A stretch of 64,000 bases of DNA from a virus, in IMG/VR virus record IMGVR_UViG_3300028377_000008, positions 16,690 to 80,689 of that record. One strand, written 5' to 3'. A program made the position numbers and the translations under genes. Position 1 is the stretch's first letter. Each line of letters opens with the position of its first letter. The notes below the pieces were generated by a model that saw only the letters and a list, made by a program, of their open reading frames with translations, searched no databases and was not told the DNA's origin. Positions 1-64,000 of this stretch are shown piece by piece.

Positions 1-2
1 AT

Positions 3-815
3 GTTCAAGTCCAAGCTCTTATCCAAGAAAGCTGTGATCAGTCAGTATCTAAAACCTGTAACTTACCAAAGAACTATCCCTTTGATGAGTTCAAAGATCT
101 CTATGTTCAGGCATGGAAAGCCAAGTTGGTAGGCTTCACTACCTACAGAGATGGGATCATGGAAAACGTACTGGCAGTTTCGGGATCCGAACCAACCTCT
201 AAATCTACAGCTAGTTCACTCTCTGAATTACTTAAAGAGAGGGGCTTACTGGACGAAGACGCTGAGATTACCGACGAAGGTGTTATCGTAAGGGATACTA
301 AATTGCCTCCCAAATTCAGTAACGGCGATACGGTAAAAGTAAAAGCAGAAGGTAATAAATATTATCTTCATCTTTCCTATCTCCCCGATGATGATCAGTT
401 TCCAATTGCTTTTTGGGTTCATACAAATGACATGGCAGATGGAGAATATGTTTCTCTAAATAGAGCTGTTAAAAGTGTAACCAAGCTCCTTATTGGAAAA
501 GGGGTTGACTTTGATCTGGTATATGAACAGTTGGAAAAGATCAAAGACGATCTCCATCATGTTCGTCTCTGTAAGATGATTGGTATGGCTCTCAGGCATA
601 ATATTGGTATTGTGTCCGTCGTACATGCACTCACAGACATCGAAGGCGATTATATCGCCTCTACCCTCACTGCCGCCCGTAAGTTTCTTACGTCTCACAT
701 CGAGGACGGTACGGTAGTGGTTGGAAAAGAGTGTGAGGCATGTGGCTCTCCGAATCTGATTTACGAGGGAGGCTGCGACAAATGCCTAGATTGTGGAAAT
801 GGCTCTTGTGGCTAA
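3..815 (+). CDS. nrdJ: Class II (B12-dependent) ribonucleotide reductase, C-terminal part
   Basis: The reading frame is open from the first bases of the window, so the gene begins upstream and only its last 270 or so codons are here. A TTG at 126 is internal, not the start. The stretch before it reads QSVSKTCNLPKNYPFDEF and then LYVQAWKAKLVGFTTYRDG, the conserved C-terminal part of adenosylcobalamin-dependent ribonucleotide reductases. The last 28 residues are a cysteine cluster (CEACG, CDKC, CGNGSC) matching the NrdJ C-terminal zinc-ribbon-like tail that relays electrons to the active site. The enzyme reduces ribonucleotides to deoxyribonucleotides for phage DNA synthesis. Motif order is convincing; the catalytic barrel lies outside the window. 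Confidence 0.87.
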   Translation, partial: VQVQALIQESCDQSVSKTCNLPKNYPFDEFKDLYVQAWKAKLVGFTTYRDGIMENVLAVSGSEPTSKSTASSLSELLKERGLLDEDAEITDEGVIVRDTKLPPKFSNGDTVKVKAEGNKYYLHLSYLPDDDQFPIAFWVHTNDMADGEYVSLNRAVKSVTKLLIGKGVDFDLVYEQLEKIKDDLHHVRLCKMIGMALRHNIGIVSVVHALTDIEGDYIASTLTAARKFLTSHIEDGTVVVGKECEACGSPNLIYEGGCDKCLDCGNGSCG

Positions 816-836
816 TTTGATATTCTTTTCATAATG

Positions 837-866
837 AGGGAGGGATAGTATTACCACTTCCCTTTT
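837..866 (+). terminator. Probable intrinsic terminator after nrdJ
   Basis: AGGGAGG (837-843) can pair with CTTCCCT (857-863) using one G-T wobble, followed by a T-rich run. It sits 22 bases after the nrdJ stop. Confidence 0.5.
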
Positions 867-882
867 CTCTTATGGAGATATT

Positions 883-1077
883 ATGAATCTCAGTAAAATA
901 GTACAGGAAATCAAATCTCGTAAACTTCTAGCCTCTATCGTCGTAGCAGTTGTTATGGGAGCTTCCTACTTCCTTGGCGCTTTTGATGCAGCCTTTGAAA
1001 AAGTTGAGGAGCTTCTTGATAGCGAAGAAGAAGTTGTTGTTGAAGCACCTGAGCTACCAGCGGAAGATGCTGAATAA
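883..1077 (+). CDS. Small single-pass membrane protein, unknown function
   Basis: A 64-residue protein with its own terminator on each side, so it is probably a separate small unit. Residues about 15-33 (LLASIVVAVVMGASYFLGA) form one hydrophobic membrane-spanning segment preceded by basic residues, predicting a cytoplasmic N-terminus. The last 25 residues are strongly acidic. A GGAG ribosome binding site lies 6-7 bases upstream. No family is recognised. Size and topology would fit a lysis or superinfection-exclusion protein, but nothing in the sequence decides this. Confidence 0.7.
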   Translation: MNLSKIVQEIKSRKLLASIVVAVVMGASYFLGAFDAAFEKVEELLDSEEEVVVEAPELPAEDAE

Positions 1078-1089
1078 AGAATTAATATT

Positions 1090-1124
1090 AAAGGGACAGT
1101 AGAAATACTGTTCCTTTCCTTTTT
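1090..1124 (+). terminator. Intrinsic terminator
   Basis: An 11-bp stem, AAAGGGACAGT (1090-1100) with ACTGTTCCTTT (1107-1117), a 6-base loop and a following T run. The stem has one G-T wobble. Confidence 0.8.
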
Positions 1125-1145
1125 GTGCCTAAAAAAGAGGCTAAA

Positions 1146-1541
1146 ATGACTAATCTAAAAGAACAACTTATTAAACTAGGATCAACTAACCCTGAGTTGA
1201 GATATCACCTCCGTCCTGTTCTAGCTACACTGGAGAAGACTGCTCTTAAACCTTTAAGAGTAAATTCACAAAACCAAATACATATTTGGATTGGAGGTCC
1301 CATGAATCGAGATCATCGAATTGGGGATCCTATTCCTAAAGATGCGGAATGGAGAATTACACATAATAGCTCGGAAACTACTATCACAACTAAAGGGCTT
1401 TCAGGTCTTCGTTCGGAAATTGAAAAAGCTGCGAACATGAAGATCGAAGACTCCGCCTGGAAAGATGTTGTTACCTTAATTGAAAGGGGAGATACAGCTA
1501 AAATGGCTATTCAGCTGCCTAGCATTGAAGTTTACAACTAA
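1146..1541 (+). CDS. Unknown protein with the PELR N-terminal module
   Basis: The chosen ATG at 1146 has an AGAGG site five bases upstream. A GTG at 1125 is in frame but sits against the terminator. The 131-residue product opens with NLKEQLIKLGSTNPELRYHL then RPVL, the same helical module seen in six other proteins of this window (3293, 37552, 51549, 58129, 60347, 60831). The rest shows no recognisable domain. The other carriers lie mostly in the virion region, so this may be a virion or head-targeted protein; that is inference only. Confidence 0.7.
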   Translation: MTNLKEQLIKLGSTNPELRYHLRPVLATLEKTALKPLRVNSQNQIHIWIGGPMNRDHRIGDPIPKDAEWRITHNSSETTITTKGLSGLRSEIEKAANMKIEDSAWKDVVTLIERGDTAKMAIQLPSIEVYN

Positions 1542-1568
1542 TTAGATACTACAAGTAAAGGAATTTTT

Positions 1569-1775
1569 ATGAGTCAGTTTCCCTCATCATTAGGACATCT
1601 ATTAGAAGGCTATCTCCGAAAAGAAGAAGATGGCCCTTATCAAATCGAACAGGTAGACGGAACCCTGGTAGACTTAGAAGAGGTCCTAGCCCAGTATCTC
1701 GATAAAGAGGTCCGTTGTACCGTTGTTGGATTAAAAGAGCTAGATGCCTTGGCAGATATACTCCGCAACCAGTAA
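1569..1775 (+). CDS. Small unknown protein
   Basis: A 68-residue acidic protein beginning MSQFPSSLGHLLEGYLRKEE, with no recognised motif. An AAAGGA site lies about 8 bases upstream. It ends eight bases before the start of the topoisomerase gene, which has no good ribosome binding site of its own, so the two are probably translationally coupled. Confidence 0.6.
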   Translation: MSQFPSSLGHLLEGYLRKEEDGPYQIEQVDGTLVDLEEVLAQYLDKEVRCTVVGLKELDALADILRNQ

Positions 1776-1782
1776 ATTTATT

Positions 1783-3243
1783 ATGCCAAAGACCCAATAC
1801 AAATCTAAAAAGACCACTGAAAGTGGGGATACTGTTTATGAGTATTCAAATTACCAGATCAAAGAACGTAATAAGGCAAAAGCAGATCAAGTGGAAAAAC
1901 TTGATTCATCTATTTCCAAGATCCGAAAGAAGGTAAAAGAAGACCTGAAGTCAGATGACTGGAAGGTGCGAATGAAAGCACTGGCAGTAGGACTCATGGA
2001 TGAAACCTACTCTAGGGTGGGTAATTTAGATAGCGCAGATGATCATGGTCATTTTGGAACAACGACCTGGAGAAAGAAGCATGTTACTTTTTCCAAGGGT
2101 AAAGCCAAGATTAAATATGTAGGAAAATCAGGGGTCAAACAGGACAAAACTGTTAATGATAAACAGCTAGTTAAGGTACTGAAAGAACGTGTAAAAAATC
2201 TGTCCAAAGATGACTCTATATTTGAATGTGAGGGAGACGAAGACGATTCTCTTTGTATTCGCGCTGCCGACGTAAACAACTATTTGGAAGAATTTGATAT
2301 CACTGCCAAGGATATTCGAGGATATCATGCGAACGATCTAATGCGGGAGGCTCTTAAAGAAGTGCGAAAAAAGGGTCCAAATCTTCCTTCTGATAAAAAA
2401 GAGAAAAAAGAACTTCTAGAACAAGAGTTCAAAAAAGCCCTTGAAGAGGTTTGCAAAGAGTTAGGCCATGAAGATGCAACTTTACGGAATCAGTATCTTG
2501 TTCCTGGGTTTGAAGAGCATTATATAAAGGAAGGAAAGCCTATGGGAACTCTAAATAAGAAATCTGTAGCTTCTAGGATTGCTTCCCAACATTTTATGGC
2601 TACCAGAATAGCTGAAAGGGTTATTGTAGCCCGTAACGACTATTATGATCCACGCAAAGAGAATCTTTCACTGGAGGAAGTTGCGGAGAGATGGGCATTA
2701 GAATCTGATCAAACCTATGATGCTCATATCCATGCCTATCATTCCCCCAGAGAGCTTTGGCAGTTACGAGAGTATACTTGGACCCGATCCACAGCAAGAG
2801 CAGGGTGGGCGCTCGTTGACGGAAAAGACGTAGACCTGCCGGGACCTCAGAAATGGGATGCCATCAAAGAAGATATGGCTAAGAACGGATGGAGAAAAGA
2901 TCAACAGCCCGTTATTGTTATTTTCGGAAAGAACGGATACGCGAAAGTTGGAGAAGGAAACCACAGGTTAGCCATTGCGAGAGAGTTAAGAATACGCAAG
3001 GTTCCTGTCAAGTATATTTTCTATAAAGAAGTTAGAGATGGCCACAAAGTGGTCGATGTTCCTCAGGAACCTATGGAGAAAGATGAGTGGTTTGATGACT
3101 TCCAGAAGGAATTTGATGCGCATCAAAAAGAAGAAGAAATCAAGGACACTTTCGATCAAATGTTAGACGATGATTCTAATGACGATGAAGATCCTGAAAC
3201 TTCTAATAGGGTGGATGAAATAATGGATCTATTGAACCTGTAA
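1783..3243 (+). CDS. Type IB DNA topoisomerase fused to a ParB-like domain
   Basis: Residues about 30-250 form a poxvirus/bacterial-type topoisomerase IB, which relaxes supercoils through a 3'-phosphotyrosine. All five catalytic positions are visible: Arg78 (SRVGN), Lys115 (GKSG), Arg179 (KDIRGYHAND), His229 and Tyr238 (LGHEDATLRNQYL). The His-to-Tyr spacing of nine equals that of vaccinia topoisomerase. Residues about 350-415 resemble a ParB/sulfiredoxin-type fold, with GNHRLAIAREL at 392-402 and a preceding QQPVIVIF strand. The linker contains SVASRIASQHF and the tail is acidic. The ATG at 1783 is preferred over an in-frame ATG at 1744 because the latter overlaps the previous gene. The fusion suggests supercoil relaxation tethered to a DNA-positioning or nuclease-like module. 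Confidence 0.82.
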   Translation: MPKTQYKSKKTTESGDTVYEYSNYQIKERNKAKADQVEKLDSSISKIRKKVKEDLKSDDWKVRMKALAVGLMDETYSRVGNLDSADDHGHFGTTTWRKKHVTFSKGKAKIKYVGKSGVKQDKTVNDKQLVKVLKERVKNLSKDDSIFECEGDEDDSLCIRAADVNNYLEEFDITAKDIRGYHANDLMREALKEVRKKGPNLPSDKKEKKELLEQEFKKALEEVCKELGHEDATLRNQYLVPGFEEHYIKEGKPMGTLNKKSVASRIASQHFMATRIAERVIVARNDYYDPRKENLSLEEVAERWALESDQTYDAHIHAYHSPRELWQLREYTWTRSTARAGWALVDGKDVDLPGPQKWDAIKEDMAKNGWRKDQQPVIVIFGKNGYAKVGEGNHRLAIARELRIRKVPVKYIFYKEVRDGHKVVDVPQEPMEKDEWFDDFQKEFDAHQKEEEIKDTFDQMLDDDSNDDEDPETSNRVDEIMDLLNL

Positions 3244-3292
3244 TTTAGCTTTTATGTAGTACTACTTTATACTTAACCAAAGGACGCTTCCT

Positions 3293-3697
3293 ATGTCAAA
3301 CTTGAAAAACCAACTTATTCGTTTGGGTTCTGATACCCCTGAACTTAGACCTCATCTCCAAAAAATTATTGCAGCGGTCGAAGTTAACGCTTCAGAAGAA
3401 GACTGGGATCCCGCTTATATCAAATATCGTGAGGAAAAGAAACAAGAGGCTATGAGATCCGTTAAAAAGGTCGGAAGACATCATTATATAGTATCTTATC
3501 GCGGTCAGGACACTGAGGTATCTTTCGATCCTCGTCAGATGAAATATTCTGTCCGGTTCGACGAAGGCACCGTGATCGTACAGATTTCCGGAACCGGACC
3601 CCGAAGTGTGAATGATCCCTCCCGTACTGGTGAGACGTTCGCAGCAGGTAAGATCGTGGATATGATTGAACTGTATAAAGAACAGTCTCGCATCTAA
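3293..3697 (+). CDS. Unknown protein with the PELR N-terminal module
   Basis: A 134-residue protein whose first 27 residues (NLKNQLIRLGSDTPELRPHL and on) match the module of the 1146 product. The remainder contains alternating hydrophobic strands (HYIVSYRGQDTEVSF, YSVRFDEGTVIVQI), suggesting a small beta-sheet domain of unknown function. A clear AAAGGA site precedes the ATG and a terminator follows the gene. Confidence 0.7.
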   Translation: MSNLKNQLIRLGSDTPELRPHLQKIIAAVEVNASEEDWDPAYIKYREEKKQEAMRSVKKVGRHHYIVSYRGQDTEVSFDPRQMKYSVRFDEGTVIVQISGTGPRSVNDPSRTGETFAAGKIVDMIELYKEQSRI

Positions 3698-3718
3698 AGT
3701 TTTCGAGTCTATACCTAC

Positions 3719-3757
3719 TAAGCCGCTTCCATCCTTAGGGATGAGGGGCGGTTTTTT
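3719..3757 (+). terminator. Intrinsic terminator
   Basis: AAGCCGC pairs with GCGGTTT (one wobble) around an inner CATCC/GGATG stem, followed by six Ts at 3751-3757. Confidence 0.85.
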
Positions 3758-3804
3758 ATTTGGAGCTTGTAATTTTCCTAGAACCAGGGTATATAGGGCA
3801 CAGG

Positions 3805-3810
3805 TATAAT
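3805..3810 (+). promoter_or_regulatory. Possible sigma70-type -10 element before ligA
   Basis: A perfect TATAAT lies between the preceding terminator and the ligase gene, 29 bases before its ATG. No good -35 hexamer is visible at the usual spacing, so an activator or a phage-modified polymerase would be needed. Confidence 0.35.
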
Positions 3811-3838
3811 TGAATTCAAAATAAAGGAAAAATCTATA

Positions 3839-5797
3839 ATGAGTGATCAAAATAGAATTGAAGAGCTAGAGCAACTGATTGAGTACCATCGAGAAGCGTA
3901 CTATAACGATGATCCTGAGATCAGTGACCAAGCTTTCGATGCTCTAGAAGATGAACTCCGAGACCTTCATCCCGATTCCTCAATCCTCGCTAATGTCGGA
4001 GCGCAAGCAGACACTAAGACCAAGTGGAAAAAAGTTCCTCATGTTATTCCTATGGGTTCGCTAAACAAGGCTAACTCACTAGAGGATATGAGCAAATGGT
4101 TGGAATCGAGCGGCCCTGCTCTAAGATCACAAGCCTCAGATCTTTCCGAAGAAAAAGTCCTTTTCTGGTCCGAGAAAATGGATGGAATTTCTATTGCTCT
4201 TCAATATGAAAAAGGTAAATTGGTTTCTGCGGTTACTAGGGGAGACGGCCACCTTGGAGAAGATATCATAGCCAACGTAGTTTTGATGCGTGGAGTTCCC
4301 CGTCATATTGAACCCCCTAATCCACAGTCTAAACCCATTACCGGCACTTTTCGGGGAGAGATCGTCCTAACGCACGACTGGTTTGATGTTCATTTTGAAG
4401 ATTATTCTAATCCCCGAAATGCTGCATCAGGTCTGGCCAGAGTAGAGTCTCGTGAAAAAGCAAAAAGGTGCGAATATCTTTCGGTCTATGTCTACGAAGC
4501 TTTCATTGACGGTTACAACTTTGAAGATCAAACCGAAAAGTTTATCTTCATTGATTCTTGTGATCTAATGACTCCAGGACATGGAGGTCCTTTGTCTATG
4601 GAAGAAATTGGAGAGGTCTATGTCGCCTATGAAGACCATCACAGGGATGAATTGTTCTATGAAATTGATGGTCTGGTCATTCGATATCACGACCAAAAGG
4701 TTTTTAATCGGGCAGGGGATCGAAACCGACGTCCACACGGATCTGTCGCTCTTAAATTTAGCGCAGAAGTGGCACCATCTACTCTCCAAGAAGTAATCTG
4801 GCAAGTGGGTAATACGGGAAGAGTAACCCCTGTCGCTGTTTTTGACCTGGTAACGTTGGTAGGCGCTGAAGTGCAAAGAGCTTCTTTGTACAATGTTTCT
4901 TATATCCAACAATTAGGGTTGAATATTGGAGATGATATTCTGGTAAAAAGGGCTAATGACGTGATCCCCAGAGTTCAAGAAGTCATTAAGAAAAATTCGG
5001 AAGGGATCCTTGATATCCCTACACACTGTCCGTCCTGTTCTTCTACGTTGGTAGTAGACGGTAAATATCTCGCATGTGAGTCTCCTGAATGCCCTTCTAG
5101 GGTATCCGGCACTCTAAAGGCATGGGTAGCTTCCCTTGACCTTTTGGACTGGGGAGAGTTCGTCTTAAACGCTCTGGTAGAAGAAGGTTTGGTTACTACG
5201 ATTGCAGATCTCTACCGATTAGATCCTGATGACATTGCTAATCTTCAAAATACGGGAGGAGCTATTGTAGGGTTGAAAACTGCCAATAAGCTATTGGACC
5301 TTTTGCATTCCAGAACTGAGGTCACTTTGGATCAGTTTTTGGGAGGACTCAATATTCCAATCTGTTCAAATAGTACCATTAAGAAGGTCATGAAATCGGG
5401 TCAGGATACATTGGACCAAATCCGAACTTCTTCGGTACTTCAAATTTCTGCCGCCCGAGGAGTTGGGGAAGGGAAAGCCTCTTCACTGGTTCAAGGATTA
5501 AAAGATCGGGAAGACATGATTGAAGATTTGCTAAACTATGTGAGCATCGTTTCCAATGCAGGTCCTTTGAAAGGTATGTCTTTTTGTATTACTGGAAAGC
5601 TGGACAAGCCTCGTAAGGTCATCGAGAAGATGATCAAGGATAATGGTGGGGATGTGAAGAAAAGTGTCTCACAGAGCTTGACCTATTTAGTATGTAATGA
5701 TAAGACTTCTACTTCATCCAAGGCTAAAAAAGCTCATAAGTATGAGACTCCCATCATTGGAGAAGATGAGCTTTTTGCTATGATGGAGAAAAGTTGA
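3839..5797 (+). CDS. ligA: NAD-dependent DNA ligase
   Basis: A full-length 652-residue bacterial-type LigA, which joins DNA nicks using NAD+. Visible parts in order: an N-terminal NMN-binding Ia domain with YYNDDPEISDQAFDALEDEL; the adenylation motif KMDG with Lys113 as nucleophile; the adenylation and OB domains; a four-cysteine zinc finger near residues 397-420 (CPSC, CESPEC); helix-hairpin-helix repeats; and a C-terminal BRCT domain from about 575 (GMSFCITGKLDKPRKVIEKM). An AAAGGA site lies 10 bases before the ATG. The stop abuts the next ATG directly (TGAATG), indicating coupled translation. A phage-borne NAD ligase rather than an ATP ligase fits the bacterial-type replisome found downstream. 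Confidence 0.95.
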   Translation: MSDQNRIEELEQLIEYHREAYYNDDPEISDQAFDALEDELRDLHPDSSILANVGAQADTKTKWKKVPHVIPMGSLNKANSLEDMSKWLESSGPALRSQASDLSEEKVLFWSEKMDGISIALQYEKGKLVSAVTRGDGHLGEDIIANVVLMRGVPRHIEPPNPQSKPITGTFRGEIVLTHDWFDVHFEDYSNPRNAASGLARVESREKAKRCEYLSVYVYEAFIDGYNFEDQTEKFIFIDSCDLMTPGHGGPLSMEEIGEVYVAYEDHHRDELFYEIDGLVIRYHDQKVFNRAGDRNRRPHGSVALKFSAEVAPSTLQEVIWQVGNTGRVTPVAVFDLVTLVGAEVQRASLYNVSYIQQLGLNIGDDILVKRANDVIPRVQEVIKKNSEGILDIPTHCPSCSSTLVVDGKYLACESPECPSRVSGTLKAWVASLDLLDWGEFVLNALVEEGLVTTIADLYRLDPDDIANLQNTGGAIVGLKTANKLLDLLHSRTEVTLDQFLGGLNIPICSNSTIKKVMKSGQDTLDQIRTSSVLQISAARGVGEGKASSLVQGLKDREDMIEDLLNYVSIVSNAGPLKGMSFCITGKLDKPRKVIEKMIKDNGGDVKKSVSQSLTYLVCNDKTSTSSKAKKAHKYETPIIGEDELFAMMEKS

Positions 5798-6016
5798 ATG
5801 AAAAAGAATTACGAACATGATTGTGATAAATGTACTTTCCTTGGTGAGTATGAACACGGAGGCCTAACTTATGACCTCTATTCGTGTCATAGTTCTTTGA
5901 TCGCACGATATAGCGATGACCCTCCTGAATATATCTCATGCCCCAGAGTCATGGCAGATCGATTACCTGAGGATAGTGTGGTAAAAGAGGTCCAACGAAG
6001 GGATCGCAACCTATGA
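5798..6016 (+). CDS. Small cysteine-containing protein, possible zinc finger
   Basis: A 72-residue protein starting immediately after the ligase stop. Cysteines at 9, 12, 30 and 48 (HDCDKC, YSC, ISCPR) could bind a metal. The pattern with FLGEYE and IARYSDDPPEYISC is typical of small conserved phage and environmental proteins of unknown role. Its stop overlaps the next start (ATGA), so it belongs to the ligA operon. Confidence 0.65.
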   Translation: MKKNYEHDCDKCTFLGEYEHGGLTYDLYSCHSSLIARYSDDPPEYISCPRVMADRLPEDSVVKEVQRRDRNL

Positions 6017-6663
6017 CAAATCCTTATCACCATAGATGTATCCGCTGTTCTTATGGTTGGTGCTCACCAATGGAGACTATCTGTACTCAATGTCATAAAA
6101 TCTTTTTTGGACATCCTACTTGGTATAGTTATGTTCCAGAAGGAGATGATCTTTTGTATGCAGACGGTTCTAAGGATCCCAAGAGGAATGATATCGTTTG
6201 CTTAGTGAAAAAGACAAAAAATTTATCCAAAGGAACCTTACTTGTGGTAAGTGGTGAATGGATAAAGGGTCTTTTATCTGCTAGAGATCCCAAGGATAGT
6301 AACCGTACTATTATATATCCTAGAGAAGCTACCTTAGTCATGAGAGAAGATGGAAGCCATGATAAAGACCTTAAAAACGGTACGGAGATCCAAAATCTTA
6401 GGCTGGCTCTGTGGAATGGAAAAATGGATCCTGCTAGATTTAATTTTTCCTCTGGTAATTCTGGACAATATGATGTAAGGTCTTCTACCTTGATGCCTCA
6501 AATTCGATTTAAGAGGAGGAAGGATGAAGTGGTCCTTTCTATAAGTTTCCCTACGTATGCCTTAGAAACTAGTAATTCTTATAAAAATGAAAAAGAGGCG
6601 GTCATCGGAGCAAAAGAGTTCCTTAGGGAGATGAGTGGAGATTTGAATAACTTATTGACATAA
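6013..6663 (+). CDS. Unknown protein with N-terminal zinc-finger-like cysteines
   Basis: A 216-residue protein that overlaps the preceding gene by four bases. The first 30 residues have a possible zinc-binding set (CIRCSYGWC, CTQCHK). The rest carries no recognised domain. It is part of the apparent ligA operon and lies just upstream of an RNA ligase gene. Function unknown. Confidence 0.6.
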   Translation: MTNPYHHRCIRCSYGWCSPMETICTQCHKIFFGHPTWYSYVPEGDDLLYADGSKDPKRNDIVCLVKKTKNLSKGTLLVVSGEWIKGLLSARDPKDSNRTIIYPREATLVMREDGSHDKDLKNGTEIQNLRLALWNGKMDPARFNFSSGNSGQYDVRSSTLMPQIRFKRRKDEVVLSISFPTYALETSNSYKNEKEAVIGAKEFLREMSGDLNNLLT

Positions 6664-6683
6664 AGATAATAGTAGGTAGTAAA

Positions 6684-7763
6684 ATGGCAGAATTTGTAGT
6701 AGAAGTAGTTAAAGTTCGTATTGAAAATCATCCCAATGCTGACCGACTTGAAATTGCTCAAATCGTTGGTACCAATTTCAAGTCTATTGTCGGAAAAGAC
6801 CAATTCAAGGATGGGGATCTTGTTGCCTATTTTCCAGAAGGATCTATTGTCCCTAATCCTATTTTGAAAGAAATGGGTTTGGAAGGGAAATTAGCTGGAT
6901 CTAAGGGCAATAGAGTTAAGGCTGCTCGATTACGTGGTGTTCTTTCACAGGGACTTTGCTACCCAGCCAGATCCGAATGGGAGGAAGGTCAGGATGTGGC
7001 CGAAGAACTGGGAATCGAAAAATACGTCCCGAAGATTCCTTTGGATATGGGTGGTGAGGTATATGCCTTGGGACCTGCCAAAACCATGAAATACGATCTT
7101 GAAAATATCAAACGGTTTCCAGAGGTACTGGAAGACGGAGAAGAAGTTTGTATTACAGAAAAAATTCACGGTACAAATTTTCAAGCAGGTTTTCTTCTTG
7201 AAGAAGATCAGGATCCCGAGTATGGTCCCCTAGTGGTCGCCTCTAAAGGATTAGGTTCTAAAGGTCTGGTATTCAAGCCTAACTCTACTGCAAACAAAGA
7301 TAACCTGTATCTGAAAGCTGCCCGACAGCATGGTCTTCCCAAGAAATTAGAACAAGCTGTAGAGTTCTACGGAAAACCGGTCTTTATTCTTGGCGAAGTT
7401 TATGGTATCCAGGACCTCTCATACGGCGGAAACTCCTCTGAGATCGGGCTTGCAGTTTTCGATGTTCATATTGGATACGAAAGCGATGGTCATTATTTGA
7501 ACGTAGAAGACTTAGACGCTTTTCTGGAAACGTATGATATTCCTGGAGTTCCTGTTCTCTATAGAGGTCCCTTCTCCGAAGAAGTATTGGAGGATATCAC
7601 TGATGGTCAAGAACAAGTTACAGGGGATGAACTTCATATCCGTGAAGGTGTAGTAATTAAACCTATCAAGGAACGCCAGCACCCGCGACTGGGACGTGTA
7701 ATTTTGAAAAACGTATCAGAATCTTATCTGGTACGTGGTGGCGAAGCAACTGAGTATAATTAA
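6684..7763 (+). CDS. RNA ligase, Rnl5/DraRnl-like, with N-terminal OB domain
   Basis: A 359-residue ATP-dependent RNA ligase. Residues 1-110 form an OB-type domain (VVEVVKVRIENHPNADRLEI resembles the tRNA-binding/EMAP fold). This is followed by a nucleotidyltransferase domain whose motif I is TEKIHGTNF, with Lys160 as the adenylated lysine. Later motifs include ILGEVYGIQ (IIIa region), EGVVIKP (motif IV) and VILKNVSESY (motif V). The N-terminal OB plus ligase layout is that of the Deinococcus DraRnl group rather than T4 Rnl1. It seals nicked or broken RNA, plausibly repairing host-cleaved tRNA during infection. The reading frame stays open past its TAA stop into the next candidate gene. Confidence 0.82.
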   Translation: MAEFVVEVVKVRIENHPNADRLEIAQIVGTNFKSIVGKDQFKDGDLVAYFPEGSIVPNPILKEMGLEGKLAGSKGNRVKAARLRGVLSQGLCYPARSEWEEGQDVAEELGIEKYVPKIPLDMGGEVYALGPAKTMKYDLENIKRFPEVLEDGEEVCITEKIHGTNFQAGFLLEEDQDPEYGPLVVASKGLGSKGLVFKPNSTANKDNLYLKAARQHGLPKKLEQAVEFYGKPVFILGEVYGIQDLSYGGNSSEIGLAVFDVHIGYESDGHYLNVEDLDAFLETYDIPGVPVLYRGPFSEEVLEDITDGQEQVTGDELHIREGVVIKPIKERQHPRLGRVILKNVSESYLVRGGEATEYN

Positions 7764-7778
7764 AAAGGAGCAGAAGGT

Positions 7779-7955
7779 ATCGAAGCCATTAGAACACAGT
7801 TGACTCCCACCTATTTGGAATATTTACGTCTTCATAAAGATGCTGATGTTCAAATGGCCATTGCGGATTCACTTGGACAGGGTACGGTCTATTATCTGGG
7901 TCAAGACTTTTTGGTACCTCCAAATACAAGTACAAGTGTAAGTGTTTCTCGTTAA
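7779..7955 (+). CDS. Candidate small gene without a standard start codon
   Basis: An open frame of 59 codons, in the same frame as the RNA ligase and directly after its stop, encodes a protein-like sequence including LTPTYLEYLRLHKDADVQMA and GQGTVYYLGQDFLVPP. A strong AAGGAG site (7765-7770) is correctly spaced, but the codon eight bases later is ATC. The only conventional alternative is a TTG at 7800 without a ribosome binding site. It could be an ATC-initiated gene, stop-codon readthrough of the ligase, or a gene whose ATG has mutated. A strong terminator follows. The product has no recognised family. Confidence 0.4.
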   Translation: MEAIRTQLTPTYLEYLRLHKDADVQMAIADSLGQGTVYYLGQDFLVPPNTSTSVSVSR

Positions 7956-7983
7956 GATTTAACTACAGGAATGAGGGGATAAG

Positions 7984-8020
7984 AAGGGTGGAGATCTGGA
8001 AAAGGTCTTCACCCTTTTTT
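7984..8020 (+). terminator. Intrinsic terminator
   Basis: An 11-bp stem, AAGGGTGGAGA (7984-7994) with TCTTCACCCTT (8006-8016), one wobble, then a T run. It closes the ligA to RNA ligase transcription unit. Confidence 0.88.
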
Positions 8021-8102
8021 GGAACAGGATCCCTTTCTAAAGCGTTAAAGAATTAGATATTTTTAACATCTCCAATAAGATCTCACAGGTAATGGTCACT
8101 AA

Positions 8103-10325
8103 ATGAATTTTTCCAGCCTATCACAAACCCGTACCAAATCTTTTCGCGCCCGAGTAACTAAAGTTTACTTTTCAGATAAGGATTCGGACTTTTATATTTT
8201 TCAGGCTCTCAACCTTGATGCAGGTAATGGTAAAAATGCCAAGATCAAAGGCTATTTTTTCAGCCCTCGTATCTATCCTGGAGTTGAAATAAAAGTTAAA
8301 GGAGAGTGGGAAAAACACCCGAAATATGGATATACGTTTAAAGCAGAATCCTATGAACCTATCTATGACGGTCGAGAAGCCAAAGAAGGTTATATTGCAG
8401 CACAGTTGCCCTCAGTGGGTCCTGTTGTAGCAGGTAAGATCGTTGGGCACTTCGGGGAGGATGAAGTATTTGATATCCTTGATAATGAACCTGACGCTTT
8501 GCGGGATTTAGATTTTCTATCTGATACGAAAGCAGAAGCCATTGCTAGGGAATGGAGACAAGCCCGAATGTTTGGTAAGGTATCTCAGGCTCTTTTGGGA
8601 ATGGGTTTACCTTCGTATTTAGTCAAAAGCATTTATGCTACATTGGGCGAGAAGACACTGGATATTATCCAGAATAATCCTTATGAGTTAGCCCTAGTTG
8701 AAAACGTATCATTTCCTGCCGCAGATAAGATTGCTTTGCAGATGGGATTTGCACCCGATTCAGAGTTTCGGATCGCTTCCCTCCTTGAATACCTTATCAC
8801 AGTGGCCTCAGAGCAACGAGGGCACCTTTATCTAAATAAGAGTGGTCTACACAAGGCTCTTAATCGAATGCCTGCTAAGAAGGGTATAGAGCCCTTTGGA
8901 AGATTCTTAGGACAGAACGATGTGGAAGCTGCACTAAAAGAAAGAGAGGCAAAAGACCGAATTGTATTGGAAGATGATCGGGTCTATCTGAAATGGAATT
9001 ATGAAGTAGAGATGAACTGTGCTAGTATGCTCTCAGAATTTAGTGACGACGACCACGATCTCAAAATCAATACCGATGATTTTATTGAAGAATATCAACG
9101 GATTTATAAATTCCAGTTTAGTGACGAGCAAGAAAGCGCTATTAGAGACTTAAATGAGAACAAGGTTTTGCTAGTAACAGGGGGGCCGGGCACAGGGAAA
9201 ACTACCGTTTCCAAGGCTCTTGTCCGCCTTTTCAAACAAAGCGGCAAGAAATTCAAACTGATGAGTCCTACTGGAATTGCTGCTAAACGACTCTCTACCG
9301 TCGTAGGGGAAGACGCAGGTACCATTCACAGGACCCTTGGATATTCTCCAGACGGAAGCTGGAAGTTCAATGAGAAAAACAAGTATGTTACGGACGCCGT
9401 TCTCATTGATGAAATTTCAATGTTAGACCAGAACTTGATGTATCATCTGTTATCTGCCCTTAAACCTTCTACCATTCTGGTATTTGTGGGGGATGATAAT
9501 CAACTACCCTCAGTGGGTGCAGGCAATGTTTTGCATGAAATGATTAACTCCGGAAAAATTCACAGAGTTAATCTAACCGAAATTTTCCGTCAACAGGGCG
9601 CTTCGGATATTGTCGTTAACGCTCATAGAATCAAACAAGGAAAGGAACTGTTGATTGGGGACCCAACGGTTTCCAAAACCGATTTCAGATTCATCGAAGA
9701 AAGTGACCCTGATAAAATTGTGTCGGGGATTCTTCATGTAGTAGAGAAGATTTACAAGGGTAAAGGTGACGCCACTTTCCAGGTATTTAGTCCTACTTAC
9801 AAAGGTCCTTTGGGAGTTGATATTTTAAATGAGAAGATTAAAGAGTCTCTTAATCCAAGACAGAGTCAAAGAGAAGTCAATTTGGGTAAGGGCAAGTTCT
9901 TTCGAGAGGAAGATCGAATAATGATCGTGGAAAATGACTATAATCTGGATGTGTTCAATGGAGAAGTGGGAAAGATTTATGAGGTAGACAAAAAAGCTAA
10001 GAAAATCAGAACCAAGCTTTTTGATGAGCCTTCTCCCCGGCTTCTCGACATACCTTATGAGAAAGCGAAAGGTCTGCTTATGCTCTCATATGCAGTCACA
10101 ATCCACCGCGCCCAGGGACAAGAATATGACTATGTAATTTTCCCCTTCCATCGCAAGTTCTCCATTCAGCTTCAAAGAAACCTACTTTATACTGCGGTTA
10201 CCCGAGCCAAAAAGAAGGTATTTATTTTCGGGGAATGGTCGGCGCTGAGAAGAGCAATTCAAAATGACGAAGTGTCCCAAAGAAATACCGCATTCGGAGA
10301 GAAATTAAGAAAACTTATCAAGTGA
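8103..10325 (+). CDS. recD2: RecD2-like superfamily 1 DNA helicase
   Basis: A 740-residue helicase. An N-terminal OB-like domain (residues about 12-85) and helix-hairpin-helix-like repeats precede the motor. Walker A is GGPGTGKT at 360-367 (Lys366), Walker B is VLIDEISML near 433-441, and VGDDNQLPSVGAG (motif III region) and a late YAVTIHRAQGQEYD motif are present. This is the layout of RecD2/TraA-type 5'-3' helicases that lack RecBC partners. It probably unwinds DNA during replication, recombination or repair. The ATG at 8103 has only a weak AGGT-like site. The next gene starts eight bases after its stop. Confidence 0.88.
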   Translation: MNFSSLSQTRTKSFRARVTKVYFSDKDSDFYIFQALNLDAGNGKNAKIKGYFFSPRIYPGVEIKVKGEWEKHPKYGYTFKAESYEPIYDGREAKEGYIAAQLPSVGPVVAGKIVGHFGEDEVFDILDNEPDALRDLDFLSDTKAEAIAREWRQARMFGKVSQALLGMGLPSYLVKSIYATLGEKTLDIIQNNPYELALVENVSFPAADKIALQMGFAPDSEFRIASLLEYLITVASEQRGHLYLNKSGLHKALNRMPAKKGIEPFGRFLGQNDVEAALKEREAKDRIVLEDDRVYLKWNYEVEMNCASMLSEFSDDDHDLKINTDDFIEEYQRIYKFQFSDEQESAIRDLNENKVLLVTGGPGTGKTTVSKALVRLFKQSGKKFKLMSPTGIAAKRLSTVVGEDAGTIHRTLGYSPDGSWKFNEKNKYVTDAVLIDEISMLDQNLMYHLLSALKPSTILVFVGDDNQLPSVGAGNVLHEMINSGKIHRVNLTEIFRQQGASDIVVNAHRIKQGKELLIGDPTVSKTDFRFIEESDPDKIVSGILHVVEKIYKGKGDATFQVFSPTYKGPLGVDILNEKIKESLNPRQSQREVNLGKGKFFREEDRIMIVENDYNLDVFNGEVGKIYEVDKKAKKIRTKLFDEPSPRLLDIPYEKAKGLLMLSYAVTIHRAQGQEYDYVIFPFHRKFSIQLQRNLLYTAVTRAKKKVFIFGEWSALRRAIQNDEVSQRNTAFGEKLRKLIK

Positions 10326-10332
10326 GGGAAAA

Positions 10333-10713
10333 ATGAAAGATAGGATCAAAAACTACATGGAAGATCACTATCCTAACTGTAGAGTAACAATAGAAGAAAA
10401 CCTAGAATTTAGTAATATAGAAATATATAATGTAACACTGGACCAGTTAGTTAAGTTCAGTTTAGATTTTCACATCGCTTCACAAACCTGGGCAGGATCT
10501 CTCCAATTATTTGGAGGTTCCCTTTATAGGGATAGGGAGGGGTATAGTCATTGGTATTCTGTGAGTTCTGAAGGTGAAAGACACCCTAATTTTTCAGAAG
10601 TGGTTGAAGGGTTAATGGACCGGATCGGAAAGCGCGACACTCCGTCTAATACCAAAAGAAGTATTGAGGTACTAGAACACATGCTAAACCCGGAAGGTTC
10701 AAGTGACGGATAA
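10333..10713 (+). CDS. Unknown protein
   Basis: A 126-residue protein eight bases downstream of the helicase with an AGGGA site. It begins MKDRIKNYMEDHYPNCRVTI and shows no recognised motif. Its 3' end overlaps by 11 bases the GTG that once started the decayed methyltransferase behind it. Confidence 0.6.
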   Translation: MKDRIKNYMEDHYPNCRVTIEENLEFSNIEIYNVTLDQLVKFSLDFHIASQTWAGSLQLFGGSLYRDREGYSHWYSVSSEGERHPNFSEVVEGLMDRIGKRDTPSNTKRSIEVLEHMLNPEGSSDG

Positions 10714-11520
10714 AAAAAGCTGGAAAATATTATATGGGCCAAAGGAATTAGTGGTCAAGATGACTTCGCTCAAAGGGTTTATGAAGTAGCTATCAATAAC
10801 GGAGTCAGTCCGGAAGTAGCTACTAGAATGACGAAAGATCTTGATCTTTACGCTGGAAACCCAATGCCTGAATCAGTCCGAGATCGTCCTTCAAGTGCGC
10901 ATGAACATCTGTTCCTATTTTCAAAGTCAAGCAAATATTTTTATGACTATATCGCAGCTAAAGAAGCAAGCGTAAGTGACCCTCCTTCTGGAAATGGTTT
11001 TAAGAGACAGGCGCGCTTATCCTATAAAGGTGCTAATGTGGTTAGAGGAAATGAAGATCAATGTGAAATGACCCCAAAACGAAATCTACGCAATGTATGG
11101 TGTATCCCCACAAAGCCTTTCAGGGGCACTCATTTTGCTACGGCACCCGAAGCACTAGTAACGAAATGCATCGAGATAGGAACGTCAGCAGGTGGATGCT
11201 GCGTTGAATGTGGAGCACCTTTAGAGCAGGTTATTAAAAAAGGTTGGAAAGCTACTTGCGAATGTGAACCTAATGAACCTATCCCTTGTACAGTCTTAGA
11301 CCCTTTCATGGGAGCAGCTACAACTGCACTTGTCGCTGAGAAGTTAGGTAGAAACTCGATCGGAATTGAATTGAATCCTGAGTACGCTCAAATAGCAGAA
11401 GATCGTTTAGCTGAATATACTAGAGAAACGTATGATCAATTAGATGAACATTATATACCCTTAGAAAGCGAAGATGAGATCCCCGAAGAAGTAGAACTTT
11501 CTGAACTTTTTGGGAAGTAA
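10703..11520 (+). pseudogene. DNA methyltransferase remnant with internal deletion and frameshift
   Basis: This is a broken relative of the intact methyltransferase at 20201. It starts with GTG and VTDKKSWKIL, matching that enzyme's VTKKDWKILVGD. It then jumps, out of frame, to WAKGISGQDDF, which in the intact copy lies about 140 residues further on. The original frame soon hits a TAG. In the second frame the match runs to the end, including PESV, a CxxC pair, VLDPFMGAATTALV (SAM-binding motif I) and NPEYAQIAEDRLAEYTRETY. The lost segment contains the catalytic SPPY motif. A shorter product could start at ATG 10828, but it would lack the active site. The two copies are clearly diverged at DNA level, so the duplication is not recent. 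Confidence 0.75.
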
Positions 11521-11583
11521 TCAACCCCTCTCATTCGTTCCTGTGGTGATGCGTCACTACACGAATTATAACGAGAGGATAAG

Positions 11584-11967
11584 ATGACTTCTACAAAACC
11601 TTTAGACCCCAATACAATTAAAGATAGCATGAGAGTGGAGACAATAACGTCTTCCTTTTCCCTTGAAACCCGTAATAGTGGTATCAAGAGCTCTTCATTC
11701 GTCTCATACACGGTTAAGTGTGGTGAAGATGAGGGTTGGTCAATGGAGGAAGCTAGGATGGCAGAGGCTATCTTAGCGGAACGAGTAACTAAAGATTTGT
11801 ACGCAGATTTAGGATCTAGAAGATCCGTTGATCTCAGAGAAATTCAGGTGGAACAGAATGCAGTGTCCAAAAATTATGGGATGCTCATTGAAAATTTGCA
11901 GAAGAAATCAGAGGTAAATACCGACGCCCTGAAAGAAACTGCGATGGAGGTAGAGAGTGGACGATAA
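11584..11967 (+). CDS. Unknown protein
   Basis: A 127-residue, mostly helical protein with a GAGAGGAT site before its ATG. It contains a WSMEEARMAEAILAERVTKD helix, a pattern reminiscent of small phage proteins of unknown role. Its end overlaps the GTG of the next gene by 11 bases, indicating coupled translation. Confidence 0.6.
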   Translation: MTSTKPLDPNTIKDSMRVETITSSFSLETRNSGIKSSSFVSYTVKCGEDEGWSMEEARMAEAILAERVTKDLYADLGSRRSVDLREIQVEQNAVSKNYGMLIENLQKKSEVNTDALKETAMEVESGR

Positions 11968-12670
11968 ACGCATAGAAGATATTTTTGAAATAATTGAAGA
12001 ATCCAATGTTGATTTAGATTATGACCCGATTCAAAGGGGTCCAAAATTTCTAAACAACATGGTAGCAGAAACTCGCAATATGACAAATACGATTCAGAAG
12101 TTTGAGCGGGAAGTAAGCCGGGAGCAGCTTAAATATGAAAGACAACTTGGAAAGTTGGAAGCTGAGTATGAAATGAAGTCCAATGATTTAATGTCTAATG
12201 ACACTAAGGTCACTTCTCTTTCATCGGTTAGAGACCGAGAAGCCAAAGTAGGCGATCTTCTTCAAGATCTCAAAGATGAGATTAATGATTGTAATGCCAA
12301 CCTGACGGATTTGGGACATGTAGAAACGATCATTAAATCTAAACTTAGAGAACTGAAAGATATTAACAGAGATGTAAGACTTCAAATTAGATTGGTAGAG
12401 GACGAGATTAAGATCGGTGGAGATTGGGGAGACCAATCAGATTCCTCAACTCCCATGAAGGATGAAGATATTGATCTTGATACCATGCTGCCCGTAGAAG
12501 AGAACTCCGAAGTTCCCGAAGATTATGATGAATTGTTTGGGGGCGAAGGTGAAAAAGATGATACGGATTTCGATACGGTTTTGGAAGGGATGGATGCTAA
12601 TCCCAGTAAGGAATCGTCTGCCGTATTTGAAGATGAAGTAGATGTAGAAGACCTACTAAGCGGCATTTAA
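11957..12670 (+). CDS. Coiled-coil protein with acidic gp32-like tail
   Basis: A GTG start (11957) follows a GGAGG site and overlaps the previous gene. The 237-residue product is heptad-rich coiled coil from about residue 35 to 155, then a long acidic segment ending VDVEDLLSGI. That last decamer resembles the acidic tips on the 13271 and 27065 products and on T4 gp32 (which ends DLDDLLNDL). This suggests an accessory replication or recombination factor that docks on the same partner as the ssDNA-binding protein. No known family was recognised. Confidence 0.65.
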   Translation: MDDKRIEDIFEIIEESNVDLDYDPIQRGPKFLNNMVAETRNMTNTIQKFEREVSREQLKYERQLGKLEAEYEMKSNDLMSNDTKVTSLSSVRDREAKVGDLLQDLKDEINDCNANLTDLGHVETIIKSKLRELKDINRDVRLQIRLVEDEIKIGGDWGDQSDSSTPMKDEDIDLDTMLPVEENSEVPEDYDELFGGEGEKDDTDFDTVLEGMDANPSKESSAVFEDEVDVEDLLSGI

Positions 12671-12728
12671 GAGCAGTTTTTTAGGTTTATTTGGAATATC
12701 CGAATGTCATTGAATCGTTCGGGTAGTG

Positions 12729-12758
12729 CTTACATAGAAACTGTGTAGAGCATATAAT
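12729..12758 (+). promoter_or_regulatory. Candidate sigma70-type promoter
   Basis: CTTACA (12729-12734, 4 of 6 matches to TTGACA) and a perfect TATAAT (12753-12758) are separated by 18 bases. They lie 30 bases upstream of the start of the small histone-like gene. Confidence 0.5.
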
Positions 12759-12789
12759 GAAAAGTTAAAATAACAACAGGAGTAATACC

Positions 12790-13053
12790 ATGGCAACATC
12801 AGTGGAACAATTGATCGAAGCACTCGAAGAAGCAGCAGACGACCTTAGAGACGCCTACTCGGCTAAGACGAAGGTTTCTGCTACTAGAGCACGCAAAGCT
12901 CTTATGACAGTTAAGAAAGCTGCTCACGCAGCCAGGGGCGAAGTCCTTGCTATCTCTAAGGGAGAGCAAGACCCCGTAAATGTTGATCTTCGACTCGCAT
13001 GTTGCGTAGAAGATCAAAATTCTGAAGAAGATGCGGAAACAGAAGAAGTCTGA
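12790..13053 (+). CDS. Small basic helical protein, histone H1/Hc1-like
   Basis: An 87-residue protein with an AGGAG site and its own candidate promoter. Residues about 25-55 (KVSATRARKALMTVKKAAHA) match the pattern TRARKAL..(I/V)KK.A seen in small phage and bacterial Hc1-type histone-like proteins. The C-terminus is acidic. A role in DNA compaction or as an abundant DNA-associated factor is plausible, but only one short motif supports it. Confidence 0.5.
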   Translation: MATSVEQLIEALEEAADDLRDAYSAKTKVSATRARKALMTVKKAAHAARGEVLAISKGEQDPVNVDLRLACCVEDQNSEEDAETEEV

Positions 13054-13139
13054 TCCCTGAAGTGACTTCCAACATGACACTAAAATAAAGTGTAAAAAAA
13101 GTCATAAAAAGTGAATATCAATTAAGTGTTGATAGTTAC

Positions 13140-13179
13140 TATAATAGACCAACAAAAGGTTGGTCAGCCTCGAAAGAGG
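13140..13179 (+). promoter_or_regulatory. Promoter -10 and structured leader before the ssDNA-binding protein gene
   Basis: TATAAT (13140-13145) is followed at once by two perfect hairpins. The first is GACCAAC/GTTGGTC (13147-13165); the second is CCTC-GAAA-GAGG (13168-13179), capped by a GNRA tetraloop. Neither has a T run, so they are not terminators. They would lie at the 5' end of a roughly 115-base leader and could stabilise the message or control its translation. Confidence 0.45.
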
Positions 13180-13270
13180 ATAATAAAAAACAAGTGAATA
13201 AGCAATGGTAAAGACCTGCATACTATGCCCCGTCCTAACCTAGCAAAGTCACATTTCGTGGAGATGAACC

Positions 13271-13939
13271 ATGAGTAGCAATTTGATTGGATTTGGAAAA
13301 AACGACAAAAAGATTATGTCTGGTGGAGACATTGAATACTATCGAGGAGAGCGTAACAGAACCGACCTCATTTCGTTTTGCTGGTTTTACAAGGATGAAC
13401 AAACCGGCGAATTGAGAATGAGTGACGAGGATACTCCAAAGATGGTAGCAGAGGAGATTCATTATGTTAAGGGTAAAGGATATATCCTAGATAATGATTA
13501 CCTTCGATCTAAGTTGGGACCCCCCAAAAGAAAAATTGGAACCTTTATCGTGCAATATCGCACGGATCGACAAGGCAATCCTATTAAGCCTTTTGAGTAC
13601 GATGTTAAGCCATGGACTTTCGGGGAAGATAAATACCGTAAGATGGCAAATCTACATGGGGACTTCCCTCTTACCAAATATGATCTGAAAGTCGACTGCG
13701 AGGATGACACCTTTCAGAAATTAACTTTCCGAATTTCGCCAAAAGAAGCAATTTGGCAGCAACGAGATACACTCCGTCAGGAGATTCTCGAAACTGTCGA
13801 GGCGATGGAAGATCGTCTCTCTATCGGGAGAGAAGTTCCAATTGACGAATTGAAGGACCACTTTGGGGACGATGTTTCACCTGCCCCAGATGCCTCCTCA
13901 GACGTTGATTATGACGACCTGATGGCGGGAATTGAGTAA
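13271..13939 (+). CDS. Putative ssDNA-binding protein, gp32-like
   Basis: A 222-residue protein in its own transcription unit (promoter, structured leader, terminator), as expected for an abundant product. The core has a beta-rich segment (KRKIGTFIVQY, KPFEYDVKPWTFGEDKYRKM, KYDLKVDCEDDTFQKLTF) similar in order to phage gp32-type OB folds. It is followed by a helical part and a flexible acidic tail ending SDVDYDDLMAGIE. The T4 gp32 tail ends in the very similar DLDDLLNDL and recruits replication partners. It would coat single-stranded DNA during replication and recombination. The fold assignment is inference; the tail similarity is directly visible. Confidence 0.6.
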   Translation: MSSNLIGFGKNDKKIMSGGDIEYYRGERNRTDLISFCWFYKDEQTGELRMSDEDTPKMVAEEIHYVKGKGYILDNDYLRSKLGPPKRKIGTFIVQYRTDRQGNPIKPFEYDVKPWTFGEDKYRKMANLHGDFPLTKYDLKVDCEDDTFQKLTFRISPKEAIWQQRDTLRQEILETVEAMEDRLSIGREVPIDELKDHFGDDVSPAPDASSDVDYDDLMAGIE

Positions 13940-13955
13940 GCTAAAGTTTACTCTT

Positions 13956-13988
13956 AAGGGGAGCCCGCACCGGGTTCCCCTTTTTCTT
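13956..13988 (+). terminator. Intrinsic terminator
   Basis: A 10-bp stem, GGGGAGCCCG with CGGGTTCCCC (13958-13980, one wobble), a 3-base loop and a run of Ts. Confidence 0.92.
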
Positions 13989-14020
13989 TTATCCTAAAAC
14001 AAATACGAGGGGCCACTATT

Positions 14021-14275
14021 ATGCCCAAAACGATACTAAACGCGACCAACCCTTCTCATCTTAATCATCTAAAAGAAGAGTACAATAAGAGGCTTCGCTT
14101 CGCTGCGATATCTGATAAAGAGCTATATAATCAGACAGTTTCGGCACTGGAAGATTCTTATGAGGAAAGAGAGTTCCCCTTTCATCCTACACACAAGGTC
14201 GTTGACCTTATGAGGGAAGAGTGGGAACGCCGAAACCAACCTAACCTGTTTAGCAAAGCTTTCAGGAAGTTATGA
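14021..14275 (+). CDS. Small unknown protein
   Basis: An 84-residue charged helical protein (MPKTILNATNPSHLNHLKEE at the start). Its leader GGGGCCACTATTATG is nearly identical to that of the 27065 gene, suggesting a shared translation signal. It precedes the RuvC gene by 11 bases and is probably co-transcribed with it. Confidence 0.6.
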   Translation: MPKTILNATNPSHLNHLKEEYNKRLRFAAISDKELYNQTVSALEDSYEEREFPFHPTHKVVDLMREEWERRNQPNLFSKAFRKL

Positions 14276-14286
14276 GGATCTGATTT

Positions 14287-14952
14287 ATGATCGTAATGGG
14301 GATAGACCCAAGTTTAACGGACACTGGATGGGCGGTACTTGATATGTCCAAACAAGGTGAGGATCGTCTCATTGATTCTGGCCGTATTAAAACGAAGTCC
14401 AAAGAGTTTTTTGTTGTTCGCTATGCCAAGCTAAGAGAAGGAATAAAGGAAGTAGTAGAGAAATACAAGCCCGACTATGTTGGGATTGAAATACCTCCTC
14501 ATAATGCTTCATGGTCCGCAGGTCTATACCCTATTTGGATCTCATTTTCTGAGATCTGTTTTAATCATCGAATCCCTTTTGCAACGTTTCTTCCCACAAG
14601 AATTAAATCGTATGCTAGAGGTATTTTAGACGATTCCGGAAAAATGTTCAAAAGCGATATGGTAGATGCAGCTAAGATGCTTTTAGATGCTCAAACTAGA
14701 ATGAACCATAATATTGCAGATGCTATTATTATTGGTTGGCTTGCATGGAGATTTAGGCTCTTTCTTTTAGAAGAAATCGAAGAAGAAGACTTGACTCCCC
14801 GAGAACACCACATGTTTGCTAAGACTGTAACTAAACAGGATACCGGAAGGGTAGATAAAGTGGGAATTATCTATCAAGAAGGAGACAAGCATTATCAACT
14901 AGACACATCTAAATATGATTATCTTTATGATACTGATAAAGATGATGAATAA
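14287..14952 (+). CDS. ruvC: RuvC-like Holliday junction resolvase
   Basis: A 221-residue protein with the RNase H-like fold of RuvC. The first strand is GIDPSLTDTGWAVL (Asp7), the second acidic residue is Glu68 in YVGIEIPP, and the third group is HNIADAIIIGWLAWRF (Asp145). The usual basic loop KSYARG..D..K is also visible. The C-terminal 45 residues, rich in acidic and tyrosine residues, extend beyond the usual RuvC end. It should cleave four-way junctions formed during recombination-dependent replication, before packaging. It lies just upstream of recA. Confidence 0.85.
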   Translation: MIVMGIDPSLTDTGWAVLDMSKQGEDRLIDSGRIKTKSKEFFVVRYAKLREGIKEVVEKYKPDYVGIEIPPHNASWSAGLYPIWISFSEICFNHRIPFATFLPTRIKSYARGILDDSGKMFKSDMVDAAKMLLDAQTRMNHNIADAIIIGWLAWRFRLFLLEEIEEEDLTPREHHMFAKTVTKQDTGRVDKVGIIYQEGDKHYQLDTSKYDYLYDTDKDDE

Positions 14953-15045
14953 AGATTGGCATATTTAGATAGGTCTAATACGTTAAGGGTAATGACAGCA
15001 AAAGTCAAGAACCCATCACAGAACTAAAACGAAACGAGGAATATT

Positions 15046-17484
15046 ATGAGCAATCTTCAAAAAGCTCTCAAATCCCTAAAGAAAAGTAAAATTGTTGACA
15101 TGAAAAAATCCGTTGTAGAAATGGGGGATGGCACAGAGCCAATTCCTTGCATTCCTACGGGTTCTATTGTGTTAGATTACCTTATTGGTGGATATCGAAC
15201 CGAAGGCGGTGAGAAGAGGTGTCCTGGAATCCCAAGGGGGAGGATCACTGAGATCTTCGGCCCAGAAGGCTCGGGAAAATGCGTCCGTGCGGGCACTTAC
15301 GTTCATTCCGAATATGGAATGCTTACTATCGAAGAACTTTTCGAGAAATGCGGAAAGCCTATCGAAACTACTGAGAAGATCGAAGAACACGAAGTTCGTC
15401 TTCTAAATGAAAATGGCGAAATGGAATCCACTTCTCATTTGACCTGGAATGGTGAACAGAAAGTCTTTGACATCCAGAACCAACTGGGAATGAAAGTTGG
15501 AGTAACTGGAAATCATCCTCTCAGAGTTATGTCCCCTGAAGGAAATATCGTCTGGAAGAATGCAGAAGATATTAGAGTAGGAGATGCTTTGGTCCTAATG
15601 TCCAAAGGAAATTTTCCTTCCAAATGTGAAATCTCAGAAGAAGAATCTCGCTGGTTGGGATACTTGGTAGCGGACGGTTCCCTTACTTCTGAAGATCGCA
15701 TTGGTTTTTCCAATAGCGACGAAGACATTATTTCGGATTATTATCAGATTACTAAGAATCTATTTGGGTCCTCTACCCCGATCCTTTCCTATTCCAAATC
15801 TGATTCCGATACAATTGACCATCATATCAATTCTACATCTCTTAGAGATAAGGTAGCAACCAAATATGGTCTGGACTACGTGGTAGCTTCTGAAAAGGAA
15901 GTTCCCTTTTGCGTACGTCAAGGTACTCGCAAAGTTCAGGAAGCGTTTCTGAGAGCTTATGTGGACTTAGAATGCCATATTGACTCTACTAAGAGAGCTA
16001 TCGAAGTAACTTCTGCTAGCAAAGAGCTTTTGGATCAAGTTCAATTGATTCTCCTTTCTATGGGATACCTTAGTGTCCTCAGTGAGAAGAAGGTGAAAAA
16101 CTACCCGGATAATGACTATTGGAGATTGACCTGGGCAGGAGAATATGCCTCTCGATATGCAGAAGAGATTGGATTCATTTCGGAACAACGAAAAGAGTCT
16201 ATTGCTAATTTTAGTGATCGACCTTTCAATTCCAATGTTGACGGCGTACCTAATATTAGTGGTCTTCTGAAAACTCTTTATACTCATACTGAGGGAACCA
16301 ATAGAAGCGATAATCGTCTCTTTGGTGACTATATGTCAGGAAGAGCTAATCCTTCCCGAACTCGTCTAGCTTCTATATTGGAAGTTTTAGAGGGTCGAAC
16401 TAATCCAGAAGGGATGAGAGTAGCGCGCCAGTTGCAGGATCTTTTGGATAAGGACTATTTCTTTTCCCCTGTTGTCTCTATTGATACCGAAGAAGATGTT
16501 CCCACTTTCGACGTGAGCCTTCCAGAAACTCACTCGTTCTGGTCCAATGGATTCATTAGTCATAATACCACGGTTGCCATTCACACTGCCATTCAATGTC
16601 AGAAAGAAGGAGGGTCTGTTTGTTTTCTAGATTATGAGCACGCTTTCGCTCCTACTTATGCTGCGGATTTGGGTTTGGATATCCAAAGTGAAAACTTTCT
16701 ATTGGTCCAGCCTCTTCACTGGGAGGAAGGTGCCGAGATCATCAAGGCGATGGCAGAGAGTGGGGTTGATTTAATTATCGTTGACTCTGTGGCTGCTATG
16801 AAGCCCCAAAAAGACATTGAAGATAACGACGTTTCTTCTACAGGTCAGCTTGGTCACATTGCCCGTCTCCAGAGTTCCTTTCTTCCCAAGATTGTAAAAG
16901 GGATTGAGGAAAGCGGAACTGCTCTAATTTATATCAATCAGTTGAGGTCAAGAATCAAGACTTCCATGTATGATACGGGTCCTGACGAAGAAACTAGTGG
17001 AGGGCGTGCTCTCAAATACTATGCTTCTCTGAGACTGATGGTCAAACGTTGCAGAACTGAATATTCTCAGGTTGAAAATGAGATGACAGGTAAAAGTGAC
17101 AAGCAGCCTATTTCCAATATTGTTCGTGCCAAGAATGTCAAGAACAAAGTTAGTCGGCATCAGGGACATAGTGGGGAGTTCGTAATCCGCTATGGAGAGG
17201 GTATTGATAATGTCCGTTCTGTTATTGACATCGCAGACTCTCGAAATGTCCTACAGAGAGGTGGAGCTTGGTACACGTTCACCAACGCGCAAGGCGAAGA
17301 AGTCAAGCAACAAGGTAAGGAAAACCTTCGTGAATATCTATTGGAAAATCCCGATGATTTCCAGGAGATCGTTAAGCAAGTTGCTTCCTTCTCCAAAGGT
17401 TTTAAGAAGGCGGGTAAGGTAAGCGATGACGATATCATGGTAGAAGAACATGATATGGGAGACGATGAAGATCAGGACGAGTGA
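15046..17484 (+). CDS. recA: RecA recombinase interrupted by an intein
   Basis: The 812-residue precursor is a bacterial-type RecA of 383 residues split by a 429-residue intein after Lys78 of the Walker A motif (GPEGSGK, then TT after splicing). After the intein come FLDYEHAFAPTYAADLGLD, Walker B VDLIIVDSVAAM, the L1/L2 region (TGQLGHIARLQSSF, INQLRSRI) and an acidic C-terminus. RecA pairs homologous strands and drives recombination-dependent replication and repair. The ATPase cannot form until the intein is spliced out, so splicing is required for function. An ACGAGGA site precedes the ATG and a terminator follows. It sits between RuvC and the Mre11/Rad50 genes. Confidence 0.95.
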   Translation: MSNLQKALKSLKKSKIVDMKKSVVEMGDGTEPIPCIPTGSIVLDYLIGGYRTEGGEKRCPGIPRGRITEIFGPEGSGKCVRAGTYVHSEYGMLTIEELFEKCGKPIETTEKIEEHEVRLLNENGEMESTSHLTWNGEQKVFDIQNQLGMKVGVTGNHPLRVMSPEGNIVWKNAEDIRVGDALVLMSKGNFPSKCEISEEESRWLGYLVADGSLTSEDRIGFSNSDEDIISDYYQITKNLFGSSTPILSYSKSDSDTIDHHINSTSLRDKVATKYGLDYVVASEKEVPFCVRQGTRKVQEAFLRAYVDLECHIDSTKRAIEVTSASKELLDQVQLILLSMGYLSVLSEKKVKNYPDNDYWRLTWAGEYASRYAEEIGFISEQRKESIANFSDRPFNSNVDGVPNISGLLKTLYTHTEGTNRSDNRLFGDYMSGRANPSRTRLASILEVLEGRTNPEGMRVARQLQDLLDKDYFFSPVVSIDTEEDVPTFDVSLPETHSFWSNGFISHNTTVAIHTAIQCQKEGGSVCFLDYEHAFAPTYAADLGLDIQSENFLLVQPLHWEEGAEIIKAMAESGVDLIIVDSVAAMKPQKDIEDNDVSSTGQLGHIARLQSSFLPKIVKGIEESGTALIYINQLRSRIKTSMYDTGPDEETSGGRALKYYASLRLMVKRCRTEYSQVENEMTGKSDKQPISNIVRAKNVKNKVSRHQGHSGEFVIRYGEGIDNVRSVIDIADSRNVLQRGGAWYTFTNAQGEEVKQQGKENLREYLLENPDDFQEIVKQVASFSKGFKKAGKVSDDDIMVEEHDMGDDEDQDE
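15280..16566 (+). mobile_element. Intein with LAGLIDADG endonuclease domain in RecA
   Basis: A 429-residue intein beginning at Cys79 and ending HN before Thr. Splicing blocks visible: an N-terminal block with CVRAGTYV, a block B-like GVTGNHPLRV, and C-terminal blocks THSFWSNGFISHN. The endonuclease motifs are LGYLVADGSL and a second, atypical FLRAYVDLEC, in which Glu takes the place of the catalytic Asp. The C-terminal segment (LDKDYFFSPVVSI) is similar to that of the terminase intein (LEKDYFFDPVVSV), indicating relatedness. Confidence 0.93.
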
Positions 17485-17491
17485 TTCTTTT

Positions 17492-17527
17492 AAATCCCCC
17501 ATGCCTTTATGGGTGTGGGGGATTTTT
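17492..17527 (+). terminator. Intrinsic terminator after recA
   Basis: AAATCCCCCA pairs with TGGGGGATTT, and a short T run follows. Confidence 0.88.
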
Positions 17528-17555
17528 ATGTAATTAGAAAAGAGGGATCACTATC

Positions 17556-18731
17556 ATGAAAGTAAAGATTAAAAATTTTCAAAGTATCAAAGAAGTAGAC
17601 TTAGAGATCAAGGGTTTCACTACCATTGTAGGGCGTTCTAATATAGGGAAAAGTGCAATTGTTAGAGCCATAGACGGCGCTCTTACTAATCTGGAAGGTG
17701 ATTCCTTTGTTCGTAAAGATGAACACCATACCGAAGTTCATATCCAATGTCCTGAAATAGATCTCCTTTGGAAAAAAGGGGGAGGGCATAACGACTATGA
17801 AATTAATGGGGAAAAATTAGAAAATGTTGGACGTGGATCACCCGAACATATTGGGGAAGCTGGGTTTAGAGATATCGAATCTAGTAGGTCCAAGATCAGT
17901 GTTCAAGTAGCTTCTCAGTTTAATCCAATTTTTCTTTTGGACCCTTCAAAAGTTACAGGATCCGAAGCAGCTGAGATTATTTCAGATATTGGGCGTCTGT
18001 CTGAGGTTCAAGTAGCTTTCCGAAATTGCCAGAAAGACCGTAAGAACCTGGACTCAGTAGTACGACTAAGAGAAAAGGATCTGGCGTCCACGCAAGAAGA
18101 GTTAAAGAATTATGACGAGTTAGAGGACGATATGAGACAAGTAGAAGAATTAAAAACACAGCATCATGATATAGGCGAATTTAAAGAAGACATTCGTCAC
18201 CTAGATACCCTTAAAGAAGAGAAAGATGAAGCTGATCTCATTGTAACGTCCCTTACCGGATTAGAAGAATTAGTTATTCCTAAATGGGATGGAGACAGTA
18301 TCCTTTCTGCTCTCAAAGCTTTTGAAGCTTTTTACGATATATCGTCAGAACAGACCTTGATTGTGGAGAGATATGAGGGTCTTTCCAATATTGAAATTCC
18401 AACTTTCGATGAAGCTGATTTGATCAACCTCCTAAGAACGTTAACGGTTTTCCAAAGTCATGTTACCTCTGCTCAAAAAGATGTGGCTATTTATGACGGC
18501 CTAGTTGATATTGATATCCCAGAGCCTAATGATATTCAAGAGCTTTATGATGAATATCAAGAATTGGAAGAATTATTAGAAGATTCTCAGCGATGTTTGG
18601 ATTCGATACCCCAATTAAAGTCCGAAATTGAAACGTTGAATTCGGATATAGAAGATGTAGCCAACGAAGTACATTCTATATTAGTAGACGCGGGAGAATG
18701 TCCCGTCTGTGGAGTTGAGGTAGGGGAATGA
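17556..18731 (+). CDS. Rad50/SbcC-like ATPase, N-terminal half ending at the zinc hook
   Basis: A 391-residue protein with the Rad50 N-terminal lobe: a KIKNFQSIKEVDLEI strand and Walker A GRSNIGKSA (Lys32). Coiled coil follows from about residue 160. The protein ends 6 residues after a CPVCG zinc-hook motif (Cys382, Cys385). The signature motif and Walker B are absent and are found in the separate gene at 24160. The two products presumably assemble into one split Rad50 that works with the Mre11 nuclease encoded next (ATGA overlap at 18728). The complex trims DNA ends for recombination, like T4 gp46/gp47. Confidence 0.82.
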   Translation: MKVKIKNFQSIKEVDLEIKGFTTIVGRSNIGKSAIVRAIDGALTNLEGDSFVRKDEHHTEVHIQCPEIDLLWKKGGGHNDYEINGEKLENVGRGSPEHIGEAGFRDIESSRSKISVQVASQFNPIFLLDPSKVTGSEAAEIISDIGRLSEVQVAFRNCQKDRKNLDSVVRLREKDLASTQEELKNYDELEDDMRQVEELKTQHHDIGEFKEDIRHLDTLKEEKDEADLIVTSLTGLEELVIPKWDGDSILSALKAFEAFYDISSEQTLIVERYEGLSNIEIPTFDEADLINLLRTLTVFQSHVTSAQKDVAIYDGLVDIDIPEPNDIQELYDEYQELEELLEDSQRCLDSIPQLKSEIETLNSDIEDVANEVHSILVDAGECPVCGVEVGE

Positions 18732-19708
18732 TTAAATTTACAGTGCGTACAGACTGTCATGTCCATGACAAAGCCCCTCAGAGCCGCGTAGACGATTACT
18801 TAACCACTTGCCTAGACAAGCTCAAGCAAGTTGGGATCTTTGCCTCTAGTAACGGCTGTGATGCTGTTCTAGACAATGGTGATTTCTTCCATGCTAAAGC
18901 AGCTACTAAGAACTCGCATGAAATGGTGAGAAGGGTTATTGATTTGCATCGTCAGTTTTATGACTGTCCGATCTATGAGAATCCCGGCAACCATGATTTT
19001 CCCTATAACAATATCAATTATTTGGAAAGGCAACCTCTACAGGTTCTTTTCTCCGCAGGCATTTTTACGCAGATGACAGATCACCTTTTTGAAGATGGGG
19101 ATCTGAAAGTGAGAGTTCTGGGATTCCCCTATAGAAGCGATTATGAACCAAAGGATTTTGATGTTGATAGGGGAGATGAGGATGTTTTGATCGCCTGTGT
19201 TCATGCAAGTGCAACTCCCAAAGGAGAGTTACTATTTGCGGGCACAGAAGAAAGCCTTTCCTATTTTGACCTATCGGAATGCAGCCCAGACTTATTTGTA
19301 TTTGGCCACCTTCATGTGGACCAAGGTATTCAGAAGGTTCAGGGAACTACCTTTATGAATCTAGGGTCAATGACTCGGGGTTCTTTGGTACAGGATAACC
19401 TGACTCGCATTCCACGTTTCGGATATATTGAGATAGGCAAAGATGTGGAAGGAATTGTCTCTATTAATACTGAAGCTATTGAGTATGAAGTGGAAGATAG
19501 CGATAACATTTTTGATCTAGAGAGACACCGCCGTCTCGAAAATGAGAAAAGAGATATCGACCAATTCATCTCCTCTTTAACTGCTAGCGCAGAAGATGAG
19601 GATGAGGATGATATTTTTACCACCATCCGATCGCTTTCATCTTTTAGAGGTGAAGTACAGAGCAAAGCAATTAAGTATCTCGAAGACGCGATGTTAGATA
19701 ATGACTGA
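18728..19708 (+). CDS. Mre11/SbcD-like nuclease (gp47-like)
   Basis: A 326-residue calcineurin-like metallophosphoesterase. Metal ligands are visible in order: TDCHVHD (Asp9, His11), LDNGDFFH (Asp52), NPGNHDF (Asn88, His89), a CVHAS motif and FGHLHVDQG. Residues beyond about 230 form an acidic, helical capping region. With the split Rad50 it should form the exonuclease that resects DNA ends to give substrates for RecA. It overlaps the Rad50 N-half gene by four bases, so equal expression is likely. Confidence 0.87.
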   Translation: MIKFTVRTDCHVHDKAPQSRVDDYLTTCLDKLKQVGIFASSNGCDAVLDNGDFFHAKAATKNSHEMVRRVIDLHRQFYDCPIYENPGNHDFPYNNINYLERQPLQVLFSAGIFTQMTDHLFEDGDLKVRVLGFPYRSDYEPKDFDVDRGDEDVLIACVHASATPKGELLFAGTEESLSYFDLSECSPDLFVFGHLHVDQGIQKVQGTTFMNLGSMTRGSLVQDNLTRIPRFGYIEIGKDVEGIVSINTEAIEYEVEDSDNIFDLERHRRLENEKRDIDQFISSLTASAEDEDEDDIFTTIRSLSSFRGEVQSKAIKYLEDAMLDND

Positions 19709-19733
19709 TATTATTCCCTGATACAAAACTGCT

Positions 19734-20189
19734 ATGCGTAGAAGCAATGCCTCAATGCCTTGTCGATGGCTTATGGAGAACGAAGAACCTTCCTTTATTT
19801 TGGATTATGGTTGTGGACATGGCAAAGACATCGAAGCCTTTTCTGAGGGCGGTTGGGAAGTTCTAGGATATGATCCTCATTACTTTCCAGATCGACCTAA
19901 AGGTCACTTTGATTGGGTCCTTTGTTCTTATGTTCTTAACGTCATAGAGGATCCTCAGGAACGAGAAGAAGTTATATCGGATCTCAATAAGTTGGGAACC
20001 AAGGTATTAATTGCAGTCAGACATCCAAAAAATATCCCTACAGGGAATGGTACTCCTTTCAATGATGGCATTTTAACTAGAACAGGAACGTTCCAAAAGG
20101 GATTCACTGTCAAAAACCTCCAGACACTCACCGGATCAAACTATAAAGTTTGGAGACATAAACATGCTGTTTTCGCTTTAAAGGATTAA
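19734..20189 (+). CDS. Class I SAM-dependent methyltransferase, substrate unknown
   Basis: A 151-residue protein with a Rossmann methyltransferase core: LDYGCGHGKDIEAF (motif I), VLGYDPHYFPD (motif II) and FDWVLCSYVLNVIEDP. The pattern resembles small methyltransferases associated with DNA-modification loci. The frame remains homologous-looking a few codons before the ATG (YKTAMRRSNASMP), and no ribosome binding site is visible, so the true start is uncertain. It lies immediately before a DNA methyltransferase gene. Confidence 0.65.
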   Translation: MRRSNASMPCRWLMENEEPSFILDYGCGHGKDIEAFSEGGWEVLGYDPHYFPDRPKGHFDWVLCSYVLNVIEDPQEREEVISDLNKLGTKVLIAVRHPKNIPTGNGTPFNDGILTRTGTFQKGFTVKNLQTLTGSNYKVWRHKHAVFALKD

Positions 20190-20200
20190 GAGAGATTATC

Positions 20201-21643
20201 GTGACAAAAAAAGACTGGAAAATATTGGTAGGGGATTGTCGAGAGCAGTTAAAGACTCTGGAAGATGAAAGTGTTCATATGATTTGGACAAGCCCACCGT
20301 ATTTTGGGCTTAGAAATTATGGAAACGATGCTCAGATAGGTATGGAGCCAAGCCCCGAAGAATTTGTTGCTGCACTCACAGAAGTAATGAGAGAAGCAAG
20401 AAGAGTTCTAAGAGGGGATGGAACTCTTTGGTTGAATATAGGGGACTCATACTCAAGGGGAAACCGTAAGACAGTCAAGTCTCATAACGGAAATGTAAGT
20501 GGAAAAAATGATGAAAGCAAATATCATTTTGAATCCGCCTCTGCCAATTTAGGGGGGCACAGTGTGATCAAACCAAAAGATCTCATTGGTATTCCCTGGC
20601 GCGCTGCTTTTGCATTACAAGCAGACGGTTGGTATCTCCGACAAGAAATAACATGGGCAAAGGGTATAAGTGGTCAGGATGATTTTCAAGATGAAGCTTG
20701 GAAGGCCATGAGAATGGCAGGAATCTCTCCCGAAAAAGCCCGAGCAGCATTAGACAACATGAATTTACATGTTGGTACTTGTATGCCGGAATCAGTCCAG
20801 GATCGATGCACTACATCCTCGGAGTCCCTTTTCCTCCTAACCAAGTCTGAAAAATATTTCTACGACCATGTTGCTATTAGGGAAACACCCGCTACTGCAA
20901 TTGACGGAAGGGGATCCTGGGAAGAAAGAAAAGAGATGGGACACGTGGGTAGTTATGCGGACAGTGAAAATATGGCGTATTCAGGAAATGGAGTAAGTAT
21001 GCCCTCTATGTCTCCTGTAGCTGGGGGACGGAACCGAAGAAACGTTTGGTGTATAGGAACAAGTTCTTATAGGGGTGCTCATTTCGCAACGGCACCTGAA
21101 TCGTTAGTAGAACCTTGTGTGAAAGCGGGAACTTCTGAGAAAGGATGTTGTTCTCAATGCGGCGCACCTTATGTCCGTCAAATGGATCATCCCGGAAACC
21201 CTGAAGGTATCCTTGGTAAAAAAGGAGTTCCTACCCCTCAAACCAAGGGTGGCGGTTTTGAAACCTCAGAAATAGATCTCGAAAACGATGACGGCACTCG
21301 ACTTAAAAAAGGGCACTCTGCTTCCCAAAATTATAAAGGAACAGAGAAAGGGTGGGAACCTACCTGTACCTGTGAAGACCACAAGATAGTCCCTTGTACG
21401 GTACTCGATCCTTTTATGGGAGCAGCTACCACAGCACTTGTGTCCCTAAAATTAGGTAGGGATTCCGTGGGAGTAGAACTTAATCCTGAGTATGCCCAAA
21501 TCGCAGAAGAACGATTAGCAGAATATACTAGGGAAACCTATGATCAATGGGATGATCGCTATGTTCCTTTGGAGTCAGAAGAAGAATTACCAGATGAAAT
21601 GGGAATTGGAGAATTTTTTATGACCAGTCCTAAAGATAATTGA
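20201..21643 (+). CDS. DNA methyltransferase, N4-cytosine/N6-adenine type
   Basis: A 480-residue enzyme starting at GTG 20201. Its catalytic motif IV is MIWTSPPYFGLRNYG near residue 30, and the SAM-binding motif comes late, at VLDPFMGAATTALV. This is the beta-class order of amino-methyltransferases. SPPY favours N4-cytosine, but N6-adenine is possible. Between them is a specificity-like region with two CxxC pairs (CCSQCGAPY, CTCED), possibly a zinc ribbon. It likely protects phage DNA from host restriction. A truncated copy is at 10703. No partner restriction gene is visible. Confidence 0.87.
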   Translation: MTKKDWKILVGDCREQLKTLEDESVHMIWTSPPYFGLRNYGNDAQIGMEPSPEEFVAALTEVMREARRVLRGDGTLWLNIGDSYSRGNRKTVKSHNGNVSGKNDESKYHFESASANLGGHSVIKPKDLIGIPWRAAFALQADGWYLRQEITWAKGISGQDDFQDEAWKAMRMAGISPEKARAALDNMNLHVGTCMPESVQDRCTTSSESLFLLTKSEKYFYDHVAIRETPATAIDGRGSWEERKEMGHVGSYADSENMAYSGNGVSMPSMSPVAGGRNRRNVWCIGTSSYRGAHFATAPESLVEPCVKAGTSEKGCCSQCGAPYVRQMDHPGNPEGILGKKGVPTPQTKGGGFETSEIDLENDDGTRLKKGHSASQNYKGTEKGWEPTCTCEDHKIVPCTVLDPFMGAATTALVSLKLGRDSVGVELNPEYAQIAEERLAEYTRETYDQWDDRYVPLESEEELPDEMGIGEFFMTSPKDN

Positions 21644-21702
21644 GTGGAATTGAACCGGCACGCCTATACGTTTAGGAAGTGTCTTTTAAGAGGTAAACTA
21701 AT

Positions 21703-22602
21703 ATGGGTATATGGTTATCATATAGCGCGTTTAAACAATATAAAACTTGCTCTAAGCAATATGACTTGAAGCGTGTAAAAAAACAAGAACCTCCTGTCAA
21801 GGATTCAAAGCATAATGCTATTATTGGATCGGTAGTTCAGAGGGTTTATGAAGATTTTTACAACGATGAGTTGTGGAGAAGAGGTGGAAAAACCTCTGAC
21901 ACGCTAATTGAACGTACTGAGAAGTATTACTATGAGTTCCTTGCGGATAATTATGTGGATTTCAATGATCCTCGATGTCGTTTTGCTACTTCAACAGAAC
22001 CTCTTAAAGAGTGTTATGAGATTGTACCAAAAGTGCTGGAAGGGATCAAGAGAGAAGGTTTCTTAGGTCCTTATGCTAAGAGCGAAGTGAATATTAAAGT
22101 TCGTTTTGGATCCTCGGATTTTTTGTTGGGATATATCGACTTTATTATCCGCCGCCAAGATGGACAAGTTCTTTTACTTGATGGAAAAGCCTCGAAGCAT
22201 CGCGAAAAATATGTAGATGTTCAACAGCTATATTATTATGCCCTAATGTTTTATCTCCGCTATAAAAAGCTACCAGATAAAATGGGTTTTTATTTTTATC
22301 GTTTTGCAGATGATCCCGAACTAGCAATGGATTGGATTCCAGTAGAGCGGGCTAAGATCAAAGAATTAAAAATGGAAATCGAGGAAGTCATTGAAGATAT
22401 CCGTAAAAGACGTTTCAAGGCTAACCCACATTATTCACACTGTCAATGGTGTCCTTATGAACAAATCTGTAGTGAGCGTCAAAGTCAGAAGAGAGCTAAT
22501 AAGATAAAGAGGGCTAGTAATAGCAAAAAACCTCAAATCGAAGCAGATTTTAAGAAGAAAGGCCCAACACATATTGGGTTTGATAGTCTGAAATCCGAGT
22601 AA
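21703..22602 (+). CDS. Cas4-like PD-(D/E)XK nuclease with Fe-S cysteines
   Basis: A 299-residue RecB-family nuclease. The start SYSAFKQYKTCSKQY provides Cys16. The active site reads GYIDFII, then VLLLDGKASKH (Asp and Lys), then a QLYYYALMF helix. Near the C-terminus HCQWCPYEQIC supplies three more cysteines, matching the four-cysteine iron-sulfur cluster of Cas4 and AddB. The tail is basic. No CRISPR array or cas1/cas2 is present, so it is more likely a recombination exonuclease that makes single-stranded ends. An AGAGGT site lies before the ATG. Confidence 0.8.
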   Translation: MGIWLSYSAFKQYKTCSKQYDLKRVKKQEPPVKDSKHNAIIGSVVQRVYEDFYNDELWRRGGKTSDTLIERTEKYYYEFLADNYVDFNDPRCRFATSTEPLKECYEIVPKVLEGIKREGFLGPYAKSEVNIKVRFGSSDFLLGYIDFIIRRQDGQVLLLDGKASKHREKYVDVQQLYYYALMFYLRYKKLPDKMGFYFYRFADDPELAMDWIPVERAKIKELKMEIEEVIEDIRKRRFKANPHYSHCQWCPYEQICSERQSQKRANKIKRASNSKKPQIEADFKKKGPTHIGFDSLKSE

Positions 22603-22633
22603 TTTACCCCAAAGAAATGAAGAGGAATACTAA

Positions 22634-22906
22634 ATGAGTGAACAGAAAGAGTTTGAAGATAGAATCAAAAAAGCTAAGGAAAAGAGAGAACGGTTGGTTA
22701 ACGATCGTGCTCAGAAAATGGCAGTCCTTAATGCTGCCCAAGAAAAGTTGAAAAAGCTCAATGAAAAAGCAGAGGCAAAGGGATTCTCATTGGAAGACCT
22801 ACCGGACTTGATCGTAGAGAAAAAGAGGATCTTGAATGGAAAGATCGCAGTTTTCGAGACTGCCCTTTCCGAAGTGGAAGATTCCTTGTCTAAATATGAC
22901 AATTAA
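22634..22906 (+). CDS. Small coiled-coil protein
   Basis: A 90-residue, highly charged protein, helical throughout (EDRIKKAKEKRERLVNDRAQ and onward), predicted to be a two-stranded coiled coil. A GAAGAGGAA site precedes it. It lies between the Cas4-like nuclease and the sliding clamp. Function unknown. Confidence 0.6.
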   Translation: MSEQKEFEDRIKKAKEKRERLVNDRAQKMAVLNAAQEKLKKLNEKAEAKGFSLEDLPDLIVEKKRILNGKIAVFETALSEVEDSLSKYDN

Positions 22907-22950
22907 ACCCCTCATCATCATTACTAGTAAAAGAAGCATAGGAGACTACC

Positions 22951-24102
22951 ATGAGAGTAGTAATTAATAAAAATGTATTGCAGGATTGCCTGAAAGTATT
23001 GTCTTCATCTGTACAAAAAGATGGAGAGATCACGTCTTCGATCCTGTTTAAAGTAGAAGAAAACAAGCTTACAATCAAAGCCTCTAATAATCAGGTCTAT
23101 ACCAATATCGTTCTCACTGACGAAGATGGCGTAGAAGAAACCAAAGGTGAGGGAGTTTTTGCGGTAAAAGAGTCTCGTCTTTCTAAATGGATTTCTAACG
23201 TCATCGAAGATACTATTGAGATTGGGTTGAATGGGGATCAAGTTACTTTCAAATGTGGCTCTGTAGAAAGTCCTTTCCCTTCCATTAAGGACCACAACAA
23301 GTTCCCCTCCAAGCGATTTGAAACCGCTTATAAGAACTCTGAGGTTGTTTCTGAGATAGAAGTAGGAACCATTCTAGAGTCCCTTGGTTTTGTTTCTCCT
23401 ATGGTATCGGATTCTATTACGAATTCAGACCCAACTGGAAAGTTGAAAGTAGCACAGGTAAGGGACGGTCAATTTTTTGGTACGGACGCCAAACTAATGG
23501 CGCTGTATTGTTGCCCCAAACTTGATACAGGTTGGAAGATTGGTCAAGAACAGATCGCTCCTGCCCGTACTTATTTGAAAAGGCAAGAAGATGACTTTCG
23601 AGTTAAAATCCGAGCTACAGATACCGTGTTCTTTTTCGAAACTAGCCCCGGTTCTTTCTTTGGTTTTTCTAAACAACGTCATGACCTTCCCTTGTTCAAA
23701 GGAATTCCTGATACGTTGGTAGAGGAAGATGTTTGGTCGCTAGATAAAGATCGTCTGAAGCAAGCAATCGGCGCTCTTCTAGCTACCGCAGATGAAAATG
23801 ATAAGTATTTGAAGCTAAAAGTTACGGGTACGGGAGACACTGCGGTACTCAATATGAGTATGAGAACTTTTGCGGAAAGAAAAAACGCAACGGTTTCTGT
23901 TCCCTGTAATCGGTCCAGAGGTCAGGCTGACTTGGAATTTTCAGCAGCACACCCTTTGTTGACGAAAGCACTGGGATCTTTTGGAGAAGATTTTCATCTG
24001 GCATATAGTCCTACAGAGAAGTACCTCAAATTCTATGAGGAAACTCCCGAAGGCGATACTAAGGTTTGCTTGATGACTCTCAGAGAAGACATCATACTAT
24101 AA
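22951..24102 (+). CDS. dnaN: DnaN-like sliding clamp (beta clamp)
   Basis: A 383-residue protein of the length and three-domain layout of bacterial beta clamps. Its N-terminus MRVVINKNVLQDCLKVLSS and KLTIKASNNQVYTNIVL fit domain 1. The C-terminal VCLMTLRED replaces the usual YVLMPMRL. It should encircle DNA and hold the phage polymerase, loaded by the DnaX-like protein encoded at 28667. An AGGAG site and a strong terminator flank the gene. Confidence 0.8.
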   Translation: MRVVINKNVLQDCLKVLSSSVQKDGEITSSILFKVEENKLTIKASNNQVYTNIVLTDEDGVEETKGEGVFAVKESRLSKWISNVIEDTIEIGLNGDQVTFKCGSVESPFPSIKDHNKFPSKRFETAYKNSEVVSEIEVGTILESLGFVSPMVSDSITNSDPTGKLKVAQVRDGQFFGTDAKLMALYCCPKLDTGWKIGQEQIAPARTYLKRQEDDFRVKIRATDTVFFFETSPGSFFGFSKQRHDLPLFKGIPDTLVEEDVWSLDKDRLKQAIGALLATADENDKYLKLKVTGTGDTAVLNMSMRTFAERKNATVSVPCNRSRGQADLEFSAAHPLLTKALGSFGEDFHLAYSPTEKYLKFYEETPEGDTKVCLMTLREDIIL

Positions 24103-24108
24103 GTGAAT

Positions 24109-24147
24109 GGCCTCCTCCTTCTTTAAAGAGTGGGAGGGGGCTTTTTT
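24109..24147 (+). terminator. Intrinsic terminator
   Basis: GCCTCCTCCT (24110-24119) pairs with GGGAGGGGGC (24132-24141), with two wobbles, followed by six Ts. Confidence 0.9.
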
Positions 24148-24159
24148 GGAGTTATAATA

Positions 24160-24792
24160 ATGCTTGATGAAGACCTAAATAAATACGAAGATCTGATAAA
24201 GCGGTCTGATAGAGTTTCGGCCACCTATGATGTATTGGTAAAACAAGAAAAATCCTATAAAGAAGAGATAGAAGAATCTAGGGAAGAGATTTTAGTTTTA
24301 GAAAAAGTAGAAGAATTATTCAAATTCTTACTTGACAAATACGTTCATAAATATGCAGAGAGTTTTTCTGAAATCGTCACCGAAGGTTTACAGACAATTT
24401 TCCATGATCAGGATATATCTTTTGATGTTGCCGTAGACCAGAAAAGGGGGAAGGTCTGGGTTGATTTTGAAACGGTTGAGGATGGTATTAGAGGTCAGTG
24501 TCTTCAAAGCTTTGGCGGTGGGGTAACAAGCGTCGAAAGTCTTCTCCTGCGCCTTCTGGTGCTTCTGAAAAAGAAATTAGCACGATACTTGATATTGGAT
24601 GAAAGTCTTGCGGCTTTATCTTCTGATTATGTTCCAAATGCCGGAGAATTTATTCAGAAAATGTGTGATGAGTTAGATATAGATGTATTGCTGATAACGC
24701 ACAACAAAAGTTTTCTGGAATATGCAGACACCGCCTATGAAGCTACTTTAGATAATTCTGGAGCCTTAGTTTTATCGAAACAGTCAAATTAA
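24160..24792 (+). CDS. Rad50/SbcC-like ATPase, C-terminal half
   Basis: A 210-residue protein. The ATG at 24160 is chosen because GGAG lies nine bases upstream. A longer in-frame GTG at 24130 falls inside the terminator stem. After a short coiled coil (residues 8-55), it carries the ABC signature SFGGGVTSVES (117-127), Walker B RYLILDES (142-149) and the switch histidine in LLITHNKSF. These are exactly the parts missing from the 17556 product. It has no zinc-hook CxxC of its own. It is separated from the N-half by about 5.4 kb and four other complete genes plus mre11. Confidence 0.82.
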   Translation: MLDEDLNKYEDLIKRSDRVSATYDVLVKQEKSYKEEIEESREEILVLEKVEELFKFLLDKYVHKYAESFSEIVTEGLQTIFHDQDISFDVAVDQKRGKVWVDFETVEDGIRGQCLQSFGGGVTSVESLLLRLLVLLKKKLARYLILDESLAALSSDYVPNAGEFIQKMCDELDIDVLLITHNKSFLEYADTAYEATLDNSGALVLSKQSN

Positions 24793-24805
24793 TGAAAGGG
24801 ATAAG

Positions 24806-25273
24806 ATGCATTCTAATAAAGAAGTTAAAAAGAAGTTAAGAACCGTAAAGAGAAAGTATCTGTCTCGTCAGTACAAGGAAAAATTGAGCCAGTGTCCTAA
24901 GAACTGTGTAAACAACTATAGACATACTTCCACCAATGAAGAGGGAGAGGAAGTGGAGATAGGTTTATGTCTACTTGCTGCGGAGAACCCAGAGGAATGG
25001 CAAGGTTTTATCTGCGATGATGAAGAAACCGCCAAGAACTGTCCTTATTTTTCCTGTAAAAATACTAGGGAAAGCATTCAAAGTGACTTTGAAGAAAAAC
25101 TGGAAGATGAAGTTGTGGTGGCCAACAGCTATAAGGACATAGCTGCATTACAGTGGGTTCTAGAAGAGAAGGTTTATAGTTGGGACCAAAAATGGTATCA
25201 AGCCTTTTGGGTCTGGTTCGTTTTTCAACTTCATCGAATAAGTTGTGCAATCCGAAATATGGGACTGGGGTAA
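24806..25273 (+). CDS. Unknown cysteine-containing protein
   Basis: A 155-residue protein with a basic N-terminus and several cysteines (CPKNC, GLCLLA, FICDD, NCPYFSC) that could bind zinc or iron-sulfur. The C-terminal 50 residues are rich in tryptophan and aromatic residues (WDQKWYQAFWVWFVFQLHR), possibly membrane-associated. It follows the Rad50 C-half by 13 bases. No family recognised. Confidence 0.6.
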   Translation: MHSNKEVKKKLRTVKRKYLSRQYKEKLSQCPKNCVNNYRHTSTNEEGEEVEIGLCLLAAENPEEWQGFICDDEETAKNCPYFSCKNTRESIQSDFEEKLEDEVVVANSYKDIAALQWVLEEKVYSWDQKWYQAFWVWFVFQLHRISCAIRNMGLG

Positions 25274-25279
25274 TTACTA

Positions 25280-26023
25280 ATGTCAGCACTCACTAAATTT
25301 CTTTCGACGGAAGTTCATCGCAAGAAAATGAAAGAGAAGAAGGCGGGATTAAAAACTCCCCTCACTATGCGTATGAATCCTCATCAGGATCTAGACAGTT
25401 TTTTTGTGTCTACTTCCCGTGGTAAGGTTCAGTGTGTAGGAAACGCTAAGGTAGGTGTCCCTACCAATTTCTTTGAATTAGAGCCTCAGGATGAAGATGC
25501 GTTTCATGCAGAATTGGTCGACCAGATATTTATAGAGGGTTGTGAAAATAAGTGGGGCGGCGTAGCCATGATGGATTCATTTACTCGAAATGAGATCGAC
25601 GACATCAAAGAGTATTTTTTGACCTATGATCTCTCCATGTTTCAAATCATGTGTGGTCCTAGAGGATATAAAGCCCTTCAAGAAACTGGTATATTGGTTC
25701 ATCCCTCAGGTAAGGGTGGAGTTTCCGAACTTCCGGATCTGAATACTCTAAAAGAGTGGGAAAAAGAGCATTTTGTTGTTGGGATGCTAGATACCAGACC
25801 AGTATTCTTAAATGAATTTCTAGGACCCTATATTGTTTTTTCGGCGCACCCCTCGTTTGTGGGGATATTAACTAGAATTGACACGAATATTACTATTTTC
25901 CTTCATAATGCAGAAAGAGGGGTGGTCGTAGTCCGTCTCCCCGAGCCAGAGCACGAAACCGAAGAAGAAGTAGGGGAAGAGGTAGAGGAAGAGGATAATA
26001 ATACTGAGTCTGCAAATGAGTAA
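25280..26023 (+). CDS. Unknown protein
   Basis: A 247-residue protein with a basic first 25 residues and an acidic Glu-rich C-terminus. The middle section is a mixed alpha/beta domain without a motif I recognise. Its 3' end overlaps the next gene by eight bases, placing it in the operon that leads into the primase-like gene. Confidence 0.6.
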   Translation: MSALTKFLSTEVHRKKMKEKKAGLKTPLTMRMNPHQDLDSFFVSTSRGKVQCVGNAKVGVPTNFFELEPQDEDAFHAELVDQIFIEGCENKWGGVAMMDSFTRNEIDDIKEYFLTYDLSMFQIMCGPRGYKALQETGILVHPSGKGGVSELPDLNTLKEWEKEHFVVGMLDTRPVFLNEFLGPYIVFSAHPSFVGILTRIDTNITIFLHNAERGVVVVRLPEPEHETEEEVGEEVEEEDNNTESANE

Positions 26024-26276
26024 TTATCGTTTCCAAAATACAGAAGACCTTACTAGCATAGATGCTACAGGGTTCAAAGCACGCCTTAAAGGATTAAATA
26101 TCAAAGACTGTATTATGGTTTTAGAACCCAATAACGAATGCAGTTTAAAACTTCTCACAAGGTCCAGTAATTCTTCTACTTTCTTGGAAGGAGTTGTTAG
26201 AGTCACAGAAAAGGTTATTGACAGAAAAAGAATTAGACGAATATCTAAAACGATTAGTACGAGAGAAATGAAATGA
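26016..26276 (+). CDS. Small unknown protein
   Basis: An 86-residue protein overlapping both neighbours (eight bases before, four after), so translation is coupled through to the primase-like gene. The C-terminus is very basic (RKRIRRISKTI), compatible with nucleic-acid binding. No family recognised. Confidence 0.6.
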   Translation: MSNYRFQNTEDLTSIDATGFKARLKGLNIKDCIMVLEPNNECSLKLLTRSSNSSTFLEGVVRVTEKVIDRKRIRRISKTISTREMK

Positions 26277-27028
26277 GCAAGTTTTATCTGGACCAAATTT
26301 TTAAAGAAGGGGCAAAACACATATCTAAAAGCCAAAAAGCTCTTAGATATCTGGCGTCCCGAGGAGTTTCAGAAGATCAAATTACAGACCTCAACTTAGG
26401 ATACATCCCAGAAGATGAGTGGCCTCCTTATATAGATCCTAAGAAAGCAACTGAAGAAGAGTTGCATTATTGGAAGCAGTCTGGTAAAGGAGTTAAGCTG
26501 AAAGGTAAACTCCTTTTCCCTATGACCAATGCTATCGGAATTAAAAAGGCTCTTCAGATTAGAACTCCAGACCCCAAGATCAAAGACTATTGGAAGTTGT
26601 ATACACTGAGGGCAGACATAGACGCTCTCTTTTTTGGGACTAATGTGGCCATGCCTCATATATGGGAGACTAGAGAAGTTTATTTGGTGGAAGGGATCTT
26701 TGATCTGTTTCCAATGCAAAGGGTCTTTCCAAATACACTGTGTTGTGGTACAGCTACGTTGAACCCTGAACAGATCACATTTCTTAAACGTTATGTAGAT
26801 CGAGTACATATCATGTTCGATCATGATGAACAGGGGGAGAAGTTTTTTAACAAGTTTTATAGAGAATATCGGAGAGATTTCGATATCATTGAGAAAGTCT
26901 CATATGGCGGAAGTGACCCTTCCGATTCATGGGAGAGATTGGGAGAAGAAAGTTTCCGGCAACAATTTGGATCGGAACTTTTTTACTCTCTCAATAGTTC
27001 AAATAGAGCAGGACCCCTTTTTGGGTAA
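26273..27028 (+). CDS. DnaG-like TOPRIM primase without zinc-binding domain
   Basis: A 251-residue protein resembling the catalytic core of DnaG. The segment ALRYLASRGVSEDQITDLNL is the typical start of the DnaG core. The TOPRIM fold has its glutamate in YLVEGIFDLFP (Glu140) and its DxD pair in MFDHDEQGEKF (Asp183, Asp185), preceded by a CCGTATLNPEQ turn. The CHC2 zinc finger and the C-terminal helicase-interacting domain are both absent. It may make primers with a separate zinc-binding partner, or be a specialised TOPRIM enzyme. Confidence 0.78.
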   Translation: MSKFYLDQIFKEGAKHISKSQKALRYLASRGVSEDQITDLNLGYIPEDEWPPYIDPKKATEEELHYWKQSGKGVKLKGKLLFPMTNAIGIKKALQIRTPDPKIKDYWKLYTLRADIDALFFGTNVAMPHIWETREVYLVEGIFDLFPMQRVFPNTLCCGTATLNPEQITFLKRYVDRVHIMFDHDEQGEKFFNKFYREYRRDFDIIEKVSYGGSDPSDSWERLGEESFRQQFGSELFYSLNSSNRAGPLFG

Positions 27029-27064
27029 TAATTAACACGAACCGAAAAACAAGGAGCCACTATT

Positions 27065-27625
27065 ATGGCACAAGATTATTGGATTGCAGACGAAGTCAAC
27101 GATATTGTTCAATCATACATGAAGTACCACGCAGATCTTATTGGAGCTAAGATTTGTTGTGTTTTCAAAGAAAAAGCTTCCAAAAGTGATGGAGTCCCCA
27201 TCGTTGGTAAGATTGGCAAAGTTACTGCCAAGTACAAGCCTTTCATGGAAGAGCCTTTCGACTATATGATGGAGATTGGCGCAGATGCATGGGCTGACCT
27301 AGATATGTCTCAACGAGAGGCATGGGTAGACCATCTATTAGAACATGCTTACGGTATTGAGAACGAGCGTACCGGAGACATGTCCTGGAAGCTTAGGAGC
27401 CCTGAGCTTATGGTTTTCCCTACGACCGTGAATCGTCATGGGTTGGGTTGGAAAACTGGCCTGGCAAAAATTGCTACGCTCCAACTCCCTCAGAATACCC
27501 CAACTCCTCCTACCTCTAAATCCGGTAAGGGCACGAATAAGACTGCCAAGAAAAGTTCGGGGTCAAATGCCGCAGCTAAAGGCAGTAATTCCGATGATTT
27601 TGACGATCTAATGTCAGACCTCTAA
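27065..27625 (+). CDS. Metallopeptidase-like fold with altered active site and gp32-like tail
   Basis: A 186-residue protein. Residues about 25-125 resemble the putative phage metallopeptidase family: an AKICCVF strand, YMMEIGADAWADL, then WVDHLLEHAYG, where that family has HExxH. Here the motif is HLLEH, so both metal histidines are kept but the catalytic glutamate is replaced by Leu. A Ser/Gly/Lys-rich linker follows and the protein ends SDDFDDLMSDL, strikingly like the T4 gp32 tip. It may therefore be a non-peptidase DNA-associated factor rather than an active protease. It has its own terminator. Confidence 0.6.
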   Translation: MAQDYWIADEVNDIVQSYMKYHADLIGAKICCVFKEKASKSDGVPIVGKIGKVTAKYKPFMEEPFDYMMEIGADAWADLDMSQREAWVDHLLEHAYGIENERTGDMSWKLRSPELMVFPTTVNRHGLGWKTGLAKIATLQLPQNTPTPPTSKSGKGTNKTAKKSSGSNAAAKGSNSDDFDDLMSDL

Positions 27626-27644
27626 TTTCCCAACTAGAATCATA

Positions 27645-27677
27645 GGGGCGGCTCATTAAGATGGGTCGCCCCTTTTT
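27645..27677 (+). terminator. Intrinsic terminator
   Basis: An 11-bp stem, GGGGCGGCTCA with TGGGTCGCCCC (27645-27672, two wobbles), followed by five Ts. Confidence 0.92.
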
Positions 27678-27700
27678 ACCTTTTGATTTTAGAGGTTTTC

Positions 27701-28642
27701 ATGCCACAACTTAAAGCGCCCTTCCCTTATTTTGGAGGTAAATCCTCTATAGCGGATTTGGTCTGGGATCGATTTGGAGAAGTTCGATCCTATATCGAGC
27801 CTTTCGTAGGGTCCGCCGCCATTTCTTTGGCTAACCCACGACCGGAAGCGTTAGAATTGGAAATACTAAACGACCTCGATGGTATGATAACAAATGCCTG
27901 GAGAACCTTGAAGTGGAATCCTGAAGAATTAAAACCTATAATTGATTGGCCCATGAATGAGTTGGATCTTCATGCTCGTTCCGAATGGGTAGAATCTCAA
28001 AGGGGAGAGTTAGAGGCACGTTTACATGGAGAAGACCTAACGGATATTCTTAGGACAGATCCACATTTCCATGATGTAAAAATAGCAGCATGGTGGATAT
28101 GGGGAATGGGAGCTGCTATTGGAGATGCTTTTGTAAAACAGAAAAAAGCGATCCCCTGCGTCTATTCTCCTAGAGGTGTGCATGGTAAAACTTTCGATGT
28201 AGATGCTATGCTTGCTAAATTTGAAACTCGTCTCCGAAATACCCGAGTAACTTGTGGGAATTGGAAAAGAGTTGTTGGAGACAATATTCTTCTCAATACA
28301 ACTCCGGTAGCAGTCTTCTTAGACCCTCCTTATGCGAATAAGGATAGACACGACACTTATGCTCATGAAAGCTACTCAGTGGCTTCTGAGGTTGGTGAGT
28401 GGTGTTTAGAGCATGGGGATAATCCCGACGTGAAGATTATACTTGCGGGTTACGAAGGGGATTATGAATTACCAGAGTCTTGGGAGTGTATTCCCTGGAA
28501 AACTATGGGTGGATATGGTAATATATCACGAGTGGAGGGAGGAACAACTAGGGGCAAGGAAAACGCTTGCAAAGAGCGTCTTTGGTTAAATCCTTCTTGC
28601 AATGCTTCTTACGATTCTTCTATATTTTCATCGTTTATCTAA
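27701..28642 (+). CDS. Dam-like DNA adenine methyltransferase (D12 class)
   Basis: The ATG at 27701 has an AGAGG site and places the conserved start APFPYFGGKSSIADLV at residue 6; an in-frame TTG at 27683 is less likely. The 313-residue enzyme then shows SYIEPFVGSAAISLA (SAM binding), a catalytic VFLDPPYANKD motif with DPPY, and a C-terminal target-recognition region with little similarity to E. coli Dam. It should methylate adenine at N6 in a short site, probably for protection from restriction. Confidence 0.85.
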   Translation: MPQLKAPFPYFGGKSSIADLVWDRFGEVRSYIEPFVGSAAISLANPRPEALELEILNDLDGMITNAWRTLKWNPEELKPIIDWPMNELDLHARSEWVESQRGELEARLHGEDLTDILRTDPHFHDVKIAAWWIWGMGAAIGDAFVKQKKAIPCVYSPRGVHGKTFDVDAMLAKFETRLRNTRVTCGNWKRVVGDNILLNTTPVAVFLDPPYANKDRHDTYAHESYSVASEVGEWCLEHGDNPDVKIILAGYEGDYELPESWECIPWKTMGGYGNISRVEGGTTRGKENACKERLWLNPSCNASYDSSIFSSFI

Positions 28643-28666
28643 TATAAAATGAGCTAGGTTACGAAT

Positions 28667-30088
28667 ATGTCATTTGATACGAAATATCGCCCACTTAAAT
28701 TTGAAGATGTGGTAGGTCAAAAAGGGACAGTTGATGTTCTTAAAAAATTAGTTACAACAGATCAGGTTTTTCATAAGTCTTATATCTTTGCGGGTCCTTC
28801 CGGTACGGGCAAGACTACTACTGCTCGTATTTTGGCTAGAGCAATGCTTTGTGATGATGTAGATCCGGATACCGGAGAGCCTTGCAATCAATGTGAGTCT
28901 TGTCGAGAGATCATAGATGGCACCTCTTCCTTCTCTTTTATTGAGATGGATGCTGCCAATAACTCGGGGGCCGATAAAATTCGTCAGATCGTAGATGAAC
29001 TTGATTATTATACCTTAGGTGGAAAGGATCGAAAGATTTACCTGATAGATGAATGCCACCGTCTTTCAGCGCAGGCCATGGACGCTCTTCTCAAACCAAT
29101 GGAAGATAACGTAACGGGGAGCAAAGACAAACGACTGGTTTGTTTGTTCTGTACTACGGAACCTGAGAAGATTAGAAACACGATCAAAGCCCGTTGTATG
29201 ATGTTTGGAATCAAAGAACCTGAAAGGGAGGAAGCAGTTGATCGTCTTCGATGGATCTGTGAACAGGAAAATATCTCACATACAGAGGACGCTTTAGATA
29301 TCATCTATTCTTTTGGAAGAGGACAGATCCGTGATATGGTAAATGCCCTTGAAAGGGTATCGCAGGCGGGACCTGTTACTTCTGCAAATTCGAGAAAGCA
29401 TCTGGGCCTTGGTGCAGTTTCTAATTATTACCTCATTTTGGAGCATATTCAGGACGACCTCCCTAAAGCACTGTCATTGGCAGAAGAGACGTTAAGGATG
29501 GTTGACCCTCCCGCTTTCTACGAAGGACTAGCGGACGCAGCTATGGCTTCTTATCGAGCCTCCTGGGATATCTTAGAAGGAATTGGTTATGTAGACCAAG
29601 AAAAAGCTAAAAAGGTATTTGACCTATTGGGAGAAAATGTTCTTTGGATAGCAGATCGTATTTTGGGTTCAAGCAAAAAAATAGATGAGAATGTTTTGAC
29701 CTGTGAGTTGGTTATTTTACATCGTTATTTAAATGATGGGACTATTTTTTCCTCATCTAGTGTTCAAGGGGGTAGAGGCACCGCGCCTAAGCAAGTTAAT
29801 CCTAACGATTCTTGTGAAGATAGTTCTGATGATAGCTCGTCTGATGATACAGACGACGATACGACTACGATTCCGTCTGGATATAATGTTGACGTTGCCC
29901 GAGATTTGGCAAATGACATTTCACAGACGGGTTCACATTTCGTCAATCCTGATATGCCTGCAAAGCCAGAATTGGGAGACGAAGATGATGTGAACTCTAT
30001 AAGACCTTTAAACCCCACTAAAAGCGATCTCCGGAACTTTTCTGCACAGGATGTAAGAGAGTTTGATCGGAGATTTTTTGATGACTGA
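28667..30088 (+). CDS. dnaX: DnaX-like clamp loader subunit
   Basis: A 473-residue AAA+ protein. It begins KYRPLKFEDVVGQ, as gamma/tau subunits do. It has Walker A GPSGTGKTTT (Lys49), a four-cysteine zinc module (Cys62, 73, 76, 79; CNQCESC), Walker B YLIDECHRL (DECH) and a sensor region. From about residue 365 the sequence becomes Ser/Asp-rich and disordered. It should load the DnaN-like clamp encoded at 22951. No separate delta or delta-prime genes are seen here. It overlaps the NusG-like gene by eight bases. Confidence 0.9.
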   Translation: MSFDTKYRPLKFEDVVGQKGTVDVLKKLVTTDQVFHKSYIFAGPSGTGKTTTARILARAMLCDDVDPDTGEPCNQCESCREIIDGTSSFSFIEMDAANNSGADKIRQIVDELDYYTLGGKDRKIYLIDECHRLSAQAMDALLKPMEDNVTGSKDKRLVCLFCTTEPEKIRNTIKARCMMFGIKEPEREEAVDRLRWICEQENISHTEDALDIIYSFGRGQIRDMVNALERVSQAGPVTSANSRKHLGLGAVSNYYLILEHIQDDLPKALSLAEETLRMVDPPAFYEGLADAAMASYRASWDILEGIGYVDQEKAKKVFDLLGENVLWIADRILGSSKKIDENVLTCELVILHRYLNDGTIFSSSSVQGGRGTAPKQVNPNDSCEDSSDDSSSDDTDDDTTTIPSGYNVDVARDLANDISQTGSHFVNPDMPAKPELGDEDDVNSIRPLNPTKSDLRNFSAQDVREFDRRFFDD

Positions 30089-30608
30089 AAGCAGCAGCAA
30101 ACAGTGGGTTATTCTTGAATTATCTCATATGGGGGAGAAGGAAAGCCCTCCAGATTTAGTTAAATTATTAAAGGGGGATATCGGAGATGAAAAGGTAGAG
30201 ATCTTTGTGCCTTCTGCTTCTTTTCATAGGAGGGATAATTGGGTTACCATTTGTCTTATGGAAGGTTATATTTTCATTGAAGGAGGACTAGCTGCCGGAT
30301 TTTATTTCGATCTGGAAAGATCCGCCTATATTCAGAGGGTATTGACTAGAGATGAACCCCATGGTCGATTTATCGTCTACATTCCAGGAGAAGAGGTAGA
30401 TGAATTAAAAGCTCGCCTCCGTACTCAAACCCTTCGAGATTTTGGAGAAGGAGACTATGTTGAGATCATCGAAGGAGCTTATGAAAATTTAGAAGGTACG
30501 GTCCTAGATTTTAACCCACAAACAGATCACGCATTAGTGGAGATTCACGAATTGGTTAGTATTGAAACCATTGTGGAACTCCCTTTGCAATTTTTACGAA
30601 AAATTTAA
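30081..30608 (+). CDS. NusG/Spt5-like transcription elongation factor
   Basis: The ATG at 30081 overlaps the dnaX stop. An upstream in-frame ATG at 30063 is less well placed. The 175-residue protein has an NGN-type domain (WVILELSHMGEK, KVEIFVPSAS, LMEGYIFIEG) and a C-terminal KOW domain (GDYVEIIEGAYENLEGTV). NusG binds RNA polymerase and alters pausing and termination. A phage copy, two genes before a sigma-like factor and just upstream of the virion genes, suggests control of late transcription through the many terminators in this genome. Confidence 0.77.
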   Translation: MTESSSKQWVILELSHMGEKESPPDLVKLLKGDIGDEKVEIFVPSASFHRRDNWVTICLMEGYIFIEGGLAAGFYFDLERSAYIQRVLTRDEPHGRFIVYIPGEEVDELKARLRTQTLRDFGEGDYVEIIEGAYENLEGTVLDFNPQTDHALVEIHELVSIETIVELPLQFLRKI

Positions 30609-30628
30609 CACGAAACTAAGGAAAAGAT

Positions 30629-31573
30629 ATGTCAAAGAACCTAATTGTAGACGGTATGAACATCGCATTTCGGAGCCATCATATCTATGATGTAAAGCAG
30701 GGTCTTAAAACGTCGTCAGGCGTCCCTACAGGTATTGTTTATGGATTCGTAAAGAGAGTCCTTAAATGGAAAAGACAATACCCCGAGCATAAAATTACAG
30801 TGGCCTGGGACTGTCCTACTGCGAAGAAAGAACGTCAAAAGGTTTTTGCAGATTATAAATCCAATCGCGATCGGGATTTTAAAGAAGTAGAGTCTGATAA
30901 AGAAGGGGAAGAAATGATCGACATCTTCACCCTCCAGATTGAGTTCCTTCAAAATTTCTTGAAGTCTTTGAATGTAGATCAGGTAAAAGCTAAAGGATAT
31001 GAGGCTGATGATCTAATTGGTACTTTGGCGCGAGGTCCCATGCAGGATGACCATAATATTATCCTTACTAGTGACAGAGATATGTTGCAGTTGGTGACCT
31101 GGAAGACTATCCAAATGACTCCCGAAGGCAAGGCATACGATCCGGACAAGGTTGCAGAAGATTATGGTGTTCGACCTGAGTACCTTCTAACTTTTCGAGT
31201 TTTTGATGGAGATTCCAGTGATTGTCTCCCTGGATTGCCTAGATTCCGTAAAAAAGTGATAGCCCGCATAGTCAATGACAACGACGGAAGTATCGAATCT
31301 ATTTATAATTCTGATATAGAGAACCTGTCTGATAAGGAGACAGAAAAACTTGCAGCCTTTGAAGATCAGGCTCAAATTAATTCTCAAATTATGACATTAC
31401 GAACTGTAGACGACTACGAGTGTATAAAAGGAAATTGGAATAAAGACGAAATTAACGGTATGTGCGATCTTTTAGAATTTAAATCTCTTCGAGCAGAGTT
31501 GCTTGAAGCTAATAATCCCAATCAAGGTTTCCTGAGGTACACTGATGAGTCGTTATTACATTCAACCGATTGA
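30629..31573 (+). CDS. 5'-3' exonuclease / flap endonuclease
   Basis: A 314-residue FEN-family nuclease like the PolA N-terminal domain or T4 RNase H. Metal-binding acids appear in order: IVDGMN (Asp8), AWDCP (Asp61), GYEADDLIG (Glu125, Asp127, Asp128), TSDRDMLQL (Asp149, Asp151) and DGDSSDCLPGLPR, the last followed by a helix-turn element. It should remove RNA primers and 5' flaps so that the NAD ligase can seal the strand. The next gene starts inside its last 29 bases. Confidence 0.88.
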   Translation: MSKNLIVDGMNIAFRSHHIYDVKQGLKTSSGVPTGIVYGFVKRVLKWKRQYPEHKITVAWDCPTAKKERQKVFADYKSNRDRDFKEVESDKEGEEMIDIFTLQIEFLQNFLKSLNVDQVKAKGYEADDLIGTLARGPMQDDHNIILTSDRDMLQLVTWKTIQMTPEGKAYDPDKVAEDYGVRPEYLLTFRVFDGDSSDCLPGLPRFRKKVIARIVNDNDGSIESIYNSDIENLSDKETEKLAAFEDQAQINSQIMTLRTVDDYECIKGNWNKDEINGMCDLLEFKSLRAELLEANNPNQGFLRYTDESLLHSTD

Positions 31574-32330
31574 CCCCGCAGAACTCGCCCAACGTTTTTC
31601 GACGGAAGATATACTAGACCCCATTCATGGACAAGATGAAGAATGGATGAATCCCCGTTTGGATAAAATCCGAGACGTTTTAGACCGTCTTCCAGATCGA
31701 GAGACGGATCTGATTCGTCTTTATTTTTTTAGAAATAAGAAACAGACCGACATTGCGGAAATCTTCGGCATTACTCAAGCAGCAGTTTCTTATCGAATTA
31801 AGAGAGCGTTGTCAAGGATTAGATTTCTAGTAGATATGCCAGACCTAGATAAACATGATATTTATGATATCCTGATTGATATCATGCCTACTGAATTAGA
31901 TGCTTCTATTTTCAAGGAAATGTATGAAACCACCTGTCAGTCCGAAGTCGCCAATAGGCTTGAGATTACTCAAGGAAGGGTACGACATCGTTTTATTAAA
32001 AACCTGCATCATTTAGGTAAGACCCTTCTTGATAGGTTTTATGCTTGGGCTAATACCTTAGATCCTACATCATTTGAGGCGAAAAATGTATTAGAAAAGC
32101 TCGACTGTATCTCTCATCGTATGGATGGTATGGAACCTGAAGACTTTGAAGAGGAATTAAATGCAATAACTGCTATTGTAGAAGACCTCCCCTCCGAATT
32201 ACAAGACGAAGAAACTCTCCAATTTGCGGCTATCTACCGCGTTTTCGTCCGAATCCGTTACAATTTTAATATCCTAAGAGAAGTGAAGCTTCCTAAATGG
32301 AGTAAACGGGCTAAAAATACCCTTACTTGA
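31545..32330 (+). CDS. Sigma-like transcription factor with two helix-turn-helix regions
   Basis: A 261-residue protein. Residues about 35-95 resemble sigma70 region 4: LDRLPDRETDLIRLYFFRN then DIAEIFGITQAAVSYRIKRA, a clear helix-turn-helix. A second one lies near 130-150 (CQSEVANRLEITQGRVRHRF). Region 2, needed for promoter melting, is not recognisable, so it may act with another factor, as T4 gp55/gp33 do, to direct polymerase to late promoters. It stands at the junction between replication and virion genes, which supports a late regulator. It overlaps the preceding gene by 29 bases. Confidence 0.72.
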   Translation: MSRYYIQPIDPAELAQRFSTEDILDPIHGQDEEWMNPRLDKIRDVLDRLPDRETDLIRLYFFRNKKQTDIAEIFGITQAAVSYRIKRALSRIRFLVDMPDLDKHDIYDILIDIMPTELDASIFKEMYETTCQSEVANRLEITQGRVRHRFIKNLHHLGKTLLDRFYAWANTLDPTSFEAKNVLEKLDCISHRMDGMEPEDFEEELNAITAIVEDLPSELQDEETLQFAAIYRVFVRIRYNFNILREVKLPKWSKRAKNTLT

Positions 32331-32339
32331 TGTAGTAGA

Positions 32340-32400
32340 CTTTCGGTATTCCTTTTTTATCGTATAGCATACGGAATCACTTTAACTCATCCGAAAGGAG
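32340..32400 (+). promoter_or_regulatory. Leader hairpin covering a ribosome binding site
   Basis: CTTTCGG (32340-32346) is the exact complement of CCGAAAG (32391-32397), which overlaps the AAGGAG of the next gene. Nested CGTAT/ATACG and ATTCC/GGAAT pairs lie inside. Folding would hide the ribosome binding site. Confidence 0.45.
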
Positions 32401-32407
32401 CAACGTC

Positions 32408-32686
32408 ATGAAAGACAGCATCCATCATCGAGTAATAATGTCAAAAAGGGTTGCTGCTAAGTATATAGACTCAGTTGCTGAAGTAGGAAGAACTTTGACC
32501 GTATACTTCTCAGACGATCGTGTAATGCGATCTTTTGTGAAGGACGTGAAGGTGGCTTCATACGGATCAAGCGTGTCAGTAACCGAAGGGTTTGACCACG
32601 CTACTTTTATGTCCACTGATCAGGACGCAATTCATAATGTTGTATCCAAGGCTGATAAATTGGGCCTTGAATCCACTGAAATGTAA
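32408..32686 (+). CDS. Unknown protein, probably virion-associated
   Basis: A 92-residue protein with an AAGGAG site partly buried in an upstream hairpin. Near its N-terminus it has MSKRVAAKYIDSVAEVG, a K/R-V-A pattern recurring in several proteins of the virion region. No domain recognised. It opens the block of genes leading to the terminase and portal. Confidence 0.6.
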   Translation: MKDSIHHRVIMSKRVAAKYIDSVAEVGRTLTVYFSDDRVMRSFVKDVKVASYGSSVSVTEGFDHATFMSTDQDAIHNVVSKADKLGLESTEM

Positions 32687-32706
32687 TTCAGCCCGAGGAC
32701 TACACT

Positions 32707-33030
32707 ATGAGCAACTGGTACGATAATTTTACTAATTTTGATGTCTCGAAGGTCGCCACTAAGTCGACCGGAATGGACTATTTCCTTAGCGACACCATTG
32801 AAGCCGACGAACGGTTTCATGATATGCGCCATGCTACTATAGCAGATGAGATGCCTGATCAAATGAGGGTAGCTTCTGTGGACCAACTATCAGGCTTTAC
32901 CCGTGTTGCGAATACCAACACCTTAGTTCGTAAGTCAGAACAGGACCTATGGTCTCTCAAAGAAGGCGATGATGGGGAATTCCTTATCGAACGTCTTTTC
33001 GATGAAACCGGTAATCCCTTGAAGGTGTGA
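32707..33030 (+). CDS. Unknown protein, probably virion-associated
   Basis: A 107-residue protein with a GAGG site. It contains SKVATKS, MRVASVDQLSGF and TRVANTN, several copies of the short R/K-V-A motif shared by neighbouring products. No family recognised. Four bases separate it from the next gene. Confidence 0.6.
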   Translation: MSNWYDNFTNFDVSKVATKSTGMDYFLSDTIEADERFHDMRHATIADEMPDQMRVASVDQLSGFTRVANTNTLVRKSEQDLWSLKEGDDGEFLIERLFDETGNPLKV

Positions 33031-33034
33031 TCAT

Positions 33035-33862
33035 ATGGTTTCCATGCTAGGATTTGAAAAATTTCTCAGGGAAAATCGTACCTGGTTTAAAATAGACTCT
33101 CTATCTAATAACTCAATAACTTTTATTACCAGAGATAACGGCAACGTAGGTTCCGAAACTCCTGGTAGGGAAGACTTACTAGAAGCTAAGAGATTACGAA
33201 AACTTTTAAAGTCCGAGTTTCCTGAGTGGAAATGGGAAGCGGATTATGTAGATGAATGGGTAGAGGTCACTGGTACTTATGTAGGAGAAATGCGAATGTC
33301 TTCAAAGAAACGAATTACGATCTCCAGTGGAGACTCTTTACATGTAAAAGTGGCGAAAAGAGTCTTCGCTAAGAAAGCTGGAGTACCTGTATCCCGAACT
33401 AAAACAGCGGGAGAGATTCGATTCATTAAGGATCAAGGACCTGAACAGAGAGAAATCCCTTCTGATTTTAAGTTCAAATCGAAATATGTCAAGCCTCTTT
33501 CCAAAACAATGTGGTCGCTGTCCGTTGCAATGGGGCATTTGATTTCTGCAAAGGATAGATTCACTAAGATCAAAAGTGTGAATATCTCTCCTGATGGAAA
33601 GTTGGGAGGTAAAGGGTATATTCAAGAAATTAGAGAGATGAGAAAAGGTCTTGGAGAAGCTATCGAAATTATTACTAACAGTATTGATACGATTTCAGAT
33701 GAAATTCGTGCGGATCATTGGAAAGAACCAATTGAAACAATGTCGCAGGATGATCAAGACGAAGTAGATGAGATTATGGAAGAAGCGGAAGACATCATTT
33801 CGGATCCCGAAGGTTTTGGGGATGATGAAGTTGATGAAATGGAAGAGAATCTTCAAGATTAA
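33035..33862 (+). CDS. Unknown protein, probably virion-associated
   Basis: A 275-residue protein with a basic middle (VKVAKRVFAKKAGVPVSRTK) and a strongly acidic C-terminal 60 residues. A helical segment (LSVAMGHLISAKDRF to EIITNSIDTISDEI) could form a coiled coil. It follows the preceding stop by four bases. No known family recognised. Confidence 0.6.
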   Translation: MVSMLGFEKFLRENRTWFKIDSLSNNSITFITRDNGNVGSETPGREDLLEAKRLRKLLKSEFPEWKWEADYVDEWVEVTGTYVGEMRMSSKKRITISSGDSLHVKVAKRVFAKKAGVPVSRTKTAGEIRFIKDQGPEQREIPSDFKFKSKYVKPLSKTMWSLSVAMGHLISAKDRFTKIKSVNISPDGKLGGKGYIQEIREMRKGLGEAIEIITNSIDTISDEIRADHWKEPIETMSQDDQDEVDEIMEEAEDIISDPEGFGDDEVDEMEENLQD

Positions 33863-33889
33863 CACTTCGCGATAGCCCAGGTAAAAAAT

Positions 33890-36800
33890 ATGGCTGATTT
33901 AGGTGATCTCACAACGCTTCTTTCTGACGAGTCGAAAACCCTTTCCGATTTGGATTGGGTTAACGTCGATGAAGAAGAGTACCGTGAGTATGAAAAACTA
34001 CCAAAACAGAACTTGGATGCTATCCCGGATCTTGAGGAACAGTGGGGATATTTAACAGATGAAGACAAGTATCGTCTTTCCCCTGAGAATAGAGAACCGT
34101 CCAAGCCTAACACACCGTTCTGGTCTGAGAGAGAAATCTCTAATGATCTGACCGATGATGTTAAATTGGAAGTAGTAGAGCAGTTTCTACGAAAGCACTT
34201 GATGGCAGGTACAACGGCTAAAGAGGCTACTACTCTTCTCAAGTCTCATTTTGATAAGAGTGTTTTAGCAAAAGCAACCGACACAATCAAGAAAGCGTTT
34301 TCCGAGCGTGGACTTATTGGTACGGTCTATGTAGATTCATCTCTTTTCCCTAATTGTGACCAAGGGGAAGGACAGGATTTTGTAGGACGTCATAATAAGG
34401 GCGCTAAATTTGTTGTGGCGAAAGACAAATGCTCCGGTTGTGTATGGGCAAAAGAAGAAAAATGTTCTAGGTTCCAAAAGGAACTGGTATTTGATATTCA
34501 ATATACCGAAGATACCTGGGCTTTTTATCGAAATAAAGCTGAATCTCTAGGAAAAGACCTTTCTGGAATACCAGAACATTTTCCAGTCAAAGAGAAAATT
34601 AGAAATGCTTCTCTAGCTCCCTTAAAGCAAGGGACAGAGGCTATCGACGGCAGACCTGTAGTCAGGAACCTTGCTGCTACTGTATCTTCTAAGCAAGCTC
34701 TCACGTCCCTTGAAAGTGCTGAAATTCAGAGGGAAGTAGTTGCAAACGTTTATCGATCTGGAAAATTGAAGAAGATCGGTAAGGCGATGTTGGAAGGAAA
34801 CCACGGTCCCGAAGTTCGTGATGCAATTGCATCCGATAAGGGACTTGCATCCTTAGAGCCTCACGTTAATTTGATGGGTCGTTTATATGCTGACCTTAGT
34901 TTCTTTGATACTAGAGAAGCTGCGGATGCCTATTTAAAGGAACATAAAGGATTGCTTACTTATGGTAAGCCTTCTGATGAGAAAGTTGCATCTTCTTCTT
35001 TTCAATCATTTTCCCTTAACTCCCCAAAAGCTCTTAATAGGATCCTACACCGATATGCGTTATCGCAATACGGTCCTGATTATGAAGCTACCAAAGGGGA
35101 AGTCATTGCGAAGATGGGAAAAAGAGTAGCTTCCTTTAATGAGGACAAGCTACGTTCTTTTGCGCAAAGTGTTTATGCTTCCCCTCTTCCCGAGAAAATT
35201 CGACATTACGAACATTTAGCACCGTCCATTTTTGACCCCACTCGTGGTATTTCATCCTCAGAAGCTCGTCAGAGCGTCGCAGAGACCGAGATTACTAGAG
35301 AGAAGGTAGACTCAAGGTATCGTCCTGAGATAGCCCGTAAACTTGCTCATAAGATGCTCAAGGGAGACCATAGTGATGCAATGGCTTCAAGGTTGGCTTC
35401 GGAAGGTTTTGATACCTTAGAGGCTCACATTCACTTGATGGGTCGTCTCTATGTATTATCTTCTTACGTTACAAAAGATGAATTGGCGAAGTTCAAAAAT
35501 CCTAAATTGTCAAGCCTACCTTATCTGGCATCCTCTGAATTGGAAGAATTTTTTGAAAAGGATTCTACTAAGGCAGCGGTTCTAAAAAGATATGCGAAGG
35601 TCAAAGGCTTCGGAACTTCTACTAAAGGGCGGAAAGTTATCGCGTCTCTTTATCCAAAGATTCAAGAAATGCCTACCAGCGAGTTTCAGTCGTTTACACA
35701 GATGATATATTCACGACCTGTATTTTCTAAAACTGCTGAATACCATTCTTATGACCAGAATCCTGATGACCCAACTCTTAACCTTACCCCAGACCAAGCG
35801 GAGTCCAAGTTACGATCTAAGAAAGTAACTAGAACTAAGGTGGTCAAGAACAATCCCAGGACAGCAAATATTAGGGAAGGGGAAACCTTTGCAGATCTTA
35901 ATGCTCGCAATAAAGTAGCTCGTAGAATGCTTGCAGGGGACCACGGACCGGCTATCAAAGCTTTGATTGATACTGACCCCGTACTGTTCCCTTTAAAGCC
36001 TCATATGAACCTGCTAGGGCGTTTGTACACCGCTTCTTTTCCTTTCACTAAAGAAGAAGAGAAAGCTGCTTTTACACAAAGGAATGCTCATTTGCAATCT
36101 CTTCCTGTGATGGAAGATATGAAAGCTTTTTTCTCTAAGGAGATCACACATTCTGCCATCCTTAGACGAATGGCCCTTGCAAAAGGTCTCCATCCTGTGG
36201 ATGACGAAGACAAAATTGCAGCATTGGTAGAGTTAAAACTACCTGAGATGCACAATCATAGTGTTTCTACCGTTCATAAGATAGCACAGGCGACTTTTGG
36301 AAAGATTCTTCCTCTGTCTGTGAAGAAGTACAGACATGCTATCTACTCTACAACGCAAGTAAAAGAGAGTGAGATGGAAGTAAGCCCCAAGGATCTTGAA
36401 TCTTTTAAAACGAAGATCAATTCTAAGGAAGCCGGAACTGCTACTAGAGACCTCCGCTATTATCTTAAAAAGAATGGTGGCAGAAAGATTATAGCAACTC
36501 TTAATGCCCGTTTCGGAATGGATCTGGTCAAGACAGTTTGGCTTTCCCAAAATAAAACGTCTTCTAATGTGCGTAATTATGCACAAGGTCAAAAATTAGA
36601 AGAAGTGGTTCTGGCTGCGGTTACGGATCCCGAATTTCAACCTGTAGGCACTGAGTCAGTTTTACTTCCTGAATTTTTTGAAACAAAAATTGGCCGTTGG
36701 CTTCGGGATAGAATGCTCTCAGGATCTTATGGATCCAAACTGTCTTCTGAGATACGAAAAACTTTCTCAGAAGAAGATATCGTCAAAAATGCTCCTCTTA

Positions 36801-37549
36801 TCCTTGCTATGCGAGAAGAAGAAGGTCTGTTTGGAAGGTCTTATAGTACCGCTGATTCTTTTGCGGACTGCGCAGTAGGAAAGAGAGCCATGAATGAGAC
36901 ACTGTCTCAGATCGTAAAAGGCTCTAAATGTGGAGGATGTGTTTATAATAAGAGTGGATCCTGTCTCCTCTACGGTAAAGATTTGTTACCTGAACCCAAG
37001 TACAATGAACGTCAAGTTCAAAAAGCGCTTGGATATCGAGTCAGGTCCGGATCAATCAATAGAAGAGACGCTAAATCTCTAGTATCCCAGAACATGAACC
37101 TTCGAGATAAGGTTAGAATGGCGCATACGCAATCTTCCAGTACAGATACCCTAGAAGCTGATATCAGTACCACAGGGTTTTATGGAAATTCATTAGAGAG
37201 TGCCAAATCTGAAAAGAAAGTTGGTTCTATGCTCTATGAAGCTAGACAACTCCTTATGAAAGGTAATTCCTCTGAGGATGTTAAAGAAAATCTCAAGTCT
37301 AAATTCGGAAGTCAAGTCTTTAAAATGGGATCGGTGTACCTTGATAAAATTATCGAGAGAACCCAAAACCATATGAGCGATTTGATGGATGAGCGAACTC
37401 TTAATGCTACAACAGGTCTGGAGCAAATGGAAGAGTTAGAAATGACCGCATCCCATGTCAATTCTGAGATGGGCAATATTGAATTTAACAAAGAATCTAC
37501 ACAAGCCCCGATGGAAGGAATTTCATTTGGTGGTTTCACAACGGAGTAA
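33890..37549 (+). CDS. 1219-residue repeat protein with two cysteine clusters
   Basis: A very large protein of unknown family built from a repeated unit. Each unit has a core M-L-x-G-x-H-G followed about 25 residues later by L.PH.NLMGRLY. Core methionines fall at 105 (degenerate), 300, 489, 680, 942 and 1123, a spacing near 190 for the first four. Between cores, a second repeated segment recurs (ILHRYALSQYG, VLKRYAKVKGFG, ILRRMALAKG). Units one and five each carry a four-cysteine set (Cys156/181/184/192 and Cys994/1014/1017/1025; CSGCVWAKEEKC and CGGCVYNKSGSC), likely binding zinc or an iron-sulfur cluster. Its place before the terminase suggests a virion or packaging role. Confidence 0.7.
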   Translation: MADLGDLTTLLSDESKTLSDLDWVNVDEEEYREYEKLPKQNLDAIPDLEEQWGYLTDEDKYRLSPENREPSKPNTPFWSEREISNDLTDDVKLEVVEQFLRKHLMAGTTAKEATTLLKSHFDKSVLAKATDTIKKAFSERGLIGTVYVDSSLFPNCDQGEGQDFVGRHNKGAKFVVAKDKCSGCVWAKEEKCSRFQKELVFDIQYTEDTWAFYRNKAESLGKDLSGIPEHFPVKEKIRNASLAPLKQGTEAIDGRPVVRNLAATVSSKQALTSLESAEIQREVVANVYRSGKLKKIGKAMLEGNHGPEVRDAIASDKGLASLEPHVNLMGRLYADLSFFDTREAADAYLKEHKGLLTYGKPSDEKVASSSFQSFSLNSPKALNRILHRYALSQYGPDYEATKGEVIAKMGKRVASFNEDKLRSFAQSVYASPLPEKIRHYEHLAPSIFDPTRGISSSEARQSVAETEITREKVDSRYRPEIARKLAHKMLKGDHSDAMASRLASEGFDTLEAHIHLMGRLYVLSSYVTKDELAKFKNPKLSSLPYLASSELEEFFEKDSTKAAVLKRYAKVKGFGTSTKGRKVIASLYPKIQEMPTSEFQSFTQMIYSRPVFSKTAEYHSYDQNPDDPTLNLTPDQAESKLRSKKVTRTKVVKNNPRTANIREGETFADLNARNKVARRMLAGDHGPAIKALIDTDPVLFPLKPHMNLLGRLYTASFPFTKEEEKAAFTQRNAHLQSLPVMEDMKAFFSKEITHSAILRRMALAKGLHPVDDEDKIAALVELKLPEMHNHSVSTVHKIAQATFGKILPLSVKKYRHAIYSTTQVKESEMEVSPKDLESFKTKINSKEAGTATRDLRYYLKKNGGRKIIATLNARFGMDLVKTVWLSQNKTSSNVRNYAQGQKLEEVVLAAVTDPEFQPVGTESVLLPEFFETKIGRWLRDRMLSGSYGSKLSSEIRKTFSEEDIVKNAPLILAMREEEGLFGRSYSTADSFADCAVGKRAMNETLSQIVKGSKCGGCVYNKSGSCLLYGKDLLPEPKYNERQVQKALGYRVRSGSINRRDAKSLVSQNMNLRDKVRMAHTQSSSTDTLEADISTTGFYGNSLESAKSEKKVGSMLYEARQLLMKGNSSEDVKENLKSKFGSQVFKMGSVYLDKIIERTQNHMSDLMDERTLNATTGLEQMEELEMTASHVNSEMGNIEFNKESTQAPMEGISFGGFTTE

Positions 37550-37551
37550 TT

Positions 37552-38088
37552 ATGTCAAATCTAAAGAAAAGCCTTATTCGTCTAGGAAATCAAAAACCTG
37601 AGTTACGGCAGCATATTGTTCCCGTACTGACTCGTATTTCCAGTGATACTAGTAGGGGAAAGACATCTGCTTTTATTCGGAAAGGAGACCCCTATTCGGT
37701 TTCTCCTTCCAAAACTGATACCTCTTCTATGTCTAGGGAAGGATCAATGGTTCGCATCAAAAAGCGAACTTCATTGGGAGAACTTCTTTCTTCCTATATT
37801 GGTCATATCTCTAGTGAGCTAAAGGATTCTGTTGAAGGACTTGACGGAATGTCTTTTGAGCTTAGGGGTGAAGAGGATCTGGGCTTTCGTTTTACTAAGC
37901 ATGATGAGGATGGAGAGAAGATTACCTTTTTCGCAGATGTTTCTTTTTCTCTGGCTCCCGAGTATATCAATATTGACATCAAAGGTGCCCGAGGATCTAA
38001 AAACTTCTCAGATAAGATCCGTATGTTTATGACGGACCCTGCTAGAAAAACTGTTCAGCGTATTGCATCTTATTTGAATAGACAGTAA
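37552..38088 (+). CDS. Unknown protein with the PELR N-terminal module
   Basis: A 178-residue protein starting two bases after the previous stop with a GGAG site. It opens with NLKKSLIRLGNQKPELRQHI and then VPVLTRI, the module shared with six other proteins. The rest is a predicted alpha/beta domain ending in a basic helix. Function unknown; a virion role is likely by position. Confidence 0.7.
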   Translation: MSNLKKSLIRLGNQKPELRQHIVPVLTRISSDTSRGKTSAFIRKGDPYSVSPSKTDTSSMSREGSMVRIKKRTSLGELLSSYIGHISSELKDSVEGLDGMSFELRGEEDLGFRFTKHDEDGEKITFFADVSFSLAPEYINIDIKGARGSKNFSDKIRMFMTDPARKTVQRIASYLNRQ

Positions 38089-38121
38089 TTCAAGTCTGTT
38101 TAGATACTAGAGGTAAAAATT

Positions 38122-38682
38122 ATGAGTTCTAAATATCCAAAGCCGGTTACTTCTGTAACTTTAAAGAAGAAAACCAAACGGGGAAGGGGCAGACCTAGGA
38201 AAATTAAGCTCCTTCCCAAAAGTCCTGAGATTAGGGAGGTCCTAAAACAGAAGTCTAAGCATCTTCAAAAAGATAATCTTACGTCTATGCTGGGAGAGAA
38301 TCCTGATTCGTTAGATGTTTTAGATATGCTTATGATCGAACTGGCCAAGGAAGCTGCTTCTCTTCACTTTGAAAGAGGGGAGAGCGAACGAAAGGGGGAA
38401 GATACTTCGGTTCTCTCGTCAAAGAAAGTAACTGCTTTAAAAAGTGTTGCTGATATTTATTTTCGTAAACGGGATGCGGTCCTCGACCAGTCTTTTGATT
38501 TCAAGTCCAAGCGATTTGAAAAATTTATGACATGGTTACTTACTAGAGTAATTCGCAAGTCCGCCGAAGAGATGGATTTACCTTCTGAACAGATTTCGAT
38601 TTTGTTCGACGAGATTGGAAAAAAGCTTGATGATGATAGTAGATGGGACAAGGAAGCAATGGCCTATATCAAAGCTGACTAA
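38122..38682 (+). CDS. AT-hook DNA-binding protein, candidate small terminase
   Basis: A 186-residue protein with a basic N-terminus containing the AT-hook RGRPRKIK in the context TKRGRGRPRK, which binds the minor groove of AT-rich DNA. The rest is helical (EASSLHFERGE-like segments and LTRVIRKSAEEM). Its position directly before the terminase ATPase genes fits a small terminase subunit that recognises phage DNA. The sequence does not otherwise show a TerS fold, so this is inference from context. Confidence 0.55.
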   Translation: MSSKYPKPVTSVTLKKKTKRGRGRPRKIKLLPKSPEIREVLKQKSKHLQKDNLTSMLGENPDSLDVLDMLMIELAKEAASLHFERGESERKGEDTSVLSSKKVTALKSVADIYFRKRDAVLDQSFDFKSKRFEKFMTWLLTRVIRKSAEEMDLPSEQISILFDEIGKKLDDDSRWDKEAMAYIKAD

Positions 38683-38767
38683 CCTATTTATTTAATCAAC
38701 ACCCTCATACCTGAAGGGTTGGGTCTTCTTACGAAATGACCTAACAACGACTACGATAAAAACGATG

Positions 38768-38797
38768 ATCTCCAGTCCTTCCTAAGTTACTGGAGAT
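38768..38797 (+). promoter_or_regulatory. Hairpin sequestering the ribosome binding site of the first terminase gene
   Basis: A perfect 9-bp inverted repeat, ATCTCCAGT (38768-38776) and ACTGGAGAT (38789-38797), with a 12-base loop. The GGAG at 38792-38795 is the ribosome binding site of the gene starting at 38802, so the stem would block its translation. Confidence 0.6.
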
Positions 38798-38801
38798 TAT
38801 A

Positions 38802-39788
38802 ATGTCTAAAACCCTCAAAAATATCATTGAATTTATAGAATGTACCAACGGCTTAGGATTTCATAAGCAAGGTCACTCTCTATTTCCTGTTCAAAAGTTC
38901 ATCCTTAAAATGACTTATGGCATTCCGTTAGATGATACGGATCGCTGTATCTCTATTTCCGAAACCTGGGAAGGTATTACTACTCATTCTTTTACTGAAA
39001 AGGAGTACTTATCTTACCTTTATAATGAGGGAAGGTGTAGCACCAGCTATCAAAAATATTGTTCTGAATTAGTGCTGGTAGCGGGACGTAGGGGAGGTAA
39101 ATCTCTTCTTTCTCAGATGATGATTTCTTATGAGTTGTATAAATTGTTATCTAAGAACAATCCCCAGACTTGTTATGGAATGCCTGAGGGTTCTTCATTA
39201 CAAGTTATTTTGACTTCTGTGAATCTAGACCAATCTAGACTTTTTCATAAAGGTGTAATGGGTTTTATTAAAAATTCTCCCATTGCACAGTTCTTGGAAG
39301 AGTCTAGTAAGAGTCACGCTACTTTTTATACCCATCAGGATAGGTTGGAACAGAGAGATCCTACTTTGCGATTTCAGTCCCAAAGTTCTTCAGTGAAAAA
39401 GGGTCTTCATGGATTGCCTACTATTGTAGCAGCTTTTGATGAGATAGCTTTCTTTAAAGAGAATGATGCTCGTCATAAACTCCAAGAAGTACTCCCTTCT
39501 CTTCAAAGTTTCACACCGAAAAGCCCTTCTAATCCCTTAGTAGAGATCGGACCCTGCGAAGGAAAACTACTTTTATTTTCTTCTCCTTATAAGAAAGAAG
39601 GGTTTTTCTATGATCGGTTTGAAAAAATTATGTCTCCTCAGACATCTCCTTTGCCTAGTTTAGCTCTTCAAATTCCTACCTGGGAAATGAATCCTTCTAT
39701 TCCACTAGATTATTATAAACAGGTTCATGAGAAAACTAAACCTGAAAGGTTTGATTCGGAATTCGGCGCTAAATTTATTTCTAAGTAA
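38802..39788 (+). CDS. Terminase large-subunit paralogue, ATPase domain only
   Basis: A 328-residue relative of the neighbouring full-length terminase. The two align from the start (NIIEFIECTNGLGF versus NIIEFIESPFGLRF) to the end of the ATPase (FGAKFISK versus FGAEFTDK). Walker A is VAGRRGGKS and Walker B is VAAFDEIAFF, both apparently intact; LLLFSSPYKKEGFFYD matches the coupling motif. No intein interrupts it. It stops exactly where the nuclease domain would begin, so it should hydrolyse ATP but not cut DNA. It could be a second motor subunit or a regulator of packaging. Its translation may be controlled by the upstream hairpin. Confidence 0.8.
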   Translation: MSKTLKNIIEFIECTNGLGFHKQGHSLFPVQKFILKMTYGIPLDDTDRCISISETWEGITTHSFTEKEYLSYLYNEGRCSTSYQKYCSELVLVAGRRGGKSLLSQMMISYELYKLLSKNNPQTCYGMPEGSSLQVILTSVNLDQSRLFHKGVMGFIKNSPIAQFLEESSKSHATFYTHQDRLEQRDPTLRFQSQSSSVKKGLHGLPTIVAAFDEIAFFKENDARHKLQEVLPSLQSFTPKSPSNPLVEIGPCEGKLLLFSSPYKKEGFFYDRFEKIMSPQTSPLPSLALQIPTWEMNPSIPLDYYKQVHEKTKPERFDSEFGAKFISK

Positions 39789-39803
39789 AAGGGGAATCAC
39801 ACC

Positions 39804-42800
39804 GTGTCATTATCTGATTTAGCTAGAAAAATAGGTAGGGAACAGGAGGACGGATCTGGAGGTAAGAAGAAGACCGATGATGTAATGAATATCATCGAAT
39901 TCATCGAATCTCCTTTCGGACTTCGTTTCGCTAAAGAGATTTGTGGACAAGCCCTGTTCCCTGTTCAGAGATTTATCCTCAAAATGTTCTATAATTTGGA
40001 ACTTGATGACACGGATCCCTATGTCAAAGTCCCTAAATCCTGGAGGTATGCCCAGAAGGATGGCGCAGGAATGCTGGAATTCACTGAGGTTGGCTATCTA
40101 GAATATCTATATAGTCAGGGCCGCTGTAATATCAAAGAGCAGGACCACGATAGAAGAGAATTGATCCTTCCGATTGGCAGACGTAGTGGGAAATGTGGAT
40201 CGCTAGACGGTACGTTTCTTCTTACCTCTCAAGGTCTCCAGACGCTTCGTGAGCTTGCTCCTGACCAGAAAATGACCTCAGACACATGGTATGACCTTAA
40301 AGGGTTTGAGGTCGCACAGGAAGGGAAACTTAAGAGAGCAGAAGCCGACGCTTTTTACTATAACGGGTTTGAAGATACCTATAAGATCGAATCACACTGC
40401 GGCTATGACATAGAATGCACGGCTGAACATAGGGTCAAGGTATTAGGATCCGATGGGACTATAGATTGGAAGTACGGGGATCAAATCAAGGAAGGGGACC
40501 ATCTCTGTATTCATAGAAATACTGATCTCTGGCCTACAGAATATTTAGACCTTTCTGAGTTTAACAATGAAAAGGGTCATAAAGAATTTTCAACCCCAGA
40601 ATATCTAACAGAAGACTTTGCAACCCTTATGGGAATATTGGTGGGCGACGGATCTTGGACTAGTAAATCCTCTATTGGAGTTACGGTAGGTCCCTATCCA
40701 GAAATGATTTCAATTTGTGAAGATCTTTTCAAGGAACTAATGGGGGAAAGTCTTTGGACTCAGAAATTAGATCTCGAAGGTTTGGAATCCGGAACAGGAA
40801 CGCTACGCTATCATAGTACAGGATTCCGAGAGTTTCTACATGACTTGGGTTGGAATTACGATGCTAAATCCAATGATAAGGAAATACCTTGGTCGATTCG
40901 GAGATCCCCCAAACAGGTTGTCTCAGCTTTTCTTAAGGGATTGTTTGAAACCGATGGCTGCGCAGATAACGGAAGGATTAGTTTTTGTACTGCATCTCCG
41001 AAAATGGCGAAACAGGTTCAGTTACTTCTTCTAAATTTCGGTATCGTATCCAGAGTTAGAACTAGAGAAATAGAGGGCACTGACTATTATGATTTAGGTG
41101 TTTTTGGGATTCGATCTGCTAGGATTTTCAGTGAACAAATTGGATTTCTTACGGAAATAAAAAATAGTCAGGTTAAGACCCGACTAGAAACTTGTGGTAT
41201 GAAATCTAAATCTCGTTTGAATTCAATTCCACACCAAAAAGAATGGTCAAGGTCCCTTTTAGATTCTATTCCTAAGAACAATCCTTTATGCCACGGATCC
41301 TCAGAAAAAGGATGGCGCAGGAGTCATGTAAGAAAAGAATTGGGAAATGTTTGTAAGCCCTCAAGTTCCGACCAGATGACGTATAGAAGACTTGTAAATA
41401 CCCTTGAGTCTGCAAAAGAGAATGGGGCATCTAACACGTTAATATCGAAAGGTGAAGAATTCCTAGAAAAAGACTATTTCTTTGATCCAGTTGTGTCTGT
41501 GAAAGAAACTAGAACTGAAGTTGGGGATATTAGTGTTCCTGAGGGTCACCAATATGTAGCTAATGGAATGACCAATCATAATAGCTCGATCTCGGCTATG
41601 ATTGCAGCTTATGAAATGTATAAGCTGCTAAAGAAATATAACCCACAAGCCTATTACGGTACTCCTGAGGGCGCCCCTATTCAGATTTGTTCAATTGCTA
41701 CCTCGAAGGATCAGGCTGCTTTGTTATATAAAGAGGTGCGCCGTCACTTCAATAATTGTAATTTCTTCTCCCAGTTTATGGGAAATGAGACACAAACGCA
41801 AGCTCTATTTCATACCCCTCAGGATCAAGATAATGAGGGAGCGCCCTCTGTTAGAATTACGTTTTACTCTTCTGTAGCGAAAGGTATTCGTGGTTCTGCT
41901 AATATTGTGGCCATCATGGACGAGGTCGCTTTCTTTAATACGAGTGGTCAAGCTTCCGCTTCCGAAGTTTATCAGGCTCTCAACCCTTCTCTGGCGCAGT
42001 TCTCTCCCAAAGACCCTGACGACGCTTCCATACCTATTGGAGACTCAGAGGGTAGGATGATCCTCATCTCTTCCCCTTACGCCAAGCAGGGGCTGTTCTA
42101 TGAGCAATATGAGATGGCTCTCTCTGGAGGACCCGGTTCAAAGGGTCTTTTAATGATTCAGGCTCCTACCTGGGAAGTGAATCCAACTATTCCTCATAAT
42201 TATTTTGAGAAAGAGTACGAAAAAAATCCCATTGCATTCACCACAGAGTTCGGGGCTGAATTTACAGATAAGGTCAAGTCCTGGATTGAAAGAGATGATG
42301 ATCTCCTAGCCTGCATTAATCCCGATTTAAGACCGGCTAAGAAAGGGAAAACTAGGGACCGGCATTTTCTTGGATTTGACCTGGCCCCGAAAGGGGACCG
42401 CACAGCTTTGGTACTTACACGATTAAAGGAAGACGTGATTCAGTTGGCTTATCATGAGCAATGGCAGGCTAAAACAGAGTGGCATTTACTGAATCCTCAT
42501 TTGGAAAAGCCTATGGTTCCTTATGCTAGGGACTTGGGATCTGTTGAAACTCTGGATTACGAACAGATTGCTAACTGGATCGAAGAAGCCTGTAAACGGT
42601 TTTATGTCGTAGAAGGAGCTTATGACTCATTTGAAGGTATTGGTTTTGATCAGATTCTTCAAAGGCGTAATTTGTCAAGGATCAAAATGAACAATTTTAC
42701 CCGGAGTACAACTTCTGAAATATATCAAGGATTTAAGAACCTTATGTACCGCGAAAAAATCGAACTCTATGACTATGTTCTCACTGATGATGACGGTTTA

Positions 42801-43136
42801 GAGAGACAAGGTCACTCTCCGCACATTCAGGAGCTATTAGAGCTTGAGTCCACTTCCCGAGGAAAACGAATGATCATGGTAGAGGCTCCACAAGTTCGAG
42901 GGAAATATGATGACTTTTCTGATGCTCTTACACGGGCAGTCTGGATTGCTATGGATCGTCTTATGAATAAGAAGAATCATTCTCATAATCCTCAGGTGGT
43001 AGGTTCCCGTGGAATTGGAGGAAGACAGCCTAGAACTACGACTGAATATCATCGTCGTAAACGAAGAAGCAGAAACTATACGTCGAAGCGAAACCCCAGA
43101 GGATCCGGTGGTGGTCGTAATAATGGAGGTAGGTAA
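39804..43136 (+). CDS. terL: Terminase large subunit interrupted by an intein
   Basis: GTG start with an AGGGGA site. The 1110-residue precursor contains a 463-residue intein after Lys130 of Walker A (GRRSGK, then SS after splicing), leaving a 647-residue terminase. Walker B is NIVAIMDEVAFF. The nuclease domain has its acidic residues in FLGFDLAPKGDRT, VVEGAYDSFEG and KYDDFSDALTRA. A basic Arg/Gly-rich tail ends the protein. TerL cuts concatemeric DNA and drives it into the prohead through the portal. ATPase activity depends on splicing. The stop overlaps the next ATG (TAATG). Confidence 0.95.
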   Translation: MSLSDLARKIGREQEDGSGGKKKTDDVMNIIEFIESPFGLRFAKEICGQALFPVQRFILKMFYNLELDDTDPYVKVPKSWRYAQKDGAGMLEFTEVGYLEYLYSQGRCNIKEQDHDRRELILPIGRRSGKCGSLDGTFLLTSQGLQTLRELAPDQKMTSDTWYDLKGFEVAQEGKLKRAEADAFYYNGFEDTYKIESHCGYDIECTAEHRVKVLGSDGTIDWKYGDQIKEGDHLCIHRNTDLWPTEYLDLSEFNNEKGHKEFSTPEYLTEDFATLMGILVGDGSWTSKSSIGVTVGPYPEMISICEDLFKELMGESLWTQKLDLEGLESGTGTLRYHSTGFREFLHDLGWNYDAKSNDKEIPWSIRRSPKQVVSAFLKGLFETDGCADNGRISFCTASPKMAKQVQLLLLNFGIVSRVRTREIEGTDYYDLGVFGIRSARIFSEQIGFLTEIKNSQVKTRLETCGMKSKSRLNSIPHQKEWSRSLLDSIPKNNPLCHGSSEKGWRRSHVRKELGNVCKPSSSDQMTYRRLVNTLESAKENGASNTLISKGEEFLEKDYFFDPVVSVKETRTEVGDISVPEGHQYVANGMTNHNSSISAMIAAYEMYKLLKKYNPQAYYGTPEGAPIQICSIATSKDQAALLYKEVRRHFNNCNFFSQFMGNETQTQALFHTPQDQDNEGAPSVRITFYSSVAKGIRGSANIVAIMDEVAFFNTSGQASASEVYQALNPSLAQFSPKDPDDASIPIGDSEGRMILISSPYAKQGLFYEQYEMALSGGPGSKGLLMIQAPTWEVNPTIPHNYFEKEYEKNPIAFTTEFGAEFTDKVKSWIERDDDLLACINPDLRPAKKGKTRDRHFLGFDLAPKGDRTALVLTRLKEDVIQLAYHEQWQAKTEWHLLNPHLEKPMVPYARDLGSVETLDYEQIANWIEEACKRFYVVEGAYDSFEGIGFDQILQRRNLSRIKMNNFTRSTTSEIYQGFKNLMYREKIELYDYVLTDDDGLERQGHSPHIQELLELESTSRGKRMIMVEAPQVRGKYDDFSDALTRAVWIAMDRLMNKKNHSHNPQVVGSRGIGGRQPRTTTEYHRRKRRSRNYTSKRNPRGSGGGRNNGGR
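40194..41582 (+). mobile_element. Intein with LAGLIDADG endonuclease domain in TerL
   Basis: A 463-residue intein from Cys131 (CGSLDGTFLL) to HN before Ser. Block B-like ECTAEHRVKVL, endonuclease motifs LMGILVGDGSW and FLKGLFETDGCAD (both acidic residues present), and C-terminal HQYVANGMTNHN are visible. It looks intact for both splicing and homing. The C-terminal LEKDYFFDPVVSV resembles the RecA intein. Confidence 0.93.
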
Positions 43137-43411
43137 TGAGCAAAGAAGAAGAAAAAGATAAACTCCCCCTGAAAGAACGCTTTTGGTATGTGACCATCCA
43201 TACTTATATCCGAAAAATGGGAGATCATTATAAAAGAATGGAGGAGGAAGACTACCTATTACTAAAGGATCTTTTTGAAAAATCAGAAGGTAGCTGGGTA
43301 GGTCTTGCGGAAGGATCTTTGGATCAATGGCAGTTAATGCGGAAAGTGTGTAAAAGTTTCTTGAAGCTAAAAAAAGAACTGAAAGATCGCCCTTTCTTAG
43401 ATAAAAAATAG
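43136..43411 (+). CDS. Small unknown protein
   Basis: A 91-residue charged helical protein whose start overlaps the terL stop. It contains aromatic helices (RFWYVTIHTYIRKMGDHYKR). By position between terminase and portal it may be a head or packaging accessory protein; no family recognised. Confidence 0.6.
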   Translation: MSKEEEKDKLPLKERFWYVTIHTYIRKMGDHYKRMEEEDYLLLKDLFEKSEGSWVGLAEGSLDQWQLMRKVCKSFLKLKKELKDRPFLDKK

Positions 43412-43420
43412 AGGAAGAAC

Positions 43421-43777
43421 ATGAATAAGGATGAGCTAAAAGAATTGAAAGAGTTGATGTCGCTCCTAAGACAAACGTATTCCAGATTGGAACGTGATTT
43501 AAAATTAGCTGGGGATACTAGCAAAAAAATCAAGAATCTTCTTGTAGAGAAGGTTCATGAAAGAAAGATCGCAGAAGTCGAAGAGAGATTCTTTGGAGAT
43601 GTCCTTCGTAGAGTTCGGGAAATGCCTATTCTAAGAAAATTGAACAGGCGACTTTACGCCTTTGAGCGGGACGCTGAAAGGGAAGAAATAATAGAAGAGA
43701 CTATCGTTAAAGAATCAAGATCAGTTGAATCAAAGATTGAGCGTCTTAAACGATATTTAGAGGAAGTACAGGAGTAA
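43421..43777 (+). CDS. Small coiled-coil protein
   Basis: A 118-residue protein, almost wholly helical and heptad-like (ELKELKELMSLLRQTYSRLE and a C-terminal VESKIERLKRYLEEV). A GAGGAAG site precedes it and the portal gene starts seven bases after its stop. Function unknown; a head-assembly role is plausible. Confidence 0.6.
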   Translation: MNKDELKELKELMSLLRQTYSRLERDLKLAGDTSKKIKNLLVEKVHERKIAEVEERFFGDVLRRVREMPILRKLNRRLYAFERDAEREEIIEETIVKESRSVESKIERLKRYLEEVQE

Positions 43778-43784
43778 GTCAAAT

Positions 43785-45554
43785 ATGGCAAGAACAAATG
43801 ATGATCAAAGTGTAATTGTATCCAGAGTTTCAGAGGTGCGTAGGTCTTCTTATCCTCCTAGTAAGGTTGAGATAACCCCGGGCAGGAAAGTAGAAGCGTC
43901 TCGCCGTAAGAAGGTCGCAGTAGCTTCTATGAACCTTAGAACAGGTAGTGGTGGAATGGGAGCTGGTGCTTTCGGAGGCGGCTTTATGCATGGACAGGGG
44001 ACTAATATTTATAGCCCACACTTGTCTCCAGACTTCCTTGAGCTTCCTCAGAATAGAACAGAGCAAAGGTCCTATTACAGGCATTTCTATAATAATGATC
44101 CTTATGTAGGTCAAGCAATTGATCTCCATACTGAGTTGCCTCTTTCTAAGATTCGTTTGACTTTGCCTAAAGGGAAAGACCCTAAACAAAACCGTAAGAT
44201 TTTAACCTATTTTACGGATATGGTAGATCAAATTAATTTACTTCAAGTTCTCATTGATGCGACTCGTGAGTATTATGTGATCGGAGAGGCTTTTATTTTT
44301 GCAGAGGATACTCCCGTAGAGGTCCCTGAAGAAATCTATTTCAAGTATGAACATGAGATTACACTTGACGGCGAAGCTGTTGTAACGAAGAAGAATAGAT
44401 CAAATTGGCGTGAGCTTGAAGAAGAGTATAAAAGAAAGCATTATAAAGGTTGGAAAAGACTTCAAGTTTTGCCACCGGATCAAGTACAACTAAATGCTTT
44501 TCAGTTTAGTGATGAAGATATCATTGAACTCATTCCCGATGCCAGAACTGCTAATTTAGTACAACGAGCTATGCAAGGGGATCCCCAGGCAAGTAAACAA
44601 TACCTGAATATCCCTAAAGAGATTCGGCAGTATTTGGAAACGGGACAAAACATTCCTCTAGGAACCGATCCCCATGAAGGGTCTTTTGTCTATCATCTGG
44701 CTAGATCAAAACCGAGCTATCAAACCAATGGAGTTTCTATTCTCCAGAGGTGTCTTAGAACTCTGGTATACAGAGACAAACTGAGACAGGCACAGACAAG
44801 TATCGCTTCCCGAGCAATGACTCCAAAGCGTCTTATTTATGCAGAAGATTTGGATGTTCATGATGTAGAAGAATTACGAGATCAGGTTGACCTTGCTCTA
44901 CTCGATCCTGACTTTTCCATTATCACGAACTATCAGGTGAATTGGGAAGAGATATCTGCGGACTCTAGGCTGCTCAATTTGAGTGGTGAATATGATATGA
45001 CCGATCGTCAGTTGTTCGCTGGACTGGGAGTGACTGAATCTATGCTGACAGGAGATGGTTCCTTTGGCGCAGAAAAAATCAATCTGGAGATAATCAATAA
45101 TAGATACCTTCTATATAGAGACCACATCCAACGGTATGTTGAAGAATATCTCTTTAAGCCTATTGCAAGAAGGAAAGGCTTTGTAGAGATGGATGAATTT
45201 GGTAATGAGGTACTTCTTTACCCCAAACTATCTTTCACTCGTTTGGCAGTCAGAGATAACAGAGACACTTTCGACTCTCTGTTCAATCTATACCAGAAAG
45301 GTTCCCTCTCTGTCAACTATATTCTTGAACTATTTAACTTGGACCCTGACGCGGTTCGTGAGCAGTTAGAGAATGATATGTTCACCGTCAACGATGCTAC
45401 CTTCAACGAAGCCATTAGAGGCGTTCTCAGTGAAGTAGGAAGGGGAATGGTTGAGAAGTCTGACTTCCTTCCCCTATTCATTAAGTATCTGTCACAGGTA
45501 TCTCAGTTCGATGTACAGTATATCGAACCTGAAGAGGGCGGCGGAAGGTTCTAA
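43785..45554 (+). CDS. Portal protein
   Basis: A 589-residue protein in the place expected for the portal. The N-terminus contains a Gly-rich flexible region. Portal-like hallmarks include NDPYVGQAIDLHTELPLSKI, a DATREYYVIGEAFIF strand, the VLPPDQVQL turn, PSYQTNGVSILQRCLRTLVY and the long helix with LRQAQTSIASRAMTPKRLIY. Twelve copies would form the ring at one capsid vertex through which DNA enters. The N-terminal KVAVASMNLRTG resembles motifs in other virion proteins of this window. A strong terminator follows. Confidence 0.87.
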   Translation: MARTNDDQSVIVSRVSEVRRSSYPPSKVEITPGRKVEASRRKKVAVASMNLRTGSGGMGAGAFGGGFMHGQGTNIYSPHLSPDFLELPQNRTEQRSYYRHFYNNDPYVGQAIDLHTELPLSKIRLTLPKGKDPKQNRKILTYFTDMVDQINLLQVLIDATREYYVIGEAFIFAEDTPVEVPEEIYFKYEHEITLDGEAVVTKKNRSNWRELEEEYKRKHYKGWKRLQVLPPDQVQLNAFQFSDEDIIELIPDARTANLVQRAMQGDPQASKQYLNIPKEIRQYLETGQNIPLGTDPHEGSFVYHLARSKPSYQTNGVSILQRCLRTLVYRDKLRQAQTSIASRAMTPKRLIYAEDLDVHDVEELRDQVDLALLDPDFSIITNYQVNWEEISADSRLLNLSGEYDMTDRQLFAGLGVTESMLTGDGSFGAEKINLEIINNRYLLYRDHIQRYVEEYLFKPIARRKGFVEMDEFGNEVLLYPKLSFTRLAVRDNRDTFDSLFNLYQKGSLSVNYILELFNLDPDAVREQLENDMFTVNDATFNEAIRGVLSEVGRGMVEKSDFLPLFIKYLSQVSQFDVQYIEPEEGGGRF

Positions 45555-45574
45555 GAAGAATAAAGAAGTGGTGG

Positions 45575-45633
45575 GGGGATGATAATCTTCTCATATTAAG
45601 TAGTAATGATTATCATCCCCTATCCTCTTTTTT
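45575..45633 (+). terminator. Intrinsic terminator after the portal gene
   Basis: A perfect 13-bp stem, GGGGATGATAATC with GATTATCATCCCC (to 45620), a 20-base loop, and T-rich sequence to 45633. The T run starts six bases after the stem, slightly displaced from the usual position. Confidence 0.75.
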
Positions 45634-45649
45634 GCTAATAGGCTAAACC

Positions 45650-47044
45650 GTGGTGAAAACTTCTCCATACAAAACGTCCACAAAGGACCAATACCAAAGA
45701 GAGAACGAGGAAGTAGAGCGTCTGGTTAAGAAAAGCCCGACTAAGAAACCTCCAAGAACTGACAAGAATCGTGACCGTATTAAAGTAGAAGATCCCGATC
45801 TCGATAGTGATGATAAGGATCTTTCTCTAAACTATAAGGACATTGGAGGGTCCTCTATTGCAAAGAGGGTAGCTCTCAAAACTATACTTTCTTTTGAGTT
45901 TGATGAAGACGAATTAGAACTCGAAGATGAAGAAGAAGTTGAAGAAGACAATCTGGAAGAAGACGTTGATGAGATAGAAGAAGAATCAGAAAAAGAGAAG
46001 GAACCCATAAAAGAGAATCGTCCTGCAACAGAGCAGGCGGTCCTAGATGCTGCTATCAAACTATACGAAAGACCTGCAGCAGAGCTACAACACATGCTGG
46101 GGAGTGATTATAGTGCTGGGGAAAAGAAAGCAATAAAGCAAGCCCTTGGATTAAAGACTCGTCCTAAGCCCCCTGAATGGGATCGGGATGAAGTATTTGA
46201 AGAGGGAGTGGTCAAGCTCAAAGAGAGGCATCGGTTTCGCCGTCACATGGAAAATTGGGACGCAAAACAGTTCGCAGACAATCTGACCTATTTTAAAGAA
46301 AAGTATATTAATGAAAGCCTCACCGAGAGTCGGGGTTGGTATGAAAGTTACTATCAGGTCATGATACAGCTAGTAGAAAATGCCTGGGAAAATTTTAAGA
46401 AAGAGGACTTTCCCCCTTTAGATCTAGATGAAATTCTCAGAAATATTGAGGAACCTGACGAAGAATTTGATCAGGGTTCCCGATCCGAACTGAAGAAACA
46501 GGCTAAAGAATGGAGAGAAAGGTTAAGAAGAACAGGCTTTGAGCAAACAGAAACTCTTATAGAAACCGCAAAAGAAGCCTCGGACCAAATAAAAAACCAT
46601 CTGTCTAATGAGGCAGCCTGGATCACCACTTTGCAATATATCCTTGATGGGGCATTAGAGATGAAGAAAACCACTACAGATGAAAAAGGTAAAAAAATCG
46701 CCTCTGCTATCCGATCAGGATTTAGGAAAGGGGCACAATATCGTGGTCTACCTGGACCCCTCCATGAAGATGATGGGTTTAAGACTCTTTCACCTAAATG
46801 GCGTCTCAAAGACCCCAGACAGCTAGATGAAAAAGATTTTGCTGTTATTATACATGAAGCAATGGAATGTTTAAAAAAGCCTTTTCTATCTAATGACCTG
46901 GTTGGATATAATCCAGACATGGCATGTAGAATTGCTCTTGATTACTCTATTTATACTTGTGATCAGGGGAAGTATGACAACACAATTGATGCACCAACCT
47001 ATAACGCTCTCTTAGATTTATTACTGAGAGTTACCGAAAATTGA
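45650..47044 (+). CDS. Unknown acidic protein of the head region
   Basis: A GTG start (45650, or 45653) with a weak AGG site. The 464-residue product has a basic N-terminus, SIAKRVALKTIL near residue 70, then about 50 residues that are almost all Glu/Asp, then a mainly helical domain. It lies between portal and protease genes, so a head-assembly or scaffold-associated role is possible. No family recognised. Confidence 0.6.
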   Translation: MVKTSPYKTSTKDQYQRENEEVERLVKKSPTKKPPRTDKNRDRIKVEDPDLDSDDKDLSLNYKDIGGSSIAKRVALKTILSFEFDEDELELEDEEEVEEDNLEEDVDEIEEESEKEKEPIKENRPATEQAVLDAAIKLYERPAAELQHMLGSDYSAGEKKAIKQALGLKTRPKPPEWDRDEVFEEGVVKLKERHRFRRHMENWDAKQFADNLTYFKEKYINESLTESRGWYESYYQVMIQLVENAWENFKKEDFPPLDLDEILRNIEEPDEEFDQGSRSELKKQAKEWRERLRRTGFEQTETLIETAKEASDQIKNHLSNEAAWITTLQYILDGALEMKKTTTDEKGKKIASAIRSGFRKGAQYRGLPGPLHEDDGFKTLSPKWRLKDPRQLDEKDFAVIIHEAMECLKKPFLSNDLVGYNPDMACRIALDYSIYTCDQGKYDNTIDAPTYNALLDLLLRVTEN

Positions 47045-47155
47045 AATAATCTTTTTGTAGTTTGTTTGTAACGACTATTTCCGCCTTTGATGGCGGGCAG
47101 GTCGTTGAGACATTTTCACCGACAGATCATTAACCACCCACAGAGGGAAGGGAAT

Positions 47156-47683
47156 ATGCTAACCAAAAGAGAAATCATCGCTTATACTAAGCGTCTCGAT
47201 AAAATCGCCACTGAAGTTCAAGGAAACTGGAACTCTTATGGCTTGTCAAAAAAAGCTGCTTATGACTTTTGTCTTCATGTCGACAGTCTTTCAGATCGTT
47301 TGGAAAGATTAGTTGGACTTGATCGTCAAGCTAAGACACTTGAAACCCAGCCTGACGAACCCTATATGGATCAGTTCAACCAGCACGGGGTTCAAGATGG
47401 CGAAGGCGACACTGATGAGCCTTATATGGATCACATGAAAAAGGATCCTCATGGACAATTCCATGAAGAAACTCTTGAAGGAAAGCCACAGTCCGAACTA
47501 AGCAATACCAAGTCTGCTTCTTGGTATCGTTTTGCAGATGATGCGGACGAAGAAGAGAAAAAGGAAGAAGAGAAAAAGGAAGCCTCCACTGATTATTGGG
47601 GAGAGTCTAAGACTTCTTCTACCGATGATTATTGGAATGATTCCAAAGTCGCAGGAAAAGACTCCGACGATTATTGGGGATGA
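47156..47683 (+). CDS. Unknown protein with repeated DYW and EPYMD motifs
   Basis: The ATG at 47156 is preferred because of the GAGGGAAGGG site just upstream; an ATG 69 bases earlier lacks one. The 175-residue protein has a helical N-terminal half, two EPYMD repeats (DEPYMDQF, DEPYMDHM), and a C-terminus with three DYW units (TDYWGESK, DDYWNDSK, DDYWG). These look like short linear binding motifs. A virion or assembly role is inferred from position. Confidence 0.6.
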   Translation: MLTKREIIAYTKRLDKIATEVQGNWNSYGLSKKAAYDFCLHVDSLSDRLERLVGLDRQAKTLETQPDEPYMDQFNQHGVQDGEGDTDEPYMDHMKKDPHGQFHEETLEGKPQSELSNTKSASWYRFADDADEEEKKEEEKKEASTDYWGESKTSSTDDYWNDSKVAGKDSDDYWG

Positions 47684-47691
47684 AAAGTTTT

Positions 47692-47740
47692 CCGACCGTC
47701 TTTCCTATTTATTAGAAAGGCGGTCGGGCTTTTCTTTTTC
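47692..47740 (+). terminator. Intrinsic terminator
   Basis: A 13-bp stem, CCGACCGTCTTTC with GAAAGGCGGTCGG (one wobble), then a T-rich tail. Confidence 0.9.
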
Positions 47741-47762
47741 ATTTTAACTACGGAGCCCTCTT

Positions 47763-48704
47763 GTGACTAAAAAAGCCTACATAGATGAGCGGAAGCTCTG
47801 TCAACAGTTTACAATAGGAGACATTGTGCTCCTACCTATTTTCACGAGGGGGAACAGATATGCTCCTTCTATGGGTAGAGTTACTGCTGTTTTAGATAAG
47901 ATTGGGTTCCTGGATGTTGAAACATCTTTTGGAACACTTCGATTATCTCCTACGGAAGTAACGAAACGGGATATTGAAGATACAGATTTGGAAGATACTG
48001 GAGATAATACTTGGGAGCGCGAACGCGCTCAGAGGGTAGCATCTTCTTTTTACCATAAAAGGTATTCTAATCTAGTATCAAAAGCTAATAGGTTACGGGA
48101 AGAAGGCTTGCAAGAAATGGATGCCTATAACTTCCTCTTTTCTCGTTTTGCTTCAACGCATAGTGACGATGAAATTCAGAGATCTATTAGAGTAGCCTTT
48201 ATAGAATCAAGAGTCAAGAACTCTTTATACTGGAAAGCTAAAGGTCGTCAATATGGCCCTACTCAATCCGAAGTAGAAACAAGCTGTTTTCATTGTCCTC
48301 AGTGCAAAACTGAATTGCAGAAAGCCTGTTATCAGAAAAGAACAAAGCTCTATGTTTGTCCACAGTGTCTTTGGATGATCACTCCTGCGGATTTATTAAA
48401 TCCTGGAGAAGAATCAGAACCTTTGGACCAACAAAGAACCGTTGTGGATTTCTTCACCCCTAAGGATCCCCTTCTTCAAGCGGTTTATGGAGACCGTGAA
48501 TCAAGCATTTTTAAAAAAGCTGATGAAGATAGGATAGAAGAATTAGAAGATACCCCCGAAGATTTAGGCGCAGGTCCACTCCCTGTTGTAGAGGATGATG
48601 ACGTACCTAAGCAAAAAGTTGTTAGAACTCCTGGGTATTTTGATACTACCACTAACAACGTGCTCGAAAGATTCTATCGCGGCACTTATCGAAATAACGA
48701 ATAA
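47763..48704 (+). CDS. Unknown zinc-ribbon protein of the head region
   Basis: A GTG start with GGAG seven bases upstream. The 313-residue protein has an N-terminal SH3-like segment (FTIGDIVLLPIFTRG, MGRVTAVLDKIGFLDVE), a helical part starting QRVASSFYHKRYSNL, and a zinc ribbon (Cys178/181 and Cys199/202, both CPQC). The acidic C-terminus is probably flexible. It lies next to the prohead protease gene; function unknown. Confidence 0.65.
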   Translation: MTKKAYIDERKLCQQFTIGDIVLLPIFTRGNRYAPSMGRVTAVLDKIGFLDVETSFGTLRLSPTEVTKRDIEDTDLEDTGDNTWERERAQRVASSFYHKRYSNLVSKANRLREEGLQEMDAYNFLFSRFASTHSDDEIQRSIRVAFIESRVKNSLYWKAKGRQYGPTQSEVETSCFHCPQCKTELQKACYQKRTKLYVCPQCLWMITPADLLNPGEESEPLDQQRTVVDFFTPKDPLLQAVYGDRESSIFKKADEDRIEELEDTPEDLGAGPLPVVEDDDVPKQKVVRTPGYFDTTTNNVLERFYRGTYRNNE

Positions 48705-48724
48705 TCCTAATTGGAGATCCAATA

Positions 48725-51535
48725 ATGGCCTTCTTAAAATTTGCAAAAGCTATCGTTGAAGAATCTAATGTGGGAAAAGATAAGTGGAATCAAATCCGCC
48801 AGGCTTCTTCCACTGATCCTTTTAACAAAACAGGATCTTCTATTAATTTAGGAGAGTATGCTGATCCCAGCAAATACCTCCTTACTCACTGTACTATCAT
48901 TGCGTCTGTAGACGTTGATGAAGTTCCTAACGTAAAGATAGGGGAAAAGATACAGGGGGACGGTGGTCAGTCCATTAAGAGACTCCACAACGATTATTAT
49001 ATCACACCAGAAACTTCAAAATTTGTGAACTGTTTTGAAAGCGGTACTCATATTACTATGGGTGATGGTACTGTCAAAAATATCGAAGATGTTCGAGTTG
49101 GAGATGAGGTAAGAACTCATAAGGGGAGAATTAGAAAAGTTACACAGACTTTTGAAAATGATTATGAGGGAAATATTCTGGACATTAAAATCCAGGGATC
49201 CAATGAGCGTCTTAGTACCACTCCCGAGCATCCTTTCTTTGTCTTTGAGGCTAATAAAGAATGTGTTGAGTGTGGTTCCGACATTGATAGAAATAATAAA
49301 AGCGCATCTCATTTACTAGGCAGACATTATTGTTCTAAGTGGTGCTACTATGAAAAGGGAGCTTCTAATAAATCCCTTCTTAAAGAAAAAGACGGGACTT
49401 TTTTGGAAGCAGAGGATTTAACTCCTAAACAGCATTTTGCTACGCAGCCTATTATCCCTATAGATGTATATAACACTGGAATTACCAAAGGACAAGCTCG
49501 TCTCATAGGATACTTCCTTGCCGAAGGTCATTATGAACTTGATAGCTATAATGATAATTCCAAAGTAGGGGTACTGTGGGCATTTCACGAAAATGAGCGT
49601 CATACTTTAGCACAAAATGTCGTAGAATTAATGGAGTCCGAATTTGGGGTCCAATGTGTAGTTCGTGATTCCAGTGACCATAAGGGTATTTATGTCACCA
49701 CCCGCACTAATAGAGATATGGTATCTTTTTTCCAAAAATGGGTAAAAGGTAATGAGTCTGTAACAAAATACCTACATCCATACCTTCTACAAGAGTCTTC
49801 TGAAATTCTTTTTGAAATTCTCAGAGGTTGGTTTGAAGGAGATGGATCCTTTTTCGTCCCTACGGGAGAAAAGGCTCCTAGGTTAGAGGGTACCTCGGCC
49901 TCTGCTTCCCTGATTAATCAAGTTCATCAAATTCTAAATTCATTAGGAATTTCGTCCCGCCGCTCTCACCGAGAACGTCCTGGTCGTATCAAAGACCCTG
50001 TAACGGGATCTGTTATAAATGACCTTAGTACTACCCTAGAATGTTGGGAAGTCCTCGTTGGATATTGTTGGGTGTCTGAATTAATTAAAGACACTATCTA
50101 TGAGGATTTATTTGACGTGAAAGTGCAAACAGCCCCTTCTCATCGATTCATTAATGATTATTGTGTCCAAATGATCACCGAAGTCGAGGCAAGACCCGAA
50201 AACACTAAAGTCTATAATATCGAGGTAGAAGAGGATCATTCGTACTTAGCTAATGGATTCGCAGTTCATAATTGCAATGGAGATGCGTGGGAGCGAGAAC
50301 TTCTCATGGGTACCTATCGTACTTTCATTGGTGCCGAAAACTATGTAGAACACATTCAGATTCCAGATTTATCAAAAGGTAAGGTAATTGATGCAGTATC
50401 CAGAGACCTGGGCGATACCGTCTATGTTGATATTTTGGTAGCAACTAACCGTAAGCACGGTGAACTTGTTGCAGATATCGAAGCGGGAAAAATCAATACC
50501 TTGAGTATGGGATGCTCTATTCAATACAGCATTTGCACGAAATGTGGAAACGTAGCTGCGGACGAAACAGAACTTTGCGAACATGTCAAGTATGAGAAAG
50601 GCAATTATTTTCATGATGCCAAAGGAAAGAAGCGTGTAATTGCAGAACTCTGTGGTTATAAAACTGATCCAGAATCCGTTACTTTCATTGAAGCTTCTTG
50701 GGTAGCTAACCCTGCATTCAAAGGAGCGGTCCTTAGAAGCATTCTTAACTCTTCTTCCGATATCACCCCTGAAGAGAGAGAAGCAACCGCTGAGAAGCAA
50801 GCTGAGTTGCTTACAGCTTCTCCTATGTTGGCAGAGTTTCTGGAAAGTCAGAACATTGACAAACATGTTAGAACGGCTGCCCAAGAAATACTGGGGCAAG
50901 AACTAGAGTCTGTTCGTATTCTCAAAGAGGAATTGAATTCTCGTTTAGCTTCCGTATCTAAAAAGTCCTTTGGTTTTGATGATGAGGAGGAGGAAGACGA
51001 AGAAGGAGGAGATGAAGGTTCTCCTATCGAAGAAATTCGAAACGATATCAAGAAAGAGCTTCATAACGATATCAAGAAAGAAATCACTGAGGATATGAAA
51101 AACGAGTTGGGCTTAGACCCACGGGAAGTTTTGTTTGAGGACAAAGGAGACAGTGGAAAGCCTAACGTGAATGATAATATCATTTCAGGTTTTCAAGCAT
51201 TCTCTTCTCGATACTCATCTGAGATTAAGAATAGCACTCGTTTGAGAAAAGTCTTTTCTGTTATCTATGAAGCTAAAGAAGGAGGATGGGACAAGGTAGC
51301 TAGAATGAATCAGGTATCTAATAGAGACATTGTTGCTGCTATGTACCTGAAAGATAGAGACTATGGATCCAGTCCTTTACCCTCTGAACTATATACTTGC
51401 TTATCTAAGGTAGGTGGGTCTTCCAACTATAACAATGTTCATTCATTTCTGAATGCCTGTCACTTGGCTTTGGGTAGAAAAACTTCCGTAGGGGAATCTA
51501 AGGTTCTCATTCGTAGAAGTAAACTTTTAAAATAA
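48725..51535 (+). CDS. Prohead protease with C-terminal extension, interrupted by an intein
   Basis: The 936-residue precursor contains a 414-residue intein, leaving a 522-residue protein. After the intein, NGDAWERELL leads into a serine-protease-like core. The candidate catalytic His is in YVEHIQIPDLSKGKV and the candidate Ser in TLSMGCSIQYS, spaced and ordered as in S78-type prohead proteases. A CTKCG/ELCEH cysteine pair and WVANPAF follow. The C-terminal third has an acidic Glu/Asp run and a coiled coil (RNDIKKELHNDIKKEITED), possibly a built-in scaffold. It should mature the capsid by cleaving scaffold and head proteins. Activity would depend on splicing. Confidence 0.8.
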   Translation: MAFLKFAKAIVEESNVGKDKWNQIRQASSTDPFNKTGSSINLGEYADPSKYLLTHCTIIASVDVDEVPNVKIGEKIQGDGGQSIKRLHNDYYITPETSKFVNCFESGTHITMGDGTVKNIEDVRVGDEVRTHKGRIRKVTQTFENDYEGNILDIKIQGSNERLSTTPEHPFFVFEANKECVECGSDIDRNNKSASHLLGRHYCSKWCYYEKGASNKSLLKEKDGTFLEAEDLTPKQHFATQPIIPIDVYNTGITKGQARLIGYFLAEGHYELDSYNDNSKVGVLWAFHENERHTLAQNVVELMESEFGVQCVVRDSSDHKGIYVTTRTNRDMVSFFQKWVKGNESVTKYLHPYLLQESSEILFEILRGWFEGDGSFFVPTGEKAPRLEGTSASASLINQVHQILNSLGISSRRSHRERPGRIKDPVTGSVINDLSTTLECWEVLVGYCWVSELIKDTIYEDLFDVKVQTAPSHRFINDYCVQMITEVEARPENTKVYNIEVEEDHSYLANGFAVHNCNGDAWERELLMGTYRTFIGAENYVEHIQIPDLSKGKVIDAVSRDLGDTVYVDILVATNRKHGELVADIEAGKINTLSMGCSIQYSICTKCGNVAADETELCEHVKYEKGNYFHDAKGKKRVIAELCGYKTDPESVTFIEASWVANPAFKGAVLRSILNSSSDITPEEREATAEKQAELLTASPMLAEFLESQNIDKHVRTAAQEILGQELESVRILKEELNSRLASVSKKSFGFDDEEEEDEEGGDEGSPIEEIRNDIKKELHNDIKKEITEDMKNELGLDPREVLFEDKGDSGKPNVNDNIISGFQAFSSRYSSEIKNSTRLRKVFSVIYEAKEGGWDKVARMNQVSNRDIVAAMYLKDRDYGSSPLPSELYTCLSKVGGSSNYNNVHSFLNACHLALGRKTSVGESKVLIRRSKLLK
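49031..50272 (+). mobile_element. Intein with LAGLIDADG endonuclease domain in the prohead protease
   Basis: A 414-residue intein from Cys103 (CFESGTHITMGDG) to HN before Cys. Block B-like TTPEHPFFVF, endonuclease motifs LIGYFLAEGHYE and ILRGWFEGDGSFF, and C-terminal HSYLANGFAVHN are present. An internal CVECG zinc-binding pair lies in the splicing-endonuclease linker. Its C-terminus is less like the other two inteins, so it is probably a separate acquisition. Confidence 0.92.
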
Positions 51536-51548
51536 GAGAGATTCCATC

Positions 51549-51932
51549 ATGAATAAAAAGCTAAGAAATACCTTGATTAAGGTAGCACATAAAAACCCTG
51601 AACTCAAGCCCAAAGTTCTATCACTTCTTGCGAGTGCTAAGGGCAGAAAAAGTAAGTTTTTGGATGCTATGGAAGGAAAGAAGTTCAAACATCCTGAAAC
51701 CGGCAAGGACGTTAAATATCATTCTTTGCCTATGGAAGACAGAATAAGGATCCAAAAAGAATGGCACGAGAGTAATAAGAAAAAGCCTGAGACTAAAAGC
51801 AAAAAGAAGGTAGAAGATGATCTGGAGAAAGAATCTTCTACTCAGTTGAGAGATTCCCTTATCAGAATTGCACATAAAAATCCTGAATTGAGAATAGAGC
51901 TACTATCTCTTATTACCAAAAATTCAGACTAA
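51549..51932 (+). CDS. Unknown protein carrying the PELR module at both ends
   Basis: A 127-residue basic protein. It begins KLRNTLIKVAHKNPELKPKV and ends with a second copy, QLRDSLIRIAHKNPELRIEL, separated by a lysine-rich linker. It is the simplest member of the set of module-bearing proteins and lies between protease and scaffold genes, which supports a head-assembly role for the module. Confidence 0.7.
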   Translation: MNKKLRNTLIKVAHKNPELKPKVLSLLASAKGRKSKFLDAMEGKKFKHPETGKDVKYHSLPMEDRIRIQKEWHESNKKKPETKSKKKVEDDLEKESSTQLRDSLIRIAHKNPELRIELLSLITKNSD

Positions 51933-51956
51933 ATCCAGTTAAACAAAGAAAAACTA

Positions 51957-52092
51957 GGGTTTATTTCGCTATTCTATTTATAGAAACCCTTTAGGTGAAG
52001 CGACTGCGGGAAGGCTTAGATCCTTCTCCCTTCACTTATCTTACCTTCTTACCATAAAGGCAGAGGGTAAGTCAAACAAACTAGCGCTAGTT
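51957..52092 (+). promoter_or_regulatory. Structured intergenic leader before the scaffold-like gene
   Basis: A 200-base gap with stacked inverted repeats: AGGGTTT/AAACCCT (51957-51991, possibly a weak terminator), GTGAAG/CTTCAC enclosing GAAGG/CCTTC (51996-52035), CTTACC/GGTAAG, and the perfect palindrome AACTAGCGCTAGTT (52079-52092). No open reading frame is evident. Confidence 0.5.
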
Positions 52093-52135
52093 CGTAAGAC
52101 AATACCCACCCCACCGTGGTTTGGAGGTAAAAATC

Positions 52136-53353
52136 ATGAGTCGAAAAAGACTTTCTTGGAACAAAAAAGCAGATCCTTATAAAATGAATCAGGAACGTGA
52201 GCAACCTGCTCATGACAAGTACCAAGCTGGAGACCCCAGTGCTTGGGCTGAAGATGTACATCAGCCTCTTCCTGACGACCCCGCACTTGGCCGAAATGAA
52301 ATTGGTCAACCTAATATGTCAGAGTCCAATCTTACACACAAAGATGTGAATGAGTGGAACTCCGATGATGCCTATGACAATGCTTACACCTTTGATGGTG
52401 GCGATCGTAACCGGTCTGCTAGTCAGCAAAGAGAAGCAAGTCGCGATGTATATGCACACTTGGAGCGAAAAGCATTTCAATGTGTCAAAATCGCAGACGC
52501 CCTTTTTCCCGGCGCACCTGAATCCCTTATTGAAGCGCAGGCTTTTGATTTCATGAGCCTTCCCGACGAAGTTGTTATTTCTACTATTGTTCGATTGGCT
52601 GATGCCGACGAAGAAGAGAAAGAAGACGACGCTAAGGAAGACGCTAAGGAAGACGCTAAGGAAGACGCTAAGGAAGACGCTAAGGAAGACGAAGAAGAGA
52701 AAGGCAAGAAAAAAGCTTCTTCTTTTGATGAAGATCGAATCGAAGCAATGCTTCGTGAGATGCTTGCTGAAGATGATGAAGTAGAAGACGAAGATGATGA
52801 AGATGAAGAGGACGATGATGATGACGAAGTAGAAGCAATGCTTCGTGAGATGTTGTCTGAACAGGACGAAGATGAAGATGACGAAGATGAAGATGACGAA
52901 GATGACGAAGATGATGATGATGAAGATGAAGATAAAGAAGCAGGTACCCCAATGGATATGGGAACTCACTCAGAGGAAGACCCTGAGATCGAGGCGATGA
53001 TTGCGGAAATGATGGATGCTGATGAGCATCTTGAAGATCATGACGACATGGATATGGATGGCTATGCCCCCACAGACATGGACATCGAACTTGAACCAAC
53101 GATGGACACAGTAGGAGCTTCGATTGCTGAAGACGACTCTGTTCTCGCAAATCTTTTTTCTGGCACGGTTCCAAAAGAAGCACAGACGAAGGCTCCACAA
53201 CAAGAATCTACGCAAGGCCAACGCCAAGCATCAGGTTCCAAAGGAGTTCAAAGTCTTGGCGGGCGGGTGAAAGCAGCGTCTGACGGAGGGAGAGATGATG
53301 TTGATCTCTCGAAACTCTGGCAGTCCGATCCCGACGTTTCTGACGTATTTTAA
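52136..53353 (+). CDS. Acidic scaffold-like head protein
   Basis: The ATG at 52136 is chosen because TTGGAGG lies nine bases upstream. The 405-residue protein is extremely acidic in its middle half. It contains five tandem DAKE repeats, then three imperfect copies of a helix (IEAMLREMLAE, VEAMLREMLSE, IEAMIAEMMDA) separated by Asp/Glu runs. Its position between the prohead protease and the capsid proteins, and its acidic helical character, fit an internal scaffold degraded during maturation. The motif RVKAASDGG near the end might be a processing site. Function is inferred from context. Confidence 0.6.
   Translation: MSRKRLSWNKKADPYKMNQEREQPAHDKYQAGDPSAWAEDVHQPLPDDPALGRNEIGQPNMSESNLTHKDVNEWNSDDAYDNAYTFDGGDRNRSASQQREASRDVYAHLERKAFQCVKIADALFPGAPESLIEAQAFDFMSLPDEVVISTIVRLADADEEEKEDDAKEDAKEDAKEDAKEDAKEDEEEKGKKKASSFDEDRIEAMLREMLAEDDEVEDEDDEDEEDDDDDEVEAMLREMLSEQDEDEDDEDEDDEDDEDDDDEDEDKEAGTPMDMGTHSEEDPEIEAMIAEMMDADEHLEDHDDMDMDGYAPTDMDIELEPTMDTVGASIAEDDSVLANLFSGTVPKEAQTKAPQQESTQGQRQASGSKGVQSLGGRVKAASDGGRDDVDLSKLWQSDPDVSDVF
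52628..52687 (+). repeat. Five tandem 12-bp repeats encoding DAKE
   Basis: Five perfect copies of GACGCTAAGGAA lie in frame inside the scaffold-like gene. The identity at every third base suggests recent slippage-driven expansion. Confidence 0.95.
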
Positions 53354-53368
53354 GTAGTACGATGTAAA

Positions 53369-53410
53369 GGGGCCTTCGGGTCCCGTTAACCCAGAAGCGG
53401 ATTTCCGCTT
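53369..53410 (+). promoter_or_regulatory. Two small hairpins before the decoration protein gene
   Basis: GGGGCC-TTCG-GGTCCC (53369-53384) is a UUCG-capped hairpin, and AAGCGG-ATTT-CCGCTT (53395-53410) is a second. Neither has a T run, so they more likely stabilise the message for the abundant capsid proteins than terminate it. Confidence 0.5.
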
Positions 53411-53454
53411 TCACAAATGTAAAGTAAACCCCAATCCTTTTAAGGAGAAATATC

Positions 53455-54078
53455 ATGTCAAATATGCCTGGACAGGCGAGTGATGATTTCAAAGGTGCAT
53501 CTTCGGCCCTCCGTATTCTATATGTAGGACATCGCAACTCGTTTGCTGCTGAACTTACCACTGATGGTTTCACTCAAACCAATCCTCCCGTCGTAGACGC
53601 AGCGGGTACCCGCTCCGAGCGACTTGCAACAACTCCCAAGTACGGTGTCCTTTCAGGATCCGTCGCTTTCACCCGACCAGATGCCGGTAACGGTTTTGTC
53701 GGGGGTCCCGTAGCTGATACTGCAGCTGCTGGAGCTGTGCGTCCTCTTGGTCTTTTCATTAACGATGCTGCTGGCAACGCTTATGAAAATACTCCTGGAC
53801 CCGCTTCTGGCAAAGGTCCTTATGTCTCATCTCAGGGAACCATGGGTTCCATGTTGTATGAAACACAGCAGCTTGTAGTTGCTACTATTGGAGACGCTCT
53901 TGAGTATGGCGCAGGGGACTTCCTCTATGCTTCTCAGAACGGGTACCTCACTAACTTAGTTGGTGATGCTCACGTTGAACTTGACGGTGGAGACGCTGCT
54001 GACGCAACGGTACTCGGAGTTGTTAAAATCGCCCCTGATAACGCACACGCAGAAGTCCTCTTCGACCTGCGCGTTTAA
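53455..54078 (+). CDS. Putative head decoration or minor capsid protein
   Basis: A 207-residue protein rich in Gly, Ala, Thr and Val with beta-strand character (GVLSGSVAFTRPDAGNGFVG, LYETQQLVVATIGDALEYG) and few charged residues, unlike most products here. An AAGGAG site precedes it and it lies just before the major capsid protein gene, where decoration (cement) proteins are usually found. Codon choice looks optimised for high expression, with many C-ending codons. No specific family is identified. Confidence 0.6.
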   Translation: MSNMPGQASDDFKGASSALRILYVGHRNSFAAELTTDGFTQTNPPVVDAAGTRSERLATTPKYGVLSGSVAFTRPDAGNGFVGGPVADTAAAGAVRPLGLFINDAAGNAYENTPGPASGKGPYVSSQGTMGSMLYETQQLVVATIGDALEYGAGDFLYASQNGYLTNLVGDAHVELDGGDAADATVLGVVKIAPDNAHAEVLFDLRV

Positions 54079-54099
54079 TCTTAGACTGGAGGAATCCAC

Positions 54100-54978
54100 A
54101 TGTCTCAAAATTTAGATAATGCTGTAAAGCAAAAGATCATCAGCGAGTATATTAAAACCGCTGCTGGTCGTGCCAAACTAGCAGCTTCGATGATTCAGCC
54201 CCTTCGTACCCGCCGAGATTATACTTCGGTTGGACGAAAGACTTTTCTCGTCGAGCAACTCCCCGATGGCGCTCTCCCAATTTATGACAAAGATCCCGAC
54301 GTAACGGCTTATGTCGTAGGTGAAGAAGGTGAGAACATTCTCGCTATTCAGAAGCCACGTCGAGTAATCTTTCCCTTATTCGAAATCGCTTCCAACCCAG
54401 AAATTCCTTTGACTCAGATCAAAGAGCGTCGTTTCGACCTCATTGAAAGAGCCCAGGATCTTGCGAAAGCACAGATTCAGGCTGCTGAAGACGAGAGAGT
54501 TTTTGCAGTTCTCGATTCCATCGCAGTTTCCGGATTCGATAACATGAGCGGTCAGACTAACCCTGACCAGCAGGTTGTTGCACCAATCAACTCTTCTGTA
54601 CTAGCTGATGCTTTTGCAGAAATCGAAAGACACGACCTTCGTGTTGCTCGAATTTACATGAATGCCCGTGATTACGGTGATATTCGTAAGTTCGGTCGAG
54701 AAATCCTCGATATCGAATCTCAGGCTACTTTGCTGAAAACTGGTCTTATGGCTACCCTTTGGGGCGCTCAGATCATCGTTTCTCGGCTTGTACCACCCGG
54801 ATACGTTTATGTATGCTGCGATCCGGAAATGTTTGGGCGTATCCCCGTTCGTACCGAATTGACGGTACTTTCGGCTGATGACCCGAAGTCTAGAACCATC
54901 GGATTTTCAGTTTTTGAAAACCTAGGTATCGGTGCCTTCAACCCACGCGGCCTTTGTCGTCTGGTTGTACAGCGCTAA
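54100..54978 (+). CDS. Major capsid protein, HK97-fold
   Basis: A 292-residue protein with a strong GGAGG site. Its features fit HK97-type capsid proteins of large phages: an N-terminal arm, the VGRKTFLVEQLPDGALPIYD strand pair, a long helical stretch (FDLIERAQDLAKAQIQAAED, the spine), a DSIAVSGFDN turn, and the A-domain VARIYMNARDYGDIRKFG. It ends with GFSVFENLGIGAFNPRGLCR, typical of the family. Cleavage by the protease is not obvious. A hairpin and terminator end the unit immediately after. It is the main shell protein. Confidence 0.87.
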   Translation: MSQNLDNAVKQKIISEYIKTAAGRAKLAASMIQPLRTRRDYTSVGRKTFLVEQLPDGALPIYDKDPDVTAYVVGEEGENILAIQKPRRVIFPLFEIASNPEIPLTQIKERRFDLIERAQDLAKAQIQAAEDERVFAVLDSIAVSGFDNMSGQTNPDQQVVAPINSSVLADAFAEIERHDLRVARIYMNARDYGDIRKFGREILDIESQATLLKTGLMATLWGAQIIVSRLVPPGYVYVCCDPEMFGRIPVRTELTVLSADDPKSRTIGFSVFENLGIGAFNPRGLCRLVVQR

Positions 54979-55016
54979 ATATCCCTCTCAGCTAGTCTGA
55001 GAGCCGGTTTTACCGA

Positions 55017-55047
55017 CCCCCAGTCCTCACGGGCTGGGGGATTTTTT
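55017..55047 (+). terminator. Intrinsic terminator after the major capsid gene
   Basis: A 10-bp stem, CCCCCAGTCC with GGGCTGGGGG (one wobble), then a T run. A perfect CTCTCAG/CTGAGAG hairpin (54985-55003) lies just upstream and may protect the 3' end. Confidence 0.93.
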
Positions 55048-55372
55048 ATGTTTAGAGTTTTCTATATTGAAACAAAATTATGTTATGAAAATATCATTTG
55101 AAACGATCCGCTCCTGCATCTGTTTCAAACCCTCTTTTCGGAATAAATGCGGAATTTTACAATATTTAATACGTGAAAGGGGGTACTAGAGTCTTAAAGT
55201 TACATGCAAATACAAATTAATTGAAATTATTAAATTAGCGTTATTGTTTTATAGTAAATAGAATTTAATTACTCCACTAGAAAACTTAAAAAGATGTTCA
55301 TATATTTAATAAATGAAACAATATAAATTATAAATGTTTCATTATACTAAATTCCAAACATAGGATATTGTA
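55048..55372. other. AT-rich non-coding segment flanking the endonuclease gene
   Basis: About 325 bases, visibly more AT-rich than the surroundings, without a convincing gene. It holds perfect inverted repeats TTTGAAAC/GTTTCAAA (55097-55129) and AATGAAACA/TGTTTCATT (55312-55343, loop of only A and T). The composition change begins right after the capsid terminator, consistent with sequence brought in with the endonuclease. No group I intron core was recognised. Confidence 0.6.
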
Positions 55373-56374
55373 GTGCCTAGAAAACTAACTCTTAACGATC
55401 TTGAAAAAACTGCTAATTCTAAGGGAGGTACATGTCTAGCAAAGGTTTATAACAGTGCCAAAACACCTATTACTTGGGAATGCTCACAGGGACATCAATG
55501 GAAAGCTTCTCCAGATAATGTCCGAAATAAAAATAGCTGGTGTCCTCACTGCGCCGGAATGGCTAAAAATTCAATTGAAGATGCAAAAGATCTTGCCTCC
55601 AAAAACAAAGGGAAGTGTCTTTCCAATAAATACATAAATAATAGAAGGCCCTTACTATGGGAATGCTCAGAGGGACACCAGTGGGAATCTACTTTCCACT
55701 GTGTGCAAGACTTAGGATCTTGGTGTCCTCACTGTGCTGGAAATATTCGTTTAACTATTGAAGAAATGGAAGAGTTGGCTATTGATCGTGGGGGTCTATG
55801 TATTTCTACTAATTATGTCAACACAAGCACAAAACTTAGATGGCAATGTAGTGAGGGTCATAAGTGGGAAGCCACTCCAGATAACGTAAAGAGAGGAAGG
55901 TGGTGCCCCGAGTGTTATACTAGTCTTGGAGAACGTTTGGTTAGGTGTGTATTTGAGCAAGTGTTTGATGCTAAGTTTCCTACTTCATACCCAAAGTGGT
56001 TAAAAACCAAAAGAAATACTCAAATGGAGTTAGACGGGTATAATAAATCTCTTGGCATCGCTTTTGAACACCAAGGGGAACAGCATTTTTCTTTTACAAG
56101 AATCTTTCATAAGGACAAAGCAGCTTTTAAAAAACAAGTTAAAAGGGATAAGAAAAAGAAAGCATTGTGTAATGAGCATTCTGTGGTATTGATAGAGATA
56201 CCAGAAATACCTTCTTATACCTCAATTTCTAATCTCCAGAATTACGCATTAGAGACGTTAGAAACATCAGGTATTAACATCTCAAATGAAATGAGGGCAA
56301 AAGAAATAGATTTTCTGGATGCTTATGTTTTTAGCCATTCTACGAAGCGCCTAACACTACTTAGAAAGTTCTAA
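55373..56374 (+). CDS. Homing-type endonuclease: three zinc ribbons plus PD-(D/E)XK nuclease
   Basis: GTG start with an AGGAT site. The 333-residue protein has three tandem zinc-ribbon repeats of the form C-x3-H-x15-C-x2-C (Cys37/His41/Cys57/Cys60; 98/102/118/121; 159/163/178/181), each with W-E/Q-CS-x-GH-x-W. A nuclease domain follows: GERLVRCVFEQVF (Glu187), MELDGYNKSLGIAFEHQGEQ (Glu219, Asp221, Glu232) and a basic helix. This matches free-standing phage endonucleases related to Vsr-type and PD-(D/E)XK enzymes. The AT-rich gene and flanks indicate transfer from another genome. It likely cuts relatives lacking the insertion. Confidence 0.8.
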   Translation: MPRKLTLNDLEKTANSKGGTCLAKVYNSAKTPITWECSQGHQWKASPDNVRNKNSWCPHCAGMAKNSIEDAKDLASKNKGKCLSNKYINNRRPLLWECSEGHQWESTFHCVQDLGSWCPHCAGNIRLTIEEMEELAIDRGGLCISTNYVNTSTKLRWQCSEGHKWEATPDNVKRGRWCPECYTSLGERLVRCVFEQVFDAKFPTSYPKWLKTKRNTQMELDGYNKSLGIAFEHQGEQHFSFTRIFHKDKAAFKKQVKRDKKKKALCNEHSVVLIEIPEIPSYTSISNLQNYALETLETSGINISNEMRAKEIDFLDAYVFSHSTKRLTLLRKF

Positions 56375-56435
56375 ACTCATTCAACCCCTTCGTGAGTTTT
56401 ATTCCTCTTCGACAAACCAAATAGGGAGACGCCAA

Positions 56436-57938
56436 ATACCTTACGAACTAATTGTAAATATTGTAGAAGAAGACCTATTTCTCTTAACATGGTTCGTAGA
56501 GGGGAATTGGACGTTTGACGGTTTAGATGTTCATGTTCCAACCCGTAACTCATATAGCAAAGCGGATCGAAAACGTCTCTGTAAACTATTACGGGACCTG
56601 GGATTTGAAAAAGCCAAAATAAAAGGTAACCTCATTATTATGGAAGGTCAAGGTTCCCATGTCAAGAAGAGAATAGAGGCTTATACCTTGGAGTCAGATG
56701 ACATTTCTTTTCTTCCTGATATTCTAGAATTAAAGGTTAAAGTGCCGAAAAAAGATATCACCCCACAAAAAGCTGCCCTCCTTAACCAATTCTTTGGCAT
56801 GTCTTTTGACCAAATGGAAACGATTTACGGCGTCCCCAAAGTAACGTGTTGGAGACGGGCAAAGAAGTGTGACACCGATTATAGCTCGCATAATGTGTTA
56901 TCCCTGGAGGCAAGTGAGAGTCTTCTGGAGGACATAGACTATGAGGGGTGGAATGACCTTGATAATGAACAACAGATTCTTGACAGGGAAAGGGCTATTG
57001 ACATACTATTAAGGACTCCTTTTCCCGAACCTTTCCAAGTAGTAGATAAACAGTTTCGTTTAGAGTTTCAAAAATTATCCACAAAAGAGATGGCGCTTAA
57101 CGAAGAAAAAGAAATAAGACCTAATTCTTATTATGGATTGGAACTATGCAGACCTTATTTCCTTAATCGGTACAAAGCGTTAAATTCAGAAGCTTCAATG
57201 TCCTGCAGGGAAGGATGGTATGACCGAGATCAATTAAAACAAGCTGTAACCTTTCAGTTAAAATATGGGTCACCTGTTACCCCTAAGAGAGTAAGGCGAG
57301 CTTTACAAGCCAATCTGAGGACTCCTACCCTATTCAAACCTGCACAAGCTAAGTTCATTTGTGATACCTATGGTCAACCCGGAGGTTGGTATTGGGATCC
57401 TTGCTGCGGCTATGGAGGTCGTCTCTTGGGAGCAATGTCTTCTCAAATGAACTATATAGGTACTGACGTTGATTTGGAAACGGTAGAAGGCAATAGGAAA
57501 ATCTATAAAGACTTGAAGAGATTGGGTCAGGTCGGAGATCTAGAAGCTAGGATAGTACATCAAGAAGCTGAACTTTTTGATATATCCAGACCTTTGGATC
57601 TAGTATTCACAAGCCCTCCTTATTTCGATCGTGAGCAATACTCTTCTGCAGATGGTCAGTCGTACTTAAACTATGGGTCGACAGCACAGGATTGGACTGA
57701 CGGGTTTTTGAAGCCTATTTTCAAGACTGCCCTTACCCACTTAAAGGAGGGTGGGTACTTAGTCATTAATATTGCGGATCTGAATGACAGCAATAAAACG
57801 AAAGAAACAGTTCCTCTAGTATCTCTTACGACTTCCTGTGCTGTTTCTCTGGGCTTTGTACACGAGGACACGTTGAGAATGCCTCTGTCTAATTTGAGTT
57901 ACCGAGGATACGAGCCTGTTCTGGTATTCAGGAAGTGA
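56436..57938 (+). CDS. DNA methyltransferase (SPPY type), start codon unclear
   Basis: The first ATG is at 56640, but the frame stays protein-like upstream (EEDLFLLTWFVEGNW, then RKRLCKLLRDLGFEKAKIKG). An AGGGAG site at 56423-56428 is correctly spaced from an ATA at 56436, giving about 500 residues. The enzyme has a helix-turn-helix-like segment (MSFDQMETIYGVPKVTCWRR), a SAM-binding motif WDPCCGYGGRLLGAM and a catalytic LVFTSPPYFDREQYS, so it is an alpha-type order amino-methyltransferase, most likely N4-cytosine. Either ATA is used as start or the 5' end was lost when the endonuclease gene inserted 61 bases upstream. Confidence 0.75.
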   Translation: MPYELIVNIVEEDLFLLTWFVEGNWTFDGLDVHVPTRNSYSKADRKRLCKLLRDLGFEKAKIKGNLIIMEGQGSHVKKRIEAYTLESDDISFLPDILELKVKVPKKDITPQKAALLNQFFGMSFDQMETIYGVPKVTCWRRAKKCDTDYSSHNVLSLEASESLLEDIDYEGWNDLDNEQQILDRERAIDILLRTPFPEPFQVVDKQFRLEFQKLSTKEMALNEEKEIRPNSYYGLELCRPYFLNRYKALNSEASMSCREGWYDRDQLKQAVTFQLKYGSPVTPKRVRRALQANLRTPTLFKPAQAKFICDTYGQPGGWYWDPCCGYGGRLLGAMSSQMNYIGTDVDLETVEGNRKIYKDLKRLGQVGDLEARIVHQEAELFDISRPLDLVFTSPPYFDREQYSSADGQSYLNYGSTAQDWTDGFLKPIFKTALTHLKEGGYLVINIADLNDSNKTKETVPLVSLTTSCAVSLGFVHEDTLRMPLSNLSYRGYEPVLVFRK

Positions 57939-57969
57939 GTTACTAAGAAAAAGGGTAGAGAAATTAGTA

Positions 57970-58110
57970 ATGACTACTACCACTACTACCGGAACCCCTA
58001 AGACTAACATAGATACTTTTCTTTTTAACCCTTCACCTAGACCTCCTAATTCTATCACTTTTCTATTTATATTTCCAATAGGGAGAAGCACTCTCTTTAT
58101 TGCAATTTAA
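57970..58110 (+). CDS. Possible 46-residue peptide
   Basis: An ATG at 57970 opens a frame encoding MTTTTTTGTPKTNIDTF, then a proline-rich and hydrophobic segment ending at 58110. The ribosome binding site is weak and the composition is simple, so this may be a chance frame in the 190-base gap. Confidence 0.25.
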   Translation: MTTTTTTGTPKTNIDTFLFNPSPRPPNSITFLFIFPIGRSTLFIAI

Positions 58111-58128
58111 ATCCTTGGAGATTTTCCT

Positions 58129-58989
58129 ATGTCGAAACTAAAAAAGAAACTTATTAAGCTTTCCCGTAAACATCCTGAATTTAAGGATGAATTTCTGTCC
58201 TTTGCGAAAAAGAAAGCCTCCTCTATTCCTAAAGAATCTGTACATCAAAAGATAGCCATTAATGAAACGACGGAACGATTCATTAGATGGGCGCAGATGA
58301 GGGACGAGGCTACCAAGGTAAGGGACATGGTTAAGTTTATTGAGCGTGGTTGGGGGATAGAGGTAAAAGAGCCTAAAGGAAAGAAACCTAAGGGTGCGTT
58401 GAGGTGGGAGAAAGGGGATAAATGTCTGATCGAAACAAAATCCCATAATAATGAAACGACTCTTGACATCTATGAAGAGTTTGAAGGTCAGGAAGGCATC
58501 ATTATTGAAACCGAAGAGCAGGATCCTTCCCTAAAGCAAGGGAAATATGGGGATGTTATGGCTCGTTTCAATGGTAAAGAGGTTCGGTTGCCTGAAGCTC
58601 AGAAAGGTAGGTATATCGGCATCAAAAAGCCTAAATTCAATTTTCAAGATGATGGTAGAGATCATATAGAAGCCATTTATAGTAGTGACCCATCGAGTCA
58701 ACCCTCCCCTGAACAGATTGCTATTTCAGAGTCCTATGTATTGAGGGGGGAGAGAAGGGGAGAAGACAGGTCGTTTAAGTACTATACGGGACCTCCCATT
58801 GGTATGGTAAGCCGCTCTAGTGGCGTTCAGTTGGGCTTTATTGCTGCTCAAAGAGGTTTTAAATATCGATCTTTCAATCCTGCCAAAGGGAAACTTCTCT
58901 ATTTAGGAAAGGGAAACAAAAGACCGTCCTCTTGGAAAAACGAATATGCTGATATGATCCGTGAGGCACAGGATAAAGAGGACAAATAA
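58129..58989 (+). CDS. Unknown protein with a PELR-like N-terminal module
   Basis: A 286-residue protein with a TTGGAG site. The first 28 residues (KLKKKLIKLSRKHPEFKDEF) are a diverged version of the shared module. Residues about 90-170 have KOW/SH3-like strands (WEKGDKCLIETKS, EGQEGIIIETEE), possibly a small beta-barrel. No family recognised. A terminator follows. Confidence 0.65.
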   Translation: MSKLKKKLIKLSRKHPEFKDEFLSFAKKKASSIPKESVHQKIAINETTERFIRWAQMRDEATKVRDMVKFIERGWGIEVKEPKGKKPKGALRWEKGDKCLIETKSHNNETTLDIYEEFEGQEGIIIETEEQDPSLKQGKYGDVMARFNGKEVRLPEAQKGRYIGIKKPKFNFQDDGRDHIEAIYSSDPSSQPSPEQIAISESYVLRGERRGEDRSFKYYTGPPIGMVSRSSGVQLGFIAAQRGFKYRSFNPAKGKLLYLGKGNKRPSSWKNEYADMIREAQDKEDK

Positions 58990-59050
58990 TCTGAGAACTT
59001 TCCGACCGAACTAAGTTCTCACTAGTTATCTTCTGTATAACATTTGCACA

Positions 59051-59086
59051 AAACCCCGTGACCTTTCTAATAGTCATGGGGTTTTT
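59051..59086 (+). terminator. Intrinsic terminator
   Basis: A 12-bp stem, AAACCCCGTGAC with GTCATGGGGTTT (one wobble), then Ts. A GAGAACTT/AAGTTCTC inverted repeat lies just before it (about 58993-59021). Confidence 0.9.
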
Positions 59087-59209
59087 CATGGTGTCCTACC
59101 CCAATCCATCGGTTTGTCAATTCTTTCTATATACCCTGGTCTCATCTGAATTACAAAAGTTTTTTCAAATACTTCCCCTAAAACCTCCTGTCTTCCATAA
59201 TTTAGAGGA

Positions 59210-59261
59210 TAGTTAGGATCGTCTGTATAATAATCCTTTTGTTATTGACTGATCCTAACTA
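59210..59261. repeat. Inverted repeat around a -10-like box
   Basis: TAGTTAGGATC (59210-59220) and its exact complement GATCCTAACTA (59251-59261) enclose TATAAT (59226-59231). It lies 30 bases before the 59292 gene, in a 200-base gap without other features. It may be an operator or an RNA hairpin in the leader. Confidence 0.55.
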
Positions 59262-59291
59262 TTACATCTTTACTAAAGGTTCTTCCCCACT

Positions 59292-59807
59292 ATGGAAAAG
59301 AAAGCTGCAATGATTTCAGGTCTATTTAACCTTCCCCAAAAGGGTGACGTTGTTGAGTCTGTTAGTGTAGACCGTTTGACTGCCCTCGTTAAATTTACTA
59401 GGGGTCCCTCTGTTATTTGTCATGTGTCTGATATAGACATCTTGCGGGAGGGAGAGCATCGTGATAATGCTCTCAAATGGATCAACACTCTTCTGAATAT
59501 TCCCAGATCTGGAGTATCCGAAGACCCTCTAAGAGGTCTACTGGGAAGAGAAGAAACAGAATTCCTTATTAGAAAAGTTATAGAGGACCCTAACGTTGCT
59601 GATGCTAGACACCTTCATGACCTATTGTTCAGGGCTCTCTTGCCTGATGAATCTATTCAACGATATAATGACTACGGCATCCCTATCTTCAATCAGGCAA
59701 GTGATATTCCTGTTTCCTTTTTGAATATCTTGCGCACGGAGTCATTTAGAACCTCCAAGATCGCAAATAAAGTTGCTTCCCGAGTTGCTTCCTCTCCTAA
59801 GAAATAA
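59292..59807 (+). CDS. Unknown protein
   Basis: A 171-residue mostly helical protein without a recognised domain. It ends SKIANKVASRVASSPKK, with two copies of the K/R-V-A-S motif found in several virion proteins. An AAAGG site lies 12-13 bases before the ATG. It stands alone between a structured leader and a long non-coding region. Confidence 0.6.
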   Translation: MEKKAAMISGLFNLPQKGDVVESVSVDRLTALVKFTRGPSVICHVSDIDILREGEHRDNALKWINTLLNIPRSGVSEDPLRGLLGREETEFLIRKVIEDPNVADARHLHDLLFRALLPDESIQRYNDYGIPIFNQASDIPVSFLNILRTESFRTSKIANKVASRVASSPKK

Positions 59808-59866
59808 TCCTGCTTCATTTCTATTTCAAAAATCCCTTTAGTGTCTTATCCTCCTTATCATCCTTG

Positions 59867-59947
59867 TCATTTCTTTTCGTGACAATGTCACGCTAAAGGG
59901 GTTTTGTTTCTGGACCCTCATTTCTTTTCGTGACAATGTCACGCTAA
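59867..59947. repeat. Two direct 30-bp repeats, each with a CGTGACA/TGTCACG palindrome
   Basis: The copies at 59867-59896 and 59918-59947 are identical over 30 bases and start 51 bases apart, close to five helical turns. Each contains CGTGACA-A-TGTCACG, a perfect 7-bp inverted repeat typical of a dimeric DNA-binding protein site. Confidence 0.9.
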
Positions 59948-60235
59948 TCTCGTAGTTAACTCGCCAGTTAAGTCGAGTTAAGGGTACTTATTAATATTTC
60001 CAAGAACTAGCTGCCTTTTTGTTTCCGAAACAAAAAAGAAATAGCCCAGGTTCTCGAAGATCCAAAAACCAATGGTGCGTCACTTTCGGACTTAATCCCG
60101 TTCGGGAAAATATAGTGACGTTCCTAACCTCCTTTCAAAGTTTCGGTTTCGGAAACAATTTAGATATCGATATCGAAGATCTATTTATAATTAGTATTAG
60201 TACACCAAATCACCTTCTCCCGGTTTTACGGTGTA

Positions 60236-60268
60236 GCCCCTCCCATTAATTTGGCGAGGGGCGTTTTT
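60236..60268 (+). terminator. Intrinsic terminator in the non-coding region
   Basis: GCCCCTC (60236-60242) pairs with GAGGGGC (60256-60262), followed by five Ts. It implies that a transcript crosses this region in the plus direction, either readthrough from 59292 or a non-coding RNA. Confidence 0.8.
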
Positions 60269-60346
60269 ATTTTTATCACTATTCTTTTTATTCATTGTAG
60301 GAGTGAGTGATCATACCAAAGACCTTTTCTCATTATAGAGAGTGCG

Positions 60347-60808
60347 ATGGCGAACCTGAAAGACCAACTTATTAAGTTAGGGAACTCGAACCCCAATCTC
60401 AGGGATCATTTAAGACCGATCCTTGATATTCTCAAAACCGCTTCTAAGGATAAGGCAAAAAAATGGATAGCTAGAGATACAAACCATTTTTTATCCAAAC
60501 TCCAAAGAATGGGGCTAAGAAACCTCAGAGAAGACGTTCAAATTACAAATGAGGAACATACCTCACATGGTTGGACACTAGAAGCGTACATGGCGGTACA
60601 TCTAGAGGAATATTCCCTAAAGGAATTAGCAGATGTCCTTAATTCTAGGGAAGGTAGGGAAGCAGTCACTTTTCGTAATTCTTTTTATCCTATCACCGAA
60701 GAAAAACTTAATTCTGCAATCGATGAGCCGGTCCTTCTAGGGGGGGAACACGAAGGAGAATTAGAAGACCTTGCCCTTATTGCAGATTTCACCTGGGATT
60801 CATACTAA
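60347..60808 (+). CDS. Unknown protein with the PELR N-terminal module
   Basis: A 153-residue protein beginning NLKDQLIKLGNSNPNLRDHL and RPILDIL, followed by KTASKDKAKKW. The remainder is alpha/beta without a known motif. It precedes a second module-bearing gene by 22 bases, so the two may derive from a duplication limited to their 5' ends. Confidence 0.7.
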   Translation: MANLKDQLIKLGNSNPNLRDHLRPILDILKTASKDKAKKWIARDTNHFLSKLQRMGLRNLREDVQITNEEHTSHGWTLEAYMAVHLEEYSLKELADVLNSREGREAVTFRNSFYPITEEKLNSAIDEPVLLGGEHEGELEDLALIADFTWDSY

Positions 60809-60830
60809 ACCTTTTACAGGAAACCTTATC

Positions 60831-61841
60831 ATGAAAAATTTAAAAGAACAGCTTATTCGCCTTGGTCATCAAAAACCTGAATTGAGAACTCATTTAAGAC
60901 CCGTCCTTGATGTGGTCATAAGTAATGACGAGGTCAATTCCGAATTCGATATGCATTCTCGCTTTGAAAAAGGAAAACCTGCTGACCCCACTGAGAATAT
61001 GTCAGAGGAAGATGCTATTAAGTGGAAATATTTTAACGAAAAATACGATGATAAGTTTAAGGATAAAGAATCTTCCGTAAAAGAACAACTTATTCGACTT
61101 GGTTCTGAGGATCTAGAGCTACGTCCGCATCTTATCCCTGTATTAAACCATTTGTCTTCGCAGACTAAAGTGGCTCATCTGAATTTGAAAAAAAATAAGT
61201 TCATTCATGATATTGTTCATTCTGAATTACAGGATGCTCACCGCGATCTTGCACAAGCCCTAAAAGGTACTCCATTGGGGGTTGATTTCACTAATAAGGC
61301 TCATTGGATTAAACAAGCCTCGGTACGAGTTAACCTTGCTCACCTTATTCGCAAGGGCTATCCACCTAATAGCGGAATGACAATTGACAGTGATCTAAGT
61401 AATGCTCAAAATGCTGCGATCAAATCTCTAAGGAAACAAGGTGTTTTTGATGGTGTGAGACCTTCTTATCCCGATCTAGAAAATTTAGAGAAGGGAGGTT
61501 ACACTAAAGAGGCAGATCTCTTGAGAGATGAGATCCTTAGAGTTAGTGCATTAGGAGATAGTGAAGGGGAATTTACTTACCAAGCTAGGGTTTTTGTTGA
61601 GGTCATAGCAGGAAATTCCAGCGATTTTACCTTCAAAATTGTCCCTAATTGGTTGGCAGAACATCCACAACATCGACCAGAGTCAAGTCATGGTATGGTC
61701 GCAGGTAAGGTAGAGAAAGTAGTATTGCCTCAGGATGCCGATGAGTCTGAAATCCGTAGGGCTCTACAACCTTTACTAAAATCCGCAGTTAGGGATTTGG
61801 TGAAAAATAGACAATCTATTTCTCAACTTATGAATCTGTGA
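60831..61841 (+). CDS. Unknown protein with two PELR modules
   Basis: The ATG at 60831 has an ACAGGA site; an upstream in-frame TTG at 60771 lies inside the previous gene. The 336-residue protein has module one at residues 2-28 (NLKEQLIRLGHQKPELRTHL) and module two near 82-108 (SVKEQLIRLGSEDLELRPHL), separated by a charged linker. The rest (about 110-336) contains a helical domain and a beta segment (EFTYQARVFVEVIAGNSSDF). Function unknown. A terminator follows. Confidence 0.7.
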   Translation: MKNLKEQLIRLGHQKPELRTHLRPVLDVVISNDEVNSEFDMHSRFEKGKPADPTENMSEEDAIKWKYFNEKYDDKFKDKESSVKEQLIRLGSEDLELRPHLIPVLNHLSSQTKVAHLNLKKNKFIHDIVHSELQDAHRDLAQALKGTPLGVDFTNKAHWIKQASVRVNLAHLIRKGYPPNSGMTIDSDLSNAQNAAIKSLRKQGVFDGVRPSYPDLENLEKGGYTKEADLLRDEILRVSALGDSEGEFTYQARVFVEVIAGNSSDFTFKIVPNWLAEHPQHRPESSHGMVAGKVEKVVLPQDADESEIRRALQPLLKSAVRDLVKNRQSISQLMNL

Positions 61842-61870
61842 AACTAATTTCTAGTATATAGTTTTAAGAG

Positions 61871-61903
61871 CCTCACTTTCTCACGTAGGAAGTGAGGTTT
61901 TTT
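61871..61903 (+). terminator. Intrinsic terminator
   Basis: CCTCACTT (61871-61878) pairs perfectly with AAGTGAGG (61890-61897), then six Ts. Confidence 0.93.
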
Positions 61904-61942
61904 ATTGCTTATTACTTCTACTTATGGTATTTTAAGTCAATC

Positions 61943-62170
61943 ATGACTACAAAAATACAAGAAGCTGCTACTCTTATTACACAAGCCTCTAAAATTGTTA
62001 TTTTTCCTTGGGGCAGGACGTGTGTTGATGTCGTCTGATGATCCTCTCTACAGACAATTAGGATTTTGTGCTTAATGGAGAATAGGTATTCAGAATTTCA
62101 ATTTCAGATCACATTTTCTCATCCCAATGGAATTTATGACGAGGCTCCTACCTTGAATACCTTGCATTAA
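61943..62170 (+). pseudogene. Decayed coding remnants, possibly sirtuin-like at the start
   Basis: In the 321-base gap after the terminator, an ATG at 61943 encodes TTKIQEAATLITQASKIVIF before losing the pattern and stopping at 62038. This resembles the start of Sir2-type NAD-dependent deacylases, where GAG(I/M)S would follow; GAG is found one frame over. A second short frame (62075-62170) and another in a different frame after about 62135 (YLEYLALIKDGRNN) also look protein-like. The pieces suggest one or two genes broken by frameshifts. Evidence is limited to short matches. Confidence 0.3.
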
Positions 62171-62224
62171 TCAAAGATGGGCGAAATAATAGCCTTCTTG
62201 TTAACCTAGAAAAGAGGAATTACA

Positions 62225-63376
62225 ATGAAAACGACAGTAAATGAAAACCGATTTAGAACTGAATACGGTGATGAACTTTTTGCAGAATATCAGGACATTT
62301 TGGAAACGGAAGACCCAGTAAGAGCCTTAGCTTTTGCGATTGGTCTTGCAGAATTTGTTCATAATGTGTTTCGACAGCCTACCCTTTCCTCCCCAGACAG
62401 ATCTACCATTTTCCAGAAAGTGTGGAATATCCCTGGTCTGGTTCATGGAAATCTCGATAATTTCCTATCGCCGCAACGAATTATGTTTCGGAATATCAAT
62501 GCTAATGGAATTAGCAAAATTCTGGAGAATGCCTTTGATGGTATGACGGGAAGTAATCAAGCTAGGGCTAAGAGTATCAAACATCTCCCTTATCTAATCG
62601 AAAGACTGATGCCCTTTGCTCGTCAAGCTTTGAAGTCTGAGATCCTTTTTGACCTTCCTACTGGCCCCATTTCGGAGCGTAATGAAAACTATGATCTGCC
62701 CTATCGTAATGCATTGGCGTACTCTCAGGTTCATAACAGACTGGTTTCCGCTTTCTTAAGAGCGTCTAAGCGCGACGTAGAGACTGCTAAAAGGGAAATG
62801 AGTGCCTTCGCCCTTCAGCATCTTAATGACAATGCTAGGTCAGTTTTGTTTCAGATCATTGTTTTTCAGGAGGAAGACAAAAACTTCACCCGAGAGGATA
62901 TTGTTGAAGTTTTGGATTCCACTAGTGGGAAAGTCCAAAAAGGGCTGAAAGAACTAAAAGAGAGCGGTTTCCTTCTTAGAAAAGATCGTAGTCCTATTCG
63001 ATGTGCTGAATTTGTTTTTGAATTCAACATCCCGGATAATGACGCTGATGAGGAGGCAACTTCAAGCCAAGAAGCTCTGGCTAACGTAGTCTCCAGTGAG
63101 AATGATGAAGATATTTTCAATGTTTCTTTTGAAACAGTAGATGAGTTATTCCCTAATGAGGATGACGAAGATACGACCCTTGAGGACCCGTCTCGAAAAC
63201 GGTTTCAGAAGTTTAAAAAATCGTCTAGTCCCTCAACAGGTATTCTTTCTCAAAATGGAGCATTCCACCTGGCACCACAGGAAGAAGGTTTGTTGAAGTT
63301 TGCAGCAAACAACGGCTGGCCACTAAGCGTTTCTGTAGATGAAGAAGGTAAGTTGCAGTTCTCTTTCATGTTCTAA
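62225..63376 (+). CDS. Unknown protein with a winged-helix-like segment
   Basis: A 383-residue protein with a GAGGAAT site. Residues about 220-255 (FTREDIVEVLDSTSGKVQKG, LKELKESGFLLRKD) form a typical winged helix-turn-helix, suggesting DNA binding. The N-terminal 200 residues are helical and the C-terminal 120 are acidic, then beta-like. It ends at a bidirectional terminator and is the last plus-strand gene in the window. A regulatory role is possible but unproven. Confidence 0.65.
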   Translation: MKTTVNENRFRTEYGDELFAEYQDILETEDPVRALAFAIGLAEFVHNVFRQPTLSSPDRSTIFQKVWNIPGLVHGNLDNFLSPQRIMFRNINANGISKILENAFDGMTGSNQARAKSIKHLPYLIERLMPFARQALKSEILFDLPTGPISERNENYDLPYRNALAYSQVHNRLVSAFLRASKRDVETAKREMSAFALQHLNDNARSVLFQIIVFQEEDKNFTREDIVEVLDSTSGKVQKGLKELKESGFLLRKDRSPIRCAEFVFEFNIPDNDADEEATSSQEALANVVSSENDEDIFNVSFETVDELFPNEDDEDTTLEDPSRKRFQKFKKSSSPSTGILSQNGAFHLAPQEEGLLKFAANNGWPLSVSVDEEGKLQFSFMF

Positions 63377-63397
63377 TAAGAACTAATAGTCTGCAAT

Positions 63398-63436
63398 AAA
63401 AACCCCTCTGACCTTTACCGGCTAGAGGGGTTTTTT
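63398..63436. terminator. Bidirectional terminator between converging genes
   Basis: AAAAACCCCTCT and AGAGGGGTTTTTT form a perfect 12-bp stem with A and T runs on both sides, so it can end transcription from either strand. Confidence 0.95.
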
Positions 63437-63454
63437 ATTTCTTGTTTCAGAGTT

Positions 63455-63832
63455 CTATTGCATCGCCTCACTTTGAATTGCCCTAAGCCGACGTCGATCT
63501 CTCCCACCATGAATGGCACCAAGTTTCTGTAAAGCTTCGACCGGCACTGGTCCCGAAGGAACACTCTCGGGTAGCCAAATGTCTTCTCGATTGGTTGGGT
63601 GTTTATAGATTCGGAGATACGCTTCTTGATAGATATCCAATTTCTCTTCCTCTTCCGCTACGGTGTCTGGCGTTTGGTTTGAGAGTTCACAGAGGGAAAG
63701 ATAGGCATCCAAGAAGTTTCGTGCCACAGAAGCGTACTCATGTTCCTCTTCATGACCTGCCATAATCTGAATGGCCTGTTCGAGTGAAGTTCGGGGTTTC
63801 ACTTTTTCGTTGTACAGAAAATAATCTAACAT
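63455..63832 (-). CDS. Unknown protein
   Basis: On the minus strand, the ATG at 63832 has an AAGGA site nine bases upstream, inside the previous minus-strand gene; a TTG at 63841 is also possible. The 125-residue acidic protein is helical (ASVARNFLDAYLSLCELSNQ, EEEEKLDIYQEAYLRIYK) with a basic C-terminal stretch (GGRDRRRLRAIQSE). No family recognised. It marks a switch to leftward transcription. Confidence 0.6.
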   Translation of the reverse strand: MLDYFLYNEKVKPRTSLEQAIQIMAGHEEEHEYASVARNFLDAYLSLCELSNQTPDTVAEEEEKLDIYQEAYLRIYKHPTNREDIWLPESVPSGPVPVEALQKLGAIHGGRDRRRLRAIQSEAMQ

Positions 63833-63837
63833 GATGT

Positions 63838-64000
63838 TCAATCCTTTTCGTTGTCACTTTCGTTGAGAATGGCAACTGCGTCCTCATCTCGTGCCTCAAT
63901 TACCGCCCCAGCCAACTCATTTGTTACGACCTCAGATCCCATTTGCTCCATTTCTGAGAGGATATTGCAAGCAGCCCAGTGTTTACAAACCTTGGAATCG
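63838..64000 (-). CDS. Unknown protein, C-terminal part
   Basis: A frame on the minus strand is open from the right edge to a TGA at 63838-63840 and encodes a C-terminus including DSKVCKHWAACNILSEMEQM and an acidic end (ILNESDNEKD). It ends six bases before the ATG of the next gene, indicating an operon. The start lies beyond the window. Confidence 0.55.
   Translation of the reverse strand, partial: DSKVCKHWAACNILSEMEQMGSEVVTNELAGAVIEARDEDAVAILNESDNEKD

Follow-up and report, generated by a model that had tools for sequence, protein, structure and literature searches.

A gene-free, palindrome-rich region in a megaphage genome fragment, tentatively read as a transcription-control and structured-RNA cassette

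We tentatively propose that the region at 59808-60346 of a megaphage genome fragment is a non-coding cassette combining transcription control with a structured untranslated RNA. Its repeats, its hairpins, the geometry of its terminator, the significance of its fold and the absence of a gene are properties of the DNA as observed. In the proposed arrangement, a long stem behind the gene at 59292-59807 would stop much of the transcription of the upstream unit. Behind it would come tandem hairpins, of which two share the 30-bp repeat as their basis. A structured RNA, untranslated and roughly 70-280 nt long, would come next and end at an intrinsic terminator (60236-60268), with the next unit beginning at 60347. 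We infer the transcription of the region and the start of its transcript, and likewise that the hairpins work in terminating transcription and in stabilising or processing the RNA, and not as DNA sites for proteins.

All coordinates are those of the window, the 64,000-nt stretch of DNA analysed, which comprises bases 16690-80689 of a linear virus record of 80,689 bases; the record ends at window position 64,000, 3.7 kb beyond the region. This 80.7-kb fragment derives from a megaphage related to phage G and to LR745208.1, a 485-kb uncultured phage in which 33 of the record's 76 ORFs find a match, mostly within two runs where gene order is preserved. The major capsid gene (54100-54978, plus strand; PHROG 2522, E 2.6e-51) encodes a protein 85-89% identical to those of 80 loci kept from 492 relatives, 85% identical to that of LR745208.1 and 39% identical to that of phage G. 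Comparisons with "37 related records" below refer to 36 of these 80 capsid-bearing viral loci (the larger contigs) together with LR745208.1. All selected ORFs from 53,455 to 63,376 lie on the plus strand, and the region sits on the capsid side of the megaphage gene map, where it is perhaps lineage-specific. The stretch 54979-56374 holds an HNH homing endonuclease gene (PHROG 559), placed behind an AT-rich gap (GC 0.30) that follows the capsid gene; at E 1e-6, LR745208.1 contains nothing that matches the endonuclease gene.

The gene upstream of the region (59292-59807, plus strand) encodes an orphan protein of 171 aa, with no PHROG match and no Pfam match above cut-off. The downstream gene (60347-60808, plus strand) encodes a 153-aa protein starting with the leader motif LKDQLIKLG, a short motif common to other proteins; PHROG and Pfam searches gave it no family, and it is an orphan by the searches made. 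Beyond it, the gene at 62225-63376 (plus strand) encodes a 383-aa orphan protein with weak winged-helix signals, a candidate palindrome binder. Its Pfam match to DnaD_N (E 0.0064) falls below cut-off, and PADLOC returned PDC-M05A (E 9.3e-5) and Csa3 (E 1.9e-4), the latter a CRISPR-associated regulator. No relatives of the proteins encoded from 59292 and 62225 were found in viral contigs or in the 37 related records, the empty result for the 37 records being uninformative absent a positive control. The gene-order comparison failed because these two flanking proteins gave no relatives.

An N-terminal motif like MxNLKEQLIRLGxxxPELRxHLRPVL is common to several otherwise different proteins, at positions 1125, 3293 (gap 3244-3391), 37552, 51549, 58129, 60347 and 60831 and internally near 61078, and is present also in LR745208.1 (MTTLRSKLIRLAHENPALRPQLLPLLKE) and in L081. 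As a guess, this could be a leader that directs proteins to the virion or is cleaved by a protease. The protein at 60831-61838 contains a KGKPADPTENMSEEDAIKWKYFNEKYDDKFK-like module that recurs about 3-8 kb behind the capsid gene, often several times in one locus, in at least about 25 relatives among the matches listed. The gap at 61842-62224 resembles, by eye, decayed coding sequence with shifting frames. A sirtuin-like reading of this gap received no confirmation from follow-up searches.

Within the region itself, the longest ORF has 76 aa, begins at TTG and by eye lacks a Shine-Dalgarno sequence, in agreement with the original prediction that no gene is present. In collections that may lack the records closest to the window's own, a blastn search of 59100-61400 against phages gave no match, while 59808-60346 searched at E values up to 10 returned 18 records with a best E of 0.5. 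Compared with 157 loci, the region matched its own locus only, and a covariance model of 60001-60160 (R1, one sequence given twice) matched only itself among 42 sources. Against the 37 related records the region has a single DNA match (E 2.8e-4), to the reverse strand of the capsid gene.

Two identical 30-bp repeats lie on the plus strand, copy 1 at 59867-59896 and copy 2 at 59918-59947. As predicted, each carries a perfect palindrome, CGTGACA-A-TGTCACG (CGTGACAATGTCACG), at 59878-59892 and 59929-59943, respectively. The spacing given earlier as five helical turns holds approximately, the 51 bp from start to start corresponding to 4.9 turns at 10.5 bp per turn. When the 80,689-base record was searched, as had been suggested, the repeat proved to be the sole exact direct repeat of at least 17 bases outside selected ORFs, and the pattern GTGAC(0-5)GTCAC was found twice, both times in the region. 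The other symmetric sites that had been pointed out were recovered as well. GTTTC-N-GAAAC occurs at 60021 and 60146 and nowhere else in the record, the second as the palindrome GTTTCGGAAAC (60146-60156), and the palindrome GATATCGATATC (60163-60174) has its sole occurrence there; no strand applies to either. The TTAA boxes TTAACTCG and CGAGTTAA can, by sequence, form a plus-strand stem-loop at 59956-59981, in which 59956-59963 pairs with 59974-59981.

Counting arms of at least 6 and loops of 0-12, the region has eight inverted-repeat centres, compared with a mean of 1.9 (sd 1.5) in first-order Markov shuffles, of which 7 in 1000 reached eight or more; two smaller sets, of 200 shuffles each, had averaged 2.1 and 1.6. 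Eight centres are reached by two of 297 overlapping windows of the record, the region itself being included among them. Expressed as a z-score, the value is 4.6, against a best of 4.5 (L124) in 31 long gaps of relatives, which were scored with 20 shuffles each in loci of at least 12 kb only. The excess of inverted repeats is real, though not extreme, and the description of the region as palindrome-rich stands.

The 15-bp palindromes could instead form a cluster of operator or other protein sites, bound by a dimeric protein (for example the candidate encoded from 62225) that controls the unit from 60347. Their perfect symmetry, the identity of the copies, their spacing of about five turns and their absence elsewhere in the record all suit such a function, as do the winged-helix signals of the 62225-63376 protein. 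Further, in each of two viral contigs of 41-43 kb the palindrome occurs twice at a distance of 32 bp and also a third time, and sites of such shape may therefore serve other phages, a finding that slightly strengthens the operator reading at the expense of the cassette, although the two contigs are unrelated by anything tested. By eye, genes near those contig palindromes show a ParA-type ATP-binding motif and a resolvase-like start. CGTGACANTGTCACG is present there in three copies per contig (L007 at 2963 and 2995 with L072 at 7186; L043 at 2694 and 2726 with L020 at 3949). We nevertheless regard an operator cluster as unlikely. Copy 1 belongs to a terminator-like stem, no plus-strand promoter-like site adjoins the copies, and a weak minus-strand site (9/12, 59885-59857) overlaps copy 1. 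Over 75 other viral stretches, 59 of 77 palindromes fall inside ORFs, most other occurrences are single, and no site shares more than 24 of 30 bases with the 30-bp copy. The palindrome turns up in these stretches about as often as chance would give, on a rough estimate with an assumed collection size, and the 19-base repeat core is found in five bacterial contigs, with about two expected by estimate.

The stem that encloses copy 1 spans 59829-59905 on the plus strand, 59829-59844 pairing with 59890-59905, and has an A tract before it and a T tract after it. It begins 21 bases behind the stop codon of the gene at 59292-59807 and looks like the terminator of that gene, so the claim that the flanking genes do not explain the clustering of symmetric sites was too strong. 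Beyond the TTAA stem-loop, plus-strand hairpins are found at 60003-60054 (AGAAC...TTTTTGTTTC-C-GAAACAAAAA...GTTCT), at 60078-60120 (CGTCACT ... AGTGACG, by sequence and fold) and at 60201-60235 (TACACC ... GGTGTA, by fold). The last of these is followed by an intrinsic terminator at 60236-60274 (GCCCCTC...GAGGGGC with a T-rich tail; plus strand, sequence and fold), in which 60236-60242 pairs with 60256-60262 ahead of GTTTTTATTTTT. This stem is present in both the MFE and the centroid fold, and its GC-rich stem of at least five pairs and its T-rich tail confirm the final terminator of the original prediction; a separate terminator scan omitted 60236-60262, the loop being longer than that scan permits. 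The plus-strand segment ACCTCCTTTC (60127-60136) is anti-Shine-Dalgarno-like and predicted to be mostly unpaired, with a value of 73-77% for CCUCCUU. CCTCCT occurs twice in the region (P 0.02, not corrected for the choice of motif). On the plus strand this Shine-Dalgarno complement is found at 58042, 59184, 59850 and 60128, and the gaps that bear it are 57939-58128, 58990-59291 and 59808-60346.

The plus strand folds with a z-score of -5.5 over 59808-60275 and of -4.3 over 59990-60275, with the minus strand close to the former (z -5.1). Five other gaps among 18 in the phage reach -4.8 to -5.5; two of these, 54979-55372 and 58990-59291, lie close by and contain hairpins and a terminator. A terminator also stands behind the capsid gene, both here and in L078 and L081. 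A plain reading of the region (terminator, string of hairpins, untranslated RNA, terminator) is preferred because the fold is not unique and terminators occur elsewhere. No plus-strand promoter-like site was found inside the region, and the stronger of the two minus-strand sites (10/12) lies at 60138-60109; promoter-like sites in the 10-kb stretch number 26, no more than chance (20.3 expected, sd 4.2). Rfam 15 gave no match in the window at the gathering score and five weak matches (E 1.7-4.7). The earlier proposal of a structured RNA is supported by the fold statistics and the terminator, and receives no support from conservation or from an Rfam family.

The cassette reading draws its support from the fold z-scores, the end terminator and the position of the first stem 21 bases past a stop codon, and also from the similarity of nearby gaps, the terminators of the capsid genes and the plus-strand ORFs throughout. 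Against it are the lack of a plus-strand promoter-like site, the similarly good fold of the minus strand and the failure to find a homologue. The exact duplication of 30 bp, unpaired flanks included, also exceeds what a terminator needs.

A replication origin, suggested by the original prediction, could likewise account for clustered palindromes and direct repeats, and gene 62225 has its weak DnaD_N-like signal. An origin here is very improbable, and the suggestion is unsupported by the searches made. Two patterns revealed no DnaA box, no AT-rich stretch is present (57-68% AT in 100-bp windows), and the proposed GC-skew check, once run, showed a cumulative skew that flattens after about 55 kb without a turn before the record ends, 3.7 kb past the region. 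In LR745208.1 the skew minimum lies at about 430-435 kb, whereas the place matching the region, judged by distance from the nearest matched gene in a partly syntenic genome, is at about 391-394 kb; this evidence is weak because skew follows gene strand too.

CRISPR arrays consist of regular repeats separated by spacers of about 25-40 bp. A virus-borne mini-array of two 30-bp repeats and one 21-bp spacer would explain identical repeats with dyad symmetry and capsid-like sequence nearby, and could be linked to the weak Csa3 match of gene 62225. Its 21-bp spacer is short, however, and the 36 nt of capsid-like sequence are not within the repeats. A scan of ten proteins (of 76 ORFs) detected neither a Cas effector nor an adaptation protein, the best Rfam CRISPR match scores 15.8 bits against a cut-off of 39, and the 19-base repeat core occurs once each in the five bacterial contigs, never arrayed. 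As it stands, the layout does not make a CRISPR array, and a mini-array here is extremely unlikely. Compact arrays are present in huge phages, and some of their spacers are directed at the structural genes of other phages (PMC7162821). The virus-borne mini-CRISPR arrays of PMC6858448 resemble the region in that a virus genome carries a small number of repeats along with sequence similar to a gene found in related viruses; the region departs from them in its repeat-spacer arrangement, in the length of the spacer and in where the matching sequence lies.

The capsid-like sequence is a 36-nt stretch at 60044-60079 that reads RTIGFWIFENLG on the minus strand and matches, in antisense orientation, the 3' portion of the coding sequence of the major capsid gene in related megaphages. 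At the matching site the capsid protein has RTIGFSVFENLG in this phage and in 27 of 44 recovered capsid genes, and RTIGFSCFENLG in the other 17; a motif search recovered these genes from 44 of 80 loci (36 were dropped), and 43 of the 44 plus the phage's own gene were used for comparison with the fragment. The best match of the 80 is the L079 capsid gene (31/36 nt, E 4.9e-6 in the phage's own record), followed by L099 and L094 (30/36 each), all from relatives with a GC of 0.55-0.56. The phage's own capsid gene matches at 24/36, near the bottom of the 44 rows and tied with L155. Lying nearer to relatives than to the own gene, the fragment is more likely foreign than copied from that gene. Ten of its 12 codons specify identical residues. 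Outside the two changed codons, differences fall in third positions in 1/1 cases for L079, 3/3 for L099 and 7/8 for the own gene, a pattern that makes the fragment look like former coding sequence and favours a scar over a sequence shaped for pairing.

The match exceeds its controls at the DNA level. Its best local score is 26, where sets of 60 and 25 shuffles peaked at 19 and 17, respectively; its E of 1e-4 in a 1.5-Mb set compares with a best of 0.004 among 200 shuffles; and among 16 other gaps and 17 that were reversed, the best E was 0.038. At the protein level, a profile HMM of the major capsid protein (81 sequences) reported L080 only above 4 bits and left the window region unreported, and tblastn of the capsid protein gave E 0.14 at the fragment and the same E at 62025-62108. 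In a profile scan of 13 gaps, the gap of the fragment and 61842-62224 both scored above all 100 shuffles. Protein-level scan scores can mislead, because 61842-62224 scores without DNA-level support in the matching frame (13 with the own gene and 19 at best elsewhere, with 25 shuffles reaching 17). No viral contig carries the fragment with its four variable bases left free, and none has a gene encoding TIGFWIFENLG. When the L079 capsid gene was compared with the 37 relatives, no second DNA match like 60044-60079 appeared; the matches included one at E 2e-8 in G028 and three of 17-27 nt near E 0.009. Short capsid-like segments of 18-90 residues are found inside otherwise different ORFs of related megaphages (L080 at 18419-18847 on the minus strand, G034, G016, G028, G027, G023 and G013).

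A recombination scar may account for the capsid piece; an antisense RNA against competitors is a less likely alternative. Extended to the whole region, the scar reading makes it a resting place for decayed gene pieces, the reversed capsid fragment among them, with most hairpins functionless. The codon pattern of the fragment and its greater closeness to relatives of GC 0.55-0.56 than to the own gene agree with this, as does the gap at 61842-62224, whose resemblance to decayed coding sequence is by eye and unconfirmed. We consider it doubtful for the region as a whole, as it leaves the identical 30-bp repeats, the palindrome excess and the well-formed terminator unexplained.

The antisense reading starts from a complementarity to capsid mRNA that exceeds chance (E 4.9e-6 with L079). 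A plus-strand RNA from the region would be partly antisense to capsid mRNA, pairing better with the mRNA of relatives than with the phage's own. The predicted duplex with L079 capsid mRNA has an energy of -71.0 kcal/mol, compared with -36.5 (sd 4.7) in shuffles, and that with the phage's own capsid mRNA has -41.3, compared with -30.4 in shuffles (sd 4.6; best of 100, -44.9). The linker at 60053-60072 is predicted to be 61-66% unpaired against an average of 45-46%, a mild preference. In these models the pairing, the unpaired linker and the CCUCCUU motif fit an antisense RNA without demonstrating one. Under the most far-reaching version, a phage sRNA would use the linker between its hairpins against a strongly conserved stretch of the capsid mRNA of competing megaphages, its own gene escaping by mostly synonymous divergence, and would amount to interviral RNA interference without CRISPR; we judge this very unlikely. 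Among the papers listed in a literature search by titles and the starts of abstracts, none described a comparable Cas-free antisense RNA, which leaves its absence unproven.

The reversed piece of capsid gene is the part worth following up. Should it act, it would provide one giant phage with a Cas-free means to hinder the coat protein of another; should it be inactive, it would be a record of short-fragment recombination between megaphages of different base composition. A cassette of terminators and untranslated RNA is itself ordinary for a large phage, though here it would mark where one transcription unit probably gives way to the next, in a group of megaphages that has received little study.

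Other known systems also offer comparisons with the region. The paired repressor operators of temperate phages likewise have two identical palindromes on nearly the same face of the helix, but no repressor gene or divergent promoter was found beside the palindromes here. Trans-acting antisense small RNAs are a type of bacterial sRNA, and with these the region shares a structured RNA with a terminator, a linker that is predicted to be partly unpaired and is complementary to the mRNA of another gene, and a mostly unpaired CCUCCUU; it differs in that the complementarity lies deep in capsid codons and is poor for its own mRNA, and in that no plus-strand promoter was found inside it for the putative transcript. 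The intrinsic (Rho-independent) terminators of phages share with the region a GC-rich stem followed by a T tract, one of them directly behind a gene. Relative to those, the first stem of the region holds a 45-nt loop with a hairpin of its own and the repeat, and more tandem hairpins come after it.
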